NCBI GenBank assembly: GCA_016873115.1
Contig: VGYB01000008.1
Span: 1 to 58,568, forward strand
Reading direction: 5' to 3'
DNA length: 58,568 bases
DNA from: Planctomycetota bacterium
Lineage (GTDB): Bacteria > Planctomycetota > Phycisphaerae > Phycisphaerales > SM1A02
A model generated the notes under the pieces. That model was given only the letters and a program-made list of their open reading frames with translations. It searched no databases and was not told the DNA's origin. Positions 1 through 58,568 of this stretch are shown here, one piece after another (positions within the stretch are counted from its first letter, which is position 1; every line of letters starts with the position of its first letter). The position numbers and the translations under genes are program-made.

Positions 1-56
1 AGGCTGCCGGTCATGGCCGCAAGCACGAGCCATGGATTGGTCGCCGGCTTGGTCAT
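1..56 (-). CDS. N-terminus of a probable membrane transporter (cut by window edge)
   Basis: Only 18 codons are inside the window. They read as a short polar stretch followed by Asn-Pro-Trp and the start of a hydrophobic segment, which resembles the first residues of MFS-type transporters. A TACCAT hexamer at 65-70 lies 8 nt upstream of the chosen ATG at 56, the same layout as other genes here; an in-frame ATG at 62 is an alternative. It would be the gene after the fucosidase on the same strand. The family guess rests on very little sequence. Confidence 0.35.
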   Translation of the reverse strand, partial: MTKPATNPWLVLAAMTGS

Positions 57-80
57 CGGCATCGATGGTAGGGCGATGCG

Positions 81-2819
81 TCAGCGCACAGGTTCGTGGC
101 GAAGCAGCGTGGCGTCGATCGGCCGAGGTGCCGTGCCTCGCTCGTCCTTGGGCGTCGTCCAGAGGAGCTTGAGCGTCTCGCCACCATCCGCCTCGATGTA
201 CCGGATCGTGAAGCGATGCCATCCGATATCGAGCGCAGCCTTGCCCGACATGCGGGTCGGGCCGTGCAGCCCATCGTGATTGACCACCTGGTACCCATCG
301 ATCTCGAGCGTGCTGCCGTCGTCGCTTTCGAGGGTGAAGGCATGAATGCCGGCATGGTCGCAGTAGATGAATCCATCGATGCGCAGCGCGAAGGCATCGG
401 CTGGCCGTGCTTCTGGCAGCCCGATCACGCTCGCGGTGCCGTGCGCAACGCCGGCACCGCGCCACGGCGCATCGTTCGGAACGCGCTGGTACCGTCCGGG
501 CAGGAGCGACCACTCCACACCCGGCTCGGACGGCACATCGTCGCTGCCGGGGATCCACTCCGCGCGGCGGAGGACCGCCTCGAATGGCTTGCCCGATGGC
601 CGGCCATCGACGAAGGTTTGCGCACGCACCTGCGTGGTGCGCTGCAGATTGATCGGCACCGTGTAGCGGGGGGAGTCCAGCGTCGGTGCCGTGGCATCGA
701 GCGTCACATGGATCGATCCGGCTGCCGGAAGCGAGAAGGCCAGCTCCGTCTCGTGCAGGAAGAGATCGTCGCCGGCGATGAGCCGGGGTGTGCCCACGAT
801 CGCTGGCTCGCCATCCCATTCGAGCGCGATCACCGGCGCAGCGGGATCGAGCGCCCCAGCGCCGATCGTGATCGAGAGCAATGGTCCCGAGGATCGAGTC
901 GTGACGGTGATGCCCGGTGCGCCGAGCACGCGCGCGCGGGCAGGTGCATTCGCGATGCCATCGATCGTGATGGTGCGGTCGGCCGGCATGTCGAAGACGA
1001 TCGCGTGCACATGGCGCCCGTCGGCGCTGGCCGTGAGCCGACCCCATGCGGGTCGCTCGCATGCGACTGGCCCGCATCCCCGGATCGCCTCGCCGTTGGT
1101 TCGCATCCAGGTGCCGAGCGCAGCGAGCCGCTCCGAGGTCGGCGCATCGAAGGAACCATCGCCCATCGGCCCCACATTGAGCAGGTAGTTGCCATCCTTG
1201 CTCACGATGTCGATGAGGTTGCGGATGAGCTCCGCCTCGGGCTTCCAGCGGTGGTCGTGCACGACATGGCCCCAGGTGCCATTCATCGTCATGCAGGTTT
1301 CCCACGGACGCGTCGGAAGGTCGCCGTCGGGGATGCGATTCTCCGGCGTGGCGTAATCGCCGGGCAGTGACCAACGGTCATTGACGAGGATGCCCGGCTG
1401 CGCCGAGCGGACCGCAGCCATGAGTCCCTCCGAACGCCAGGTCGTTGCGGAATGCTCCCAGTCGCCATCGCCCCAGAGGATCGCCACCGGACCGAAGCGA
1501 CCATCGATCAGTTCCTTCACCTGGGCATGCATGCGATCGACGAACCGCTGCATCGAGGCTCCATCGGTCGGTCGTGCATCCCACTCGCGGCGCGGCAGGT
1601 AGTCACGATCGCTCCAGTCCATCAGGCTGAAGTAGAGGCCCAGCCTGATGCCATGCCGCTGGCATGCTTGGGCCAGTTCCTTCAGCGGATCGCGCCCCGC
1701 CTTCCCGAACGGCGTGCCCAGAAGATCGAGCTCGGTCGTCGCGCTGTCCCAGAGCAGGAACCCGTCATGATGCTTCGTCGTCACCACGATGTAGCCCATG
1801 CCGGCATCCTTCGCCGCACGCACCCATGCATCGGCATTGAACTTCACGGGATCGAAGCGCGGCATGAGCGTGCTGGCGTAGACCGCCGGGTCCACCTTGA
1901 TCTTGTTGAGGAGCCACTCGCCCCATCCGGGGATGTCCTTGCCTTCCCACTGGCCGGCAGCCACGCTGTAGAGGCCCCAATGCACGAACATGCCAAGTCG
2001 TGCTTCGTGCCACCAGGCGGCGTCAGCACCGGATCGACTGTCCGAACCGGCGTCGCCGCGGCCTGCATCGCCCGCGCGATCCTGCGTGGGCGGGGAGCCC
2101 TGTGGCTGCGCAGCATCACCCGCGGGTTCCTCTAGCGTGTCGAGACCAAGTCCTGGGGCCGCGGTGGGCACCTTCGTTGCCACCCGCACCTGCGCGAGCA
2201 CGGCGGCGGCGTCGAGGCGACCAGCGTCATCGCGAGCCCACGGCAGGAACAGACCGTTGGTAGGTTCGTTCCATCCAGGGGTTTCTCCTTGAGTGGCACG
2301 GGGTGCAGTCGGCTCATGACACGAGCTGCAGGCGTTTGCCTTGGGCAGTTCGATCATGGGAGCGTTCAACGCGGCACGCCAGCCATAGCGCCAGGCACTG
2401 CCTTCGCGCCACATCAGGCCCAGCGATCCACGATCATTCGCTTCGTCGTGAGCGGCGTCGGAGAGGCTCGGCGAGACCTTGAGCTTGGCGATCGCAGCAC
2501 CATCGGGCCAGGCCGTGCTTCCCGCGCGCAGGGCCTCGATTGCCGAGGCATTGGCCCAGAGCGAGATCGTCCGCATGGCGTGCGGGCCGCTGCGATCCTT
2601 GCGCTCCTCGATCTGCTGGGGGGTGACCATCGCGCACTGGGTATACAGGTCCGCGTCGACCAGTCGATCCTCGGGCGTCAACCAGGTCCATCCGTCGGAA
2701 CCGGCCGAACCGGCCCGGCACCACGACACGTCAGGCGGCGCAGCCATGACCGCGGTCAGGAGGGCGACGAGCATCAAGACCATGGTATGGGCGAGCGCCG
2801 GTCCACCGAAGGATCCCAT
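81..2819 (-). CDS. Secreted cytochrome P460-like / GH29 alpha-L-fucosidase / PA14 fusion protein
   Basis: This 912-residue protein begins with a signal peptide (hydrophobic stretch ending in TAVMA). Residues about 30-175 resemble a cytochrome P460 domain: a Trp/Asp-rich body followed by a c-type haem motif CSSCH at 164-168. After an Ala/Asp/Gly-rich linker, residues about 265-610 are a GH29 fucosidase with HWGLYS, TTKHHDGF and the WGDG segment where the family's nucleophile Asp lies. The last 140 residues are PA14-like (ESDDGSTLEIDG, a typical carbohydrate-binding beta barrel). It should act outside the cytoplasm on fucosylated glycans. The role of the haem domain is unknown. The open frame runs further upstream, but that part is antisense to the next gene, so the ATG before the signal peptide was chosen. 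Confidence 0.85.
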   Translation of the reverse strand: MGSFGGPALAHTMVLMLVALLTAVMAAPPDVSWCRAGSAGSDGWTWLTPEDRLVDADLYTQCAMVTPQQIEERKDRSGPHAMRTISLWANASAIEALRAGSTAWPDGAAIAKLKVSPSLSDAAHDEANDRGSLGLMWREGSAWRYGWRAALNAPMIELPKANACSSCHEPTAPRATQGETPGWNEPTNGLFLPWARDDAGRLDAAAVLAQVRVATKVPTAAPGLGLDTLEEPAGDAAQPQGSPPTQDRAGDAGRGDAGSDSRSGADAAWWHEARLGMFVHWGLYSVAAGQWEGKDIPGWGEWLLNKIKVDPAVYASTLMPRFDPVKFNADAWVRAAKDAGMGYIVVTTKHHDGFLLWDSATTELDLLGTPFGKAGRDPLKELAQACQRHGIRLGLYFSLMDWSDRDYLPRREWDARPTDGASMQRFVDRMHAQVKELIDGRFGPVAILWGDGDWEHSATTWRSEGLMAAVRSAQPGILVNDRWSLPGDYATPENRIPDGDLPTRPWETCMTMNGTWGHVVHDHRWKPEAELIRNLIDIVSKDGNYLLNVGPMGDGSFDAPTSERLAALGTWMRTNGEAIRGCGPVACERPAWGRLTASADGRHVHAIVFDMPADRTITIDGIANAPARARVLGAPGITVTTRSSGPLLSITIGAGALDPAAPVIALEWDGEPAIVGTPRLIAGDDLFLHETELAFSLPAAGSIHVTLDATAPTLDSPRYTVPINLQRTTQVRAQTFVDGRPSGKPFEAVLRRAEWIPGSDDVPSEPGVEWSLLPGRYQRVPNDAPWRGAGVAHGTASVIGLPEARPADAFALRIDGFIYCDHAGIHAFTLESDDGSTLEIDGYQVVNHDGLHGPTRMSGKAALDIGWHRFTIRYIEADGGETLKLLWTTPKDERGTAPRPIDATLLRHEPVR

Positions 2820-2855
2820 GGATGCCACGGCTTCATCGGCTAGCCTTTGCGTTCC

Positions 2856-3710
2856 ATGGCCACCACAGAGATCGTCCTGAACGGCACGCCCATCAAGCTC
2901 CAGCCGCAGCCGCGACCGGTCTTCATGAATCTTGCTCTGACCATCATCAAGAGCATGTACGACGCTCCGAACTTCGGGGCGATCATCAGCGGGCTCCTTG
3001 CGGATGGGATCGAGAAGAAGGTCGACCACGACAACCAACTCTTCCAGGCAGCGCTCTGGATCATGCACGAGATGGGTGTGCGCGAGTTCCGCATCGATGT
3101 CGAAGCCAAGCGCATGGAGGTCGATCGCCAGCTGTCGCCCGAGGAGCGCGCACGCGACACGAGCGACCCGTACACCAAGGGGAACATCGCCACCGGCCGT
3201 GCCGTCATCGTCTCCGTGGCGAACCTCCGCAATCGCGAGTTCGTGCTCAATGGCACACCGGTCAAGGTCCGTCTCCAGGAGAAGGCGCTCATGGAGGAAC
3301 ATGTGCAGGCCGTGGTGAAGAGCCGTGGTATGAACGAGGATCTGTACACGGCGGCCATGCGAAGCCTGGTCGGTCGGGTGATGGAAGGTCTTCCGACCGA
3401 GGACCCCAAGGTCCAGTGCGCGATCCTGCTCCTCTCGGACCTTGGTGTCCGTGGCATGCGCATCGTCAAGGACGGCGAACGCGCCAATGTCTCCATTGAT
3501 GCCCTGAACGAGCACGATGCGATGGCCGCTGCATTCCTGCAAGGCGCCGAGACCGAGCAGATCCACCAGGTCCGTGACCGCATCCGCTCCCTGCAGACCA
3601 CCCTCATGAGCCGCGCCCAGGCTGCGTCCAAGGGCACCGGCACCGCCGTACCGGCGGCTGCGCCGGCGCAGCACACGGTGTCCGCCGCCATCAAGCGTCG
3701 CCGGCGATAA
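2856..3710 (+). CDS. Unknown protein with internal domain duplication
   Basis: I do not recognise a family for this 284-residue cytoplasmic protein, which has no signal peptide or membrane segment. It is built from two copies of one domain of about 87 residues, at 5-90 and 128-214. Each copy opens with E-(I/F)-VLNGTP-(I/V)-K and contains a helical part, then (M/L)GVR and an R-(I)-x-K/E strand. The tail is Ala/Pro-rich and ends in basic residues (KRRRR), possibly nucleic-acid binding. ATG 2856 was chosen over an in-frame TTG at 2847. TAGCCT at 2841-2846 is a likely -10, 9 nt from the ATG. It is divergent from the fucosidase gene. Confidence 0.75.
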   Translation: MATTEIVLNGTPIKLQPQPRPVFMNLALTIIKSMYDAPNFGAIISGLLADGIEKKVDHDNQLFQAALWIMHEMGVREFRIDVEAKRMEVDRQLSPEERARDTSDPYTKGNIATGRAVIVSVANLRNREFVLNGTPVKVRLQEKALMEEHVQAVVKSRGMNEDLYTAAMRSLVGRVMEGLPTEDPKVQCAILLLSDLGVRGMRIVKDGERANVSIDALNEHDAMAAAFLQGAETEQIHQVRDRIRSLQTTLMSRAQAASKGTGTAVPAAAPAQHTVSAAIKRRRR

Positions 3711-3787
3711 CGATGATTGCTCCAGTGGGCGGTTCGACGCTCGACTGGCGCCGGTTCTGTGTTAGGTTCTGTCCCGAAGGAAGTCCA

Positions 3788-5476
3788 GTGCGTCAGCAAT
3801 GTGCCATCATCGTTGCCTTGGTGATCAGCGAGGCAGCCACCGCGCAGCAGTTCGTGCGCGACACCGTCGCCCGCTTCCCGACGCAGTCGGAGTACACCAA
3901 TCAACTCTCCTTCTGCGATGTCGATCGTGATGGCGATCTCGACATCGCGTGGGCCAACGGGCAGGGCTACTCCTCGCTCGGCGCACTGCTGAAGCCGCGG
4001 CTCTTCCTCAATGACGGAACCGGGCGCTTCAGCGATGTGACCGATGCGCGCGTGGCCGGCATCACCGGCTGCTTCCGTGGTGTCGAGTTCGGCGATGTCG
4101 ATCGCGACGGCGACTGGGACATGCTCCTCGCGCAGGACTTCGCGCGCCCGGCGCTCTTGCTCCTGAACAACAATGACGGCTTCTTCACGGCAGCACCGGC
4201 AGGCCAGATGCCCGCCCTGAACCTTGGCTCGAGCCGTGGCCAGTTCGGGGACATCGACAACGACGGTGATCTCGACATCGCGCTCTGCAACAGCGGCACG
4301 AGCCGCTTTGGGACGACCGGCAAGCCGAAGCTCTACATCAACGACGGCACCGGCAGGTTCACCGACAACACGGCGCTGACGCCGACGGGCAATGTGAGCG
4401 AGCAGATGGACATCCTGTTCCTCGATGTCGATCAGGACTTTGACCTCGACCTTCATGTTGGCACGCGCACCACGGGCACACAGTCGAGCCGTCTGTGGCT
4501 CAACAATGGCTCTGGCACCTATGTCAACCAGACGATGCCCACCGATTACAGCTGCTACTCGTACGACACGGGTGACTTTGACGGCGACGGCGATTTCGAC
4601 CTGCTCGGCGTGAATGCGGGGTCCAGCAACACCGAGTTGCTGCTGGCGAACGCGAACGGCCTGGGCACCAGCTGGGCCAATGTGAGTTCGCAACTCACGA
4701 GCAACCCGACGACGGATGACAACGACAGCCGGTTCTTCGACATCGACATGGATGGCGACCTCGATATCGTGATCAGTACGCTTGGTTCCGCGAGCGAACG
4801 CATCTACCGCAACAACCGACCGACGACCCAGAATTTCTCGATTGTCACCAACGCCATCACTGCGGTGACCGATTCGAGCCTTGATGTGAAGGTCGCTGAT
4901 GTCGACAACGATGGCGACTTCGACATCGTTACCGCTCAGGGCGAGAGCGGCGCGTTCCAGAACCAGATCTACATCAACTCGACCGGGCCAGCCGACAACC
5001 GACCGCCGCGGGTGCTCAAGACGGAGTCGGTGGTCCCCGGCGATGCACCGACGACCCATGTCGTGCGCGCGATCATCGTCGATGACATGACGAGCGATCG
5101 CGGCTTCCATGACCGCGGCATCATGCTGGCGATCCGTGCGAACCAGGGACCCTGGAACGAGATCCCGATGCAGTGGAGCGGCAACAACCTCTGGCGTGCG
5201 GTGATGCCGGCACAGCCTGCGGGCGCGAATGTCGACTACTACATCCTTGCCCGCGACTGGGCGAACAATCTGGGGACCGGCGAGGTGAAGAGCTTCGTCG
5301 AAGGCGGAACGCCGGCGAATCCCGCTGACCTCAACAACGACACGCGCGTCGATGGCGCCGATATGGGCATCCTGCTCGGCGAGTTCGACACCGCGGGAAC
5401 GCTGGCCGACATCGACGGCAACGGCGTGGTCAACGGCGCGGACCTGGGCATCCTCTTGGCCGCCTGGACGGGCTGA
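3788..5476 (+). CDS. Secreted FG-GAP/VCBS-repeat protein with dockerin-like tail
   Basis: The protein (562 residues) starts with a signal peptide (hydrophobic core, then ATAQQ) if the GTG at 3788 is used. That start has a good Shine-Dalgarno GAAGGA a few bases upstream, so it was preferred to an ATG at 3713. The body contains at least seven D-x-D-x-DGD-x-D calcium-binding loops (for example DVDRDGDLDIA) of the FG-GAP/VCBS beta-propeller type. The last 50 residues hold two loops (DLNNDTRVDGAD and DIDGNGVVNGAD) of the GC-type dockerin-like tail found in Phycisphaerae. It probably sits at the cell surface; its ligand is unknown. Confidence 0.85.
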   Translation: MRQQCAIIVALVISEAATAQQFVRDTVARFPTQSEYTNQLSFCDVDRDGDLDIAWANGQGYSSLGALLKPRLFLNDGTGRFSDVTDARVAGITGCFRGVEFGDVDRDGDWDMLLAQDFARPALLLLNNNDGFFTAAPAGQMPALNLGSSRGQFGDIDNDGDLDIALCNSGTSRFGTTGKPKLYINDGTGRFTDNTALTPTGNVSEQMDILFLDVDQDFDLDLHVGTRTTGTQSSRLWLNNGSGTYVNQTMPTDYSCYSYDTGDFDGDGDFDLLGVNAGSSNTELLLANANGLGTSWANVSSQLTSNPTTDDNDSRFFDIDMDGDLDIVISTLGSASERIYRNNRPTTQNFSIVTNAITAVTDSSLDVKVADVDNDGDFDIVTAQGESGAFQNQIYINSTGPADNRPPRVLKTESVVPGDAPTTHVVRAIIVDDMTSDRGFHDRGIMLAIRANQGPWNEIPMQWSGNNLWRAVMPAQPAGANVDYYILARDWANNLGTGEVKSFVEGGTPANPADLNNDTRVDGADMGILLGEFDTAGTLADIDGNGVVNGADLGILLAAWTG

Positions 5477-5497
5477 GCGCGCCGACGCTCCTTCTTG
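5475..5497. terminator. Possible weak terminator between convergent genes
   Basis: GAGCG and CGCTC (5475-5479 and 5486-5490) can form a five-pair stem followed by CTTCTT. It overlaps the stop of the dockerin-tailed gene and lies next to the end of the convergent gmd gene. The stem is short, so this is weakly supported. Confidence 0.25.
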
Positions 5498-5500
5498 CGC

Positions 5501-6550
5501 TCACTGATCGTGGCCGGAGTTCGCGGGCAATCGGTGCCCCGCATCGCGCAGCGTCTTCTCCCGACGGGCGAGCTCAAGGTCGCTCTCGACCATCATCGCA
5601 GCGAGTTGCTCGACGGTGGTCTTGGCTGTCCAGCCCAGTTTCTCCCGTGCCTTGGATGGATCGCCGAGCAGTTGCTCGACCTCGGCGGGGCGGAAGTACC
5701 GCGGGTCGATTTCGACGAAGTCACGGTAATCAAGGCCAACATGCCTGAAGCAGAGCTCGCAGAACTGGCGCACACTGATCGCCTTGCCGGTCGCGATCAC
5801 ATAGTCGTCGGGCCTTTCCTGTTGGAGCAAGAGCCACATGACCTCGACATAGTCGCCGGCGTAACCCCAGTCGCGCAGGGCATCGAGATTGCCGAGGAAG
5901 AGCTTCTTCTGCATGCCCAACTTGATGCGGCCGACGGCGCGCGTGATCTTTCGGGTCACGAAGGTCTCGCCGCGGCGCGGGCTCTCGTGATTGAAGAGGA
6001 TGCCGCAGCTGGCATGCAGGCCGTAGCTCTCGCGGTAGTTCACGGTGATCCAGTGGCCGAAGACCTTGGCGCATCCATATGGCGATCGAGGCCAGAACGG
6101 AGTCGTCTCCTTCTGGGGAACCTCCTGCACCTTGCCGTACATCTCGCTGGAACTCGCCTGGTAGAAGCGCACCGGCCGTGACGAGGACACCTGGAAGTTC
6201 CGTACAGCCTCCAGGAGCCGCAGGGTGCCCGTGCCGACGATGTCCGCGGTGTAGATCGGTTGGTCGAAGCTCACGCGAACATGGCTCTGCGCGCCGAGGT
6301 TGTAGACCTCGTCGGGCTGGATCCGTTCGAGAAGTCGGTCCAGCCCGCTGCCGTCGGACAGGTCGCCGTAGTGGAGTTTCAGGCGCGCACCCGACTGGTG
6401 CGGATCCTCGTAGATGTGGTCGATGCGATCCGTGTTGAAGGTGCTGGCACGCCGGATCACGCCGTGGACCTCGTAACCCTTGCGCAGGAGCAGTTCGGCG
6501 AGGTACGAACCGTCCTGCCCGGTGATGCCCGTGATGAGTGCGCGCTTCAT
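5501..6550 (-). CDS. gmd: GDP-mannose 4,6-dehydratase
   Basis: Gmd converts GDP-D-mannose to GDP-4-keto-6-deoxy-D-mannose, the precursor of GDP-L-fucose and GDP-rhamnose for surface glycans. The 349-residue length is normal. The NAD(P)-binding [10 protein letters not shown] motif is at residues 8-17, the catalytic SSSE is at 133-136, and YGCAK (Tyr158, Lys162) is intact. An AAGGGG Shine-Dalgarno about 8 nt before ATG 6550 supports this start. manC, found about 41 kb away at 47.0-48.1 kb, would supply GDP-mannose. No fucose synthase (fcl) lies beside it. Confidence 0.97.
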
Positions 6551-6590
6551 GTGGTTGGCCCCTTCGTGCGGCATACGGTACACACCCGGC

Positions 6591-6884
6591 ATGAACAGAC
6601 GCGATCTCGATGACCTGGCGATGCGCGTCCGGCGCACGGGGGATCGGATCCAGCCGCTCCTCGACCCGCACCCCGGGCTCGCGGCACGGAACGCCCATGC
6701 GCACCTCTGGCTGGGCATCAAGGTCCGGTTCGGCGAGTCGTGGCGATCCCGCGCCAAGCACGCCGGCGTGTGCGCCTTCATTGACTGGATCGAGGCGAAT
6801 CCGAACGCCGACTACGACGCCTTCCCCGGGCCGATCGAACTCGATGAGCCCGAACAGGGGCTGTTCGGGGCGCTGGATGCCTGA
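6591..6884 (+). CDS. Small unknown protein
   Basis: This is a 97-residue soluble protein, basic at the N-terminus and acidic at the C-terminus, divergent from gmd. I do not recognise a family. TACACA at 6579-6584 lies 6 nt before the ATG, resembling the leaderless start layout of other genes here. Codon third positions are GC-rich as in its neighbours, so it is probably real. Confidence 0.6.
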
Positions 6885-6967
6885 AGACCGCGCGGGAGCA
6901 CGGGAAATCTCACCCCGATGGCACGAGCCTCCTTGGCGCGAACCGATTGTGGCATCACACTTCCGGG

Positions 6968-8467
6968 ATGTCCGTGGCCACGACCATCCTGCTCGCCGTG
7001 ATGTCCGGCTGGAGCACCTCTGCATCCGCCCCCACGCTCCTCGTCGGTGGCACTGGCGAACAGGTGCAGCCCAAGCTCGCCTGGGACGGTCGCGGCATGC
7101 TTGCCTTGAGTTGGTACGACGCGCCGTCGGGCTATGACGTGATGGTGCGACAGCTCACGACCGACGGCGACTTCACCTGGCCCGCCGCCACGATGGTCAT
7201 GAACAACTCATTCAGCAGCACGCAGGACTACCAGCTTTTCCGCGGCGCACCATGGGCCGTGGCGAGCCAGCAGGGCAGTTCGTCGCCCGTGGCGGCGGTC
7301 GCATCGCTCAACGCCGACGGCACGCTCGCGTGGACCAAGACCGTCAGTGCATCATCGGCCAGCGTGCCCAAGGGAAATCAGGCTGACGATGGCTTCCTCT
7401 GGAGCGCGTGGGTCGAAGGCTCGAACACGCGTGTGCAGCGGCTCGCGCAGGCCGATGGTGGCTTCAGCTTCGGTGCGCCGATCCAGATTGGCACCACGGG
7501 ATCGACCTTTGCGGCCGACATCGAGCCGTCGCTCTCGGGCTCGGGCGTGGTGGTGTCCACGGTGCGCTACTCGACCTTCAGCGGCCCCAAGGTGCTCTGG
7601 GCCAACCTCGTCAATCCGGATGGCTCGCAGCCGTGGGGCACGAACGGCAAGCAGGTGTTCTCCGCCGGCAGCCTGCAATTCGGAAACTTCCCTGAGTTCC
7701 GGCGTGTGCCTTCAGTCGGCTATCTCTTCGCGTACTACAAGACTTCGCCGCTGCAGTCCTATGTGCAGGTGCTCGATGCTCAGGGCAATCGGCTGTTCGG
7801 GACCGAGGGATTCTCTGTGACGGCCGACACCGCGCGCGAGCGCACCAATCCGGCAGCCGTGTCGGACGGCACCTTCGTCTATGTCTGCTGGATCGAGCGC
7901 ACGCCCAGCTCAAGCCTCTACGGCGTGTACGGGCAGTGCTTTGACCTCGCGACCGGGACGCGCCAGTGGGGCGCGTCGGGCCTGCCGCTCGCCCCGCTTG
8001 AGACGATCTACTCCTATTCGGGTGCCGTGGCCCACCTTCGCCCGGAAGGCGTGGTGTTCGGCTGGGTGCGCTCGACCGCGTTCGGCCAGGACACGGTCGA
8101 GGCGATGTGCGTGAACTTGACCGGCGCGACCGTGTGGAGTCGCCGTCCGATCGCAACCAACGTCAGCCCGAAGGGAAGGATGCAGGCTTACGGTGTCCCG
8201 TACGGAACGATCCTTCTCTGGGAAGACGGCATCACCCAAGGTTCATCGGACATCCGCGGCATGCGCATCGGTTCGGATGGATCGTTGGGGCCCGCGGTGC
8301 ACCCGTCCCCGGACATTACGGGCGATGGATTCGTCAACGGTGGCGATCTCGGCGTGTTGCTGTCCGTCTGGTCCACTGGACCGCTTGAGTCGCCGGCAGA
8401 CCTCAATGCCGATGGTGGTGTCGACGGTGCGGACCTTGGCGCGCTCCTGACTGCTTGGCAAGACTGA
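6968..8467 (+). CDS. Secreted protein with dockerin-like tail
   Basis: The protein has 499 residues. A signal peptide (MSVATTILLAVMSGW, then SASA) is followed by about 430 residues rich in short beta strands, Gly, Ser, Thr and Trp, with repeated patterns of the kind seen in beta-propeller or exo-repeat proteins. The C-terminus contains two calcium-loop motifs (DITGDGFVNGGD and DLNADGGVDGAD), matching the tail of the protein encoded at 3788-5476. ATG 6968 was preferred to 6947 because it places the hydrophobic signal at the N-terminus. The function of the main domain is not recognisable. Confidence 0.8.
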   Translation: MSVATTILLAVMSGWSTSASAPTLLVGGTGEQVQPKLAWDGRGMLALSWYDAPSGYDVMVRQLTTDGDFTWPAATMVMNNSFSSTQDYQLFRGAPWAVASQQGSSSPVAAVASLNADGTLAWTKTVSASSASVPKGNQADDGFLWSAWVEGSNTRVQRLAQADGGFSFGAPIQIGTTGSTFAADIEPSLSGSGVVVSTVRYSTFSGPKVLWANLVNPDGSQPWGTNGKQVFSAGSLQFGNFPEFRRVPSVGYLFAYYKTSPLQSYVQVLDAQGNRLFGTEGFSVTADTARERTNPAAVSDGTFVYVCWIERTPSSSLYGVYGQCFDLATGTRQWGASGLPLAPLETIYSYSGAVAHLRPEGVVFGWVRSTAFGQDTVEAMCVNLTGATVWSRRPIATNVSPKGRMQAYGVPYGTILLWEDGITQGSSDIRGMRIGSDGSLGPAVHPSPDITGDGFVNGGDLGVLLSVWSTGPLESPADLNADGGVDGADLGALLTAWQD

Positions 8468-8524
8468 GCGCACCTCATTCAAGTCCTACACGGATCTGAA
8501 TCGATTCGTTACGCTCCTCGGTGC

Positions 8525-10063
8525 ATGCCGCACCGTCGAGGCCTAAGCCTGATCGCGTTCGCATCGCTGCTTGGCCGAGTGCTGTCGTTGGCCCAAAGTG
8601 TCGTGATCGGCTTTTACCTGACCCCAAGCGATTACGGCGCGTACGCGGTTGCGGTTGGGCTCCTGATGTTCACGGGTCCCCTTCGAGCCGGTGGAATCTG
8701 GATGGTGCTCGGCAGCATTCCCGAAGACAAGTATCGGGAACAGGCACCTGCAGTGTTCTGGGTCGGGATGTTCATCGGCTCCGCGAGCCTCGTCACCACG
8801 CTTGTGGCGAACGGGCTCAATCTGGGAGTGGAGCGTGGCGTCCCGGGAGCCACGCTGGCGCTCACGGTCCTCGCATCCCAGTACGCCGTGCTGCCGATCC
8901 AGCAATTGGCACAGATGCGACTCGGCGGCAGTCAGGAATACGGGTTCCTTGCCATCACCGTCCTTGTGTGCGGGATTGGCAAGTTCGTGCTCGCGATCGT
9001 TGCGGCCAAGTTTGGCTTTGGCCCCTTGGCGCTGGCCGCCCCCCCAGTCATTGGAACGTTGATCGAGGCAGTGCTCTGCGTTCGGGCCGCCCGCCTCGAC
9101 CGCACCTACTTCCGATTCGAGCCTGCGGCGATCTGGAAGGCGTTTCGTGCTCATCTTCCCGTCCTCCCGATCGCGGTCTTCCACTCCGTGAATTCCCAGT
9201 CCGACTACTTCATCGGTTCGCTCTTCCTGACGACAGCATCCTTGGGGCTCTACACCTTCGCCTACCAAATCGCCAGCCAGCCCTACTTGGTGCTGACGAT
9301 GGTGCTGCAGCGTGTGCTCGTGCCACGATCGGCCGTCGCGCAGGGGTCACCGCTGCACCAGGAGTACCTGGCCGCCATGGCCACCACGGTGTTCTTCATC
9401 GTTCCAGCGGTCTGCATCGGACTGGGCATCGTCTTCGCCCCCATGGAGCAGGTGATCTGGGCTGGACGCTGGGCGCAGTCGGTCGGGCTGGTGACCATCC
9501 TCTCGATCGGACTCAGCGGGCCAGTTGCCCAAGCCATCCTCATCACGCCGCTGTTGGCTGCGCGCCGTTACACCATCGTGCTGGCCACCGAGGCCGTCCG
9601 TGGGGCCAGTGTGCTCGGCGGAGCAGTGCTGGGCGTCATGGCCATCGCCAAGATGCCTCTTCTCGCCGCCGATCCGCTTGCGGATGTCAAGGGACTTGCC
9701 CTCGGGGTCTGCTTGGTGACCACGGCGACATCGATCGCGACAGGAATCTGGCTGATGGCGGCAGCGGGCCTGCGCTTGCGGCCGATGGTCGAGTCGCTCC
9801 TCTTGGGTCCAATGGTCTGCGTGGTGGCTGGCTTTGGATCGTGGAGCGTTGCGAACTCCCTGTACATGTCCTTCGATTCACTGGGCTCACGCGGCGGCCA
9901 TGCCGTGGTCGCCATCACCACGATCGTGCTGTATGCGATCATCTTGATCGGCGCCCTGCAGCTGATTCCCCCCCTGCGTGCGGCCTACGTCAATGTGGCC
10001 GAGCCCGGCCTCAAAGGACTCAAGCGCGTCGCCCAGCGCATCCACTTGCCCATCGGCGATTGA
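8525..10063 (+). CDS. Polysaccharide flippase, Wzx/MOP family
   Basis: This 512-residue integral membrane protein has about 12-14 predicted hydrophobic segments and the N-terminal pattern of O-antigen/teichoic flippases (SLLGRVLSLAQSVVIGFYL followed by DYGAYAVAVGLL). It would move lipid-linked oligosaccharide units across the inner membrane. Its codon use is slightly less GC-biased than its neighbours, which is common for surface-polysaccharide genes. TACGCT at 8510-8515 ends 9 nt before the ATG and may be the -10. The specific substrate cannot be inferred. Confidence 0.88.
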   Translation: MPHRRGLSLIAFASLLGRVLSLAQSVVIGFYLTPSDYGAYAVAVGLLMFTGPLRAGGIWMVLGSIPEDKYREQAPAVFWVGMFIGSASLVTTLVANGLNLGVERGVPGATLALTVLASQYAVLPIQQLAQMRLGGSQEYGFLAITVLVCGIGKFVLAIVAAKFGFGPLALAAPPVIGTLIEAVLCVRAARLDRTYFRFEPAAIWKAFRAHLPVLPIAVFHSVNSQSDYFIGSLFLTTASLGLYTFAYQIASQPYLVLTMVLQRVLVPRSAVAQGSPLHQEYLAAMATTVFFIVPAVCIGLGIVFAPMEQVIWAGRWAQSVGLVTILSIGLSGPVAQAILITPLLAARRYTIVLATEAVRGASVLGGAVLGVMAIAKMPLLAADPLADVKGLALGVCLVTTATSIATGIWLMAAAGLRLRPMVESLLLGPMVCVVAGFGSWSVANSLYMSFDSLGSRGGHAVVAITTIVLYAIILIGALQLIPPLRAAYVNVAEPGLKGLKRVAQRIHLPIGD

Positions 10064-10097
10064 TCCCGATCGAAGCCCACGCACTATGCTTGGTCGC

Positions 10098-11618
10098 GTG
10101 CAGCGCATGAGGCTCTACAACACGGCGCGCCGGGCCATCGAGCCGGTCGTGCCCATCGATCCTTCAGGCTCGATCACCTTCTATTCCTGCGGCCCGACCG
10201 TCTATGACGATGCGCACATCGGCAACTTCCGTTCGTTCCTGAATGCCGACACGCTGCGGCGAGCGCTCGAACTTCTCGGTCATCGGGTTCGCCATGTGAT
10301 GAACATCACTGATGTTGGCCACATGACCGACGATGGCAATGCCGACGGCGGTGGAGAGGACAAGATGGCCGTGGCGGGTCGTCGCATCGCCGAGGCCAAG
10401 AAATCCGGGGCGTTGCCCTCCGGGGCCGACATCGATCCGTCCGATCCGCATGCCGTGGCCGGCTTCTATGCCGACCGCTTCCTCGAGGATGCCCGCACGC
10501 TGGGGTTGAAGGTGGCGTCCGAGGCTGCGACCGATCCATCGCTCATGCCGCGACCGACCGCGTGCATCCCGCAGATGGTGGCCCTGGTCGAGCGGCTCGT
10601 GAAGCGCGGCCATGCGTATGTCGCGAGCGATGGCGTCGTCTACTTCGATGTCCGATCGTTCCCGGCCTACGGCGAGCTCTCCGGCAACACGCTCGATCAC
10701 CTCCGCGAAGGGGAGGGCGGACGCATCAGTGCAGCGCACCAGGCCGTCAAGCGGCACCCGGCGGACTTCATGCTCTGGAAGCCCGACGAGCACCACATCA
10801 TGAAGTGGCCGAGCCCGTGGGGCGTGGGCTATCCCGGCTGGCACCTCGAGTGCAGCGCGATGGCCGCCATGACCCTCGGTGAGCGCATTGACCTGCACTC
10901 GGGAGGCGAGGACAACATCTTCCCGCACCATGAATGCGAGATCGCGCAGAGTTGCTGCGGCTTCGGCCAGCCGACCTTCGCCAACCACTGGTTCCACACG
11001 CGCCACCTGCAGGTCGAGGGCGAGAAGATGTCCAAGAGCAAGGGCAACTTCTTCACCGCGCGCGACCTCTTCGCCAAGGGCGTCACGCCTGCGGCGCTGC
11101 GGCTGGAACTCGTTCGCACCCACTACCGCACCAACGCGAACTTCACCATGCAGGGACTGCGCGACTGCCAGCGCATGATCGATCGATGGTCGCGCGCGCA
11201 GCGGTTGCTTGAGTCCGCTGCGGCGTCGCGGGGCGCGGACCCATCGGCACCACCCGGTCCCATGGCGCGCGCACTGGAGGAGTTCATCGATGCGCTCTGC
11301 GATGATCTCAATCTCGCACGGGCCATCGCCGCCCTCAATGAAGCCTGCGGCGAAGCGGCCTCCGGTTGCCCGCATGGCGAGCGTGCTGCACTCGCGCGCG
11401 TGGATTCGGTGCTCGCGGTGCTCGAGCGCAATGTGGCCCAGCAGGCACCCACCGGTGATCCGTTCACCGCCGAGGTCGAGTCCCTGATCGCACAGCGGCT
11501 GGCTGCCCGCGCTGCAAGGGACTGGGCCGCCGGCGACGCGATCCGCGCGCGGCTCGTGGAGATGGGCGTGACCATCAAGGACGGCCCGCACGGCACGACC
11601 TGGACCCGTACCGTATGA
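10098..11618 (+). CDS. cysS: Cysteinyl-tRNA synthetase
   Basis: CysRS charges tRNA-Cys. It shows the HIGH-type signature (DDAHIGNFRSF), the KMSKS loop (EKMSKSKGN) and the zinc ligands in YSCGP, HLECS and HHECE. The about 505-residue length fits the family, and the C-terminal DALR helical region is present. A GTG start at 10098 was chosen because TATGCT at 10085-10090 ends 7 nt before it; the ATG at 10107 is the alternative and changes only three residues. The gene overlaps coaE by 4 nt. Confidence 0.97.
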   Translation: MQRMRLYNTARRAIEPVVPIDPSGSITFYSCGPTVYDDAHIGNFRSFLNADTLRRALELLGHRVRHVMNITDVGHMTDDGNADGGGEDKMAVAGRRIAEAKKSGALPSGADIDPSDPHAVAGFYADRFLEDARTLGLKVASEAATDPSLMPRPTACIPQMVALVERLVKRGHAYVASDGVVYFDVRSFPAYGELSGNTLDHLREGEGGRISAAHQAVKRHPADFMLWKPDEHHIMKWPSPWGVGYPGWHLECSAMAAMTLGERIDLHSGGEDNIFPHHECEIAQSCCGFGQPTFANHWFHTRHLQVEGEKMSKSKGNFFTARDLFAKGVTPAALRLELVRTHYRTNANFTMQGLRDCQRMIDRWSRAQRLLESAAASRGADPSAPPGPMARALEEFIDALCDDLNLARAIAALNEACGEAASGCPHGERAALARVDSVLAVLERNVAQQAPTGDPFTAEVESLIAQRLAARAARDWAAGDAIRARLVEMGVTIKDGPHGTTWTRTV

Positions 11619-12256
11619 CCGGACCAGCCGCCGCCGCGAAGCGTTCGATCCCGACCATCGGGCTCGTCGGCGGCATCGCCAGCGGGAAGAGCGCCGTCCG
11701 GTCGATCCTGGCCGAGCTTGGATGTGTGACCTGTGATGCCGATGCGTTGGCCCATGAGGCGCTGGCGGATGCATCCATCGTCCGGGCCATCGAATCCTGG
11801 TGGGGTGAGCGGGCGGTGCGCCATGGCACGGTCGACCGGAGCGCGGTCGCGGCGATCGTCTTCGCGGACCCTGCCGAACGCAATCGATTGGAGTCGCTGG
11901 TGCATCCATGGATCCATGCACGACGGCGCGCGATGTTCTCGGTCGATCCCGGTTCCGCGGTGGCGCGGGTGATCGATGCACCGCTCCTGCTCGAGGTGGG
12001 CCTGCACACCGAATGCGACAGCATCTGGTTCGTGGATGCGCCGATCCAGGCCCGGCAGGCCCGGGCGCAGGCCGGCAGGGGGTGGACGGCTGCCGAACTG
12101 GCCCGGCGCGAGGCTGCCCAGTGGCCCCTTGACCAGAAGCGTGCGCTCGCGCATCATGTACTTCGCAACGACGGTGACCCGCAGTCGTTGCGGTCCCAAG
12201 TCGAGACGGCGCTGGCGGACACCATTCGCACGCACGATCACGCCAAGGGCACGTAG
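11615..12256 (+). CDS. coaE: Dephospho-CoA kinase
   Basis: CoaE phosphorylates dephospho-CoA, the last step of coenzyme A synthesis. The P-loop GGIASGKS is at residues 19-26, CDADALAHEAL follows as the family's conserved Asp segment, and the lid contains Arg-rich helices. The length of 213 residues is typical. The ATG overlaps the cysS stop (ATGA), so translation is probably coupled. Confidence 0.96.
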   Translation: MTGPAAAAKRSIPTIGLVGGIASGKSAVRSILAELGCVTCDADALAHEALADASIVRAIESWWGERAVRHGTVDRSAVAAIVFADPAERNRLESLVHPWIHARRRAMFSVDPGSAVARVIDAPLLLEVGLHTECDSIWFVDAPIQARQARAQAGRGWTAAELARREAAQWPLDQKRALAHHVLRNDGDPQSLRSQVETALADTIRTHDHAKGT

Positions 12257-12358
12257 GCGCACCCGCCAGTCAGGGTCAAGTCCCATCACCACAGGCCGCA
12301 CCACCCCCCATCGGGGTTCCCGGTGCCGGACCCACATCCCAACCAAGGCAGCATCAAC

Positions 12359-13858
12359 ATGGAAGTCAATGGTCGTCGTCGCCGTCGTCGTCGTGGTCGC
12401 TCCGGCGGAGGCAACGGTGGAGGCGGTGGTGGAGGTGGTGGAGGTGGTGGGGGCGGTCCATCGGCGATCGTCGCAGCACCGAGCGTGGCGATCCTGCCCG
12501 GCACCAGTGTGCCCACCGACGAGCAATTGGACTTCGAGGCTTCGCAACTCGACACCGAGTTGAAGGAGAAATACGAGGCTGCGAAGAAGGAGAACCTGGA
12601 CGCAGCGAGCCTGCAGAAGCTCACCGCCGATCAGCTCGCCAAGGAAGCCAAGATGCTCGGTCTGGGCGACCTCGTCGGCATGCCGCGAAACAAGCTCGTC
12701 TTCGAGGTCGTCAAGGCCAAGGCGATGAAGCATGGCCTGATGTTCGCCGAGGGCACGCTCGAGATCATGCCTGACGGATACGGCTTCCTGCGCAGCGCCG
12801 AGTACTCGTACCTTCCGTCGGACGACGATGTGTATGTGAGCCCCGCGCAGATCCGCCGGCTCGGCCTTCGCCGTGGCCATGTGGTACGCGGCCTCGTGCG
12901 CCCGCCGAAGGAGGCCGAGACCTACTTCGCGCTGCTGCGCATCGACACTGTGAACGGCCACGACCCGAAGCGCCTGCAGAACCTGCCGACCTTCGAGAAC
13001 CTCACGCCGCTGCATCCTGACAAGCGCATCCACCTTGAGATCCTCGAGCAGCCGCAACGGCTCGAGCCGCGCATCATGGACATGGTCACGCCGCTCGGCT
13101 TCGGTCAGCGGGCACTCGTCGTGGCGCCGCCGCGCACCGGCAAGACCGTCATCCTGCAGCAGATCGCCAACGCGATCACCCACAACCACCCTGATGTGCA
13201 TGTGATCGTCCTGCTTGTGGACGAGCGTCCCGAGGAAGTGACGGACTTCAAGCGCACGACCAAGGGCAAGGTCGAGGTCGTCGCGAGCACCTTCGATGAG
13301 GAAGCCAGCCGTCACATCCAGGTCAGCGACATCGTCATGGAAAAGGCCCGCCGCATGGTGGAGCTCGGTGACCATGTGGTGGTGCTGCTCGACTCGATCA
13401 CCCGTCTGGCCCGTGGCTACAACAACGCGGGCGCCGGTTCGGGCAAGATCGGCTCTGGTGGCGTCGACAACGCTGCGCTCATCCGCCCCAAGAAGTTCTT
13501 CGGCAGCGCGCGCAACATCGAGAACGGCGGCAGCCTGACGATCGTCGGCACGGCGCTCGTCGAGACCGGCAGCCGCGCCGACGAGGTGATTTTCGAGGAG
13601 TTCAAGGGCACCGGCAACGCCGAGCTGCACCTCACGCGAAAGCTCGTGGAAAAGCGCGTGTGGCCGGCGATCGACATCTCGGCCAGCGGCACTCGCCGCG
13701 AGGAACTGCTGCTCGACGCGAAGGAGCACGAACTCATCGTCCGCCTGCGCAAGGTGGTTGCCGACATGAATGTGGTCGAGGCCATGGAACTGCTCCGAAG
13801 CCGCCTGTCCAAGACCAAGTCCAACGCGGAATTCCTCATGACGATGGCCATGTCCTGA
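12359..13858 (+). CDS. rho: Transcription termination factor Rho with Arg/Gly-rich head
   Basis: Rho is a hexameric RNA-dependent ATPase that ends transcription. The protein has 499 residues. The N-terminal 40 residues are seven consecutive arginines, then Gly-rich sequence with a run of 14 glycines (codons 12416-12457). The conserved Rho N-terminal helical domain, the CSD RNA-binding domain ([10 protein letters not shown]), Walker A ([11 protein letters not shown]), Walker B ([10 protein letters not shown]) and the Q-loop/R-loop region follow. ATG 12359 has a weak AAGGCAG upstream. A GTG at 12323 would add 12 residues. Confidence 0.97.
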
Positions 13859-13930
13859 TGTTGGGTGCGTATGGACCCGTGGCGGTCCTTGCGCCCAGCG
13901 GCGAAGACGGCACCTGACGGGAGCACACGC

Positions 13931-14899
13931 ATGAAGCACACCAGCCCGCGACGGGCCTTCACTCTGGTCGAAATCCTCGCGGTCATCGGCATTCTTGCGC
14001 TCCTGGTGGCCATCCTGCTGCCGGCCTTGCGCACGGCGCGCCGAAACGCCGAATGGGCCGATTCGGCGAACAACCTCCGTCAGGTCTCGGTCTACCTGCA
14101 GGCGTACATCACCGACAACCGGGAATCGGTGGCACCGACGCAGTTCGACTACTCCACGGCGCGCAATCCGGGCCGTGTGCGCGGGCCGTCGTCAACGGGT
14201 ATCGATCCACTCCTTGGCCCTCCCCGCCGCGGCACCTGGGCGGACATCCTCTGGACCGGTGCGAACATCGATCCGCCCTCGCTGCCGCAGGAGATGGGCG
14301 TCACCTATGCGTGGGAGTTCGATTCACCGGATCGCTTCTATTACGGCTACGACGATGCCTACTCGAAGAACCCGATGCGCTCGACCATCGGTCTTGAGAA
14401 GGTGCATTTCCCGGACAGTAACGGTGTCTCGGAGTGTCGCCCCTTCGGACCTGGCATCGATGCCCAGGAGATCGGCCACCCCGCCTACTTCGCCGGCAAC
14501 CTCTTCTTCCGCCAGGCGCAGTCACCGTTCTACACGAGCGATGCCACGCTCAACGCGCCATACGAGTGGTGGAGTGCGGCGCAGATCCGTCGACCACAAG
14601 CGGGCATGTACTTGGTCGACTCCACGGCCGGCGAGGTGATCGGCGGAACGACGCGCCTGGAGTGGGAGGACCAGTTCGACGGCGACGCGGCTGACGGCCG
14701 TTGCCAGGTTGACTTCCGTTACTTGGGCGACACCTGCATGTTCCTGCTGCTCGACCTGCACGTCGACACCCAGCCGGCGTGGGCCAATCTGCAGGAGCTC
14801 CAAGGTGACTGGGCGGGCACCCCGGGATCGACCAATCCCATCGGTCGCGACATCAAGGTCACCAACCTTGAGCGATCCGATAATCCAGCACCGCCCTGA
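13931..14899 (+). CDS. Type II secretion/type IV pilin-like protein (DUF1559-type pseudopilin)
   Basis: The protein has 322 residues. The N-terminus has the prepilin signature: a basic leader ending in [18 protein letters not shown], where cleavage before Phe is expected, then a hydrophobic helix. The mature part is a large C-terminal domain with aromatic and Gly-rich segments typical of planctomycete H-X9-DG pseudopilins. It would be cleaved by a prepilin peptidase and assembled in an envelope pseudopilus or secretion machine. A GGGAG sequence upstream supports ATG 13931. Confidence 0.85.
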
Positions 14900-14946
14900 T
14901 GACGGTGCGGGCTCGGTCCAATGTTTGGCAAGCGGGCGGCAACCCC

Positions 14947-14974
14947 TTGATGTGCGCTCCTTCTCCGGTACACT
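14947..14974 (+). promoter_or_regulatory. Predicted sigma-70 promoter of the tRNA-Thr-tuf unit
   Basis: TTGATG at 14947-14952 and TACACT at 14969-14974 are separated by 16 bp, a near-consensus arrangement. Transcription would start near 14981, just at the base of the hairpin that follows. It lies after the pseudopilin stop and before tRNA-Thr, so it is the natural promoter for the translation operon. Confidence 0.6.
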
Positions 14975-14981
14975 CCTCACC

Positions 14982-15008
14982 CCGCCCGATCATCGGGCGG
15001 TTTTCATT
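14982..15008 (+). terminator. Intrinsic-terminator-like hairpin before tRNA-Thr
   Basis: CCGCCCGAT at 14982-14990 pairs perfectly with ATCGGGCGG at 14992-15000, giving about seven GC-rich base pairs with a small loop. TTTTCATT follows. It could end transcription of the upstream pseudopilin gene. It lies downstream of the predicted tuf-operon promoter, which is unusual. Confidence 0.7.
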
Positions 15009-15015
15009 CGGGAAC

Positions 15016-15087
15016 GCCACCGTAGCTCAGTGGTAGAGCACACCCTTGGTAAGGGTGAGGTCGAGGGTTCAATCCCCTTCGGTGGCT
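15016..15087 (+). tRNA. tRNA-Thr(GGT)
   Basis: The cloverleaf folds fully: acceptor GCCACCG/CGGTGGC, D arm GCTC/GAGC, anticodon stem CACCC/GGGTG with loop TTGGTAA (anticodon GGT), and T arm GAGGG/CCCTT with one G-T pair. The discriminator is T. CCA is not encoded. It precedes tuf, the arrangement also seen in other bacteria. Confidence 0.95.
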
Positions 15088-15155
15088 TCCGCGCGCGGAC
15101 GCGTTGTCCCCGCGCATGTCTGCTTCGCGAGCACCCTTGCTGGAGTCACCGAGTC

Positions 15156-16364
<1,209 letters not shown>

Positions 16365-16377
16365 TATCTGCGGCCGT

Positions 16378-16407
16378 CCTGGGCCGGGGCGTGATCCCCG
16401 GCCCAGG
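16378..16407 (+). other. Strong hairpin between tuf and rpmG
   Basis: CCTGGGCCGGGG (16378-16389) and CCCCGGCCCAGG (16396-16407) form 12 perfect pairs around the loop CGTGAT. No T-run follows, so it is unlikely to be a simple intrinsic terminator. It may protect the abundant tuf mRNA from 3' exonucleases, partially terminate, or mark an RNA-processing point. Confidence 0.7.
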
Positions 16408-16445
16408 GCACCGCCTGCCGGGGTTCCGGCGAGAGGAGCATCGAC

Positions 16446-16625
16446 ATGGCCAAGAAATCCCTCGACCGCGAGTTCGTGTGGCTGCAGTGCACCGAAACGG
16501 GCGACCTGAACTACCGGGCCGAGATCCGCGTCAAGGGCGGCATCTCGGACAAGGTGAAGGACGGGTTCATGAAGTTCTGCCCCAAGCTGCGCAAGCACAC
16601 GCTCCACAAGATCAAGCGCAAGTGA
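16446..16625 (+). CDS. rpmG: Ribosomal protein bL33
   Basis: This 59-residue protein of the large subunit has the L33 core: VWLQCTE near the N-terminus and KFCPKLRKHTLHKIK at the end. The zinc-ribbon form has two CxxC pairs. Here only the first cysteine of each pair remains (Cys15 and Cys45), so zinc binding is probably lost. A strong GAGAGGAG Shine-Dalgarno lies before the ATG. tRNA-Trp and secE follow. Confidence 0.95.
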   Translation: MAKKSLDREFVWLQCTETGDLNYRAEIRVKGGISDKVKDGFMKFCPKLRKHTLHKIKRK

Positions 16626-16683
16626 TGTATGCGGCGGATCCAGCCCTGCCGCGTGAGCATCGCTCGTGCATCAAGCATCGGTT

Positions 16684-16756
16684 ACGCCGATAGCTCAGCT
16701 GGTAGAGCAGCGGATTCCAAATCCGCAGGTCGTGGGTTCGATCCCCTCTCGGCGTG
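16684..16756 (+). tRNA. tRNA-Trp(CCA)
   Basis: The acceptor arms ACGCCGA/TCGGCGT pair fully, the D arm is GCTC/GAGC, and the anticodon stem GCGGA/TCCGC encloses TTCCAAA (anticodon CCA). The T stem GTGGG/CCCTC has one T-T mismatch. The discriminator G73 fits bacterial tRNA-Trp. CCA is not encoded. Confidence 0.94.
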
Positions 16757-16800
16757 TTCGAATCAGAGATTCTCGACAGGCAGTTGACAGGAACCACCGC

Positions 16801-17214
16801 ATGGCGCTCAGCATCTACAAGTCCGGCCTTGGCTACTGGACCCGCGTGGGCACGGCGGTCGCGGCTGGCATCCTCGGCACCCTCGGTGGCTACTGGCTGT
16901 GGGAAGCCCTTGCAGGCGCCGATTGGGGTGTCCCCACCGTCTATGTGCAGAGCGGCGCCGCGTTGCTCCTGATCACGCTGGTGGCGATCGCTGCGTGGTG
17001 GCTGGTCGCCGTGCGTCCGGCATCGGTGGACTTCTTCATCGCGACTGAAACCGAGATGAAGAAAGTCAACTGGAGCAGCCGCCGTGAGGTGGTTGGCTCC
17101 AGCATCGTGGTCATCGTGGTGAGCCTCGTCCTGGCTGGCTTCTGCCAGCTCTTCGACTGGGGTTTCTTCTGGCTCTTCCAGCAACTGCGCGTGCTGCAGG
17201 TCGATGGCGGTTGA
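16801..17214 (+). CDS. secE: Preprotein translocase subunit SecE
   Basis: SecE clamps SecY in the inner-membrane Sec channel. The protein has 137 residues, longer than the 60-residue minimal type, with two N-terminal hydrophobic segments (about 17-36 and 50-70). The conserved amphipathic helix ATETEMKKVNWSSRREV is followed by the third membrane segment. Its position between tRNA-Trp and nusG is classical and supports the call. Confidence 0.95.
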   Translation: MALSIYKSGLGYWTRVGTAVAAGILGTLGGYWLWEALAGADWGVPTVYVQSGAALLLITLVAIAAWWLVAVRPASVDFFIATETEMKKVNWSSRREVVGSSIVVIVVSLVLAGFCQLFDWGFFWLFQQLRVLQVDGG

Positions 17215-17236
17215 TCCGCTCCCCGAAAGGCAATCC

Positions 17237-18034
17237 ATGAACGAGAACGACCCCACGACCGAGGCCCATGACGGAGCGCCCGAGGGCGCAACGCCGGGCG
17301 CTTCGGGTGTTGGCCGCAACCTTCGCACGCTCCGCCCGGGCGAGGCTTCGTCCGCAGCCAACGCTCCCACGCTGCGTTCGCTCCAGGGTGTGGCCACCAT
17401 CCGCCTCGGCAGCGACACCACGCCCGAGCCGGTGCTGTCGAATGTCGTTGACCCGGCGACCGATCTGCCCATGTACCGCGAGGGCATGGATTGGTTCGTG
17501 CTGCGCGTGGCCAGCAACAAGGAAGAGAGCGTCCGCAACTCGCTGCTGCGCAAGGTGCAGATCGAGAGCATGGAGCGCCTCATCGGTCGCATCATGGTGC
17601 CGACGGAGAAGTCCAAGATCGTCAAGGGCGGCAAGCAGAAGATCACCGAGACCAAGCTCTACCCGGGCTATGTGTTCGTGGAAATGCGGCTCGAGCCCGA
17701 TGGCCGCATCCCCCAGGATGTCTTCTTCATGATCAAGGAGACCTCGGGCGTCGGCGACTTCGTCGGCACCTCAGGCCGCCCGGCACCCATGACGCCCACC
17801 GAGGTCGAGAAGATGCTCTTTGACAGCCGCAAGCCCGAGGAAGCGCCCCAGGTCAAGATGGAATTCGTCAAGGGCGACAATGTCTCGATCCGCGAAGGCC
17901 CATTCCAGAACTACGAGGGCACGGTCGACGAGGTCCTGCCCGACAAGGGCCTGGTCCGCGTCCTTGTTACGATCTTCGGTCGTCAGGCTCCAGTCGAACT
18001 GGAGTACTGGATGATCGCCAAGGTCGATTCCTGA
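17237..18034 (+). CDS. nusG: Transcription elongation/antitermination factor NusG
   Basis: NusG binds RNA polymerase and links it to Rho or ribosomes. The NGN domain starts near residue 84 (MDWFVLRVASNKEESV, then LYPGYVFVEM). The KOW domain is at about 205-262 (FVKGDNVSIREGPFQNYEGTV). The first 80 residues are a Pro/Ala/Thr-rich, probably disordered extension not found in the E. coli protein. GAAAGG lies before ATG 17237. rplK does not follow. Confidence 0.97.
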   Translation: MNENDPTTEAHDGAPEGATPGASGVGRNLRTLRPGEASSAANAPTLRSLQGVATIRLGSDTTPEPVLSNVVDPATDLPMYREGMDWFVLRVASNKEESVRNSLLRKVQIESMERLIGRIMVPTEKSKIVKGGKQKITETKLYPGYVFVEMRLEPDGRIPQDVFFMIKETSGVGDFVGTSGRPAPMTPTEVEKMLFDSRKPEEAPQVKMEFVKGDNVSIREGPFQNYEGTVDEVLPDKGLVRVLVTIFGRQAPVELEYWMIAKVDS

Positions 18035-18088
18035 TCGACGCCGGCTCTGGGCCGGAAGCATCACCGGCCATGTGCCGGAGGACCACGC

Positions 18089-18703
18089 ATGCAACGGACT
18101 GCATCGACCGTCGTCTCCTTGATCCTGCTCGCCTTGCCGGCCGTGCTCGGCGGCTGCAACATGAAGGCCGCCTATCCGCAGCAGGCTGGATGGCAGCAAC
18201 TTGATCCGTTCCTCGATCCGGTGCCGCAGGTCATGACCCGCGCACTCGATGCGTCGCACGCCGCCACCGACCCGAGCGTGCCGCTGGTGTGGAACCTCCC
18301 ACCGGGCATGCAGAAGTCGGTGTGGAACAAGGTGGCCACGCTGCTCGGCCCGGGTGCAGTCGCGATGACCAAGGATGGCGAGCGGGTCTGGAGCATCGAG
18401 CGCGTGCGCGTGAACGGCTCCTTCGCCGAGGTCGATGTGCTCTGGCGAAACGCCGACGGGCTCTGGCAGCTCATGACGGTGCACCTCGAGGGTGCCGCCA
18501 TGGCGCCCTATCGCGTGACCTACCTGCAGCGCTGGCGCTTGCCGGAGAGCCGAGTGCCGAGCTGCAACAACCCCACCAGCGGTGGGGAGCCCGCTGCTGC
18601 GCCGGCACCTGTCGCACCATCGAAGGATGCGCAATCGCCGAATCCGGCGCCCAAGCTGGTGTCCCCCTCGGCCGCACCGACCGAAGCGCCGGAAAAGCCG
18701 TAG
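18089..18703 (+). CDS. Unknown lipoprotein
   Basis: A 204-residue protein with a type II signal peptide and lipobox LGGC (Cys23). The middle has a compact alpha/beta part with many Trp and Val residues, and the C-terminal 50 residues are a Pro/Ala/Ser linker. A GGAGG lies before the ATG. I do not recognise the family. It may belong to the same transcript as nusG or proS. Confidence 0.75.
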   Translation: MQRTASTVVSLILLALPAVLGGCNMKAAYPQQAGWQQLDPFLDPVPQVMTRALDASHAATDPSVPLVWNLPPGMQKSVWNKVATLLGPGAVAMTKDGERVWSIERVRVNGSFAEVDVLWRNADGLWQLMTVHLEGAAMAPYRVTYLQRWRLPESRVPSCNNPTSGGEPAAAPAPVAPSKDAQSPNPAPKLVSPSAAPTEAPEKP

Positions 18704-18766
18704 CGTGGCCCGCCTTCACGCAGTCAATCGGCTGCGGCATGATGGACGCACCACGATGGGAGCAGC

Positions 18767-20326
18767 ATGATGAGCGACGGCAAGCAGCAGAAGCAGGGGG
18801 GACCATCCCAGACGGCGATCACTCCCACGCGTGAGCAGAACTACGCCGAGTGGTACCAGCAGGTGGTGCGTGCGGCGGACCTGGCGGAAATCAGCCCCGT
18901 GCGAGGCTGCATGGTCATCAAGCCTTGGGGCTACGCGATCTGGGAGAACATGCAGCGTGCGCTTGACCGCATGTTCAAGGAGACGGGGCACCGAAACGCG
19001 TACTTCCCGTTGTTCATCCCGTTGTCGTTCCTGCAGAAGGAAGCCGATCATGTCGAAGGCTTCGCGAAGGAGTGCGCCGTCGTCACGCATCACCGCCTGA
19101 AGCCCGGACCTGATGGCAAGCTCATCCCCGACGGTGAACTCGAGGAGCCCCTCATCGTCCGCCCGACGAGCGAGACCATCATCGGTGCCACCTTCGCCAA
19201 GTGGGTGCAGAGCTACCGTGACTTGCCGCTGCTCATCAATCAGTGGGCCAATGTGGTGCGATGGGAGATGCGCACGCGACTCTTCCTGCGCACGGCCGAG
19301 TTCCTTTGGCAGGAAGGCCACACTGCGCACGCCACCGAGGCCGAGGCCGTGGACGAGACCATGCGCATGCTGCGCGTGTACGAGACCTTCGCGCAGGGGT
19401 GGATGGCCATGCCGGTCGTGTGCGGCGAGAAGACCGAGGGCGAGCGGTTCCCTGGTGCCGTGCGCACCTACAGCATCGAAGCCATGATGCAGGACCGCAA
19501 GGCGCTGCAGGCGGGCACCAGCCACTTCCTGGGGCAGAACTTCGCCAAGGCCAGCGGCATCCAGTTCCAGTCGAAGGACGGCGTGCAGGAACACGCGTGG
19601 ACGACCTCATGGGGCGTGAGCACCCGCTTGATCGGTGCCATGATCATGACCCACGCGGACGACGATGGCTTGGTGCTTCCGCCACGGCTTGCGCCGGCGC
19701 ACATCGTGATCCTGCCCGTGATCCAGAAGCCCGAGCTGGCAGAGCATGTGCTCGGTTGGTGCCGTGCGCTGGCGAAGGAACTCTCGGCGGTCTCGTTCGC
19801 CGGGGAACCCGTCCGGGTCGAGATCGACGAGCGTGACATCCGAGGCGGCGAGAAGGCGTGGACCTGGATCAAGCGCGGCGTGCCGGTGCGGCTTGAGGTC
19901 GGTCCGCGCGACATCGAGAGCGACAGCGTGTTCTGTGCACGCCGAGACCGTGGCCACAAGGAGAAATCCGCCGTCAAGCGCCGCGACTTCGTGGCGGGCA
20001 TAGCGGCGCTCCTGCAGGAGATCCAGGACGGTCTCCTGGCGCGGGTGCTCGCGTATCGCCAGGCCAACACGCGCCGCGTGGACACGGAAGCCGAGTTCCG
20101 GGAGTGGTTCGCCGCACCGGCGGTGGCCGAAGGCCAGCCCACACCGATCCATGCTGGCTTCGCCCTGACGCATTTCTGCGGCGATCCGGCGATCGAGGAA
20201 CGGATCAAGGACGAGCTCGGTGTGACGGTGCGCTGCATCCCGATCGATGACGACGCCGAGCCCGGGACATGCCCCTTCAGCGGCAAGCCGAGCCCGCGCC
20301 GCGTGGTCTGGGCCAAGTCGTATTGA
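18767..20326 (+). CDS. proS: Prolyl-tRNA synthetase, archaeal/eukaryal type
   Basis: ProRS charges tRNA-Pro. This is the shorter class II form without the bacterial editing insertion, 519 residues long and ending in Tyr. Motif 2 (WEMRTRLFLRTAEFLWQEGH), the HAWTTSWG segment, motif 3 (GLVLPPRLAP) and the C-terminal zinc-binding-like extension (CPFSGKPSP) are present. GGGAG supports the ATG at 18767; a second ATG follows directly. Confidence 0.96.
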   Translation: MMSDGKQQKQGGPSQTAITPTREQNYAEWYQQVVRAADLAEISPVRGCMVIKPWGYAIWENMQRALDRMFKETGHRNAYFPLFIPLSFLQKEADHVEGFAKECAVVTHHRLKPGPDGKLIPDGELEEPLIVRPTSETIIGATFAKWVQSYRDLPLLINQWANVVRWEMRTRLFLRTAEFLWQEGHTAHATEAEAVDETMRMLRVYETFAQGWMAMPVVCGEKTEGERFPGAVRTYSIEAMMQDRKALQAGTSHFLGQNFAKASGIQFQSKDGVQEHAWTTSWGVSTRLIGAMIMTHADDDGLVLPPRLAPAHIVILPVIQKPELAEHVLGWCRALAKELSAVSFAGEPVRVEIDERDIRGGEKAWTWIKRGVPVRLEVGPRDIESDSVFCARRDRGHKEKSAVKRRDFVAGIAALLQEIQDGLLARVLAYRQANTRRVDTEAEFREWFAAPAVAEGQPTPIHAGFALTHFCGDPAIEERIKDELGVTVRCIPIDDDAEPGTCPFSGKPSPRRVVWAKSY

Positions 20327-20550
20327 GCGCCTGCATCGACATGTCGGACCCTCGCGCCCGCCGGGAACCGTCGGCGCAAGCCTTGTGCTTGTGTGGTCGC
20401 GCATAAACCCCACCGTCATGGCGGTCAAAGTGAGGTTGCACTGAATCTGGGATTTTTCTCCGTTCGACGCTTTGCGCCGCCGGTTCCCGCGACATGATGG
20501 TTCCGGAGCGGTTCCGTTCGAATCGCAAAAATCAGGAGAGGAGAAGAGGG
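20327..20550. other. 224-bp intergenic region upstream of the PEP-CTERM gene
   Basis: This stretch is less GC-rich than the genes around it, with short A- and T-runs around 20450-20460 and 20526-20531. No tRNA, hairpin with T-tract or convincing -35/-10 pair was identified. It probably holds the promoter and leader of the next gene, which has a purine-rich Shine-Dalgarno at its end. Confidence 0.5.
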
Positions 20551-21213
20551 ATGTATCCATTTCATGGAGCGGCAATTGCCGCGGTGGTTATTGCACCGCT
20601 GGCGCAGGGTGCCATCGTCAATGAAGCGTCGCCCGCGTGGCGCGGCCAAGCCAATACGGTCTTTGCTGGCTGGGAGTCGTTCGTGAGCGGCTTTGGTGGC
20701 TTCAACATCGCCGATCGCTCGGGATCGTTCTGTGGCTGCGCGTTGTTCAACTTCGGGGCCGGATCGTGGCTTCAAGCCAATGGCAACATCCGGGCAGGCG
20801 ACGCTGGACTCGACATCAAGGCTTTCGGCGGCCAGTTCTCCACACAGCGTCTGCGCTCCGTGGTCGTGAACATGGCGATCTGGGATGGGTTGGTCGAGAC
20901 GAGCCAGATGAAGTTGCGATTGGTGGACAGCAATGGTGCCGTGACCTTCATCACCCCGACATCGATGGAGGAACTGAGCGAGCAGGTCTTTGATGACGGC
21001 TCCATCTATCGTTCGCGCGCCTACCACTTCGACGCAGCCGATGACTATCTGTCAAGCGGTGCCGTCGCGCAGTGGCGCCTTGAGTTCACCTCATCTGGCG
21101 GCATGGCCCTCGATGAAGTTGCCATTGACCTTGACTTCAACATGGTGCCTGCACCCAGCACCATGGCCCTCGCGTTCCTTGGCGTCATGGCGGCGCGTGC
21201 GCGGCGCCGCTGA
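20551..21213 (+). CDS. PEP-CTERM-like exported protein
   Basis: The protein (220 residues) starts with a signal peptide (AAIAAVVIAPLAQGA) and ends VPAPSTMALAFLGVMAARARRR. That tail has the tripartite form of a PEP-CTERM sorting signal: a Pro motif, a hydrophobic helix and an Arg cluster. It would be processed by an exosortase and exported to the surface or matrix. The body is beta-rich and unassigned. A strong purine-rich Shine-Dalgarno (AGGAGAGGAG) precedes ATG 20551. An exosortase gene is not in this window. Confidence 0.85.
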   Translation: MYPFHGAAIAAVVIAPLAQGAIVNEASPAWRGQANTVFAGWESFVSGFGGFNIADRSGSFCGCALFNFGAGSWLQANGNIRAGDAGLDIKAFGGQFSTQRLRSVVVNMAIWDGLVETSQMKLRLVDSNGAVTFITPTSMEELSEQVFDDGSIYRSRAYHFDAADDYLSSGAVAQWRLEFTSSGGMALDEVAIDLDFNMVPAPSTMALAFLGVMAARARRR

Positions 21214-21256
21214 TCCGAACCTCTTTCCCCTTCCGCGCGCCATGCGGCGCGTCATG

Positions 21257-21292
21257 GCGGGACGGTCCCCACGACCGTCCCGCTTCTTCATT
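21257..21292 (+). terminator. Intrinsic terminator after the PEP-CTERM gene
   Basis: GCGGGACGGTC (21257-21267) pairs perfectly with GACCGTCCCGC (21273-21283) around a CCCAC loop. TTCTTCATT follows. It ends the plus-strand unit just before the convergent metG gene. Confidence 0.85.
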
Positions 21293-21382
21293 GGTCACGG
21301 CACGGTCCGGGGTTCTGATCACGCTGCACGCCAAGAGCCGGGGTTGGCCGGATGAGGCCCCGGTCGGCGCGCTGGATGCGGG

Positions 21383-22948
21383 TCAGGCCGGTGGAGCGTC
21401 GACGCGCATGAACGGTGCGCACTTGGTGATGGTCGTTCCGGCCGCCAAGGTGCCCCACGCGGCATCCCGGACGAGTTCACGCGGCGTCGAGCCGCCGTAG
21501 GACATGAGCACCTCGTCGGATTTGGTCACGAGGATCGGCTGCAGCAGTGCGGCCGCCGCGCGAACTCCCTGTGCGCAGCACGCGAGGATCGCGCCGACCT
21601 CAGGAAGCCTCGCCGGGTCCTTGGCGAGCTTGAAGGGCTGGGTCTCGTTGATGCTGGCATCCACGGCCCGGATGATCGAGAGCGCGGCATCGGCAGCCTT
21701 GTCGAGCTCGAAGGCACGGTAGTGGGCGATCGCGCGATCGCGCGTCCCCTCGACGAGTGCCCTCCATGTCAGAGCCCCCGGGGCCACGGAGGCGGGTCGG
21801 TCGCCATCGGGGGCGCAGGGCAGGGTGCCGTCGAAGTACTTGCCGATCATCGCGCTCGTTCGGCTCGCGCAGTTCGCGTAGGTGTTGACCAGCTGCGCCG
21901 TGTACAGCTCATGGAACTGCTTCGGGACGAAGTCCGCATCGGTTGCCCCGAGCGGTCCCTGCGTGATCATGGCCCACCGCCACGCATCGAGTCCATACGC
22001 AGCGACATAGCGCTCGATGGTCGGAAGGTCGATGAAGTTGCCCAGGGACTTCGACATCTTCTGGCCGTTGCTGATCCAGAACGAGTGCGCGTAGACGCAG
22101 GTCGGCAGCGGCAGCTCGAGGGCCATGAGCATGGCCGGCCAGACCACGGCATGGAACCAGAGGATCTCCTTGCCGATCACGTGGTAGCGCGCCGGCCAGT
22201 AGGCGCGTCGACCGCCGTCGCCCGGCTCGGCCAGGCCGAGGGCCGTGGCGTAGTTGAAGAGCGCATCGATCCAGACATAGATCACATGCTCTGGGTCATT
22301 GGGCATCGGGATGCCCCATGTGAAGTTCGTGCGGGTGATCGGCACATCCTGCAAGCCGTCGCGCAGGCGCCCCTTCACCTCGTTGAAGCGGGCCTCCGGC
22401 CGTACGAAGCCAGGATGTGCGGCGAAGAAGGCCTCGAGCCGTTCCTGGTATGCGCTCAGCCGGAAGTAGTAGTTGCGCTCCTTGGCGCGCACGAGGGTCA
22501 CTCCGCTGACCGGACTCAGGTAGTTGCACTCCTTCGCGCGCGTTTCGGTGACGTACTCCTCCTGACTCTCGTCGTACCAGCCCTCGAACTCGCCAGCGTA
22601 GACCGCACCGCTGGCCAGCAGCCTGCGCACGAACTCCTGCACCTGCCGCTCATGGCGGGGCTCGGTGGTACGGATGAAGTCGTCGTTGGTGAGGCCGAAG
22701 GTACCCAGCACACGGCGGAACTCGGCGCTGTTCTCGTCAGCCAGCTCCTTCGGGCTGATGCCGCGCTCCTGGGCGCTCTTCTCGACCTTCACGCCGTGCT
22801 CGTCGGTGCCGGTCAGGAAGAAGACATCGTCCCCGCACGCCCGCATCGCACGCGCCCAGACATCACAGAGCGTGGTGGTGTACGCATGGCCGATGTGAGG
22901 CCGGTCGTTGACGTAGTAGATCGGCGTGGTGACGTAGGCGCGTGCCAT
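21383..22948 (-). CDS. metG: Methionyl-tRNA synthetase
   Basis: MetRS charges tRNA-Met, including the initiator. The class I motifs are PHIGHAY at the N-terminus and KMSKSLGNF. At 521 residues it is the short form without the C-terminal dimer domain. The connecting peptide (ECNYLSPVSG) lacks the full cysteine knuckle of the two-zinc class. ATG 22948 was chosen because it starts directly at the conserved YVTTPIYYVND segment. TACCAT lies 9 nt upstream. Confidence 0.97.
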   Translation of the reverse strand: MARAYVTTPIYYVNDRPHIGHAYTTTLCDVWARAMRACGDDVFFLTGTDEHGVKVEKSAQERGISPKELADENSAEFRRVLGTFGLTNDDFIRTTEPRHERQVQEFVRRLLASGAVYAGEFEGWYDESQEEYVTETRAKECNYLSPVSGVTLVRAKERNYYFRLSAYQERLEAFFAAHPGFVRPEARFNEVKGRLRDGLQDVPITRTNFTWGIPMPNDPEHVIYVWIDALFNYATALGLAEPGDGGRRAYWPARYHVIGKEILWFHAVVWPAMLMALELPLPTCVYAHSFWISNGQKMSKSLGNFIDLPTIERYVAAYGLDAWRWAMITQGPLGATDADFVPKQFHELYTAQLVNTYANCASRTSAMIGKYFDGTLPCAPDGDRPASVAPGALTWRALVEGTRDRAIAHYRAFELDKAADAALSIIRAVDASINETQPFKLAKDPARLPEVGAILACCAQGVRAAAALLQPILVTKSDEVLMSYGGSTPRELVRDAAWGTLAAGTTITKCAPFMRVDAPPA

Positions 22949-23010
22949 GCGTCGGCGATGGTATCGGTGTCCGCACCCTTCCTTGGGCAGCCTTGTTGGG
23001 GCAGCGGAGC

Positions 23011-23637
23011 TCAGTGCGATCGTGCTGCGCTTCGCTCGGGTGAATCGGCCTCCGCGAGCACCTGCGAGAGCAGCACGGCATCGTCGCCCATGACGACCCA
23101 CAGCAGTCCGTCGCTGCGCCAGGCGTACACCGATGGCCCGCCGGTGCTGGCCATGTCACCGGCGAGTTCACCAGGCTCGAGGGGAACGAGCCGGCCGTAG
23201 CGGTCGCAGACCGCGTACTGCCCGACATCGTGCGCCAGGCCGATCCAGACCAGAGATTCGCTGCCGTTGCCGTACGCCAGAGCCACCGTGTGCTGTGGGG
23301 CCGCCTCGGTGTCCATGCGGATCGACATGAGGACCAGTCCGGTCGGCGAGAGATCGGGCACCGTGATCGGGCGACCGAACGCTTGCTGCAGCTGGGCGGC
23401 CACCGCACCCTGGGCCGCAACCGGGGGACTCCCGGGCCGCAGCGGTTCGTTGGCCTGGACCTCGGCGCGAAGCCGCTCCAGATCCACGACGACCTCGCCG
23501 ATGGGGACGAGGCCATCACCCGAGCCGGACAGCCGCGCGCTCGGAACGACCAGCCCGAAGGTCACCGCCATGGCCATCAGCGCCAGGACGGCGGCTACGG
23601 CCCAAGGATGTGCCCGTTCCGTTGCGGGTTCACGCAT
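23011..23637 (-). CDS. Single-pass membrane protein, anti-sigma-factor-like extracytoplasmic part
   Basis: A 208-residue protein with a short cytoplasmic tail, one membrane segment (about 13-32) and an extracytoplasmic domain. That domain (VPDLSPTGLVLMSIRM, later SVYAWRSDGLLWVVMGDD) resembles the periplasmic end of some transmembrane anti-sigma factors. The usual N-terminal zinc-binding anti-sigma domain is missing and no sigma-factor gene is adjacent, so the role is uncertain. It lies upstream of metG on the same strand. Confidence 0.65.
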   Translation of the reverse strand: MREPATERAHPWAVAAVLALMAMAVTFGLVVPSARLSGSGDGLVPIGEVVVDLERLRAEVQANEPLRPGSPPVAAQGAVAAQLQQAFGRPITVPDLSPTGLVLMSIRMDTEAAPQHTVALAYGNGSESLVWIGLAHDVGQYAVCDRYGRLVPLEPGELAGDMASTGGPSVYAWRSDGLLWVVMGDDAVLLSQVLAEADSPERSAARSH

Positions 23638-23645
23638 CGTGCAAC

Positions 23646-23653
23646 CTTATACT
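23646..23653. promoter_or_regulatory. Overlapping divergent -10 elements (bidirectional promoter)
   Basis: TATACT at 23648-23653 on the plus strand ends 6 nt before GTG 23660. The opposite strand reads TATAAG (23646-23651), ending 8 nt before ATG 23637. The two hexamers share four bases. The layout predicts leaderless mRNAs in both directions. No clear -35 was found. Confidence 0.55.
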
Positions 23654-23659
23654 TTCATC

Positions 23660-25261
23660 GTGCGACATTGCGCCCTCATTCCCGGACTCCTGGTGGCCAT
23701 CGTCGGTGCGTCTGCGAGTGCCCAGAACACGCTCGATTCGGGCATCACGCGCAATGCGACCTCGCGCCAGGGCACGGCGCTCGATCGTAACCTCCGTCGC
23801 GGATCGTCCGGAGTGAATGACTACCGCCCGTCCGGCTACAGCAAGGAAGAGTGCGACTACCGCAACCTCATCGTCACGGGCGGTGTGGCGGGTGGTTCGC
23901 AGTTCCGCGGCAACGTGGGCTACACCGCGCCGACGGATTTCCGTGGCAGCGGCAGCGGGTACCTCAATCCCGGCGCGTCCGGCGGCAGCAACCGCGTCGG
24001 CACCGTCGATGGGTTCCTCGCGGGATCTGCGCTCAGCAATCCTGCATTCATCAACAGTTCACGCGCGCAGGACAGGTTCCTGCTCGCCAATGGCCTCGGG
24101 CAGTTCCAGTGGCGCCCGTACCTCACGCCGGATCCGGTCGACCTCTCGAGGGTCCCGGATTGGCGCCGCGTCGACAGCCAGGTCCGTCTCGATGATGTCG
24201 TGGGTACGCAGTCGCTTTCGGCGTATCGATCTGGCGTTCAGCAGTGGCAGCAGTTGGCGTACGCGGCAGACGAACGGAATCAACCCAGTTACGCCATGTT
24301 CTTCCATCCGGTCCGTGGCACCATCACTGTGGGTGCCGAGAATCGACCCGACTTCTTTGCGCCCAGTCCGTACGAGGCGGCGCAGCTCCGCCAGGACATT
24401 GACCGCGGCATGACGCCCTTCGAGCGCGCCGTGATGGCGTTCGACCAGCCCTATCGGCGGTCCCTCGAGGAAGCGGAGCGGATCGGCCAGCCGGTCTCCA
24501 AGGAGTATCGAGCGGTGATCGAACGATTGAAGGGTCGAGCCGCCGACGATGCCAAGCAGCGGCGCGAGCGTGACAAGACGCAGCCTGCTTCCTCCGGTGA
24601 TGATGCCGCTGAGCTCCTGGAGTCGATCCGCGAGCAACTTCGGTTGGGCGAGTCGGAGGCCGCCGCCAAGGACAAGCATGAGGATGCCGGCATGTCACCG
24701 ACCGACGGCTCGGCGACCCTTGGCCCCAGGCCGCTCACGCCCGAGGAGACGGCATTGATCCTCAGGCATGGCATGACGATGAAGACCATCGATGCCGAGA
24801 CCAGCCAACGCATCGATGAGTTGCTGCGCATGGCTGCGGCGCAAATGAAGCGCGGGGACTTCTTCCTGGCCGAGGATTCCGCCCGGACGGCAGCTGCGCT
24901 GGTGATCGACCATCCCATGGCGCTGGCCGTGAAGGCCAATGCGCAACTCGGGGCGGGCCTGCTGCGCAGTGCCGGACTCACGCTGCACGACCTCTTCATC
25001 TCAAGCCCAGAGATGATCGATGTGAAGTTCGATCCGTCGCTGCTGCCCGACGCAGCGCGTCTGCGAGCCGTGCTTGCGCGCGCCAAGGACGAGACTCCGC
25101 GGCAAGCCGATGCCTTCGATCTCGGTCTGGTGCAGGCCTACATCGGTTTCCAGCTCGGTGATGCAGAAGCCACGGCTGCGGGGCTTGAGGCGATGGACCA
25201 GGCCGGCACCAACCCGACGCTGTCCAAGGTGCTGCGAGGCGTCTGGCTCACCCCGCGCTGA
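23660..25261 (+). CDS. Exported helical repeat protein, unknown function
   Basis: The protein has 533 residues. The GTG start is followed by a signal peptide (VAIVGASASAQ). The N-terminal half is Ser/Gly/Arg-rich and low in obvious domains. The C-terminal third is helical with TPR-like segments (LLRMAAAQMKRGDFFLAEDS, then AVKANAQLGAGLLRSAG). It would lie in the periplasm. I do not recognise a named family. Confidence 0.75.
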   Translation: MRHCALIPGLLVAIVGASASAQNTLDSGITRNATSRQGTALDRNLRRGSSGVNDYRPSGYSKEECDYRNLIVTGGVAGGSQFRGNVGYTAPTDFRGSGSGYLNPGASGGSNRVGTVDGFLAGSALSNPAFINSSRAQDRFLLANGLGQFQWRPYLTPDPVDLSRVPDWRRVDSQVRLDDVVGTQSLSAYRSGVQQWQQLAYAADERNQPSYAMFFHPVRGTITVGAENRPDFFAPSPYEAAQLRQDIDRGMTPFERAVMAFDQPYRRSLEEAERIGQPVSKEYRAVIERLKGRAADDAKQRRERDKTQPASSGDDAAELLESIREQLRLGESEAAAKDKHEDAGMSPTDGSATLGPRPLTPEETALILRHGMTMKTIDAETSQRIDELLRMAAAQMKRGDFFLAEDSARTAAALVIDHPMALAVKANAQLGAGLLRSAGLTLHDLFISSPEMIDVKFDPSLLPDAARLRAVLARAKDETPRQADAFDLGLVQAYIGFQLGDAEATAAGLEAMDQAGTNPTLSKVLRGVWLTPR

Positions 25262-25318
25262 TGGGCGGTCGATGACAGGGCGGCTGGGCTTCTGCGCCCC
25301 GCGCCGGCGGCAAGGCGA

Positions 25319-26224
25319 TCAACCCGGGCGCAGTTGCGCACTCGTCCGCGCGCCGAGCGATTCGTAGATCCGGCGTGTGCTGGCGGACTTGTTCAGCGTG
25401 TAGAAGTGGATCCCGGCCACACCTGCATCGATGAGGTCGCGGCACTGCTCGGTCGCCCAGTGGGCACCCACGCGTGCCACCGACTCGTCGTCGCTGCCTG
25501 CCCGCGCGAGCGCACGCAGCAGCCTGGCCGGGAAGCGCGTGCCGGCAGCCAACTCTGCCATGCGGCGCAGGCCTGAAAGGCTGGTCACCGGCATGATGCC
25601 GGCCACGATCGGTACGCGGATGCCAGCCAACTCACAGCGCTCGCGCCAGTCATGGAACGCGCCGTTGTCGAAGAAGAGCTGCGTGATGATCGCGTCGGCA
25701 CCGGCGTCGACCTTCGCCTTGAGGTGATCCATCTGCAGGAGGGTGTTGGGAGTCTGCGGGTGTCCCTCCGGGAAGCCGGCCACGGCCACGCCGAACCGGC
25801 TGCCGGTGCCATGGCGGCCCGCATCGTTGAAGCGCTGGATCGCCTGCACGAGATCCCGCGCATGCGCGAAGTCACCGACGGCGGCATCGGGCTGAGGATC
25901 GCCACGCAACGCCAGCACATTGCTGACCCCGGCCTCGGCGTACCGCATCAGGATGCTGTCGATCTCGGCGGCACGGTGACCCACGCAGGTCAGGTGCGGC
26001 ATGGGGTCGAGGCTCGTGTCGCGACGAAGGCGCACGACCAGATCATGCGTCTTCGCGCGCATGGAACCACCCGCCCCGTAGGTCACCGAGACGAAGCTCG
26101 GCGCGAGTGCCTCGCACTCGGCGATGGTGGCGAACAGGGCACCCCATCCGGCCTCGGTCCGTGGAGGGAAGTACTCAAAGCTCGCGCTCATCGATGGTCC
26201 CGCGAGGATCTGCGCCAGATGCAT
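25319..26224 (-). CDS. metF: 5,10-methylenetetrahydrofolate reductase
   Basis: MetF makes 5-methyl-THF for methionine synthesis, using FAD. The 301-residue TIM barrel has SFEYFPPRT near the N-terminus, HLTCVGH, LALRGDPQ and DAIITQLFFD, all family landmarks. TAGACT (26231-26236, minus strand) ends 6 nt before the ATG, so transcription may begin at the start codon. It is divergent from rex. Confidence 0.96.
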   Translation of the reverse strand: MHLAQILAGPSMSASFEYFPPRTEAGWGALFATIAECEALAPSFVSVTYGAGGSMRAKTHDLVVRLRRDTSLDPMPHLTCVGHRAAEIDSILMRYAEAGVSNVLALRGDPQPDAAVGDFAHARDLVQAIQRFNDAGRHGTGSRFGVAVAGFPEGHPQTPNTLLQMDHLKAKVDAGADAIITQLFFDNGAFHDWRERCELAGIRVPIVAGIMPVTSLSGLRRMAELAAGTRFPARLLRALARAGSDDESVARVGAHWATEQCRDLIDAGVAGIHFYTLNKSASTRRIYESLGARTSAQLRPG

Positions 26225-26271
26225 CCGTGCAGTCTATGGCTGTCCGCGCACAGTGCCGTACACTCGTCCGC

Positions 26272-26922
26272 ATGTCGTCACGATCGCGCGTGCCACGGCC
26301 AGCGGCCCGGCGCCTGAGCCTCTACCTGCGTGAGCTCAAGCTCCGAGCACGCGATGGCAATTCAACGATCAGCAGCCGTCAGCTTGGCGAGGCACTGGGC
26401 CTGACCGATGCGCAGGTCCGCAAGGATCTGGCCCACTTCGGGCACTTCGGCCAGCCCGGAGTCGGCTACGGATGCGTGGAACTGCTTGAACGGCTGCGCA
26501 TGATCATGGGCATTGACCGTGCCTGGCCATGCGTGCTCGTTGGGGCCGGCAACATCGGGCGTGCCCTGCTCTCGTACCGCCGCTTCGAGGAGGACGGCTT
26601 CGAGATCAAGGCGGTCTTCGATCGCTCCCGCGAGGTCGTTGGCACCACCATCGCCGGCCACAAGGTGCGCCCGATCGAGGATCTGGTGCGCATGGTCGCC
26701 ATGCTCAAGGCGGAGATCGGCATCGTGGCCGTGCCGGCGGATGCGGCCCCAGCCGTGGCATCGATGCTGATCGCTGCCGGGATCCGCGGCATCCTGAACT
26801 TCACACCCTGTCGGCTCGACATACCGGCCACAGTCTGTGTGCGCAATGTCGACTTCAGCGTGGCGCTGGAGCAGTTGGCCTTCGATGTCAGACTCGTGGC
26901 TGCACAGGACGATGAATCATGA
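26272..26922 (+). CDS. rex: Redox-sensing transcriptional repressor Rex
   Basis: Rex binds DNA and is released when NADH rises. The N-terminal winged helix (about 1-80) has the family's recognition segment (LGLTDAQVRKDLAHFG). The NAD-binding Rossmann domain follows with VGAGNIGRALL and IVAVPADAAP. The 216-residue length is typical. TACACT at 26259-26264 ends 7 nt before ATG 26272. It overlaps the next gene by 4 nt. No clear Rex operator was recognised near its own start. Confidence 0.96.
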   Translation: MSSRSRVPRPAARRLSLYLRELKLRARDGNSTISSRQLGEALGLTDAQVRKDLAHFGHFGQPGVGYGCVELLERLRMIMGIDRAWPCVLVGAGNIGRALLSYRRFEEDGFEIKAVFDRSREVVGTTIAGHKVRPIEDLVRMVAMLKAEIGIVAVPADAAPAVASMLIAAGIRGILNFTPCRLDIPATVCVRNVDFSVALEQLAFDVRLVAAQDDES

Positions 26923-27518
26923 ACCGATCCTTCCCTCTTGTCCTCGTGATCCTCGGCGGTTGCTCCGCCACGGTCGTCTCGCCTTCGCCCAACGATGCGC
27001 TTCGCCGCGACATGCAGGCGGCCGTCGATCGTTCGCAGGCCTTGGAACGGGAGAACCAGGAGCTGCAGAACAAGCTGGCCTCAGCCATGGCGGCCGGGAG
27101 CTTCTCGCCCGAGGCGATCAAGGCCCTGCCCACGGTGACGACCCTGGTGCTCAATCCCGCCCCGGTCCTGGAGCAACGGCCTGATGGGTGCTGGGTCGTG
27201 GTACGCGTGGAAACCCATGACGGACGCGGCCGCTTCACGCAGGCGGTGGGGACCATGGGATTCCGGGTGTTCTCCCTGACGGCGCCGGCGGGAACCCAGC
27301 CGCTCCTGGCCGAGAGCTTTGCGAGTCCCCTCCAGGTGCGAGAGTCCTATCGCGGGGGTGTCATGGGGACGTACTACTCCTTCGAGATCCCCCTGGTGGC
27401 CGGTACAGCCTGCCAGGGCCCGCTCAGCGTGCTCGCTGTCTACGAGGATGCGCTCACCAAGGCCAGGATCGAGTCGGTGGGCCACACGGTTGCGCAGCCG
27501 ATCCAGTGGGGCAAGTGA
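26919..27518 (+). CDS. Unknown lipoprotein with coiled coil
   Basis: The protein (199 residues) has a lipobox LGGC (Cys15), then a heptad-rich helix at about 30-60 (RRDMQAAVDRSQALERENQE). A beta-rich C-terminal domain with paired strands follows. It is translated in phase with rex (ATGA overlap). I do not recognise the family; an envelope-anchored role is likely. Confidence 0.78.
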   Translation: MNRSFPLVLVILGGCSATVVSPSPNDALRRDMQAAVDRSQALERENQELQNKLASAMAAGSFSPEAIKALPTVTTLVLNPAPVLEQRPDGCWVVVRVETHDGRGRFTQAVGTMGFRVFSLTAPAGTQPLLAESFASPLQVRESYRGGVMGTYYSFEIPLVAGTACQGPLSVLAVYEDALTKARIESVGHTVAQPIQWGK

Positions 27519-27559
27519 TCGTGCAGTCTCCGGCTCCCGCCACCATTAGCATGGATCCG

Positions 27560-27781
27560 ATGCAACAGTCGACACGATCCATGGTGCGCGGCGCGATGCT
27601 TGCTGTGGCGATTCTGGCATGCATCGGTGGCTGCCAGCGGGTGCTCTTCAACCCAGACGAGCCGTACAACCAGTACGACCGATATGACCGGCTGCGCGAT
27701 GGGTTCTCACCCACGGAACTGCCGGATGAATACGGCGTGCCGCAGCCTGCGCTTCGGGCCAGACTCAGCCCCAACTCGTGA
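27560..27781 (+). CDS. Small lipoprotein
   Basis: A 73-residue protein with signal peptide and lipobox IGGC (Cys25). The mature part is Tyr/Asp-rich (NQYDRYDRL) and short. TAGCAT at 27547-27552 ends 7 nt before ATG 27560, so this start was preferred to the in-frame ATG at 27551. The family is not known. Confidence 0.65.
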   Translation: MQQSTRSMVRGAMLAVAILACIGGCQRVLFNPDEPYNQYDRYDRLRDGFSPTELPDEYGVPQPALRARLSPNS

Positions 27782-27868
27782 GCCCCTCTGCGGCCTGTCA
27801 AGGGGTCATCTCGAACATTCGTTGCAGATCAAGCGAATCGTGGCCGATGAACCTGCAGCGATCGCCAT

Positions 27869-28537
27869 ATGTCGTACTCGCCCACCAAGCCCAGTGCCTC
27901 GACCCGTCGCACCCGCATCGTGTGGTCGGTGTTCATCGCGGCCATGACGCTCACGGCTGGCCTGCTCATGCTCGGCGACACCGGTGCGCCGACGATGACG
28001 ATGGCCGTCAACCCGGTTCGGATCGGTGGCAACTTCGGTCCGGTCGAACCCCGGCAGGCCCGGGCGGCTGCATGGAAGGGCATCGTGATCCACGGGTCCG
28101 GTACTGCTGGGGGTGATCCGGACCTGCTCAGCCGCCAGACTGACGGCACGAGCTTCCACTTCATCATTGGCAACGGCCAGGGCATGGCCGATGGCAGCGT
28201 GCATGTGAGCCCGGCCTGGGACCGGCAGGAGGCCCGTCTGCACATTCGATCGACGGCTCCCGGGGGCCTTCTGCGGGCGGCGCAGGATCCCGCCATGCTG
28301 GCCAAGTCGGCCGTGCGCGCAAGCGTGACAACGATCTCGATCTGCCTCGTCGGGAACGGCAATCGGCGTGGGTTCACGGACCTTCAGATGCAGGAGCTGG
28401 TGACGCTGGTGCGTGCCCTCCAGGACCGCTTTGTGATCCCGGCCGACCGGGTTCTCCTGCGCAGCGATGTGGATGGCACCGCCAGCCCCGGCCAGTTCTT
28501 CCGGCAGGCTGATTTCGAGGCCCAGTTGCGCCACTGA
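27869..28537 (+). CDS. Degenerate N-acetylmuramoyl-L-alanine amidase/PGRP-like protein
   Basis: A 222-residue protein with an N-terminal membrane anchor (about 18-37) and an Amidase_2/PGRP-like fold at about 68-215. The first zinc ligand His75 (VIHGSGT) and the strand FHFIIG are recognisable. In the motif usually H-R-D-x-x-G-T-A-C/D-P-G, the His is Arg198 and the Cys/Asp is Ser206. Two of three zinc ligands therefore appear lost, so it may bind peptidoglycan without cleaving it. Confidence 0.7.
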   Translation: MSYSPTKPSASTRRTRIVWSVFIAAMTLTAGLLMLGDTGAPTMTMAVNPVRIGGNFGPVEPRQARAAAWKGIVIHGSGTAGGDPDLLSRQTDGTSFHFIIGNGQGMADGSVHVSPAWDRQEARLHIRSTAPGGLLRAAQDPAMLAKSAVRASVTTISICLVGNGNRRGFTDLQMQELVTLVRALQDRFVIPADRVLLRSDVDGTASPGQFFRQADFEAQLRH

Positions 28538-28655
28538 CCCTGCCGTTCGGCTTGAGCCGATCGAGGCAGGACCCTACACTCTCCATTCACTTCTCTTCGA
28601 GCCATCGGTGCGCGGACGGCTGTCCCGGCGCGACGTGTGGCGGCAACGGTTCGTC

Positions 28656-29573
28656 ATGGGCTCCCTCGCTGTCAAGGACATCTTCGGTTTCAAGGTGATC
28701 GCCCCGCTCGGTACCGGCGCGGCGAGCATGGTGTTCGCCGTGCAGGACCCAGCCGACAAGCAGATCTATGCGCTGAAGCATGTGGTCAAGAACACCGACA
28801 AGGACCAGCGCTTCCTCGACCAGGTGGAGCTTGAGTACGAGATCGGCAGCAAGCTCTCGCACCCCAACATCCGCACGCTCCACAAGATCCACCGGACGAA
28901 GAAGTTCTTCAAGGTGATCGAGATCGCGCTGACCATGGAGTTGCTTGACGCACCGACGCTCGACAGGGCACTGCCCAAGACCATGGTCGATGCTGCAGGC
29001 CTCTTCACCCAGATCGCCCGCGGCCTGGCTCACATGCACGAGAAGGGGTTCTGCCACGCCGACATGAAGCCCATCAACGTGATGATCGCCGACCGAGGCA
29101 CGGTCAAGATCATCGATCTCGGCCAGGCCTGCGCGATCGGCACGGTGAAGAAGCGCATCCAAGGCACGCCCGGCTACATGGCTCCGGAGCAGGCCCACCG
29201 CCGGGAAGTGACGGAGCAGACCGACATCTACAACCTCGGCGCGACGATGTACTGGGTCCTCGTGGGCGACACGATCCCCACGGCGATCCCGTCGAAGGCC
29301 GATCCCAAGTCGCTCGGGGGCGAGTTCACGCCAGTGGCAGTCAAGCCGCCCATTCCGCCGGCAACGCGCAACAAGTCGATCCACCCGATGCTGTCGGACC
29401 TGATCCTGGAGTGCGTGCAGGTGAGCCCGGGCGATCGGCCAGCCTCCATGCAACTCGTCGCACAGCGGCTTGACGATCTCCGCACGCTGTTCGTCGCGCA
29501 GCCCGACGGCGTCAAGCTCGATACCCGCGGCTGGGGATCGAGCGAATCCTCGCAGGGGTCGTGGGAGCGCTGA
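28656..29573 (+). CDS. Serine/threonine protein kinase
   Basis: A cytoplasmic Hanks-type kinase of 305 residues with no membrane segment. It has the Gly loop (LGTGAASMVF), the Lys in ALKHV, the catalytic loop HADMKP (His134, Asp136) ending NVM, DLG in place of DFG, and GYMAPEQ. All residues needed for catalysis look present. An in-frame GTG at 28608 would add 16 residues. TACACT at 28575-28580 could be a -10 with a longer leader. The gene overlaps the next one by 13 nt. Confidence 0.93.
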   Translation: MGSLAVKDIFGFKVIAPLGTGAASMVFAVQDPADKQIYALKHVVKNTDKDQRFLDQVELEYEIGSKLSHPNIRTLHKIHRTKKFFKVIEIALTMELLDAPTLDRALPKTMVDAAGLFTQIARGLAHMHEKGFCHADMKPINVMIADRGTVKIIDLGQACAIGTVKKRIQGTPGYMAPEQAHRREVTEQTDIYNLGATMYWVLVGDTIPTAIPSKADPKSLGGEFTPVAVKPPIPPATRNKSIHPMLSDLILECVQVSPGDRPASMQLVAQRLDDLRTLFVAQPDGVKLDTRGWGSSESSQGSWER

Positions 29574-31876
29574 CGCCAAGTCGATGTCGTGCAGGGCCGG
29601 CACTGCTGGTGGCGCTCATCCCGTTGGCCGGACTTTCCAGCCTTGCCGCACGCGCGGGCGATCCGGATCTTCGCCAGCCTGCACGACTCCAGGACCTTCA
29701 ACTCTTGCAGGACCGTCTGCACGCTCTGTCTCGGGCAGCCCGCCCGACGCAGGTGGCGATCAAGGTCACCGGGCTCGGCGGTGGTGGTTCATGCAGCGGC
29801 ACGATCATCGATGCCCAGGGGGGCTGGATCCTGACTGCTGGGCATTGCTTCGAGAAACCGGGCCAGCCGGTCGCGATCGAGTTGCCCGATGGTCGCACGA
29901 TTCCCGGGACGACGGCCGGCCTGCACTGCGAGGCGAACAAGGACTGCGGTCTCGTGAAGTTCGATCCAGTCGAGGGAATCGTCGCGGCGCGCTTGGGCCC
30001 GTCGGGACGCCTCGTTGCGGGTGACTGGTTGGTGCCCTTCGGCCACACGCACGGTTTCACGAAGGATCGTGCTGCCGTCATGCGCATCGGTCGCGTGGTC
30101 CATCAACGCGAATACGCCATCGAACTCGATGCTCCGATGTCCGGTGGCGACTCCGGTGGTGGCGTCTTCGACCTTCAGGGAAGGCTCGTCGGCGTCGTGA
30201 GCACCACGAGTGGTGAGCCCACGCTGGGGTCGATGTGCACGAGCGACTTCGCGGCCTCGCGACTGGCTGACCTCAAGGCGGACTCGGTGACCGGTGGCCG
30301 CACGGTGGACCCTGCCAAGCTTGCGGCGATGTGGTCAGGCGAGCGCGGCGAGTTTGAGCCGACCGTTGATGCGGGCCGCGGTGCACCCGGGTTGCGTGAG
30401 ATCACGGGGAACCTGACCACGCCATGGCTGCAATCGGTCTGCCAAGTGTCGGTCGATCATCGACCCGTCGGCATGGCGACGGTGATCGACGCCGACGGCG
30501 TGCTGCTGGCCAAGGACAGTGACATCGGCCGATCGAGCCAGGCCGTCGAGGTCACCCTGCCGGTCGGCACGACCGTTCGGGCGCGCCGTGTGGTGCGCGA
30601 TCGCGACCTGGACCTCGTCGTGCTCAAGGTCGAGGGCGATGACCTTGTGCCGGTCGAATGGGCCGACGATGCGGTCCCCACCTCGGGAACGATCGTCGTG
30701 AGCGCCTCGTCGCAATGGAACGGAGAGTCATGGGGCATCATCGGCCTGGATGGCCTGCGCAAGAACGCCATCGATGGGCTGTCGGGATTCCTGGGAATCC
30801 GCGTGGAGCAGGACACGCCAGATGGGAGAGGGCTGAAGGTGATCCAGTCGTCGATCGGATCGCCGGCCTGGGTCGCGGGGCTGCGTGAAGGCGATCGACT
30901 GCTGCGGCTGGCAGGCCAGACCGTGGGGGCGCAGCACGACATTGGTCGCATCGTGCGCGCGTATGGTGGCGGCGAGTTGCTCCTGATCGAGATCGATCGC
31001 GGTGGTACGCCGATGTCGCTCCTGACCCGAGTGACCGTCCGACCGGACGATCGCCGCATCGCCCAAAGCACGATGCTCTTCCCGGCCAGCCGTCGGGCGA
31101 GTGGGTTCGGCGGTGTGCTGCAGCACGACACACCGCTGCCGTGCGTGCGCATGGGTGGCCCGCTCCTTGGGCTGGATGGACGCGCCCTCGGCATCAACAT
31201 CGCGCGTCCCGATCGCACGGCGACCTACGCGTTGCCCGCGGCGAGCGTGAAGCCGCTCTTGCCGGGCTGGATCGAGGCCGCCAAGGCCGGGACCACGCTG
31301 CCGACGGTCGCGCCGATCGACCTGTGGCCCCCGATGCAACGCAGCGGATCCCGCTGGATCGGGCATCCTGCCCTGGCGGAACTCGAGGGTTCATCGTTGG
31401 TCTATGCCTTCGACCAGCGGGTCGATCCTGGCGTGATCGAAGGATGGACCGATCCCCTGGCGCGCTGTGCGTGGGCTGCCGAACTCGACCCCGGAACCTA
31501 CGACATGTTCATCGAGGCAGGACTCGTGGGGCATGCAGAGCGATCGGCGACGATCGATGTCGGGTACGAGGCTTCTGCGGCGCAGGATGGAGGCCGTGGG
31601 AACGCTGGCGCGGCTGACGGGGCGGCCGATGGGCCTGATCGAGCCAAGCGCGTGTGGATCAAGGCCACGCAGCCACCGAACGAACGGGTGGATGGCCGCA
31701 TGAAACTGGCCACATTCCCTGCCGGCCGCTTCAACCTGCGCGAGCGCGGGCCCGTGGTGGTCTGGGCCGGCCGGCCTGGCGCGCCTGACCTGGTGATCGG
31801 CAGGCTGACGCTGCGCGCGGTGGACGCGGCGGCGAATCCCGGCGAGGATGCGCCAAAGGCCGATCCCGATGAATGA
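29561..31876 (+). CDS. Exported trypsin-like protease with PDZ and a degenerate second protease fold
   Basis: The 771-residue protein starts at GTG 29561 with a signal peptide (PALLVALIPLAGLSSL). The first trypsin-like domain has an intact triad: His95 (TAGHC), Asp128 (NKDCGLV) and Ser198 (GDSGGG). The second half resembles a split HtrA fold. It has a strand part at about 300-400, a PDZ domain at about 410-485, then MGGPLLGLDGRALGIN, where the active-site Ser is replaced by Met. The final 170 residues are beta-rich. It probably acts in the periplasm in envelope quality control. Confidence 0.85.
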   Translation: MGALTPSRCRAGPALLVALIPLAGLSSLAARAGDPDLRQPARLQDLQLLQDRLHALSRAARPTQVAIKVTGLGGGGSCSGTIIDAQGGWILTAGHCFEKPGQPVAIELPDGRTIPGTTAGLHCEANKDCGLVKFDPVEGIVAARLGPSGRLVAGDWLVPFGHTHGFTKDRAAVMRIGRVVHQREYAIELDAPMSGGDSGGGVFDLQGRLVGVVSTTSGEPTLGSMCTSDFAASRLADLKADSVTGGRTVDPAKLAAMWSGERGEFEPTVDAGRGAPGLREITGNLTTPWLQSVCQVSVDHRPVGMATVIDADGVLLAKDSDIGRSSQAVEVTLPVGTTVRARRVVRDRDLDLVVLKVEGDDLVPVEWADDAVPTSGTIVVSASSQWNGESWGIIGLDGLRKNAIDGLSGFLGIRVEQDTPDGRGLKVIQSSIGSPAWVAGLREGDRLLRLAGQTVGAQHDIGRIVRAYGGGELLLIEIDRGGTPMSLLTRVTVRPDDRRIAQSTMLFPASRRASGFGGVLQHDTPLPCVRMGGPLLGLDGRALGINIARPDRTATYALPAASVKPLLPGWIEAAKAGTTLPTVAPIDLWPPMQRSGSRWIGHPALAELEGSSLVYAFDQRVDPGVIEGWTDPLARCAWAAELDPGTYDMFIEAGLVGHAERSATIDVGYEASAAQDGGRGNAGAADGAADGPDRAKRVWIKATQPPNERVDGRMKLATFPAGRFNLRERGPVVVWAGRPGAPDLVIGRLTLRAVDAAANPGEDAPKADPDE

Positions 31877-32312
31877 CCATTGGCACCAGCGCTTCCTCGA
31901 CTTGAGCCGAACCATTGGCGGTTGGAGCAAGGATCCGTCCCGCCAGGTCGGCGCCGTCATCGTGAGCCCGTCCAAGCAGATCCTCTCGACGGGGTTCAAC
32001 GGACTGCCGCGCGGCGTGGCCGACCGGCCCGAGCGGCTCGAGCGGCCAGTGAAGTACGACCTGATCTGCCATGCCGAGATGAACGCGATCGTGCAGTGCG
32101 CACGCAACGGCGTGAGCCCGGTGGGCTGCACGATCTACTCGAGCTTCAGCCCGTGCGTGCAGTGTTCGCTGGCGATCATCCAGGCGGGCTTGGCCGAGGT
32201 GGTCACCTTCGCGGTCGATCACGGCAACGAGCCCTGGTCAGAGTCGATCCGCAAGGCCGTCGAGCTCTTCGCCGAGGCTGGCGTGTCGTACCGTTCGTTC
32301 CCCATGCGCTGA
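31869..32312 (+). CDS. Deoxycytidylate (dCMP) deaminase
   Basis: A 147-residue zinc enzyme with HAEMNAI and SPCVQC. It would convert dCMP to dUMP for dTTP synthesis (ComEB-like). Residues SKDPSRQVGAVIV and STGFNGLPRG match the family. The ATG overlaps the protease stop by 8 nt, so it may be translationally coupled to it. Confidence 0.92.
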   Translation: MNDHWHQRFLDLSRTIGGWSKDPSRQVGAVIVSPSKQILSTGFNGLPRGVADRPERLERPVKYDLICHAEMNAIVQCARNGVSPVGCTIYSSFSPCVQCSLAIIQAGLAEVVTFAVDHGNEPWSESIRKAVELFAEAGVSYRSFPMR

Positions 32313-32364
32313 TCGACCGGTTGCGGTGGCGCGTGCAGTGCTCCGCGCGACCTACACTCCGCCG

Positions 32365-33162
32365 ATGCACGGGCAGCGCGACTGGTTCAGGCTCGATGGC
32401 CGCCATGCCCTGGTCGGCGGCGCCACGCAAGGGATCGGTCGGGCATGCGCACTGGCCTTGGCACGGGCCGGCGCACGCGTGACCATCACCGGACGCCATG
32501 ACGAGGGCCTGGCAAAGGTTGCTGCTGAACTTGCGGCGATCGGTCCCGGGCCTGGCACGCTGCTCGTCGACCACGCCGACTGGCAGGCGGTGCAGCGATC
32601 GATCGATGCACTCGCCGCGCGGGATCCGGTCCATGTGGTCGTCCACAACACGGGTGGTCCGGCCGCAGGGTTCGCGATCGATGCCGACCCCGCGCAGTTC
32701 ACGGCGGCGCTCACGCAGCATGTGGCGACGGGCCAGGCGATCATGCAGGCCTGTGCACCCGGCATGAAGGCCGCTGGCTACGGCCGGCTGGTCTCGATCA
32801 CGAGCACCAGCGTGGCCACTCCACTGCGGGGTCTTGGCGTCTCGAATGTGGTGCGGGCAGCAGTGGCCAACTGGGTGCGCACCCTGGCGCATGAGCTCGG
32901 GCGGTTCGGGATCACGGCCAACAACGTGATGCCCGGGTTCACGCGGACAGGGCGGCTCGCCTCGCTCTTCGAGGGCAAGGCGCGTCGTGGTGGCGTGGAG
33001 GTCGAAGCCATCGAGCGCGAGGCCATCGCGACGATCCCCGCGGCGCGGATCGCGGAGCCTGATGAGATCGCGGCAGCGGTGCTCTTTCTCTGCTCGCCGG
33101 CGGCGAGTTACGTGAACGGCGTCAACCTGCCCGTCGACGGCGGCCGTCTCGTGCAGATGTGA
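32365..33162 (+). CDS. SDR-family oxidoreductase lacking the Tyr-Lys pair
   Basis: A 265-residue Rossmann-fold protein with the NAD(P) motif GGATQGIGRA and HNTGG in place of NNAG. The region where YxxxK is expected reads GLGVSNVVRAAV, so both the Tyr and the Lys are missing. It resembles the atypical SDR group annotated as FabG-like. Reaction unknown. TACACT at 32353-32358 ends 6 nt before the ATG. Confidence 0.85.
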   Translation: MHGQRDWFRLDGRHALVGGATQGIGRACALALARAGARVTITGRHDEGLAKVAAELAAIGPGPGTLLVDHADWQAVQRSIDALAARDPVHVVVHNTGGPAAGFAIDADPAQFTAALTQHVATGQAIMQACAPGMKAAGYGRLVSITSTSVATPLRGLGVSNVVRAAVANWVRTLAHELGRFGITANNVMPGFTRTGRLASLFEGKARRGGVEVEAIEREAIATIPAARIAEPDEIAAAVLFLCSPAASYVNGVNLPVDGGRLVQM

Positions 33163-33165
33163 TCG

Positions 33166-34149
33166 ATGGCCAGGACGCCCACCAACCCCGCCGCTGCGCC
33201 CGATGAGCTCGCACACAGTCGGCGCGTGGGTGCGGCGAATGTCCTGGCGGCACTTCTGGGCTGGAGCGCGGTGCCGCTGCTCCTTCGTGACCTTGCGGAC
33301 CGTGGCGTGGACTTCTGGAGCAACAATGGCTGGCGCTACGGAGCGAGCGCGGTGCTCTGGCTGCCGTATGTCCTCTGGCATGCGTGGCGTGGCCGCATGC
33401 CCAAGGGCATCTGGAAGGCTGCGATCGTGCCGAGCATCGCCAACATCGCGGGGCAGGCCTGCTTCACTGCGGCGTTCGGCATGGCCGGGCCGGGCATCGT
33501 GACCTTTGGACTCAGGAGCCAGCTCATCTTCGTGGCCCTCGGCGCGTGGTTCCTCTTCCCCGCCGAGAGGGCGGTGATGCGCACGGTGCGCTATCTCGTG
33601 GGGTTCGTCCTGCTCATCGTGGGACTGACGCCGGTCCTCATCGGCGGCGAGTTTGCGCTCGGCGGCTCCCATGGATCCGGCGTGCTCATGGCGGTCTTCT
33701 CGGGCCTGGGCTATGCCTGCTACGGCCTCAGTGTGCGTCGCTTCATGGCGGCCTACCACCCGGTCCTTGCCTTCGCGGTCATCTGCCAGCTGACGGCCAT
33801 CGGCTTGATTGCCCTGATGCTGGCGTTCGGTCGCGATGGCGGCGCCTATGTGCCATCGCTCGGATCGCGCGAACTCGTCTTCCTCGCGATCAGCGCCGTG
33901 GCCGGCATCGCCGCGGGGCATGTCTTCTACTACATCGCGATCGCGCGGCTTGGCGTGGCCGTGACCAGCGGCGTGCTGCAGTTGCAGCCGTTCCTGGTGA
34001 GTGCAGCGAGTGCGTTCGTGTTCGAGGAGCGGCTGACGGGATTCCAGTGGCTGGGCGGCTTCGTGGCCGTCGGCGGTGCGGTGCTGATGCTCACCGCGGA
34101 GCGCAAGGCACCGCAGCAGGCCCAGGCCAGCAGCGAGACCGGCGACTGA
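33166..34149 (+). CDS. EamA/DMT-family transporter
   Basis: A 327-residue protein with ten predicted hydrophobic helices in two five-helix repeats (conserved GYACYGLSVRRFM and FEERLTGFQWLGG features). It would export or import small metabolites; the substrate is unknown. It lies 3 nt after the SDR gene, so an operon is likely. The stop lies 4 nt from the convergent kynU stop. Confidence 0.88.
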   Translation: MARTPTNPAAAPDELAHSRRVGAANVLAALLGWSAVPLLLRDLADRGVDFWSNNGWRYGASAVLWLPYVLWHAWRGRMPKGIWKAAIVPSIANIAGQACFTAAFGMAGPGIVTFGLRSQLIFVALGAWFLFPAERAVMRTVRYLVGFVLLIVGLTPVLIGGEFALGGSHGSGVLMAVFSGLGYACYGLSVRRFMAAYHPVLAFAVICQLTAIGLIALMLAFGRDGGAYVPSLGSRELVFLAISAVAGIAAGHVFYYIAIARLGVAVTSGVLQLQPFLVSAASAFVFEERLTGFQWLGGFVAVGGAVLMLTAERKAPQQAQASSETGD

Positions 34150-34153
34150 AGCG

Positions 34154-35440
34154 TCAGCGCGTTCCGGCCAGCGTGTCGACGAACCGCCAGACCTCATCGA
34201 AGGTGTTGAAGAGCGGGGCGGGTGCTGCGCGGATCACATTGGGTCGGCGTGTGTCGCAAGCGATGCCTGCCGGCAGGAGCTTCGCATGCCGCTCCATGCA
34301 GCGATCCTCAAGCTGGATCGAGAGCTGCGCACCGCGCTCATGCGTGGCTGGGGGCGTCAGCACGCGAGCCTCGGGCACGCGCTCGCGAAGGAGCATCTCG
34401 AGGAACGCGGTCAGCCGCAGCGACTTGGCGCGCAGGCGATCGAAGCCCGCCGCATCGAAGACCTCGAGGCTCGCCAGGAGCGGTGCCATGCCGATCACGC
34501 TTGGCCCGCTCACTTGCCAGCCATCAGCCCCCGGCGTGGCCACAAAGTCACGCTCCATCGCCATGCGTGCGGCGATCGGCACGCCCCACCAGCCCGCGAA
34601 GCGCGGCGTGGTCGCGTCGAGTCCGTGGCGCTCGTGGATGTAGAGGCCGGCGGTCGCACCCTGGCCACCGTTCAAGTACTTGTAGCCGCACCACGCCGCC
34701 GCATCGGCACCGAGCTCATGGAGGGGGAGCGGCACATTGCCGATCGCGTGCGCCAGGTCGAAGCAGGCGAAGGCGCCCGCCCCATGCGCCGCCTTGACCA
34801 GGGCACCAAGGTCAAGGAGCTGGCCTGTCGCATAGTTCACGCCGCCCACGAGGAGCATGCCGGCACGATCACCGGCTTCGGTGCATGCGCGTGCGAAGTC
34901 CTCGGCATGCAGCAGGCCATCGGCGCGGGGCGGCACCTCGATGATGCAGGCATCAGGGTCGAATCCCCGCGCCTGCACATGGCTGCGCACGGCGTAGCGG
35001 TCGCTCGGGAACGCGGTGGCCTCCATGATGATCCGGTCCCGGCCGGTGTGCGGCCTCCAGAACGATGCCATCAAGAGGTGCAGCGTTTCGGTGAGGCCGG
35101 CCATCGCCACGACTTCGTGCTCACGCGCACCGGCGAGCACGGCGAGCGATCGGCGTGCGTGGGCGTGGTAGTCCATCCAGGGGCGTGACCCTTCCATGCG
35201 CGCGTAGTGGCCACGGGAACCCCATTGGTCCATGACCTCCTGGACGAGCTCGCGGGTGCGCCGTGCCATCGGCCCGAGCGAATTGCCCTGGAAGTAGACG
35301 AGCGGTTGACCGTCGGCACCGCGTGGGAGCTCGAACCGATCGCGCAGGGGTGCAAGCGGGTCATTGGCGTCGGCCCAACGAGCCCACTCGCGTGTGGTCT
35401 CGATCCCGGCGGCGTGAATGTCGAGGACGGTGGTCGGCAT
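34154..35440 (-). CDS. kynU: Kynureninase
   Basis: KynU cleaves kynurenine to anthranilate and alanine using PLP. The 428-residue length is typical. Landmarks are YFQGNSLG near residue 50, the Asp-His segment CFDLAHAIGN, and the PLP-binding Lys in WCGYKYLNGG. It stands alone, without kynA or kynB nearby. TACGAT at 35447-35452 (minus strand) ends 6 nt before the ATG. Confidence 0.95.
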   Translation of the reverse strand: MPTTVLDIHAAGIETTREWARWADANDPLAPLRDRFELPRGADGQPLVYFQGNSLGPMARRTRELVQEVMDQWGSRGHYARMEGSRPWMDYHAHARRSLAVLAGAREHEVVAMAGLTETLHLLMASFWRPHTGRDRIIMEATAFPSDRYAVRSHVQARGFDPDACIIEVPPRADGLLHAEDFARACTEAGDRAGMLLVGGVNYATGQLLDLGALVKAAHGAGAFACFDLAHAIGNVPLPLHELGADAAAWCGYKYLNGGQGATAGLYIHERHGLDATTPRFAGWWGVPIAARMAMERDFVATPGADGWQVSGPSVIGMAPLLASLEVFDAAGFDRLRAKSLRLTAFLEMLLRERVPEARVLTPPATHERGAQLSIQLEDRCMERHAKLLPAGIACDTRRPNVIRAAPAPLFNTFDEVWRFVDTLAGTR

Positions 35441-35446
35441 GCTTGG

Positions 35447-35456
35447 ATCGTAGGAT
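35447..35456. promoter_or_regulatory. Overlapping divergent -10 elements (bidirectional promoter)
   Basis: The 10-bp block ATCGTAGGAT reads TACGAT on the minus strand (35447-35452) and TAGGAT on the plus strand (35451-35456). Each ends exactly 6 nt before a start codon (kynU ATG 35440 and GTG 35463). It therefore looks symmetrical. Confidence 0.6.
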
Positions 35457-35462
35457 CATCCC

Positions 35463-35909
35463 GTGGCGATGCCCGAACCGACCCAGTGGTCCGAGTGCCT
35501 TGCGCGGGAACGACCCGGTCGTCGCGTGTTGCTGGCTGCGGTGATCGTGGCGTTGGCCGTGGCGGTCGGCGTGGCGGCACAGGAGTGGTTCGTGGGTGCG
35601 CTCACCGCGGTCGGCTTGGCTGCGGTCACCGCTGAAGGCTGGGCAGGGTGCCGTTGCGTGGTGGATGGCCACGGCATCGTGCGCGCGGGCCCGTTCAGGC
35701 GGCGGCATCTGTCGTGGGCATCGGTCGCGACATTCACCGTCGAGGAGGCAGGCGCCACGCTCGCACGGGGCACCGGCCGCGGGGCGATCTCGTTCCACCT
35801 GGACGGCGTGGCGCCCTCGCGTCGTGAGCGTGTCCACCACGCGCTCCACGCGTGGCAAGCATGGTGGCTCACATCGCGCACGGCAACGGAGCGGTCGAAC
35901 CATGGCTGA
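35463..35909 (+). CDS. Small membrane protein with PH-like domain
   Basis: The protein has 148 residues. Two hydrophobic segments at about 20-60 are followed by a cytoplasmic domain with the pattern of bacterial PH-like proteins (VVDGHGIVRAGPFRRRHLSW). The GTG start fits TAGGAT 6 nt upstream; an ATG at 35469 is an alternative. It overlaps the next gene by 8 nt. Function unknown. Confidence 0.65.
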   Translation: MAMPEPTQWSECLARERPGRRVLLAAVIVALAVAVGVAAQEWFVGALTAVGLAAVTAEGWAGCRCVVDGHGIVRAGPFRRRHLSWASVATFTVEEAGATLARGTGRGAISFHLDGVAPSRRERVHHALHAWQAWWLTSRTATERSNHG

Positions 35910-36261
35910 TGCCAAGCGCACCTGGCGCGAGGTGCTTCGCCATGCCTTCGCGGTCGAGCCTTCGGGTCCGGCCACGCTGACTGATGCCGAAGCGGCGGTC
36001 GTCGGCCGTCTTGCCGACGAGGTGGTGCGGCGGGGCATGACCGCACCCGCACTCCTGGCGCTGGAGTCGTTCCGCCCGCTCAATGCGATCGGAGCGAATG
36101 CGATGCATGCACTCACGCCCTTCGTCTCGGTCGTGACGGATCCCGCGGCGTTCACCACGCTGGCTGCGCTTCTGGAGCGCCGTGGAAGCGTCGAAGCGAT
36201 CTGCCAGGTGATCGAGGCACGCGCCGATGCAGGGAATCCTCCGCAATCCGGGAGGGATTGA
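35902..36261 (+). CDS. Small unknown soluble protein
   Basis: A 119-residue helical protein with LLALESFRPLNAIGANAM and FVSVVTDPAAFTTLAALLERRGS. I believe similar short proteins occur in other Planctomycetota, but this should be checked. The start ATG overlaps the previous stop. It ends 49 nt before the MutL-type gene. Confidence 0.65.
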   Translation: MADAKRTWREVLRHAFAVEPSGPATLTDAEAAVVGRLADEVVRRGMTAPALLALESFRPLNAIGANAMHALTPFVSVVTDPAAFTTLAALLERRGSVEAICQVIEARADAGNPPQSGRD

Positions 36262-36310
36262 CCCCAGGGCGGCTTGCAGCCTGCAGCCAAGTCCGTAGCC
36301 TTCGCCTTCC

Positions 36311-38113
36311 ATGCAGAAGGACCCCAGCCGCATCAAGGTCGTGGTCGCCACCGACTGCGGCAGCACCACGACCAAGGCGATCCTCATCGAGTTCGTGGAT
36401 GGCGTGTATCGCCAGACGCACCGCGCCGAGGCACCGACCACGGTCGAGGCTCCCTTCGCCGATGTCACGCTGGGCGTGGCCAATGCCGTCACGGAACTCC
36501 AGGAACTCAGCGGCCGACGGCTCGTGGACGATGACGGCACGATCCTGCGCCGCGCCTCGCTCGATGCGGCCGATGGGTGCGACATGTACATCTCGACCAG
36601 CAGCGCCGGTGGCGGGTTGCAGATGATGGTCGCGGGGGTGGTCAAGGAAATGACCGCCGAGAGCGCCAAGCGCGCCGCACTCGGTGCGGGCGCGATCGTC
36701 ATGGACACGATCGCGAGCAACGACCGTCGTCGGCCGCACGAGCAGGTGCAGCGCATCCGCGAGCTCCGACCCGACATGGTCCTGATCTCGGGCGGCACCG
36801 ACGGGGGCGACACGAAGAAGGTCACGGAACTCGCGGAACTCATCGCGCCGGCCAAGCCCCGCCCGCGCTTCGGTGGCGAGTACAGCCTCCCCATCATCTT
36901 TGCGGGCAACCGCGATGCGCGTCCGGCGATCGAGCGCACCTTCTCGACCGGTGGCTTTGACCTCAAGGTCGTCGACAACCTTCGCCCGACGCTTGAGCGC
37001 GAGCACCTCGGGCCGGCGCGCGAGACGATCCATGATGTCTTCCTCGAGCATGTCATGGCCCACGCGCCCGGCTATGACCGGTTGATCGCCTGGGCCGATG
37101 CGCCCATCATGCCCACGCCCGGCGCGGTCGGCGACATCCTGCAGGCGATCGCCAAGGGTCGCGGCATCAATGTCGTGGGCGTCGACATCGGCGGGGCGAC
37201 AACCGATGTCTTCAGCGTCTTCGATGGCTCGTTCAACCGCACGGTGAGCGCGAATCTGGGGATGAGCTACTCGATCAGCAATGTCTGCGCCGAGGCCGGC
37301 ATGGAGAGCGTGCTCCGCTGGGTGCACCTGGACATGGATGAGCGCGAGCTGCGCAACCGGGTCAAGAACAAGATGATCCGGCCGACCACGATCCCGCAGA
37401 CGCACGAGGCGCTCGTGTTCGAGCAGGCCGTGAGCCGTGAGGCATTGCGGCTGGCCTATGTCCAGCACAAGGCCTTCGCGACCGAGCTCAAGGGTGTGCA
37501 GCAGCAGCGCACCGTGGGCGATGCCTTCAGCCAGGAGGAGAGCGGCCGTTCGCTTGTCAGCGGCATGAAGCTCGACCTGCTCGTGGCCAGCGGTGGCGTG
37601 CTGAGCCACGCACCGCGCATGGAGCAGACCGCTTCAATGCTGATCGATGCCTTCGAGCCCGAGGGCTTCACCGAGCTTGCGAAGGACAGCATCTTCATGA
37701 TGCCGCATCTGGGCGTGCTCGCCACCGTGCATGAACGCGCGGCGATGGAAGTCTTCGAGCGCGACTGCCTCGTCATGCTCGGCACCTGCATCGCGCCGGC
37801 GGGCACGGCGGTCGCGGGCAAGCCCGTGATGCGCTGGAGCGCACGCTGGGAGGGCGGCAGCGCCGAAGGAACGCTGATGGCCCAGGAGATGAGGCTGCTG
37901 CGCATCGGCGAGCGCGCGCAGGTCGAGGTCACTCCGGAGCGGGGCTTCGATGTCGGTGGGGGTCCCGGCGTGGCCGTGAAGCGCGAGGTGCGGGGCGGCA
38001 GCGTCGGGCTCATCCTTGATGGTCGCGGGCGCTCGCTCTCCGTGCCCGGTGGGGCCGAGGGCAGGCGCTTGGTCGCTGCGTGGGCGAAGGCACTCGAACT
38101 GTACCCCGATTGA
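36311..38113 (+). CDS. MutL-type (glutamate mutase L family) ASKHA ATPase
   Basis: The 600-residue protein has the ASKHA fold: phosphate-1 motif TDCGSTTTKAIL near residue 15, phosphate-2 motif GVDIGGATTDVF near 287-298, and an adenosine-type ISGGTDGG. It matches the 'glutamate mutase L' family, whose biochemical role is unclear. No glutamate mutase subunits are nearby. A likely -10 TAGCCT (36296-36301) ends 9 nt before the ATG. It opens a block of six genes with four membrane proteins, so a motor or chaperone role for a membrane complex is an inference. Confidence 0.85.
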   Translation: MQKDPSRIKVVVATDCGSTTTKAILIEFVDGVYRQTHRAEAPTTVEAPFADVTLGVANAVTELQELSGRRLVDDDGTILRRASLDAADGCDMYISTSSAGGGLQMMVAGVVKEMTAESAKRAALGAGAIVMDTIASNDRRRPHEQVQRIRELRPDMVLISGGTDGGDTKKVTELAELIAPAKPRPRFGGEYSLPIIFAGNRDARPAIERTFSTGGFDLKVVDNLRPTLEREHLGPARETIHDVFLEHVMAHAPGYDRLIAWADAPIMPTPGAVGDILQAIAKGRGINVVGVDIGGATTDVFSVFDGSFNRTVSANLGMSYSISNVCAEAGMESVLRWVHLDMDERELRNRVKNKMIRPTTIPQTHEALVFEQAVSREALRLAYVQHKAFATELKGVQQQRTVGDAFSQEESGRSLVSGMKLDLLVASGGVLSHAPRMEQTASMLIDAFEPEGFTELAKDSIFMMPHLGVLATVHERAAMEVFERDCLVMLGTCIAPAGTAVAGKPVMRWSARWEGGSAEGTLMAQEMRLLRIGERAQVEVTPERGFDVGGGPGVAVKREVRGGSVGLILDGRGRSLSVPGGAEGRRLVAAWAKALELYPD

Positions 38114-38123
38114 GGACACGATC

Positions 38124-39254
38124 ATGGCCAAGGCCTACACACCAGGACTGACCGTGAGCTCACGCGTGCGGTATCGCGCACGCCGGCTCCTGCCCCTGAC
38201 GGGTCGCATCACCGTGAAGCTCGGCGATCGCGTCAAGGCGACCGATGTCGTCGCACAGACCGACCTTGAGGGCGACATCACGCCAATGAAGATGTCGAAC
38301 CTGCTCTCGTGCGCGCCGCGCGATGTGCCGGGGCTGCTGCTGAAGCCTGTCGGTTCCGCCATCGCCATGGACGAGGCGATCGCGCAGTCGAAGGGGATCT
38401 TCGGCATGATGAAGGTCACGGTGAAGGCGACCGCGTCCGGCACCATCGAGAGTGCCAGCGACTCGACCGGCATGGTCATGATCCGCGGCGCCGCGCAGCC
38501 GGTGCAGGTGCGTGCGTTCACCAGCGGCCGTGTCGTCGAGGTGCTCGGCAGCGAGGGCGCCGTCGTCGAGAACGACGTGGCGCTCGTCCAGGGCATCTTC
38601 GGCATCGGTGGCGAGGCCTACGGGCCCATCGCGATCGCGTGCGCGCGCCCCGAGGAGCGGCTCGAGGCATCGTCGATCCGCAGTGAGCACGCCGGGTGCA
38701 TCCTCGTGGGTGGGGCACGCATGACCATCGACGCAATCCGCCGTGCCATCGAGCTCGGTGTGGCAGCGATCGTGTCGGGCGGCATCGATGACGCTGACCT
38801 GAAGGCACTGCTGGGGCACGATCTGGGGGTGGCGATCACCGGCAGCGAGAAAGTCGGCATCACGCTGGTCGTGACCGAGGGCTTCGGTGACATCACCATG
38901 GCGGCCCGCACGCACGCCTTGCTGGCCTCGCATGCCGGCCATGCCGCGAGCGTGAACGGGGCCACGCAGATCCGTGCCGGCGTCATGCGCCCAGAGATCG
39001 TCATCCCGCTGGCCGACGAGGCGTCGGGCGATGCCCATGTGGGCGGCGGCGCGACTGCTGGGGAGCTCACCATCGGGACGCCGGTTCGCGTGATCCGGGA
39101 TCCCTGGTTTGGCGCACTCGGCACGGTGGCCGCACTCCCGGAACCGCCAGCCGTGCTCGGCTCGGGGTCGAAGGCCCGCGTGCTTGAGGTCGCCTTGGCC
39201 GATGGGCAGCGGGTCACCGTGCCGCGCGCCAATGTCGAGTTGATCGCCGGGTGA
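38124..39254 (+). CDS. Barrel-sandwich hybrid-like / KOW-like protein
   Basis: The protein (376 residues) starts 10 nt after the ATPase gene. Residues about 12-50 (GRITVKLGDRVKATDVVAQT) and 110-160 (ASGTIESASDSTG, then RVVEVLGSEGAVVENDV) look like two halves of a barrel-sandwich hybrid (biotinyl/lipoyl-type). The C-terminal 50 residues (GTPVRVIRDPWFGALGTV and VPRANVELI) resemble a KOW domain. No signal or membrane segment is present. It may connect the ATPase to the membrane part. Confidence 0.7.
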   Translation: MAKAYTPGLTVSSRVRYRARRLLPLTGRITVKLGDRVKATDVVAQTDLEGDITPMKMSNLLSCAPRDVPGLLLKPVGSAIAMDEAIAQSKGIFGMMKVTVKATASGTIESASDSTGMVMIRGAAQPVQVRAFTSGRVVEVLGSEGAVVENDVALVQGIFGIGGEAYGPIAIACARPEERLEASSIRSEHAGCILVGGARMTIDAIRRAIELGVAAIVSGGIDDADLKALLGHDLGVAITGSEKVGITLVVTEGFGDITMAARTHALLASHAGHAASVNGATQIRAGVMRPEIVIPLADEASGDAHVGGGATAGELTIGTPVRVIRDPWFGALGTVAALPEPPAVLGSGSKARVLEVALADGQRVTVPRANVELIAG

Positions 39255-39302
39255 TCGAACCGGCTCCCGGCGAACAGTCCACGGGCGCGTTAGGCTCCAC
39301 GC

Positions 39303-40112
39303 ATGGTGCTCGGTGCCGACGCAGGCTTCATGAACCCCGAGAAGATGCTCCTGTGTGTCGTGCTTGCGGCCACCTGTGCATGCATCCTTGCCAGCATGGT
39401 GGCGGCGCGAGCCGGCCGAGTGCCGAAGATCCGCCGCATCACCGGTCTCGAAGCGGTCGAGGAGGCCGTGGGCCGCGCCACCGAGATGGGCAGGCCGATC
39501 CTCTTCGTTCCGGGCATCCAGGACATGGACAACCCGATGACGGTCGCGGGCATCACGGTGCTCAGCCGCGTCGCGGGCACGGCTGCGCGGTACGACGCCA
39601 CGCTCGATGTTCCCGTGAGCCGATCGCTCGTCATGCAGGCGGCGCGCGAGAGCGTGCAGGCCGCGGCGCTCCAGACCGGGCAGCCCGACTGGTACGACCC
39701 GGAGCGCATCCGCTACATCACCGATGAGCAGTTCGGGTACGCGGCCTACGCAGCGGGCGCGATGGCACGCGACAAGCCTGCTGCGTGCTTCTACATGGGG
39801 TGCTTCTTCGCCGAGAGCCTGATCCTGGCCGAGAACGGCAATGCCATCGGTGCGATCCAGATCGCCGGCACAGCTGAAACCGCGCAGCTTCCCTTCTTCG
39901 TGGCCAGCTGTGACTACACCCTCATCGGCGAGGAATTCTTCGCGGCCAGCGCCTACCTGAGCGGCGCACCCGACCAGCTCGGCACGCTGCGCGGGCAGGA
40001 CATCGTCAAGGCCTTGATCGCGCTTGTGCTGGTGTTCGGCGTGGTCATGGCCACGACCGATGCGTTCTCGCCGGAGCCGGCCAGCGAGCCGACGGCGGAG
40101 GTGGCGCCGTGA
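39303..40112 (+). CDS. DUF6754-like membrane protein
   Basis: The protein (269 residues) has an N-terminal membrane helix (about 14-34), a cytoplasmic or periplasmic domain (RITGLEAVEEAVGRATEMGR, VPGIQDMDNPMTVAG) and a C-terminal helix (ALIALVLVFGVVMATT). It is believed to belong to the DUF6754 family; this should be confirmed. TAGGCT at 39291-39296 ends 6 nt before the ATG and may be an internal promoter. It overlaps the next gene by 4 nt. Confidence 0.72.
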   Translation: MVLGADAGFMNPEKMLLCVVLAATCACILASMVAARAGRVPKIRRITGLEAVEEAVGRATEMGRPILFVPGIQDMDNPMTVAGITVLSRVAGTAARYDATLDVPVSRSLVMQAARESVQAAALQTGQPDWYDPERIRYITDEQFGYAAYAAGAMARDKPAACFYMGCFFAESLILAENGNAIGAIQIAGTAETAQLPFFVASCDYTLIGEEFFAASAYLSGAPDQLGTLRGQDIVKALIALVLVFGVVMATTDAFSPEPASEPTAEVAP

Positions 40113-40804
40113 GCCGCTCGATCGCGCTGCTCATCTGCCTGATGGGCGGCCTCACCATGCTCGTGAGCCCGTTCCTGCCGATGGCCACGGGCTGGGCCAA
40201 CGATGTCACCGACTGGTTCAACATCCTGGCCGCCATGGCCTTTGTGCTCGGCGGCGGCAGCCTGCTGAAGGTGCAGCTCATGCGCTTGAGCGCACGCGGA
40301 CCCGGTTGGGGCTATTCGGCCCTCACGCTCCTGGCGTTCATCGTCACGCTCTGGGTCGGCTTGGGCAAGGTCGGTGTCGTCGCCGATCCATCGGCACCCA
40401 CGGTGGCGTGGAGCGGCAAGCCCGATGATGAGGGTTCGGCGTTCTGGTGGATCTATCTCTATGTGATGACGCCGATCACCTCGACGCTCTTCGCGGTGCT
40501 GGCGTTCTATGTCGCGAGCGCGGCGTTCCGTGCGTTCCGTGCGAAGAACGTCGAGGCCACGCTGCTCTTGGCCACGGCCTTCGTGATCCTGCTCGGCCGC
40601 ACCTTTGCCGGCGTGGTGCTCACCGGGTGGCTGCCCGACTGGGCGAGCGGACTGCGCCTGGAGAACCTGGCCGTCACCATCATGGATGTCTTCAACACCG
40701 CCGGCAATCGCGCGATCATCATCGGGATCGCGCTCGGCGTCGCCTCGACTGGCATCCGGCTGATGCTCGGCCTCGATCGCAGCTACCTCGGGGGTGACGC
40801 ATGA
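40109..40804 (+). CDS. Polytopic membrane protein of the ATPase block
   Basis: The protein has 231 residues with about six hydrophobic segments (for example FNILAAMAFVLGGGSLLKV and TLLLATAFVILLGR). GTG 40109 overlaps the preceding stop and the 3' end overlaps the next ATG, so translation is coupled. No named family was recognised. Confidence 0.75.
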   Translation: MSRSIALLICLMGGLTMLVSPFLPMATGWANDVTDWFNILAAMAFVLGGGSLLKVQLMRLSARGPGWGYSALTLLAFIVTLWVGLGKVGVVADPSAPTVAWSGKPDDEGSAFWWIYLYVMTPITSTLFAVLAFYVASAAFRAFRAKNVEATLLLATAFVILLGRTFAGVVLTGWLPDWASGLRLENLAVTIMDVFNTAGNRAIIIGIALGVASTGIRLMLGLDRSYLGGDA

Positions 40805-41670
40805 GCGGCGGCCTCGACCGGCGATGGATCTACCTCGGCATGATGCTCGCGGTCGCGCTGCCGATTCTCTGGAACGGCATGACGGGCAAGACGTTCCCCG
40901 AGTCGCCCACGCCGCCCTCCCAGGCGTGCTTCGATGCGATCGAGGCGCTGCCCGAGGGTTCGCGGGTCTTGGTGAGCTTCGATTACGACCCCGCGAGCGA
41001 GGGGGAACTGGCACCGATGGCCACCTCGTTCATGCGTCACCTGATGCACAAGCGGTTGAAGCCCGTCATCATCGCGCTGTGGCCGCTCGGTCCGACCAAG
41101 GGCGAGGAAACGATCTCGAATGTGATCAAAGCAGACTTCCCCGACCGGGTGAGCGGCAGGGACTTCGTGAACCTTGGCTTCCAGACTGGCAATGAAGGCG
41201 TGCTCAAGGTGATCGGCACGGACTTCCGCAAGCAGTTCCCGGTCGATCGATCGGGCATGCCGGTCGATCGCCTGCCGATCATGGAGGGCATCACCAAGGT
41301 CGGTGATTTCTCGCTGGTCATCACGATCAGCGCGGGCTACCCCGGCAGCAAGGAGTGGGTGCAGTATGTGTCCAGCGCGAACCCGGGCCTGGTCCTGCTC
41401 GCTGGCGTCACCGGCGTGCAGGCCTCGCAGATCTACTCCTATTACCCCGGGCAGTTGCGAGGCATGCTCGCCGCGATCAAGGGCGCAGCGGAGTACGAGG
41501 CGCTGGTGAGCGCAGTGGTCGATGGTGATGGGGTGACGCCGCCTCGCTACACCGAGGCCCGCCGCCGCATGGCACCGCAGCTCTTCGGCCACCTCGTGCT
41601 GATCGGGCTGATCGTCGCCGGGAACGCGGTGTACTTCTCGCAGCGTGGACGCAAGGCGGTGGCACGATGA
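40801..41670 (+). CDS. Membrane-anchored protein with large extracytoplasmic domain
   Basis: The protein (289 residues) has helices at both ends (about 9-26 and 265-283) and a middle domain rich in alpha/beta pattern. It begins PEGSRVLVSFDYDPASEGEL and contains VITISAGYPGSKEWVQYV. Topology suggests that the middle lies outside the cytoplasm. The ATG overlaps the previous gene (ATGA) and the 3' end overlaps the next ATG. Confidence 0.75.
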   Translation: MSGGLDRRWIYLGMMLAVALPILWNGMTGKTFPESPTPPSQACFDAIEALPEGSRVLVSFDYDPASEGELAPMATSFMRHLMHKRLKPVIIALWPLGPTKGEETISNVIKADFPDRVSGRDFVNLGFQTGNEGVLKVIGTDFRKQFPVDRSGMPVDRLPIMEGITKVGDFSLVITISAGYPGSKEWVQYVSSANPGLVLLAGVTGVQASQIYSYYPGQLRGMLAAIKGAAEYEALVSAVVDGDGVTPPRYTEARRRMAPQLFGHLVLIGLIVAGNAVYFSQRGRKAVAR

Positions 41671-42725
41671 GCAGCACGACCATGGAACCCTCCGCACCGG
41701 CCCAGGGCAAGTGGTGGATCGGCCTCTTCCTCGTGATCGCCGTGCTCGTGGCGATCCGTGCCGGCATCGGCGAGGGGATGGGCCGCGCCTATGTGCAGAC
41801 CGAATCGACGTCCTACGCGGCTGCGACGGATGACCAAGGCCGTGTGACCTGGTCGGCCGTCGCAGACGGCGCAGCGGGCTCGGCCACGATCGAGCGGGAT
41901 GTCTTCCGCACGGCAGGGCAATACCGTGCCGCTGAAGCAGCGTCGCCCAACCAACAGGCGATCCGCTTCTCGTGGGATCGCACCATCGGCCTGTGGCTTG
42001 CCGCGTTCTTCACGCTGGCCGTCTTCAGTTTCCTGGTGGGCGACAACCCGGCCTACAAGTTCACCGAGAGCATCGTGATCGGTGTCAGCGCCGGCTACTG
42101 GATGGCGGTTGCCTTCTGGGAAACGCTCGTCCCCAAGCTTGTGGCGCAACTTGCTCCGGGCCTGGTCAAGGCGTGGTGCATGCCCAACCTCGACGCGGGT
42201 GCGATCAATCTGGACGCCTTGATCCCGCTCGGCCTGGGCATCATGCTGCTCTCGCAACTCACGCCGCTGGGCCGCCATGTGGGCCGCTGGCCGCTGGCGT
42301 TCGTGATCGGCACCTTCGCCGGGCTCAAGATGATCAGTCATGTCGAGAGCGACATCATCGAACAGGTCCGCGCGACGATGCTCCCGCTGGTGGTGTTCGG
42401 CGATGATGGTTCATTCGCGGCATGGGCCTCGATCCGCAACCTGCTCATCGTGGCCGGCGTGCTCTGCACGCTCGTCTACTTCGTGTTCAGCATCGAACAC
42501 AAGGGGCCGGTGGGCCGCGCGGCGCGGGTCGGCGTCTGGTTCCTGATGATCACCTTCGGTTCGGCCTTCGGCTTCACGGTCATGGGCCGGATCGCGCTGC
42601 TCGCTGCCCGGTTCGAGTTCCTCTTCATCGATTGGCTCTGGCTCATCGATCCCAAGGGTCAGCGGACGATGGCGGCGGTCTCCGCCGCCGCGGAACTTGG
42701 CTCGTCGCTTCTTAACACAATCTGA
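41667..42725 (+). CDS. Polytopic membrane protein of the ATPase block
   Basis: The protein has 352 residues with about eight hydrophobic segments. An extracytoplasmic loop of about 70 residues (around 45-110) lies after the first helix. The end of the gene runs into the Pho-box-like repeats of the next gene. It is coupled to the previous gene by ATGA. Family unknown. Confidence 0.75.
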   Translation: MSSTTMEPSAPAQGKWWIGLFLVIAVLVAIRAGIGEGMGRAYVQTESTSYAAATDDQGRVTWSAVADGAAGSATIERDVFRTAGQYRAAEAASPNQQAIRFSWDRTIGLWLAAFFTLAVFSFLVGDNPAYKFTESIVIGVSAGYWMAVAFWETLVPKLVAQLAPGLVKAWCMPNLDAGAINLDALIPLGLGIMLLSQLTPLGRHVGRWPLAFVIGTFAGLKMISHVESDIIEQVRATMLPLVVFGDDGSFAAWASIRNLLIVAGVLCTLVYFVFSIEHKGPVGRAARVGVWFLMITFGSAFGFTVMGRIALLAARFEFLFIDWLWLIDPKGQRTMAAVSAAAELGSSLLNTI

Positions 42726-42750
42726 ACATCGTGATGTCCATTCCTTGACC
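42712..42750 (+). promoter_or_regulatory. Pho-box-like 11-bp repeat array upstream of the porin gene
   Basis: Hexamers TTAACA (42712), TGAACA (42723), ATGTCC (42734) and TTGACC (42745) begin exactly 11 bp apart. The first two are strong and the third is weak. TTAACA-type repeats at this spacing are the PhoP box of Bacillus, and 11-bp periodicity is also that of PhoB. The last repeat overlaps the -35 position of TAGCGT (42771-42776). Confidence 0.5.
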
Positions 42751-42783
42751 AGGGTATGGACGGACAGCGATAGCGTCCCGCCC

Positions 42784-44184
42784 ATGATTCACCTGGCCAC
42801 GATCCTCGCCGTGCTCGGTCTCGGTACCGGCAGCGATGCGGGTGTCCAATCTGAGATCGACGCACTGCGTGCCGACCTGCGCGCCTTCCAGCGGAGCCAG
42901 TCGCAGGGCACGCTCGATGCCGAGCGCGCTGCCGAGATTCGCGCCATCGTGAAGGACGCCCTCGCCGACGCAGGCACACGCACGATGATGCAGGATGGCC
43001 AGGGCCAACCCAACTTCCAAGGCGACAGTTTCTATCGGCTCGATGCGACCGGCACCGAGATCACCTCGGCCGACGGAAACTTCCGCTACCACCTGAACAT
43101 CCAGATGCAGTTGCGGTTCATCTGGAATCATCGTGAGGAACTCGGTGACACCCAGGGGTTCGAAAACCGACGCATGCGCTTCATCATGGATGGTCATGCG
43201 TTCGGCAAGGAGTGGCGCTACGCGTTGCAGGTGTCGCGAGCGAGCGGTGTCCCGTCGCCTCTGGCGCCGGACATCGAGGATGCCTGGGTCGGCCGTGTGC
43301 TCTCCCCCGAACTCCAACTGAAGATGGGGCAGTTCAAGCCCGGTTTCACGCGTGAGGAGGGCATGAGCTCCTCCACGACGCTCTTCATGGAGCGCAGTGC
43401 GCTGAACAACTACTTCCGTGCCGCGCGTTCCCGGGGCATTGCCCTCGAGTGGGAGACGGAGCACTTCATGTGGCGCAGCGGCTGGTTCGACGGCATCACG
43501 GTGCGGTCGCCCGTGACGCCTGATGAGGCCGGCTACAACACCGGGCCCACCGTCAACCTGCCATGGAACAACAGCCTGGCGATCGATTGGGCGTTCTCCA
43601 GCCGCTTTGACTGGAAGCTCGCGGGAACCTGGAAGGAGTTGCGCGACTACACCCCGTGGCTCGACATGAAGGGGCAGGCCACCAATCTCGGGGTGGCTGT
43701 TGACGCGGAACAGGCGAGTCCATCGGCCCCCTTCCCCTCCGATCCGTGGATGATCGAGGTGACCGCCGATCTCATGCACAAGCAGGCGGGTTGGTCGATC
43801 TTCGCGTGGGGTGTCTTTCGTCGTGTGCAGAGCGACTTGGGCCAGTCGAACCAGTGGGGTGCGCTCGTGCAGGCCAGCACGATGCTTGCCGAGCGTTGGG
43901 AGACCGGCGTGCGGTACAGCATTGGCGATACGGGAGCCGACAGCAGTGATGCGTATCCCATGCTCAGCCTGCTTGAACTGAACTTGAGCTACTACTTCCA
44001 CAAGCACCTCATGAAGGTCCAGTTGGACATGGGCTACTCCTTCGAGGGGCTCAGTTTGAACGGGAACGGTGATGGCTTCGCAACCAGGACTGGAAGTACC
44101 AATCTGCTGGAGGATGTCCAGCCACCGGACGGCAATGTCTCAGGACAGATGTACATCGGCATCCAGTACCAAGTGCTCTTCTGA
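42784..44184 (+). CDS. Phosphate-selective-type porin (OprO/OprP family)
   Basis: The 466-residue protein has a short signal peptide, a coiled-coil segment (about 24-60) and a beta-barrel typical of porin O/P: FRYHLNIQMQLRFIWNHRE, RRMRFIMDGH, LKMGQFKPGF and a terminal Phe. It would sit in the outer membrane. Start at ATG 42784; TAGCGT ends 7 nt upstream. The repeat array upstream suggests phosphate-starvation control. Confidence 0.85.
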   Translation: MIHLATILAVLGLGTGSDAGVQSEIDALRADLRAFQRSQSQGTLDAERAAEIRAIVKDALADAGTRTMMQDGQGQPNFQGDSFYRLDATGTEITSADGNFRYHLNIQMQLRFIWNHREELGDTQGFENRRMRFIMDGHAFGKEWRYALQVSRASGVPSPLAPDIEDAWVGRVLSPELQLKMGQFKPGFTREEGMSSSTTLFMERSALNNYFRAARSRGIALEWETEHFMWRSGWFDGITVRSPVTPDEAGYNTGPTVNLPWNNSLAIDWAFSSRFDWKLAGTWKELRDYTPWLDMKGQATNLGVAVDAEQASPSAPFPSDPWMIEVTADLMHKQAGWSIFAWGVFRRVQSDLGQSNQWGALVQASTMLAERWETGVRYSIGDTGADSSDAYPMLSLLELNLSYYFHKHLMKVQLDMGYSFEGLSLNGNGDGFATRTGSTNLLEDVQPPDGNVSGQMYIGIQYQVLF

Positions 44185-44214
44185 GCCTGACGCGGGGCGT
44201 ATGCTCAAGCGCCC

Positions 44215-45786
44215 ATGGCATCCGCGTCGACCGCACCAGCAACTGCCATCCAGCCCGCAGCGCCGTCGACCCAGTCGCCGGCAGGTGCCGACCCGTGCGT
44301 GCTCCTGATCCTTGGTGCGAGTGGCGACCTGACCCGTCACAAGCTCATCCCGTCGATGTACGAGATGCACTGTCTCGGTGCGCTCCATCCTTCGACGGCG
44401 ATCCTGGGCATGAGCCGGACAGCCAAGACGGATGAGAGCTGGCGAGCGGAACTTCGTGTTGCCGCACAGGCGTCGGTGCAGGGATTCGATCCCGCCCGCT
44501 GGCAGTCGTTCGAGGAGCGGCTCTTCTATCACGCGGGCGATGCAGCGGAGCAGGCGGCCTATCCGGCGCTCACCGAGCGACTCGGTGCGATGGCCGCTTC
44601 GCGCGGGACCCGGGGCAACCTCCTCTTCTACCTCTCGGTCGCGCCGTCCCTCTACGAGCCGATCGTGCAATGCATCGACGAGGCCGGCCTGGTCACGGAA
44701 GGCAAGCGCTGGTGCAGCATCGATCCGAGGGGCCGGTCATGGCAGCGGATCGTGGTGGAGAAGCCGTTCGGCACCGATGAAGCAAGCGCCGCGAGCCTGA
44801 ACCGAGCCCTCGGCCGGGTCTTCGAGGAGGACTCGACCTATCGCATCGACCACTACCTGGGCAAGGACCTGGTGCAGAGCCTGCTCGTCCTGCGCTTCGC
44901 CAACAGCATCTTCGAGCCGGTGTGGAATCACCGCTACATCGACCATGTGCAGATCACGGCGGCTGAGACCGTGGGCGTTGGCACGCGCGGGGCGTTCTAC
45001 GAGCAGACCGGCGCCGTGCGCGACATGATCCAGAGCCACCTCATGCAGGTGCTCGCCTTCGTCGCCATGGAGCCACCGAACCGGATGCGTGCCAACGAGA
45101 TCCGCAGCGAGAAGATCAAGGTGATCGGTGCGATTCGCCCAACCGCGGCGGCCGATGTGGCGACCCACGGTGCGCTGGGTCAGTACGGCGCCGGCCCCGA
45201 TCCTGCGTATGCACAGCTGCAGGGTGTCGCGCCTGGCTCGACGGTCGAGACCTTCGCGGCCATCAAGCTGCACCTGGACACCTGGCGCTGGGCCGGTACC
45301 CCCGTCTACCTGCGCACCGGCAAGGCCATGCGCGCCAAGCGCACCGAGGTCGTCGTGCAGTTCAAGGCGCCGGCGGCTGACCTCTTCAAGGATGTGCCGC
45401 ATGGTGCCGGAGGCGTGCAGGGCAACCGTCTGGTCATCGAGATCGCACCGCGCGAGCGTGCCGAGCTGCGCTTCGAGAGCAAGGTCCCCGGTCGCCGCAT
45501 GGCGATCGCGCCGGTGGCGATGGAAGCCGACTTCCGCAGGGAGTTCGGCGGCCATCCGGTCGAGGCGTACGGGCCACTGGTCGTCGATGCGATGCGCGGT
45601 GACCAGTCGCTCTTCAAGCACCGCACCGAGGTCGAGGGGGCCTGGAGCGCAGTCATGCCGTTCCTCGATGCACGCAGCGCACCGCTGCGCGATGGGATCG
45701 TGGGCAACTACGCGCAGGGTTCATGGGGACCGCGCTCGGCCGACGACATGATGCTGCGCGATGGCCGCGCCTGGCACGATGGCTGA
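44215..45786 (+). CDS. zwf: Glucose-6-phosphate 1-dehydrogenase
   Basis: Zwf oxidises glucose-6-phosphate to 6-phosphogluconolactone, making NADPH. The NADP motif LGASGDLTRHKLIP, the active-site RIDHYLGKD and EKPFGTD are all intact. The 523-residue length is slightly longer than usual because of a 25-residue Ala/Pro-rich start. TATGCT at 44200-44205 ends 9 nt before the ATG. pgl follows 3 nt after. Confidence 0.97.
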   Translation: MASASTAPATAIQPAAPSTQSPAGADPCVLLILGASGDLTRHKLIPSMYEMHCLGALHPSTAILGMSRTAKTDESWRAELRVAAQASVQGFDPARWQSFEERLFYHAGDAAEQAAYPALTERLGAMAASRGTRGNLLFYLSVAPSLYEPIVQCIDEAGLVTEGKRWCSIDPRGRSWQRIVVEKPFGTDEASAASLNRALGRVFEEDSTYRIDHYLGKDLVQSLLVLRFANSIFEPVWNHRYIDHVQITAAETVGVGTRGAFYEQTGAVRDMIQSHLMQVLAFVAMEPPNRMRANEIRSEKIKVIGAIRPTAAADVATHGALGQYGAGPDPAYAQLQGVAPGSTVETFAAIKLHLDTWRWAGTPVYLRTGKAMRAKRTEVVVQFKAPAADLFKDVPHGAGGVQGNRLVIEIAPRERAELRFESKVPGRRMAIAPVAMEADFRREFGGHPVEAYGPLVVDAMRGDQSLFKHRTEVEGAWSAVMPFLDARSAPLRDGIVGNYAQGSWGPRSADDMMLRDGRAWHDG

Positions 45787-45789
45787 CCC

Positions 45790-46584
45790 ATGTCGATCGA
45801 TCCGTATGACGTCCTCGACGATTCCTTCCCGGCACCCACGCTGCCGGGTCGCGTGGTCACGGGTGCGGATGCCGACGAGGTCCATGGCTCGCTCGGCGCA
45901 GACCTGCTGCTGCAGGCGAACAACTGCGTCCGGGCGTATGGCGCCTTCCACCTCGCGGTCTCGGGCGGCTCGACGCCGCTGCCCTTCTACCGATGCCTGA
46001 TGGTCGATCCGCGCTTTCGGCAACTGCCATGGGAGCGCACGCACCTGTGGATCGTCGACGAGCGTTGCGTACCGCCTGACGATCCTCGCTGCAATTTCCT
46101 GCATATCCAGGAGACCATCGTGGAGCATGTCGACATTCCGCCGCAGCAGGTGCATCCCATGGACGCACACCTTCCCGGTGCTGCAGCGGCCTACGACCGT
46201 GCCCTCCGCGAGACTCTGGCTTGGCGTGAGGTCGGCCATGACCGGCTCGACTTCGTGCTTCTGGGCATGGGTGGTGATGGCCACACCGCAAGCCTTTTCC
46301 CCCACAGTCCGGCGCTCATGGAGCGCGAGGCACTCGTCGTGTCCAACGATGGTCCGACCGTCACGCCACCGCCCCGCATCACGATGACCTACCGGCTGCT
46401 CAACGCATCGCGATTCGTCGCCGTGCTCGTGATGGGTTCGTCCAAGCATGCCATGCTCGATCGTGTGGCCCACGCGGATGCCGCGGAAGCCGCGAATCTG
46501 CCGATCCTTGGCATCGCGCCCACGGGTGGCGAACTGCGCTGGTACCTCGATCGCGCCGCATGCACCGGCGTGCAGGCACCCTGA
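45790..46584 (+). CDS. pgl: 6-phosphogluconolactonase
   Basis: Pgl hydrolyses the product of Zwf, so this is the second oxidative pentose phosphate step. The 264-residue DevB-type fold has VSGGSTPLPF, WIVDERCVPPDDP and LGMGGDGHTASLFP. It follows zwf by 3 nt. The 3' end is 9 nt from the convergent ruvX stop. Confidence 0.96.
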   Translation: MSIDPYDVLDDSFPAPTLPGRVVTGADADEVHGSLGADLLLQANNCVRAYGAFHLAVSGGSTPLPFYRCLMVDPRFRQLPWERTHLWIVDERCVPPDDPRCNFLHIQETIVEHVDIPPQQVHPMDAHLPGAAAAYDRALRETLAWREVGHDRLDFVLLGMGGDGHTASLFPHSPALMEREALVVSNDGPTVTPPPRITMTYRLLNASRFVAVLVMGSSKHAMLDRVAHADAAEAANLPILGIAPTGGELRWYLDRAACTGVQAP

Positions 46585-46593
46585 TCCAGTCGC

Positions 46594-47010
46594 TCAGGCA
46601 CCCTTGGCGTCGAGAAAGCCCTGCAGGATCACGCAGGCGGCGAGCGCATCGCGGATCGCCTTCTTCTGGCCGTGCGTGCGGCCGCTGCGCTGGAGGTACT
46701 CCTCTGCATCCATGCTCGAGCATCGCTCATCCTGAAGGTGGATCGGCAGGGTCGTGCACTGCTTCAGCAGCTCGATGAACGAGCGAACGACCCGGGCGCG
46801 GGGACCCTCGGAACCATCCATGTGGAAGGGCAGGCCGACGATGAGGTCGGAGGGATCATGGCTCTCGATCGCACGCAGCACGGCGTCGCGGACGAGCTCA
46901 TGCGTGGTGGCCTCGACGACCTCGAGCGGCACGGGCAATCGGAGCACGCTGTCGGCCACGGCGAGGCCGGTTCGCTTGTCACCGAGGTCGATGGCGAGGT
47001 AGCGGGCCAT
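46594..47010 (-). CDS. ruvX: Putative pre-16S rRNA nuclease (YqgF/RuvX)
   Basis: A 138-residue RNase H-fold nuclease with DLGDKRTGLAV at the N-terminus, VGLPFHMDGSEG and QDERCSS. It is thought to mature 16S rRNA ends. Its ATG shares one base with the manC stop, so it is coupled to manC. Confidence 0.93.
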   Translation of the reverse strand: MARYLAIDLGDKRTGLAVADSVLRLPVPLEVVEATTHELVRDAVLRAIESHDPSDLIVGLPFHMDGSEGPRARVVRSFIELLKQCTTLPIHLQDERCSSMDAEEYLQRSGRTHGQKKAIRDALAACVILQGFLDAKGA

Positions 47011-48095
47011 CAGCGGAGCGAGGGTGGAAGCATCGCCACGAGATCCTTGACCTCTTCGGCCAGGTCGGCCCGGCACACGAGCGTGGCATCCTTGGTGCGC
47101 ACGATGATCACCCGATCCAGCCCGATGGTGGTCACGGTATGCGAAGGGTTGTCGCTGGCCACCAGGACATTGGTTGAACCACGATGCACGGCAGGGCATG
47201 ACGCACGATTTCCAGCGTCATCCGCAGGCAGCGTCGAACCCCAACTCAGCCACGATCCGACATCCTTCCACTCGACCGGCATGGGCACGGTGCAGACCGA
47301 CAGCAAGGCATCGGTGCTTGCAGGCTCCATGAGCGCCTTGTCGACGCTCACCCTCGGAAGGCTTGGATAGACCTCGGCGACGGCGCGAGGGATGTCGCCA
47401 CCAGCCGCTGCCGCATCATGGATCCGCATGAGCCCGGCGTGGTGGACGGGCCGGAAGCGCTCGATCGCCTTGAGCACGGTGTGGGCGTGCAACACGAACA
47501 TGCCACTGTTCCAGCCGAAGCGGCCGCTGGCCACAAACTCCTGCGCACGCTTGGTGTCGGGCTTTTCGACGAATCGCCTGCATCGGACCGCGGGTGCGAA
47601 CCCCGGCAGGGCATCGCCGTACTCGATGTAGCCGTACCCGGTGGCGGGATGGTCCGGCGTGATCGCGAAGGTCGCGAATCTGGATGCATCGGCCTCGACC
47701 AGCGCGAAGCCAGTCTGCATGCACGCCTCGAAGGTCGCCTGCGGTGCGATGAGGTGATCCGAGGTGAGCACGCAGAACACCGCGTCCGGATCGCGTGCGG
47801 CCAGGACGGCTGCGGAAAAGCCGACGGCGTTCAGCGTGTCGCGGCCGACCGGTTCGCCGAGGAAGTTGCCTGGTTCGAGGCCGGGCACCGCGCGCAGCAC
47901 GAGGTCCCGGTAGGCATCGGCGGCGCACACAAGCCGTCGTGCCGCCGGGATGAGTCCTGCGATCCGCTCGCCGGCGATCTCCAGCAGGCTCCGGCCGCCG
48001 ATGAAGGGTACGAGTTGCTTGGGCATTGCGGAGCGACTCATCGGCCAGAGCCGTGTGCCGCTGCCGCCAGCCATGATCATTGCGTATCGTGCCAT
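47010..48095 (-). CDS. manC: Mannose-1-phosphate guanylyltransferase
   Basis: The enzyme makes GDP-mannose. The 361-residue protein has the nucleotide motif MAGGSGTRLWPMSR at 8-21, VLTSDHLI, FVEKPD and a WNSGMF motif. It lacks the PMI domain of bifunctional forms. It would feed Gmd and the polysaccharide genes of the window. TAGCAT ends 7 nt before its ATG on the minus strand. Confidence 0.96.
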   Translation of the reverse strand: MARYAMIMAGGSGTRLWPMSRSAMPKQLVPFIGGRSLLEIAGERIAGLIPAARRLVCAADAYRDLVLRAVPGLEPGNFLGEPVGRDTLNAVGFSAAVLAARDPDAVFCVLTSDHLIAPQATFEACMQTGFALVEADASRFATFAITPDHPATGYGYIEYGDALPGFAPAVRCRRFVEKPDTKRAQEFVASGRFGWNSGMFVLHAHTVLKAIERFRPVHHAGLMRIHDAAAAGGDIPRAVAEVYPSLPRVSVDKALMEPASTDALLSVCTVPMPVEWKDVGSWLSWGSTLPADDAGNRASCPAVHRGSTNVLVASDNPSHTVTTIGLDRVIIVRTKDATLVCRADLAEEVKDLVAMLPPSLR

Positions 48096-48133
48096 GGCAG
48101 GGATGCTACGCGTCCGCCCGGTACGCTCCGCGC

Positions 48134-48766
48134 ATGATCGCTCGCCTGCACGGCACGCTCGAGGAACTCAACGAAGGCGTCGCGCTCCTGCGGTGCGGCG
48201 CCGTGACCTATGAGGTGCTCGTCCCGGCGGCCGACCAGATGCGCCTGGCCGGTGCAGTCGGCAGCGAACTGGAGTTCGTCACCTTGCACTATCTCGAGTC
48301 CCAGGGGCAGGGGAGCAGTTTCTGGCCCCGGATCATCGGGTTCCGCACGGTGCGTGATCGGGAGTTCTTCGAGTTGCTCACCACGGTGAAGGGCATCGGC
48401 AACCGCAAGGCGCTGCGCGCGCTGCAGCTGCCGTTCGGTCAGGTGGCCAAGGCGATCGTCGATCGCAATCTGGCGTTGCTCACGAGCCTCCCCGAGATCG
48501 GGCGCAAGACCGCGGAGACGATCGTGGTCGACCTGAAGGACAAGATGGGACCGTTCCTTGAGCTCGGTACCCCAGTCGCCGGTGCGAAGGGGTCCGTACC
48601 GGCTGCCGCTGGCCAGCTTGCGCTCGATGCGATGGCGATCCTCGTGCAGCTGGGCGAGAGCCGGGTGGGTGCGCGCGACCTGGTTGACCGTGCCCTCGAT
48701 GCCGAGCCGGCGCTGGCCACCGCCGACGCCGTGGTCACGGCGGCCTTCCGCTTCAAGTCATCGTGA
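48134..48766 (+). CDS. ruvA: Holliday junction branch migration protein RuvA
   Basis: RuvA binds Holliday junctions and loads RuvB. It is 210 residues: an OB fold (MIARLHGTLEEL and VTYEVLVP), two helix-hairpin-helix motifs (LTTVKGIGNRKALRAL and LTSLPEIGRKTAETIV) and a flexible linker before domain III. TACGCT at 48122-48127 ends 6 nt before the ATG. ruvB and ruvC are not adjacent. Its end overlaps the convergent acyltransferase gene. Confidence 0.95.
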   Translation: MIARLHGTLEELNEGVALLRCGAVTYEVLVPAADQMRLAGAVGSELEFVTLHYLESQGQGSSFWPRIIGFRTVRDREFFELLTTVKGIGNRKALRALQLPFGQVAKAIVDRNLALLTSLPEIGRKTAETIVVDLKDKMGPFLELGTPVAGAKGSVPAAAGQLALDAMAILVQLGESRVGARDLVDRALDAEPALATADAVVTAAFRFKSS

Positions 48767-49582
48767 CGGACTCGCTGCCTGCTGGGTGAGCCGCTCCTCG
48801 ATGTGCTCGAGATGGCGGTCGGCGAGCGGCAGACCAAGGTCGTTCGCGATCATCGTGCGCACGCGTTCGGTGAACGCGTCGACTTCCGTGGCTTGCGGAG
48901 GATCGAGGACGCACAGGAGCCGCAAGGTGGCCGAGCACGGGATCAGCAGGCTCCGCAGCACGCCGGCATTCGCCGGGATGCCCCGCAGCGACACCACCAC
49001 CACCCGTGCCTTCCCCTTGGCCGCAAGCGATGCGAAGCCGGGCATGAAGCGATAGATCCGTCCACTCGGCCGTGCGATGCCGCCTTCAGGGAAGACGCCC
49101 AGGGCACCGCCGGCACGCAAGTGCGTCATGGCCACCAGCAGTGATTGCGTGTCGCGGCGGTCATAGTGGACCGGGATGACCTGCTGCAGCCGCCAGAACC
49201 AACCGAGCACCCCGACCATCTGCTCGGCGGCCATGAACCAACGCAACCGCCGTCGCATCGAGAGTTGCACCAGGATCGGATCGACTCCGGCAACATGGTT
49301 GCAGACGACGATGACCGGTCCCGACGAGGAGTCATCGAGCAGGGCCCGGGCCTGGGGTGTGAAGCCCTCGATCCGGTAGCCGTGCACGCGCCGTGTCCAG
49401 ACCCATCCGAGCTGGGCGAAGAACGCGCTCGTGTCGTCGGCATCCAGCCGCCGTCGCCCCGCCGGCAGGAACCACCACCAGATCCCGCACCAGACGAGGA
49501 TCCAGCCGGCCACGGCGATACCTGCAACGGCGTTCGTGGCCGTCATCCAGAAGTCGTTGGTCGCGGGGTCGGCGGCAGGCAT
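48758..49582 (-). CDS. 1-acyl-glycerol-3-phosphate acyltransferase-like protein
   Basis: The protein has 274 residues with a membrane segment at about 15-40. The PlsC-type block I motif NHVAGVD (HX4D) and block III FPEGGI are present. It probably acylates a lysophospholipid or another lipid at the inner membrane. The ATG is preceded by a CATAAT element 8 nt upstream. The stop overlaps the ruvA stop region by 9 nt. Confidence 0.88.
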   Translation of the reverse strand: MPAADPATNDFWMTATNAVAGIAVAGWILVWCGIWWWFLPAGRRRLDADDTSAFFAQLGWVWTRRVHGYRIEGFTPQARALLDDSSSGPVIVVCNHVAGVDPILVQLSMRRRLRWFMAAEQMVGVLGWFWRLQQVIPVHYDRRDTQSLLVAMTHLRAGGALGVFPEGGIARPSGRIYRFMPGFASLAAKGKARVVVVSLRGIPANAGVLRSLLIPCSATLRLLCVLDPPQATEVDAFTERVRTMIANDLGLPLADRHLEHIEERLTQQAASPSR

Positions 49583-49647
49583 GCAGGGGCATTATGCCGC
49601 CGGGCCGTTGCGCTATCCTCGCCCTGATTTTGCCCTGAGCCCCGACC

Positions 49648-53178
<3,531 letters not shown>

Positions 53179-53260
53179 CCGTGCAGAGCGCTTGGTACCC
53201 GTTCCACGACGGCCTTCCCAGGTGGGCCGGGTGCTGGGCAGCGGCTAGGATCCCCCTCCC

Positions 53261-54574
53261 ATGCAGGCCCTGATTCCCGAGACCGGCGGCGTCGCCCAAC
53301 TCGTCACCAACGCGCTCACCATCTTGGTGGTGATCCATGTCATCCTCGTCGCGTGCGCCTACGCGATCATGCTCGAGCGCAAGCTCAGCGCGTGGATGCA
53401 GGACCGCATCGGCCCCAACCGCGTGGGTCCCAAGGGGCTGCTGCAACCGATCGCCGACGGGCTCAAGTTCCTCTTCAAGGAGGACTACCGGCCCAAGAAC
53501 ACCGATGGCGCGCTCTTCACCCTGGCGCCGGCGCTCATCATCATCCCGGCGATCATCGGCTTCGTGATCATTCCGTGGGCTGGCGTGCTCGACCTCTCGC
53601 AGCTGCCGTTCGGACTGGCGTCGAAACTCGGCCTCGAGGGTGTGCAGGTCAAGATCACCGGTGCGGCCGTGAACATCGGGGTGATTTACCTGGTGGCCGT
53701 GGCGAGCCTGGGTGTGTACGGCGTTGGCCTCGGTGGCTGGGCCAGTGGCAGCAAGTTCAGCTTCCTCGGTGGTCTGCGTGCGAGCGCGCAAATGATCAGC
53801 TACGAGATCCCGATGGGCGTGAGCCTGCTCTGCGTGGTGCTCCTGGCCGGATCACTCGATCCGTACGCCATCGTGCTCGCCCAGCAGGATGGCATGTGGA
53901 ATCTGCTGCAACAGCCGCTTGCAGCGATCATCTTCTACGCATGCCTGCTCGCGGAATCGAACCGCGCACCCTTCGATCTGGCCGAGGCCGAGAGCGAGCT
54001 CGTGGGTGGTTACCACACCGAGTACAGCAGCATGCGCTTCGCCATGTTCTTCCTCGCCGAGTACTTCCACATGATCACGGGCTCGGCACTCTTCTGCGTG
54101 CTCTTCCTCGGTGGCTTCAGCCTGAACCCCTTCGGCGTCGGGCCCGACCTGCCGCTCATCGGTGGGCCGCTCCTCATCCTGGCGCAGTTCGGCATCCTGG
54201 CCGGCAAGATCTTCCTCGTCGTCAGCTTGGGCATGGCGATCCGCTGGACGGTGCCGCGTTTCCGCTACGACCAACTCATGCGTCTGGCGTGGGAAGGCAT
54301 GATCCCCGCCTCGGTGCTCGTCCTGACTGCGACGGCACTCATGGTCTATTGGGGTCGCACCGACCTGATGTGGCTCGCGAGCATCGCCTGCGTGGTGGTG
54401 ATCTATGCCGTGCGCCCGCTGCTGCCCAAGCAGCCCAATGCCAACCAGCGCATCCGCATCATCGGCAGCCGGTTCTCGCCGGTCACCGAGGGCGAAGCCG
54501 CGCCGCGTCATCCGTTGGCCCTCAATGAGTCGGCCGTGCCTGATCCGGCGCAAGGCCCGATCTCGATGCACTGA
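53261..54574 (+). CDS. nuoH: NADH-quinone oxidoreductase subunit H
   Basis: NuoH is the membrane subunit at the quinone site of complex I. The protein has 437 residues. The conserved [20 protein letters not shown] and [20 protein letters not shown] are present, with about eight membrane helices and a long soluble C-terminal tail. No other nuo gene is in the window. TAGGAT ends 9 nt before the ATG. The stop shares a base with the next ATG. Confidence 0.96.
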
Positions 54575-54777
54575 TGCGACTGCTGCACGCCGTCATCGCC
54601 CTCGCTCGCCTGGGCATCGCCACGCGCTTCCGTCTCGGTGGTGCGTACTGGTCATGGCGCCGCGAGACGGCATTCGGTCGTGATGCAGCCCGATGGCCAT
54701 CGGCTGCGCACCGCCGCAAGGCGATGATCGAGTACGCCGAGTGGGTCACAGCGATGCGATCGCACATCCGTCGGTAG
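54574..54777 (+). CDS. Small conserved-looking protein after nuoH
   Basis: A 67-residue Arg/Trp-rich protein (AYWSWRRETAFG and EYAEWVTAMRSHIRR). It starts at the last base of the nuoH stop, so translation is coupled. I do not recognise a named family. Its composition and coupling argue that it is real. Confidence 0.6.
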   Translation: MRLLHAVIALARLGIATRFRLGGAYWSWRRETAFGRDAARWPSAAHRRKAMIEYAEWVTAMRSHIRR

Positions 54778-55053
54778 TTTCCCGCAACGCGTCGAGGTGA
54801 TCCGCAAGGTGCTCCTGGCACCCCTGCGCCTGCCGCGATCCAGTGCGTGGCCCGGCGTCCATCGGCCCGTGCGACTTGCGCACCGCCGAGTTCGTGGCAT
54901 AGATTCCACGGACGACAAACACGCGGGCGTCGAGGGGAACTCCGACCTTCTCGGCGCCCGCTTCGCTTGTGGCTCCTCGCTCCCTCGATCCAGCGCCGAA
55001 GATCCCGGGTGTCACGGCTCCAGCCCTGATGCGTTGCTACGCTCGGAGCATCC
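54778..55053. other. 276-bp region without a supported gene
   Basis: A minus-strand frame (54746-55015) exists but its codon pattern and start are not convincing. No tRNA, SRP RNA, tmRNA or RNase P pattern was recognised. A TACGCT at 55038-55043, then GGAG, precedes radA and is probably its promoter. Confidence 0.4.
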
Positions 55054-56496
55054 ATGGCCAAGCTGCGCACATCCTGGGTCTGCGATGGTTGTGGCGGTGT
55101 CCAGGTGCGCTGGGCCGGCAAGTGTCCTGACTGTGGTGCATGGGACAGCCTCAGAGAGTTCCGCCATGATGCTGCTGTGGGGCCGGTCACCGATGGCGCC
55201 ACGGCATCGTGGCAGGGTCTTGCGTCGGCGTCGCCCGCCGTGCCGCTGGGGCAGGTCGAGCCGCTCGAGGCACCGAGGTTCGCGACCGGCGTGGGCGAAC
55301 TGGATCGCGTCCTCGGCGGCGGCTGCGTTCCCGGCAGCGCCATCCTGCTGGGCGGCGATCCCGGCATCGGCAAGAGCACGCTGCTCCTGCAGGCGCTTGG
55401 TCACCTCGCTGCGCTCGGAACCCCCGTGCTCTATGCCAGCAGCGAGGAAAGCGCCCATCAAGTCAAGTTGCGCGCCGAGCGCATCGACAGCCCATCCAAT
55501 GCCGAGCGCGACAGGCATCTGTATCTCCATGCCGATACGAACATCGCCCGCATCCTCGAGCAGGCTCGCGCCATCAAGCCTGCGATCCTCGCGATCGATT
55601 CGATCCAGCTCGTGTCGCGCCAGGATCTCGACGCTCTTCCCGGCAGCATGAGCCAGTTGCGTCACTGCTGCCTCGATGCGGTGCAGTTCGCCAAATCGAC
55701 CGGCACCGTCGTGATCGTGGTCGGTCATGTCACGAAGGAGGGCGATCTCGCTGGACCCAAGCTCCTCGAGCACATGGTCGATGTCGTGCTCTCGTTCGAG
55801 GGCGATCGGCATCTTGCCTGGCGAGTGGTTCGTGCCGTCAAGAATCGCTTCGGCAGCACGCTTGAGATCGGCCTCTTCGAGATGACGGGCTCCGGCCTTG
55901 AGCAGGTCGATGAGGGTGCCATTGCGCCTGATGCGGTGGCGCGCGCCGGATGCGTCAGCTTCCCCACGCTTGCTGGTTCGCGCGTGCTGCTGGCCGAGCT
56001 CCAGTCACTGGTCGTGGCCGGCATCCTGGGCAGCGCCAAGCGCAAGGGCAGCGGCGTCGATGCCAATCGACTGGCCATGATGATTGCCGTGCTGGAGCGT
56101 CACGGTGGCTTGCGGCTCGGAGATCGCGACATCTACGCCAGCGTCGCCGGTGGTCTTCGCATCGTGGAGCCTGCGGGTGATCTTGCGGTCTGCCTTGCTG
56201 TGGCTGGTGCACACCTCGATCGAACCCTCGGCCGCGGTACGGCCGCCATCGGCGAGGTCGCTCTTTCGGGTGAGGTTCGCCCCACACGACAGCTCCTGCA
56301 GCGCGCCAGCGAAGCGGTTCGGCGCGGCTGCTCGGCGTTGCTCGTACCGGCCAGCCAAGTGTCAGACTTGGCATCACTCTCGGGCAAGGCTGACCTCGTG
56401 GGCGTGGCCAATGTGGCACAGGCGATCGATCAGCTGGGAGCGGTGCCGGGCGCCGCGGTGCAGGGCACTCCGCGTTCGTCCCCCGTGCGCGCCTGA
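55054..56496 (+). CDS. radA: DNA repair protein RadA
   Basis: RadA helps process recombination intermediates as a RecA-like helicase. The 480-residue protein has a zinc finger (Cys10, Cys13, Cys24, Cys27), Walker A GGDPGIGKST at 100-109, the KNRFG motif at 263-267 and a Lon-like C-terminal domain. GGAG and TACGCT lie just upstream. Confidence 0.97.
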   Translation: MAKLRTSWVCDGCGGVQVRWAGKCPDCGAWDSLREFRHDAAVGPVTDGATASWQGLASASPAVPLGQVEPLEAPRFATGVGELDRVLGGGCVPGSAILLGGDPGIGKSTLLLQALGHLAALGTPVLYASSEESAHQVKLRAERIDSPSNAERDRHLYLHADTNIARILEQARAIKPAILAIDSIQLVSRQDLDALPGSMSQLRHCCLDAVQFAKSTGTVVIVVGHVTKEGDLAGPKLLEHMVDVVLSFEGDRHLAWRVVRAVKNRFGSTLEIGLFEMTGSGLEQVDEGAIAPDAVARAGCVSFPTLAGSRVLLAELQSLVVAGILGSAKRKGSGVDANRLAMMIAVLERHGGLRLGDRDIYASVAGGLRIVEPAGDLAVCLAVAGAHLDRTLGRGTAAIGEVALSGEVRPTRQLLQRASEAVRRGCSALLVPASQVSDLASLSGKADLVGVANVAQAIDQLGAVPGAAVQGTPRSSPVRA

Positions 56497-56567
56497 TGGC
56501 TCGGTGGGGGCACCGTTATCAGCAACCGGGCAATGGGGCGTCCGCTCGCGTGCGCTACCTTCCGACT

Positions 56568-57485
56568 GTGCACGACTTCCTGCAGATCGAAGGTTTGACC
56601 CGCGCCCAACTTGAGCAGTTGCTCGATGCCACGAACACCAACATCCCGCATGCCGAAGGCCGTCAGCCAGCCAAGTCCACGCTCGATGGCAAGGTCGTGG
56701 CGAATGTCTTCTTCGAAGACAGCACACGGACGCGGTGCAGCTTCGAAACCGCCGTGCACCGACTCGGTGGCGAGGTCTTCACGGTTGCGGCCGTCGGCAG
56801 CAGCGCGAGCAAGGGCGAGAGCCTGGTCGACACGGCCCTGAACATCGAGGCGATGGGCGTCGCGGTCATGGTCGTGCGCTGCACGATCAGTGGCGGCGCG
56901 GCCATGGTGGCGAAAGCGCTGAAGATTCCAGTCATCAATGCAGGCGATGGTCGCCATGAACATCCCACGCAGGGGCTCCTCGATGTGGCCACGCTGCGCG
57001 AGGCACTCGGGCCGCTCGACGGGCGTTGCGTGGCGATCGTCGGTGATGTCGCCAACAGTCGTGTCGCGCGGTCGACCACGAAGGCGCTCTGCCTCCTTGG
57101 AGCGCGCGTGCGATTGGTCGGACCGCCCACCCTGGTGTCACGCACCATGCAAGTGCTGGGTACCTCGCCCGGCCAGGTCGAGGTGTCCCACGATCTGGAC
57201 ACGGCCCTGCATGATGTCGATGCCGTGATCATGCTTCGGATCCAACTCGAGCGGGCCGCCGGTTCGGCCATCAGCAGCGACTACCGAATCCTCTATGGCT
57301 TGACCCAGGCCAGAATCCGCCGGCTGCCGGCCCACGCCGTGATCCTGCACCCCGGACCGATGAACCGCGGTGTCGAGATTGATGACTCGGTTGCCGACGA
57401 CCCGGGTCGCAGCCGAATCCTGCGTCAGGTCACCCTCGGCGTGGCATCCCGGATGGCTGTCCTGGAAGGGGTGGCGGTTCGTTGA
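56568..57485 (+). CDS. pyrB: Aspartate carbamoyltransferase catalytic subunit
   Basis: PyrB joins carbamoyl phosphate and aspartate in pyrimidine synthesis. With GTG 56568 the protein is 305 residues, the usual length. It begins at the conserved first helix, with the carbamoyl phosphate loop STRTR at 52-56, GDGRHEHPTQGLLD, and PGPMNRG near the end. TACCTT ends 6 nt before the GTG. The upstream GTG 56496 would add 24 unconserved residues. pyrI and pyrC are not nearby. Confidence 0.96.
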   Translation: MHDFLQIEGLTRAQLEQLLDATNTNIPHAEGRQPAKSTLDGKVVANVFFEDSTRTRCSFETAVHRLGGEVFTVAAVGSSASKGESLVDTALNIEAMGVAVMVVRCTISGGAAMVAKALKIPVINAGDGRHEHPTQGLLDVATLREALGPLDGRCVAIVGDVANSRVARSTTKALCLLGARVRLVGPPTLVSRTMQVLGTSPGQVEVSHDLDTALHDVDAVIMLRIQLERAAGSAISSDYRILYGLTQARIRRLPAHAVILHPGPMNRGVEIDDSVADDPGRSRILRQVTLGVASRMAVLEGVAVR

Positions 57486-57592
57486 CTGTTGGGAACCCAA
57501 GGCCGTCGAAGTTCGTTCAGGTCTGGCCAGTATCCGGTCGATGAACTTCTAGCGGTTTATCATCCGCAGAAGTCTGCAAGTAAATCAATGTA

Positions 57593-58568
57593 ATGAATCG
57601 AAAAACCATCAAACTTGCAGCACTTGTCGGCATTGCATCGTTCGGAGCCGGTTGTGAAACCGACAGCTTCTTTGATCCGAGCCGTACTGGCCGGTTCGAG
57701 ACCACCCCTACGACGATCCCGGTGCTCCAGCGCTTGGATGTGATCGAGGGCGTGGACCGTGCTCCACTGAAGCCAACCCCCCCGATCGCGGATGACGTCC
57801 AGATCCTGAGCGAACTCGAGACCACCATTGCGGCGGGGGATGTGCTTCGCGTGGGGGTCCTTGGGCGCCTGACGGCGAACGACGAAGATGAATCCCAGCT
57901 CGTGGTGGATCCATCCGGGAATCTGCATCTTCCCTATGGGACGGTGCCAGCGGTGGGCCTGACAGTCCCCGAGGTGCAGACTGCCATCGAGAAGCTGCTC
58001 GAGCCGCTCCTGAACAACCCGCAGGTTCGCGTCGAGTTGCTCCGTTCGGGCTCGCTCCAGTACACGATTGATGGCCAGGTGAACCAGCCCAATGTGTACG
58101 ACCTGGCTCGGCCGGACTTCCGTCTGCGCAGCGCCTTGGCCGCTGCAGGCGGTGCGGCGCCGACGGTCGAGACCATCCTGATTTCTCGCTCGACCGCGTG
58201 CCAGTTGGACGAGACCATTCCCGAATTGCTGACGGGCCGCGCCCGTGAGGAGTACCGCCGGGCTCAAGGTACCGAGTCGAGCGCTCCGGCACCCGGCAGT
58301 GCCGTTGCCCCGTCATCGAATGTGCCCGCGGCACCTTCAACGGATGACTTGCTGCGCGAACTTGGAGGTACTGGTGATGCCGCGCCAGTACCCGAGCCAA
58401 CTCCGGCGCCGGAACCTGCACCTGCACCGGAGCCTGCACCGGCACCTGAGCCTGCACCGGCACCTGAACCTGCACCGACACCGGAACCTGCACCGGCACC
58501 TGAGCCCGCACCGACACCTGAGCCTGCACCGACACCTGAGCCTGCGCCGGCACCTGAGCCTGCACCGG
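57593..58568 (+). CDS. Polysaccharide export lipoprotein (Wza-like), cut by window edge
   Basis: The first 325 residues are inside the window. A lipoprotein signal ends at Cys21 (FGAGC). The poly_export/SLBB region follows: AAGDVLRVGVLGRL, VVDPSGNLHLPYG, VGLTVPEVQTAIEKLL and YTIDGQVNQPNVYDL. After about residue 265 the protein becomes Pro/Glu/Ala repeats. It would form the outer-membrane exit of exopolysaccharide. The AT-rich leader before ATG 57593 differs from neighbouring DNA. Confidence 0.88.
   Translation, partial: MNRKTIKLAALVGIASFGAGCETDSFFDPSRTGRFETTPTTIPVLQRLDVIEGVDRAPLKPTPPIADDVQILSELETTIAAGDVLRVGVLGRLTANDEDESQLVVDPSGNLHLPYGTVPAVGLTVPEVQTAIEKLLEPLLNNPQVRVELLRSGSLQYTIDGQVNQPNVYDLARPDFRLRSALAAAGGAAPTVETILISRSTACQLDETIPELLTGRAREEYRRAQGTESSAPAPGSAVAPSSNVPAAPSTDDLLRELGGTGDAAPVPEPTPAPEPAPAPEPAPAPEPAPAPEPAPTPEPAPAPEPAPTPEPAPTPEPAPAPEPAP
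58391..58568 (+). repeat. PEPAP-type coding repeat (incomplete)
   Basis: Near-exact 18-bp units encode P-(A/T)-P-E-P-A repeated at least nine times up to the window end. It extends beyond the edge. A long stiff linker, possibly spanning the periplasm or peptidoglycan, is likely. Confidence 0.85.

Follow-up and report, generated by a model that had tools for sequence, protein, structure and literature searches.

The 58,568-nucleotide stretch of contig VGYB01000008.1 analysed here (the window), from a bacterium of the phylum Planctomycetota, harbors six co-directional ORFs, P1–P6, between positions 36311 and 42725, of which P3–P6 are chained by three 4-nt overlaps (Table 1). The first-pass annotation had described them as a complete-looking machine of six genes. 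The ORF listing bore out the six genes and the overlapping chain, but two upstream genes, PM and P0, had been overlooked, and the P3–P6 unit was found in one to three copies across loci. As PM and P0 recur beside the set, the start of the cassette was placed at 35463, upstream of P1. The start of P2 was assigned to the ATG at 38124 and not to a longer TTG-initiated ORF from 38016, since its homologues begin like MAHAYTPGL. Hydropathy analysis detected no membrane segments in P1 and P2. Comparison with two same-genus genomes gave dN/dS values from 0.04 (P1) to 0.23 (PM), i.e., 0.04–0.06 for P1 and P2, 0.11–0.13 for P0, and 0.18–0.23 for PM, and all the tested genes are therefore under purifying selection.

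Table 1. Genes of the cassette in the window (TM, membrane segment by hydropathy).
Gene	Position	Strand	Description
PM	35463..35909	+	148 aa; hydrophobic N-terminal stretch followed by a PH-like domain; accessory part
P0	35902..36261	+	119 aa; without known family; near-constant part
P1	36311..38113	+	600 aa; MutL-type ASKHA ATPase; PF13941 over residues 11–486
P2	38124..39254	+	376 aa; soluble adaptor with a putative barrel-sandwich hybrid domain at the N-terminus and a weakly KOW-like C-terminal part
P3	39303..40112	+	269 aa; DUF6754; TM, Rossmann-like domain (probably cytosolic), TM
P4	40109..40804	+	231 aa; about 6 TM segments
P5	40801..41670	+	289 aa; TM, Rossmann-like domain (probably extracytoplasmic), TM
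P6	41667..42725	+	352 aa; about 6 TM segments; SFLY-DNPxYK region conserved across the family

The gene neighborhood was compared across 120 loci, which hold duplicates (e.g., L077/L099, L076/L104, and L082/L112), and across 49 loci de-duplicated by P1 sequence; one of the stretch scans was limited to the 80 top-ranking of 567 confirmed stretches, which makes it a selection rather than a survey. Among the clusters present in at least five of the 120 loci, PM and P0 stood out. Homologues of P0 were present in 65 of the 120 loci (duplicates included) and in 42 of the 49 non-redundant loci with P1 and P3, and P0 remained in the cluster despite an altered gene order at four loci (L140, L144, L167, and L168). 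PM, which matched bPH_6 below the cut-off (E 0.0032), had homologues in 32 of the 120 loci (duplicates included), with P1 as the next gene downstream in 29, and in 22 of the 49 non-redundant loci. The gene downstream of P6 encodes a member of Porin_O_P (47.6 bits; cut-off 20.9), which had earlier been read as a hint of an envelope process. Porin homologues lie beside the set in just six of the 120 loci (L074, L075, L076, L095, L098, and L104, where L076 and L104 are two records of one genome), all of which group with the window's lineage in the P5 tree; hence, the porin was rejected as a part of the system and is regarded as a local neighbor. Genes that we take by eye to be plsX, fabH, fabD, and fabG trail the set in 10 loci of one lineage.

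P1 is a whole-domain member of the MutL family, matching PF13941 over profile positions 1–450 of 450 with 432.2 bits (cut-off 27), and extends ∼110 residues past this domain. The ASKHA phosphate-1, phosphate-2, and adenosine motifs are intact in 63/64, 64/64, and 64/64 P1 homologues, respectively, as counted with typed search patterns in full-length sequences of 550–760 aa, duplicates included. In the P1 tree, a sample of 32 system sequences separated from nine other MutL sequences with support of about 0.95–1.0; of the three GlmL loci, L188 alone passed the score and length filter, which left out L189, L194, L181, L190, L191, and L192.

P2 had been described as a barrel-sandwich/KOW protein, and the barrel-sandwich part of this description found weak profile matches at the level of the family. 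P2 of the window showed no Pfam family above cut-off, including RnfC_N, Biotin_lipoyl, and KOW; among 25 family members, however, matches at E ≤ 0.01 were obtained to RnfC_N in 12 (best E 1.3e-6) and to Biotin_lipoyl in 16, while those to KOW were weak and limited to two. By weak profile matches, the N-terminal domain may be akin in type to the barrel-sandwich of RnfC/NqrA and the hybrid domain of the RNA polymerase beta' subunit. RnfC carries iron–sulphur sites. In contrast, no cysteine occupies an invariant or nearly invariant column in the alignment of the 25 P2 sequences (mean column identity 62%), which shows no sign of such sites, and no convincing match was obtained for the remainder of P2. 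Three loci (L107, L130, and L102) carry P1 and P2 as a fusion. Divergent P1–P2 pairs were also found without adjoining P3–P6, and the P1–P2 unit may therefore serve other clients as well.

Among the membrane proteins, P3 is a clear member of DUF6754 (PF20539; 363.2 bits, cut-off 27), a family listed without known function, though it lacks the N-terminal region of the longer members. P4, P5, and P6 of the window showed no Pfam family above cut-off, and the P4 and P6 families (31 members each) gave only stray weak matches and one stray weak match to Pfam, respectively. One P4 (L071) is joined to an FHA domain. Searches of P1–P6 against known structures by sequence returned nothing convincing, the best for P4 being a cation/H+ antiporter subunit F chain (E 0.22), and profile comparison detected no homology between P3 and P5 or between P4 and P6. 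The AlphaFold models of P3 (pLDDT 89.5) and P5 (pLDDT 95.3) gave no Foldseek match at E ≤ 0.001. Their fold matches, Sir2 1s7g_D for P3 (Z 11.9, rmsd 3.3, 138 aligned) and 1kjn_A for P5 (Z 9.5, rmsd 3.4, 139 aligned), are generically Rossmann-like. Hence, both are predicted from the models to be membrane-anchored Rossmann-like domains, with fold matches too generic to indicate a function. The P3–P6 block occurs in one to three paralogous copies beside one P1–P2 pair. Copies 1, 2, and 3 of five loci were each monophyletic in the P3, P4, P5, and P6 trees with support of 0.87–1.0; supports in the separate P5 tree that placed the porin-flanked loci were taken after re-rooting and may be shifted, which leaves these block-copy values unaffected. 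The tree topologies indicate that P3–P6 was duplicated as one block and that the resulting paralogues diverged long ago.

Co-inheritance of the parts was evaluated in 294 Planctomycetota genomes by counts covering P1, P2, P3, and P5. All four were present in 67 genomes, none in 208, and a partial set in 19. P1 was found in 80 genomes and P3 in 76, with 70 in common (a statistic that ignores kinship), and P5 was present in all 76 P3-positive genomes and in one more. Retention of the parts extends to single-contig genomes (G240, G115, G053, G131, and G305) in which they lie 0.25 to 3 Mb from one another, and in 12 further genomes picked for a P3 locus without P1, P1 was located elsewhere in 11 (all but G319) and P2 was present in all 12. 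The locus of a record of the cultured planctomycete Thalassoglobus neptunius (L116) shows P2 and P3. The partial sets included P3 and P5 without P1 in six genomes (G043, G065, G069, G078, G170, and G314; completeness 76–95%), P1, P3, and P5 without P2 in three (G125, G244, and G285), P1 and P2 without P3 or P5 in G178 (99% complete) and in G081, where P2 is represented by a 28-residue end fragment, and P1, P2, and P5 only in G095. The distribution is patchy, with complete genomes of the same order devoid of the set. A strict gene-order test failed in 14 of the 49 loci, owing to a split P2 ORF (L077), the P1–P2 fusion (L107), a contig end (L081), and, in the rest, rearranged, split, or incomplete loci.

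Beyond Planctomycetota genomes, the set was found in loci labelled Zixibacteria, Marinimicrobia, Cloacimonadota, and other candidate phyla. DUF6754 probably also occurs in Chloroflexota. The set reaches anammox bacteria, with hydrazine synthase in 10 of the 12 set-carrying family f50 genomes that were tested. A plasmid search with P3 returned no match. Scattering of the genes among relatives had been named at the outset as an observation that would speak against a system; the genes were found to recur together, and unlinked parts are still co-inherited. The P1–P2 fusions, together with the conservation of parts that are unlinked, speak for a single functional system.

Taken together with the operon structure, the co-inheritance suggests, with a probability of roughly 50%, one system of two units in which a shared ATPase–adaptor unit activates or remodels the P3–P6 membrane complex in trans. 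In the first unit, P1, a soluble MutL-type ATPase, would bind the adaptor P2, usually with P0 and sometimes with PM. The second would be a membrane complex of P3, P4, P5, and P6, with P4 and P6 as polytopic components and P3 and P5 contributing Rossmann-like domains on helix pairs, that of P3 probably facing the cytosol and that of P5 probably lying outside. Docking of the ATPase–adaptor unit would take place on the cytosolic side, with P2 probably contacting P3; as P1 binds and hydrolyzes ATP in cycles, it may then activate or remodel the membrane complex. This mode of action would parallel that of known ASKHA activator ATPases on their partner enzymes.

Membership in the MutL family also raises the possibility of an ordinary GlmL-type reactivase role for P1, acting on a B12-dependent mutase, with the membrane genes as mere bystanders, since P1 falls in the same Pfam family. 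P1 differs from the described members in its extra residues and in its partners, P2 and membrane proteins, and its scores fall half or more short of the equivalog cut-offs for GlmL (NF040745; 235.7 bits against 475) and for Or-4 of ornithine degradation (NF040744; 204.3 bits against 600). The co-occurrence contradicts a glutamate mutase partner specifically: glutamate mutase E (PF06368) had no match in a profile search of the window's own genome and was above cut-off in none of the 71 genomes that combine P1 with P3 or P5, whereas it was above cut-off in five of the nine P1-positive genomes lacking P3 and P5. The glutamate mutase partnership was dropped on these counts, and the reactivase reading is very improbable. 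In line with the first-pass view of the MutL annotation, the strict coupling of ATPase and mutase that it had weighed as a counter-argument was not found in these genomes. A separation of the two units into independent functions, sharing an operon for regulation only, is hardly more credible: the units are unlinked in some genomes, but even then they are co-inherited.

A somewhat stronger, though still unlikely, alternative is that P1 acts as a motor whose ATP hydrolysis directly drives a solute, lipid, or polymer through P4/P6; the set would then be a new type of primary active transporter with a shared energizing unit. A single P1–P2 pair accompanied by as many as three diverged membrane blocks is reminiscent of a shared energizer with interchangeable modules, and a P5 domain probably outside and a P3 domain probably inside would suit a substrate-handling device. 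However, the encoding of P1–P2 sometimes megabases away from P3–P6 is more like that of a trans-acting factor, no substrate-linked neighbor recurs widely in the 120 loci, and no primary transporter is known to be driven by the ASKHA branch of P1. Slightly less probable again is a scaffolding role, in which P1 would be a filament- or ring-forming actin-like ATPase on a membrane complex, organizing envelope growth, division, or protein secretion in the way of PilM–PilNOP or FtsA. PilM and FtsA are related to ASKHA ATPases, and the ASKHA motifs of P1, the FHA domain on one P4, a divergent P1–P2 fusion (L174) 200 bases from an ORF read by eye as mraZ in a putative division/cell-wall cluster, and a system-type P1 (L186) adjoining genes read by eye as tolQ/tolR/tolB/pal agree with such a role. 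Both neighborhoods are nevertheless single cases, and the Pfam families above cut-off for P1 are MutL and Hydantoinase_A, and not FtsA or PilM.

The activation of a membrane complex in trans, as preferred here, can be compared with known assemblies. PilM–PilN–PilO–PilP, the inner-membrane platform of type IV pili, is likewise an ASKHA ATPase encoded beside several membrane proteins, but the Pfam scans of the present set list none of these families. ECF transporters offer a working analogy only, with one energizing unit and several alternative membrane units; they use ABC ATPases, and no ABC ATPase domain appears in the Pfam listing here. The combination of units could be matched to no known transporter or secretion system. 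Among the top matches listed from the open-licence literature, no account of the system was found, and searches of that literature for DUF6754 and for the system accessions and gene names yielded no paper.

Only P1 scores above cut-off for a family whose role is described, and the co-occurrence argues against the glutamate mutase role here. At about even odds, the set represents an ancient ATP-driven membrane machine that Planctomycetota, including anammox bacteria, share with Zixibacteria, Marinimicrobia, Cloacimonadota, and other candidate phyla. One MutL-type ATPase–adaptor unit of this machine would serve one to three anciently diverged complexes. Seven or eight genes, kept by strong selection across numerous poorly cultured lineages, would encode a membrane system with a core function in the envelope or in energy metabolism that appears to be unstudied so far. 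With it, the MutL family would gain a third, non-mutase partner, in a system that extends to anammox bacteria.

The six co-directional genes proposed in the first-pass annotation as an undescribed system (P1–P6) are present in the window between 36311 and 42725. Pfam analysis assigned P1 to the MutL family of ATPases (432 bits against a cut-off of 27) and P3 to DUF6754 (363 bits against 27), and no Pfam family was found above cut-off for P2, P4, P5 and P6 of the window. Hydropathy analysis showed two membrane segments each in P3 and P5, about six each in P4 and P6 and none in P1 and P2, in line with the four membrane proteins claimed earlier. Three 4-base overlaps chain P3 to P6. The start of P2 was placed at the ATG at 38124 because its homologues start likewise. 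Comparison with two genomes of the same genus revealed purifying selection on all the genes, including two upstream of P1, namely PM and P0, dN/dS being about 0.04 in P1 and 0.05–0.06 in P2. P3 is short in the window genus and is without the N-terminal region that many homologues, of about 400 aa or more, possess. In the window, the set is followed by a porin and a gene resembling zwf.

Coordinates of the genes and loci discussed
Feature	Location	Length	Remark
PM	35463-35909	148 aa	PH-like domain below cut-off; recurs with the set
P0	35902-36261	119 aa	recurs with the set
P3 of the window	39303-40112	269 aa	short form
P4 homologue with FHA domain	L071:4594-5856
Interrupted P3–P6 block	L150:8356-16115		Caldithrix-labelled genome
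P1 of the system type	L186:11260-13113		Zixibacteria-labelled genome
Divergent MutL-plus-P2, fused	L174:8310-10817; L175:9275-11749; L182:13844-16825; L183:8047-10953	824-993 aa	no P3–P6 adjoining
Divergent MutL-plus-P2, separate	L176:8391-11332; L177:2001-5017		no P3–P6 adjoining

The cassette as proposed comprised six genes; these are real, but P0 and PM had been overlooked. In 49 non-redundant loci where P1 and P3 are present and the sequence extends 1.5 kb or more 5' of P1, P0 was found in 42 and PM in 22, while all six original genes were present in 42 and the exact order P1–P6 in 35. P0 is placed between P3–P6 and P1 in L140, L144 and L167, and between P2 and P3 in L168; it therefore travels with the set. 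Ten loci from a single lineage (L073, L079, L109, L122, L127, L133, L136, L142, L143 and L162) have fatty-acid synthesis genes 3' of the set, named by eye as plsX, fabH, fabD and fabG. In L150, the P3–P6 block is broken up by other ORFs, among them an ORF carrying a Por secretion tail and another carrying an NYN domain.

DUF6754 occurs in 22 of 31 close relatives, own genome counted. Among 294 Planctomycetota genomes, it was found in 76, MutL above cut-off in 80, P5 in 77 and P2 in 71. The recurrence of the set, counted on P1, P2, P3 and P5, was evident: all four occur together in 67 genomes and none in 208, leaving 19 with partial sets (P1 alone, 7; P3+P5, 5; P1+P3+P5, 3; P1+P2, 2; P2+P3+P5, 1; P1+P2+P5, 1). 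Scattering in relatives had been named as evidence against a system; the parts are indeed sometimes far apart, yet such parts are still retained together. Among single-contig genomes, P1-P2 lies at about 3.08 Mb in G240, as against about 0.13 Mb for P3 and P5; in G115 these positions are about 1.05 and 0.53 Mb, and the set is split over two or three places in G053, G131 and G305. The association is thus more than linkage. A match to hydrazine synthase alpha in 10 of 12 set-carrying genomes tested from one family (f50) marks that family as anammox bacteria.

In a scan with the DUF6754 alignment, the record titles of the best 80 of 567 confirmed stretches named Planctomycetota, Zixibacteria, Neomarinimicrobiota, Latescibacterota, Cloacimonadota, Riflebacteria, Coatesbacteria, Acidobacteria and others, though single phylum labels may be wrong since many records are metagenome bins. 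Three of the Neomarinimicrobiota-labelled loci, for instance, cluster with planctomycete sequences in the P5 tree. Twelve extra genomes (one labelled Phycisphaerae, the others as different phyla or simply as 'bacterium') were picked for a P3 locus without P1, 11 of these loci also being without P2; P1 turned up in 11 of the genomes and P2 in all 12.

A role of P1 as a glutamate mutase accessory was rejected. Glutamate mutase E, the one B12 enzyme component searched, is above cut-off in five of the 294 genomes, all P1-positive and without P3 and P5 (5 of 9 such genomes), and in none of the 71 with P1 and either P3 or P5; the genome of the window has no match either, and strict co-occurrence of ATPase and mutase is not seen. 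P1 falls far short of the cut-offs for GlmL and Or-4. A small tree separated 32 sequences sampled from the system from nine other MutL sequences, just one of them GlmL, with a support of 0.95 or 1.0, two outputs of the tree differing.

P1 and P2 form a single continuous protein matching both profiles in L107 (999 aa), L130 (1006 aa) and the truncated L102, and divergent pairs, fused or separate, also occur. The nucleotide motifs of P1 are intact in 63/64, 64/64 and 64/64 homologues. As to the barrel-sandwich/KOW architecture suggested for P2, barrel-sandwich domains were matched by members of the family (RnfC_N in 12 and Biotin_lipoyl in 16 of 25), and KOW weakly by 2 of the 25. The L174 fusion is located 200 bases upstream of an ORF read as mraZ, in a neighbourhood resembling a division/cell-wall gene cluster. 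In L186, divergently oriented genes resembling tolQ, tolR, tolB and pal adjoin P1 from 13472 onward.

The P3–P6 genes are duplicated as a block, with two blocks in several planctomycete loci and up to three in Zixibacteria loci, and multi-block loci hold one P1-P2 pair or none. In five three-block loci, copies 1, 2 and 3 were each monophyletic in separate P3, P4, P5 and P6 trees (support 0.87–1.0, with one P6 copy 3 undetected), and copy 2, the type of the window-genus loci, clustered with three single-copy planctomycete sequences (0.88–1.0). It follows that the blocks were copied in their entirety and diverged long ago.

Structural models of P3 (pLDDT 89.5) and P5 (pLDDT 95.3) share the plan helix–alpha/beta domain–helix. 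Their best fold matches were Rossmann-like, i.e., Sir2 1s7g_D for P3 (Z 11.9, rmsd 3.3, 138 aligned) and 1kjn_A for P5 (Z 9.5, rmsd 3.4, 139 aligned), and CODH epsilon and transhydrogenase domain III were among the matches of both; Foldseek alone gave none at E≤0.001. These matches were taken to indicate a common fold and no function. The positive-inside rule suggests a cytosolic location for the P3 domain, as basic residues follow the first helix of this protein, and an extracytoplasmic one for the P5 domain, as P5 has them at both ends. Longer P3 homologues carry an extra N-terminal signal-like region, with a weak fn3-like match in two of five scanned (E 0.07–0.08). An N-terminal FHA domain on one P4 homologue (Pfam E 1.2e-8) hints at phosphopeptide regulation.

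In the open-licence library searched, DUF6754 and the two Pfam accessions are mentioned in no paper; wider searches there gave nothing relevant among the matches listed, and MutL does not occur in the planctomycete papers whose text was searched. The ATPase of the set belongs to a known family. Of the rival explanations for what the set does, a motor-driven transporter and an actin-like scaffold weigh most. The simplest reading is that P1-P2 may be a trans-acting ATPase unit that would activate or remodel membrane complexes made of P3–P6, because the P1 motifs are intact, P1-P2 can be one body, and the pair is co-retained with a membrane block of several versions, sometimes encoded far away.
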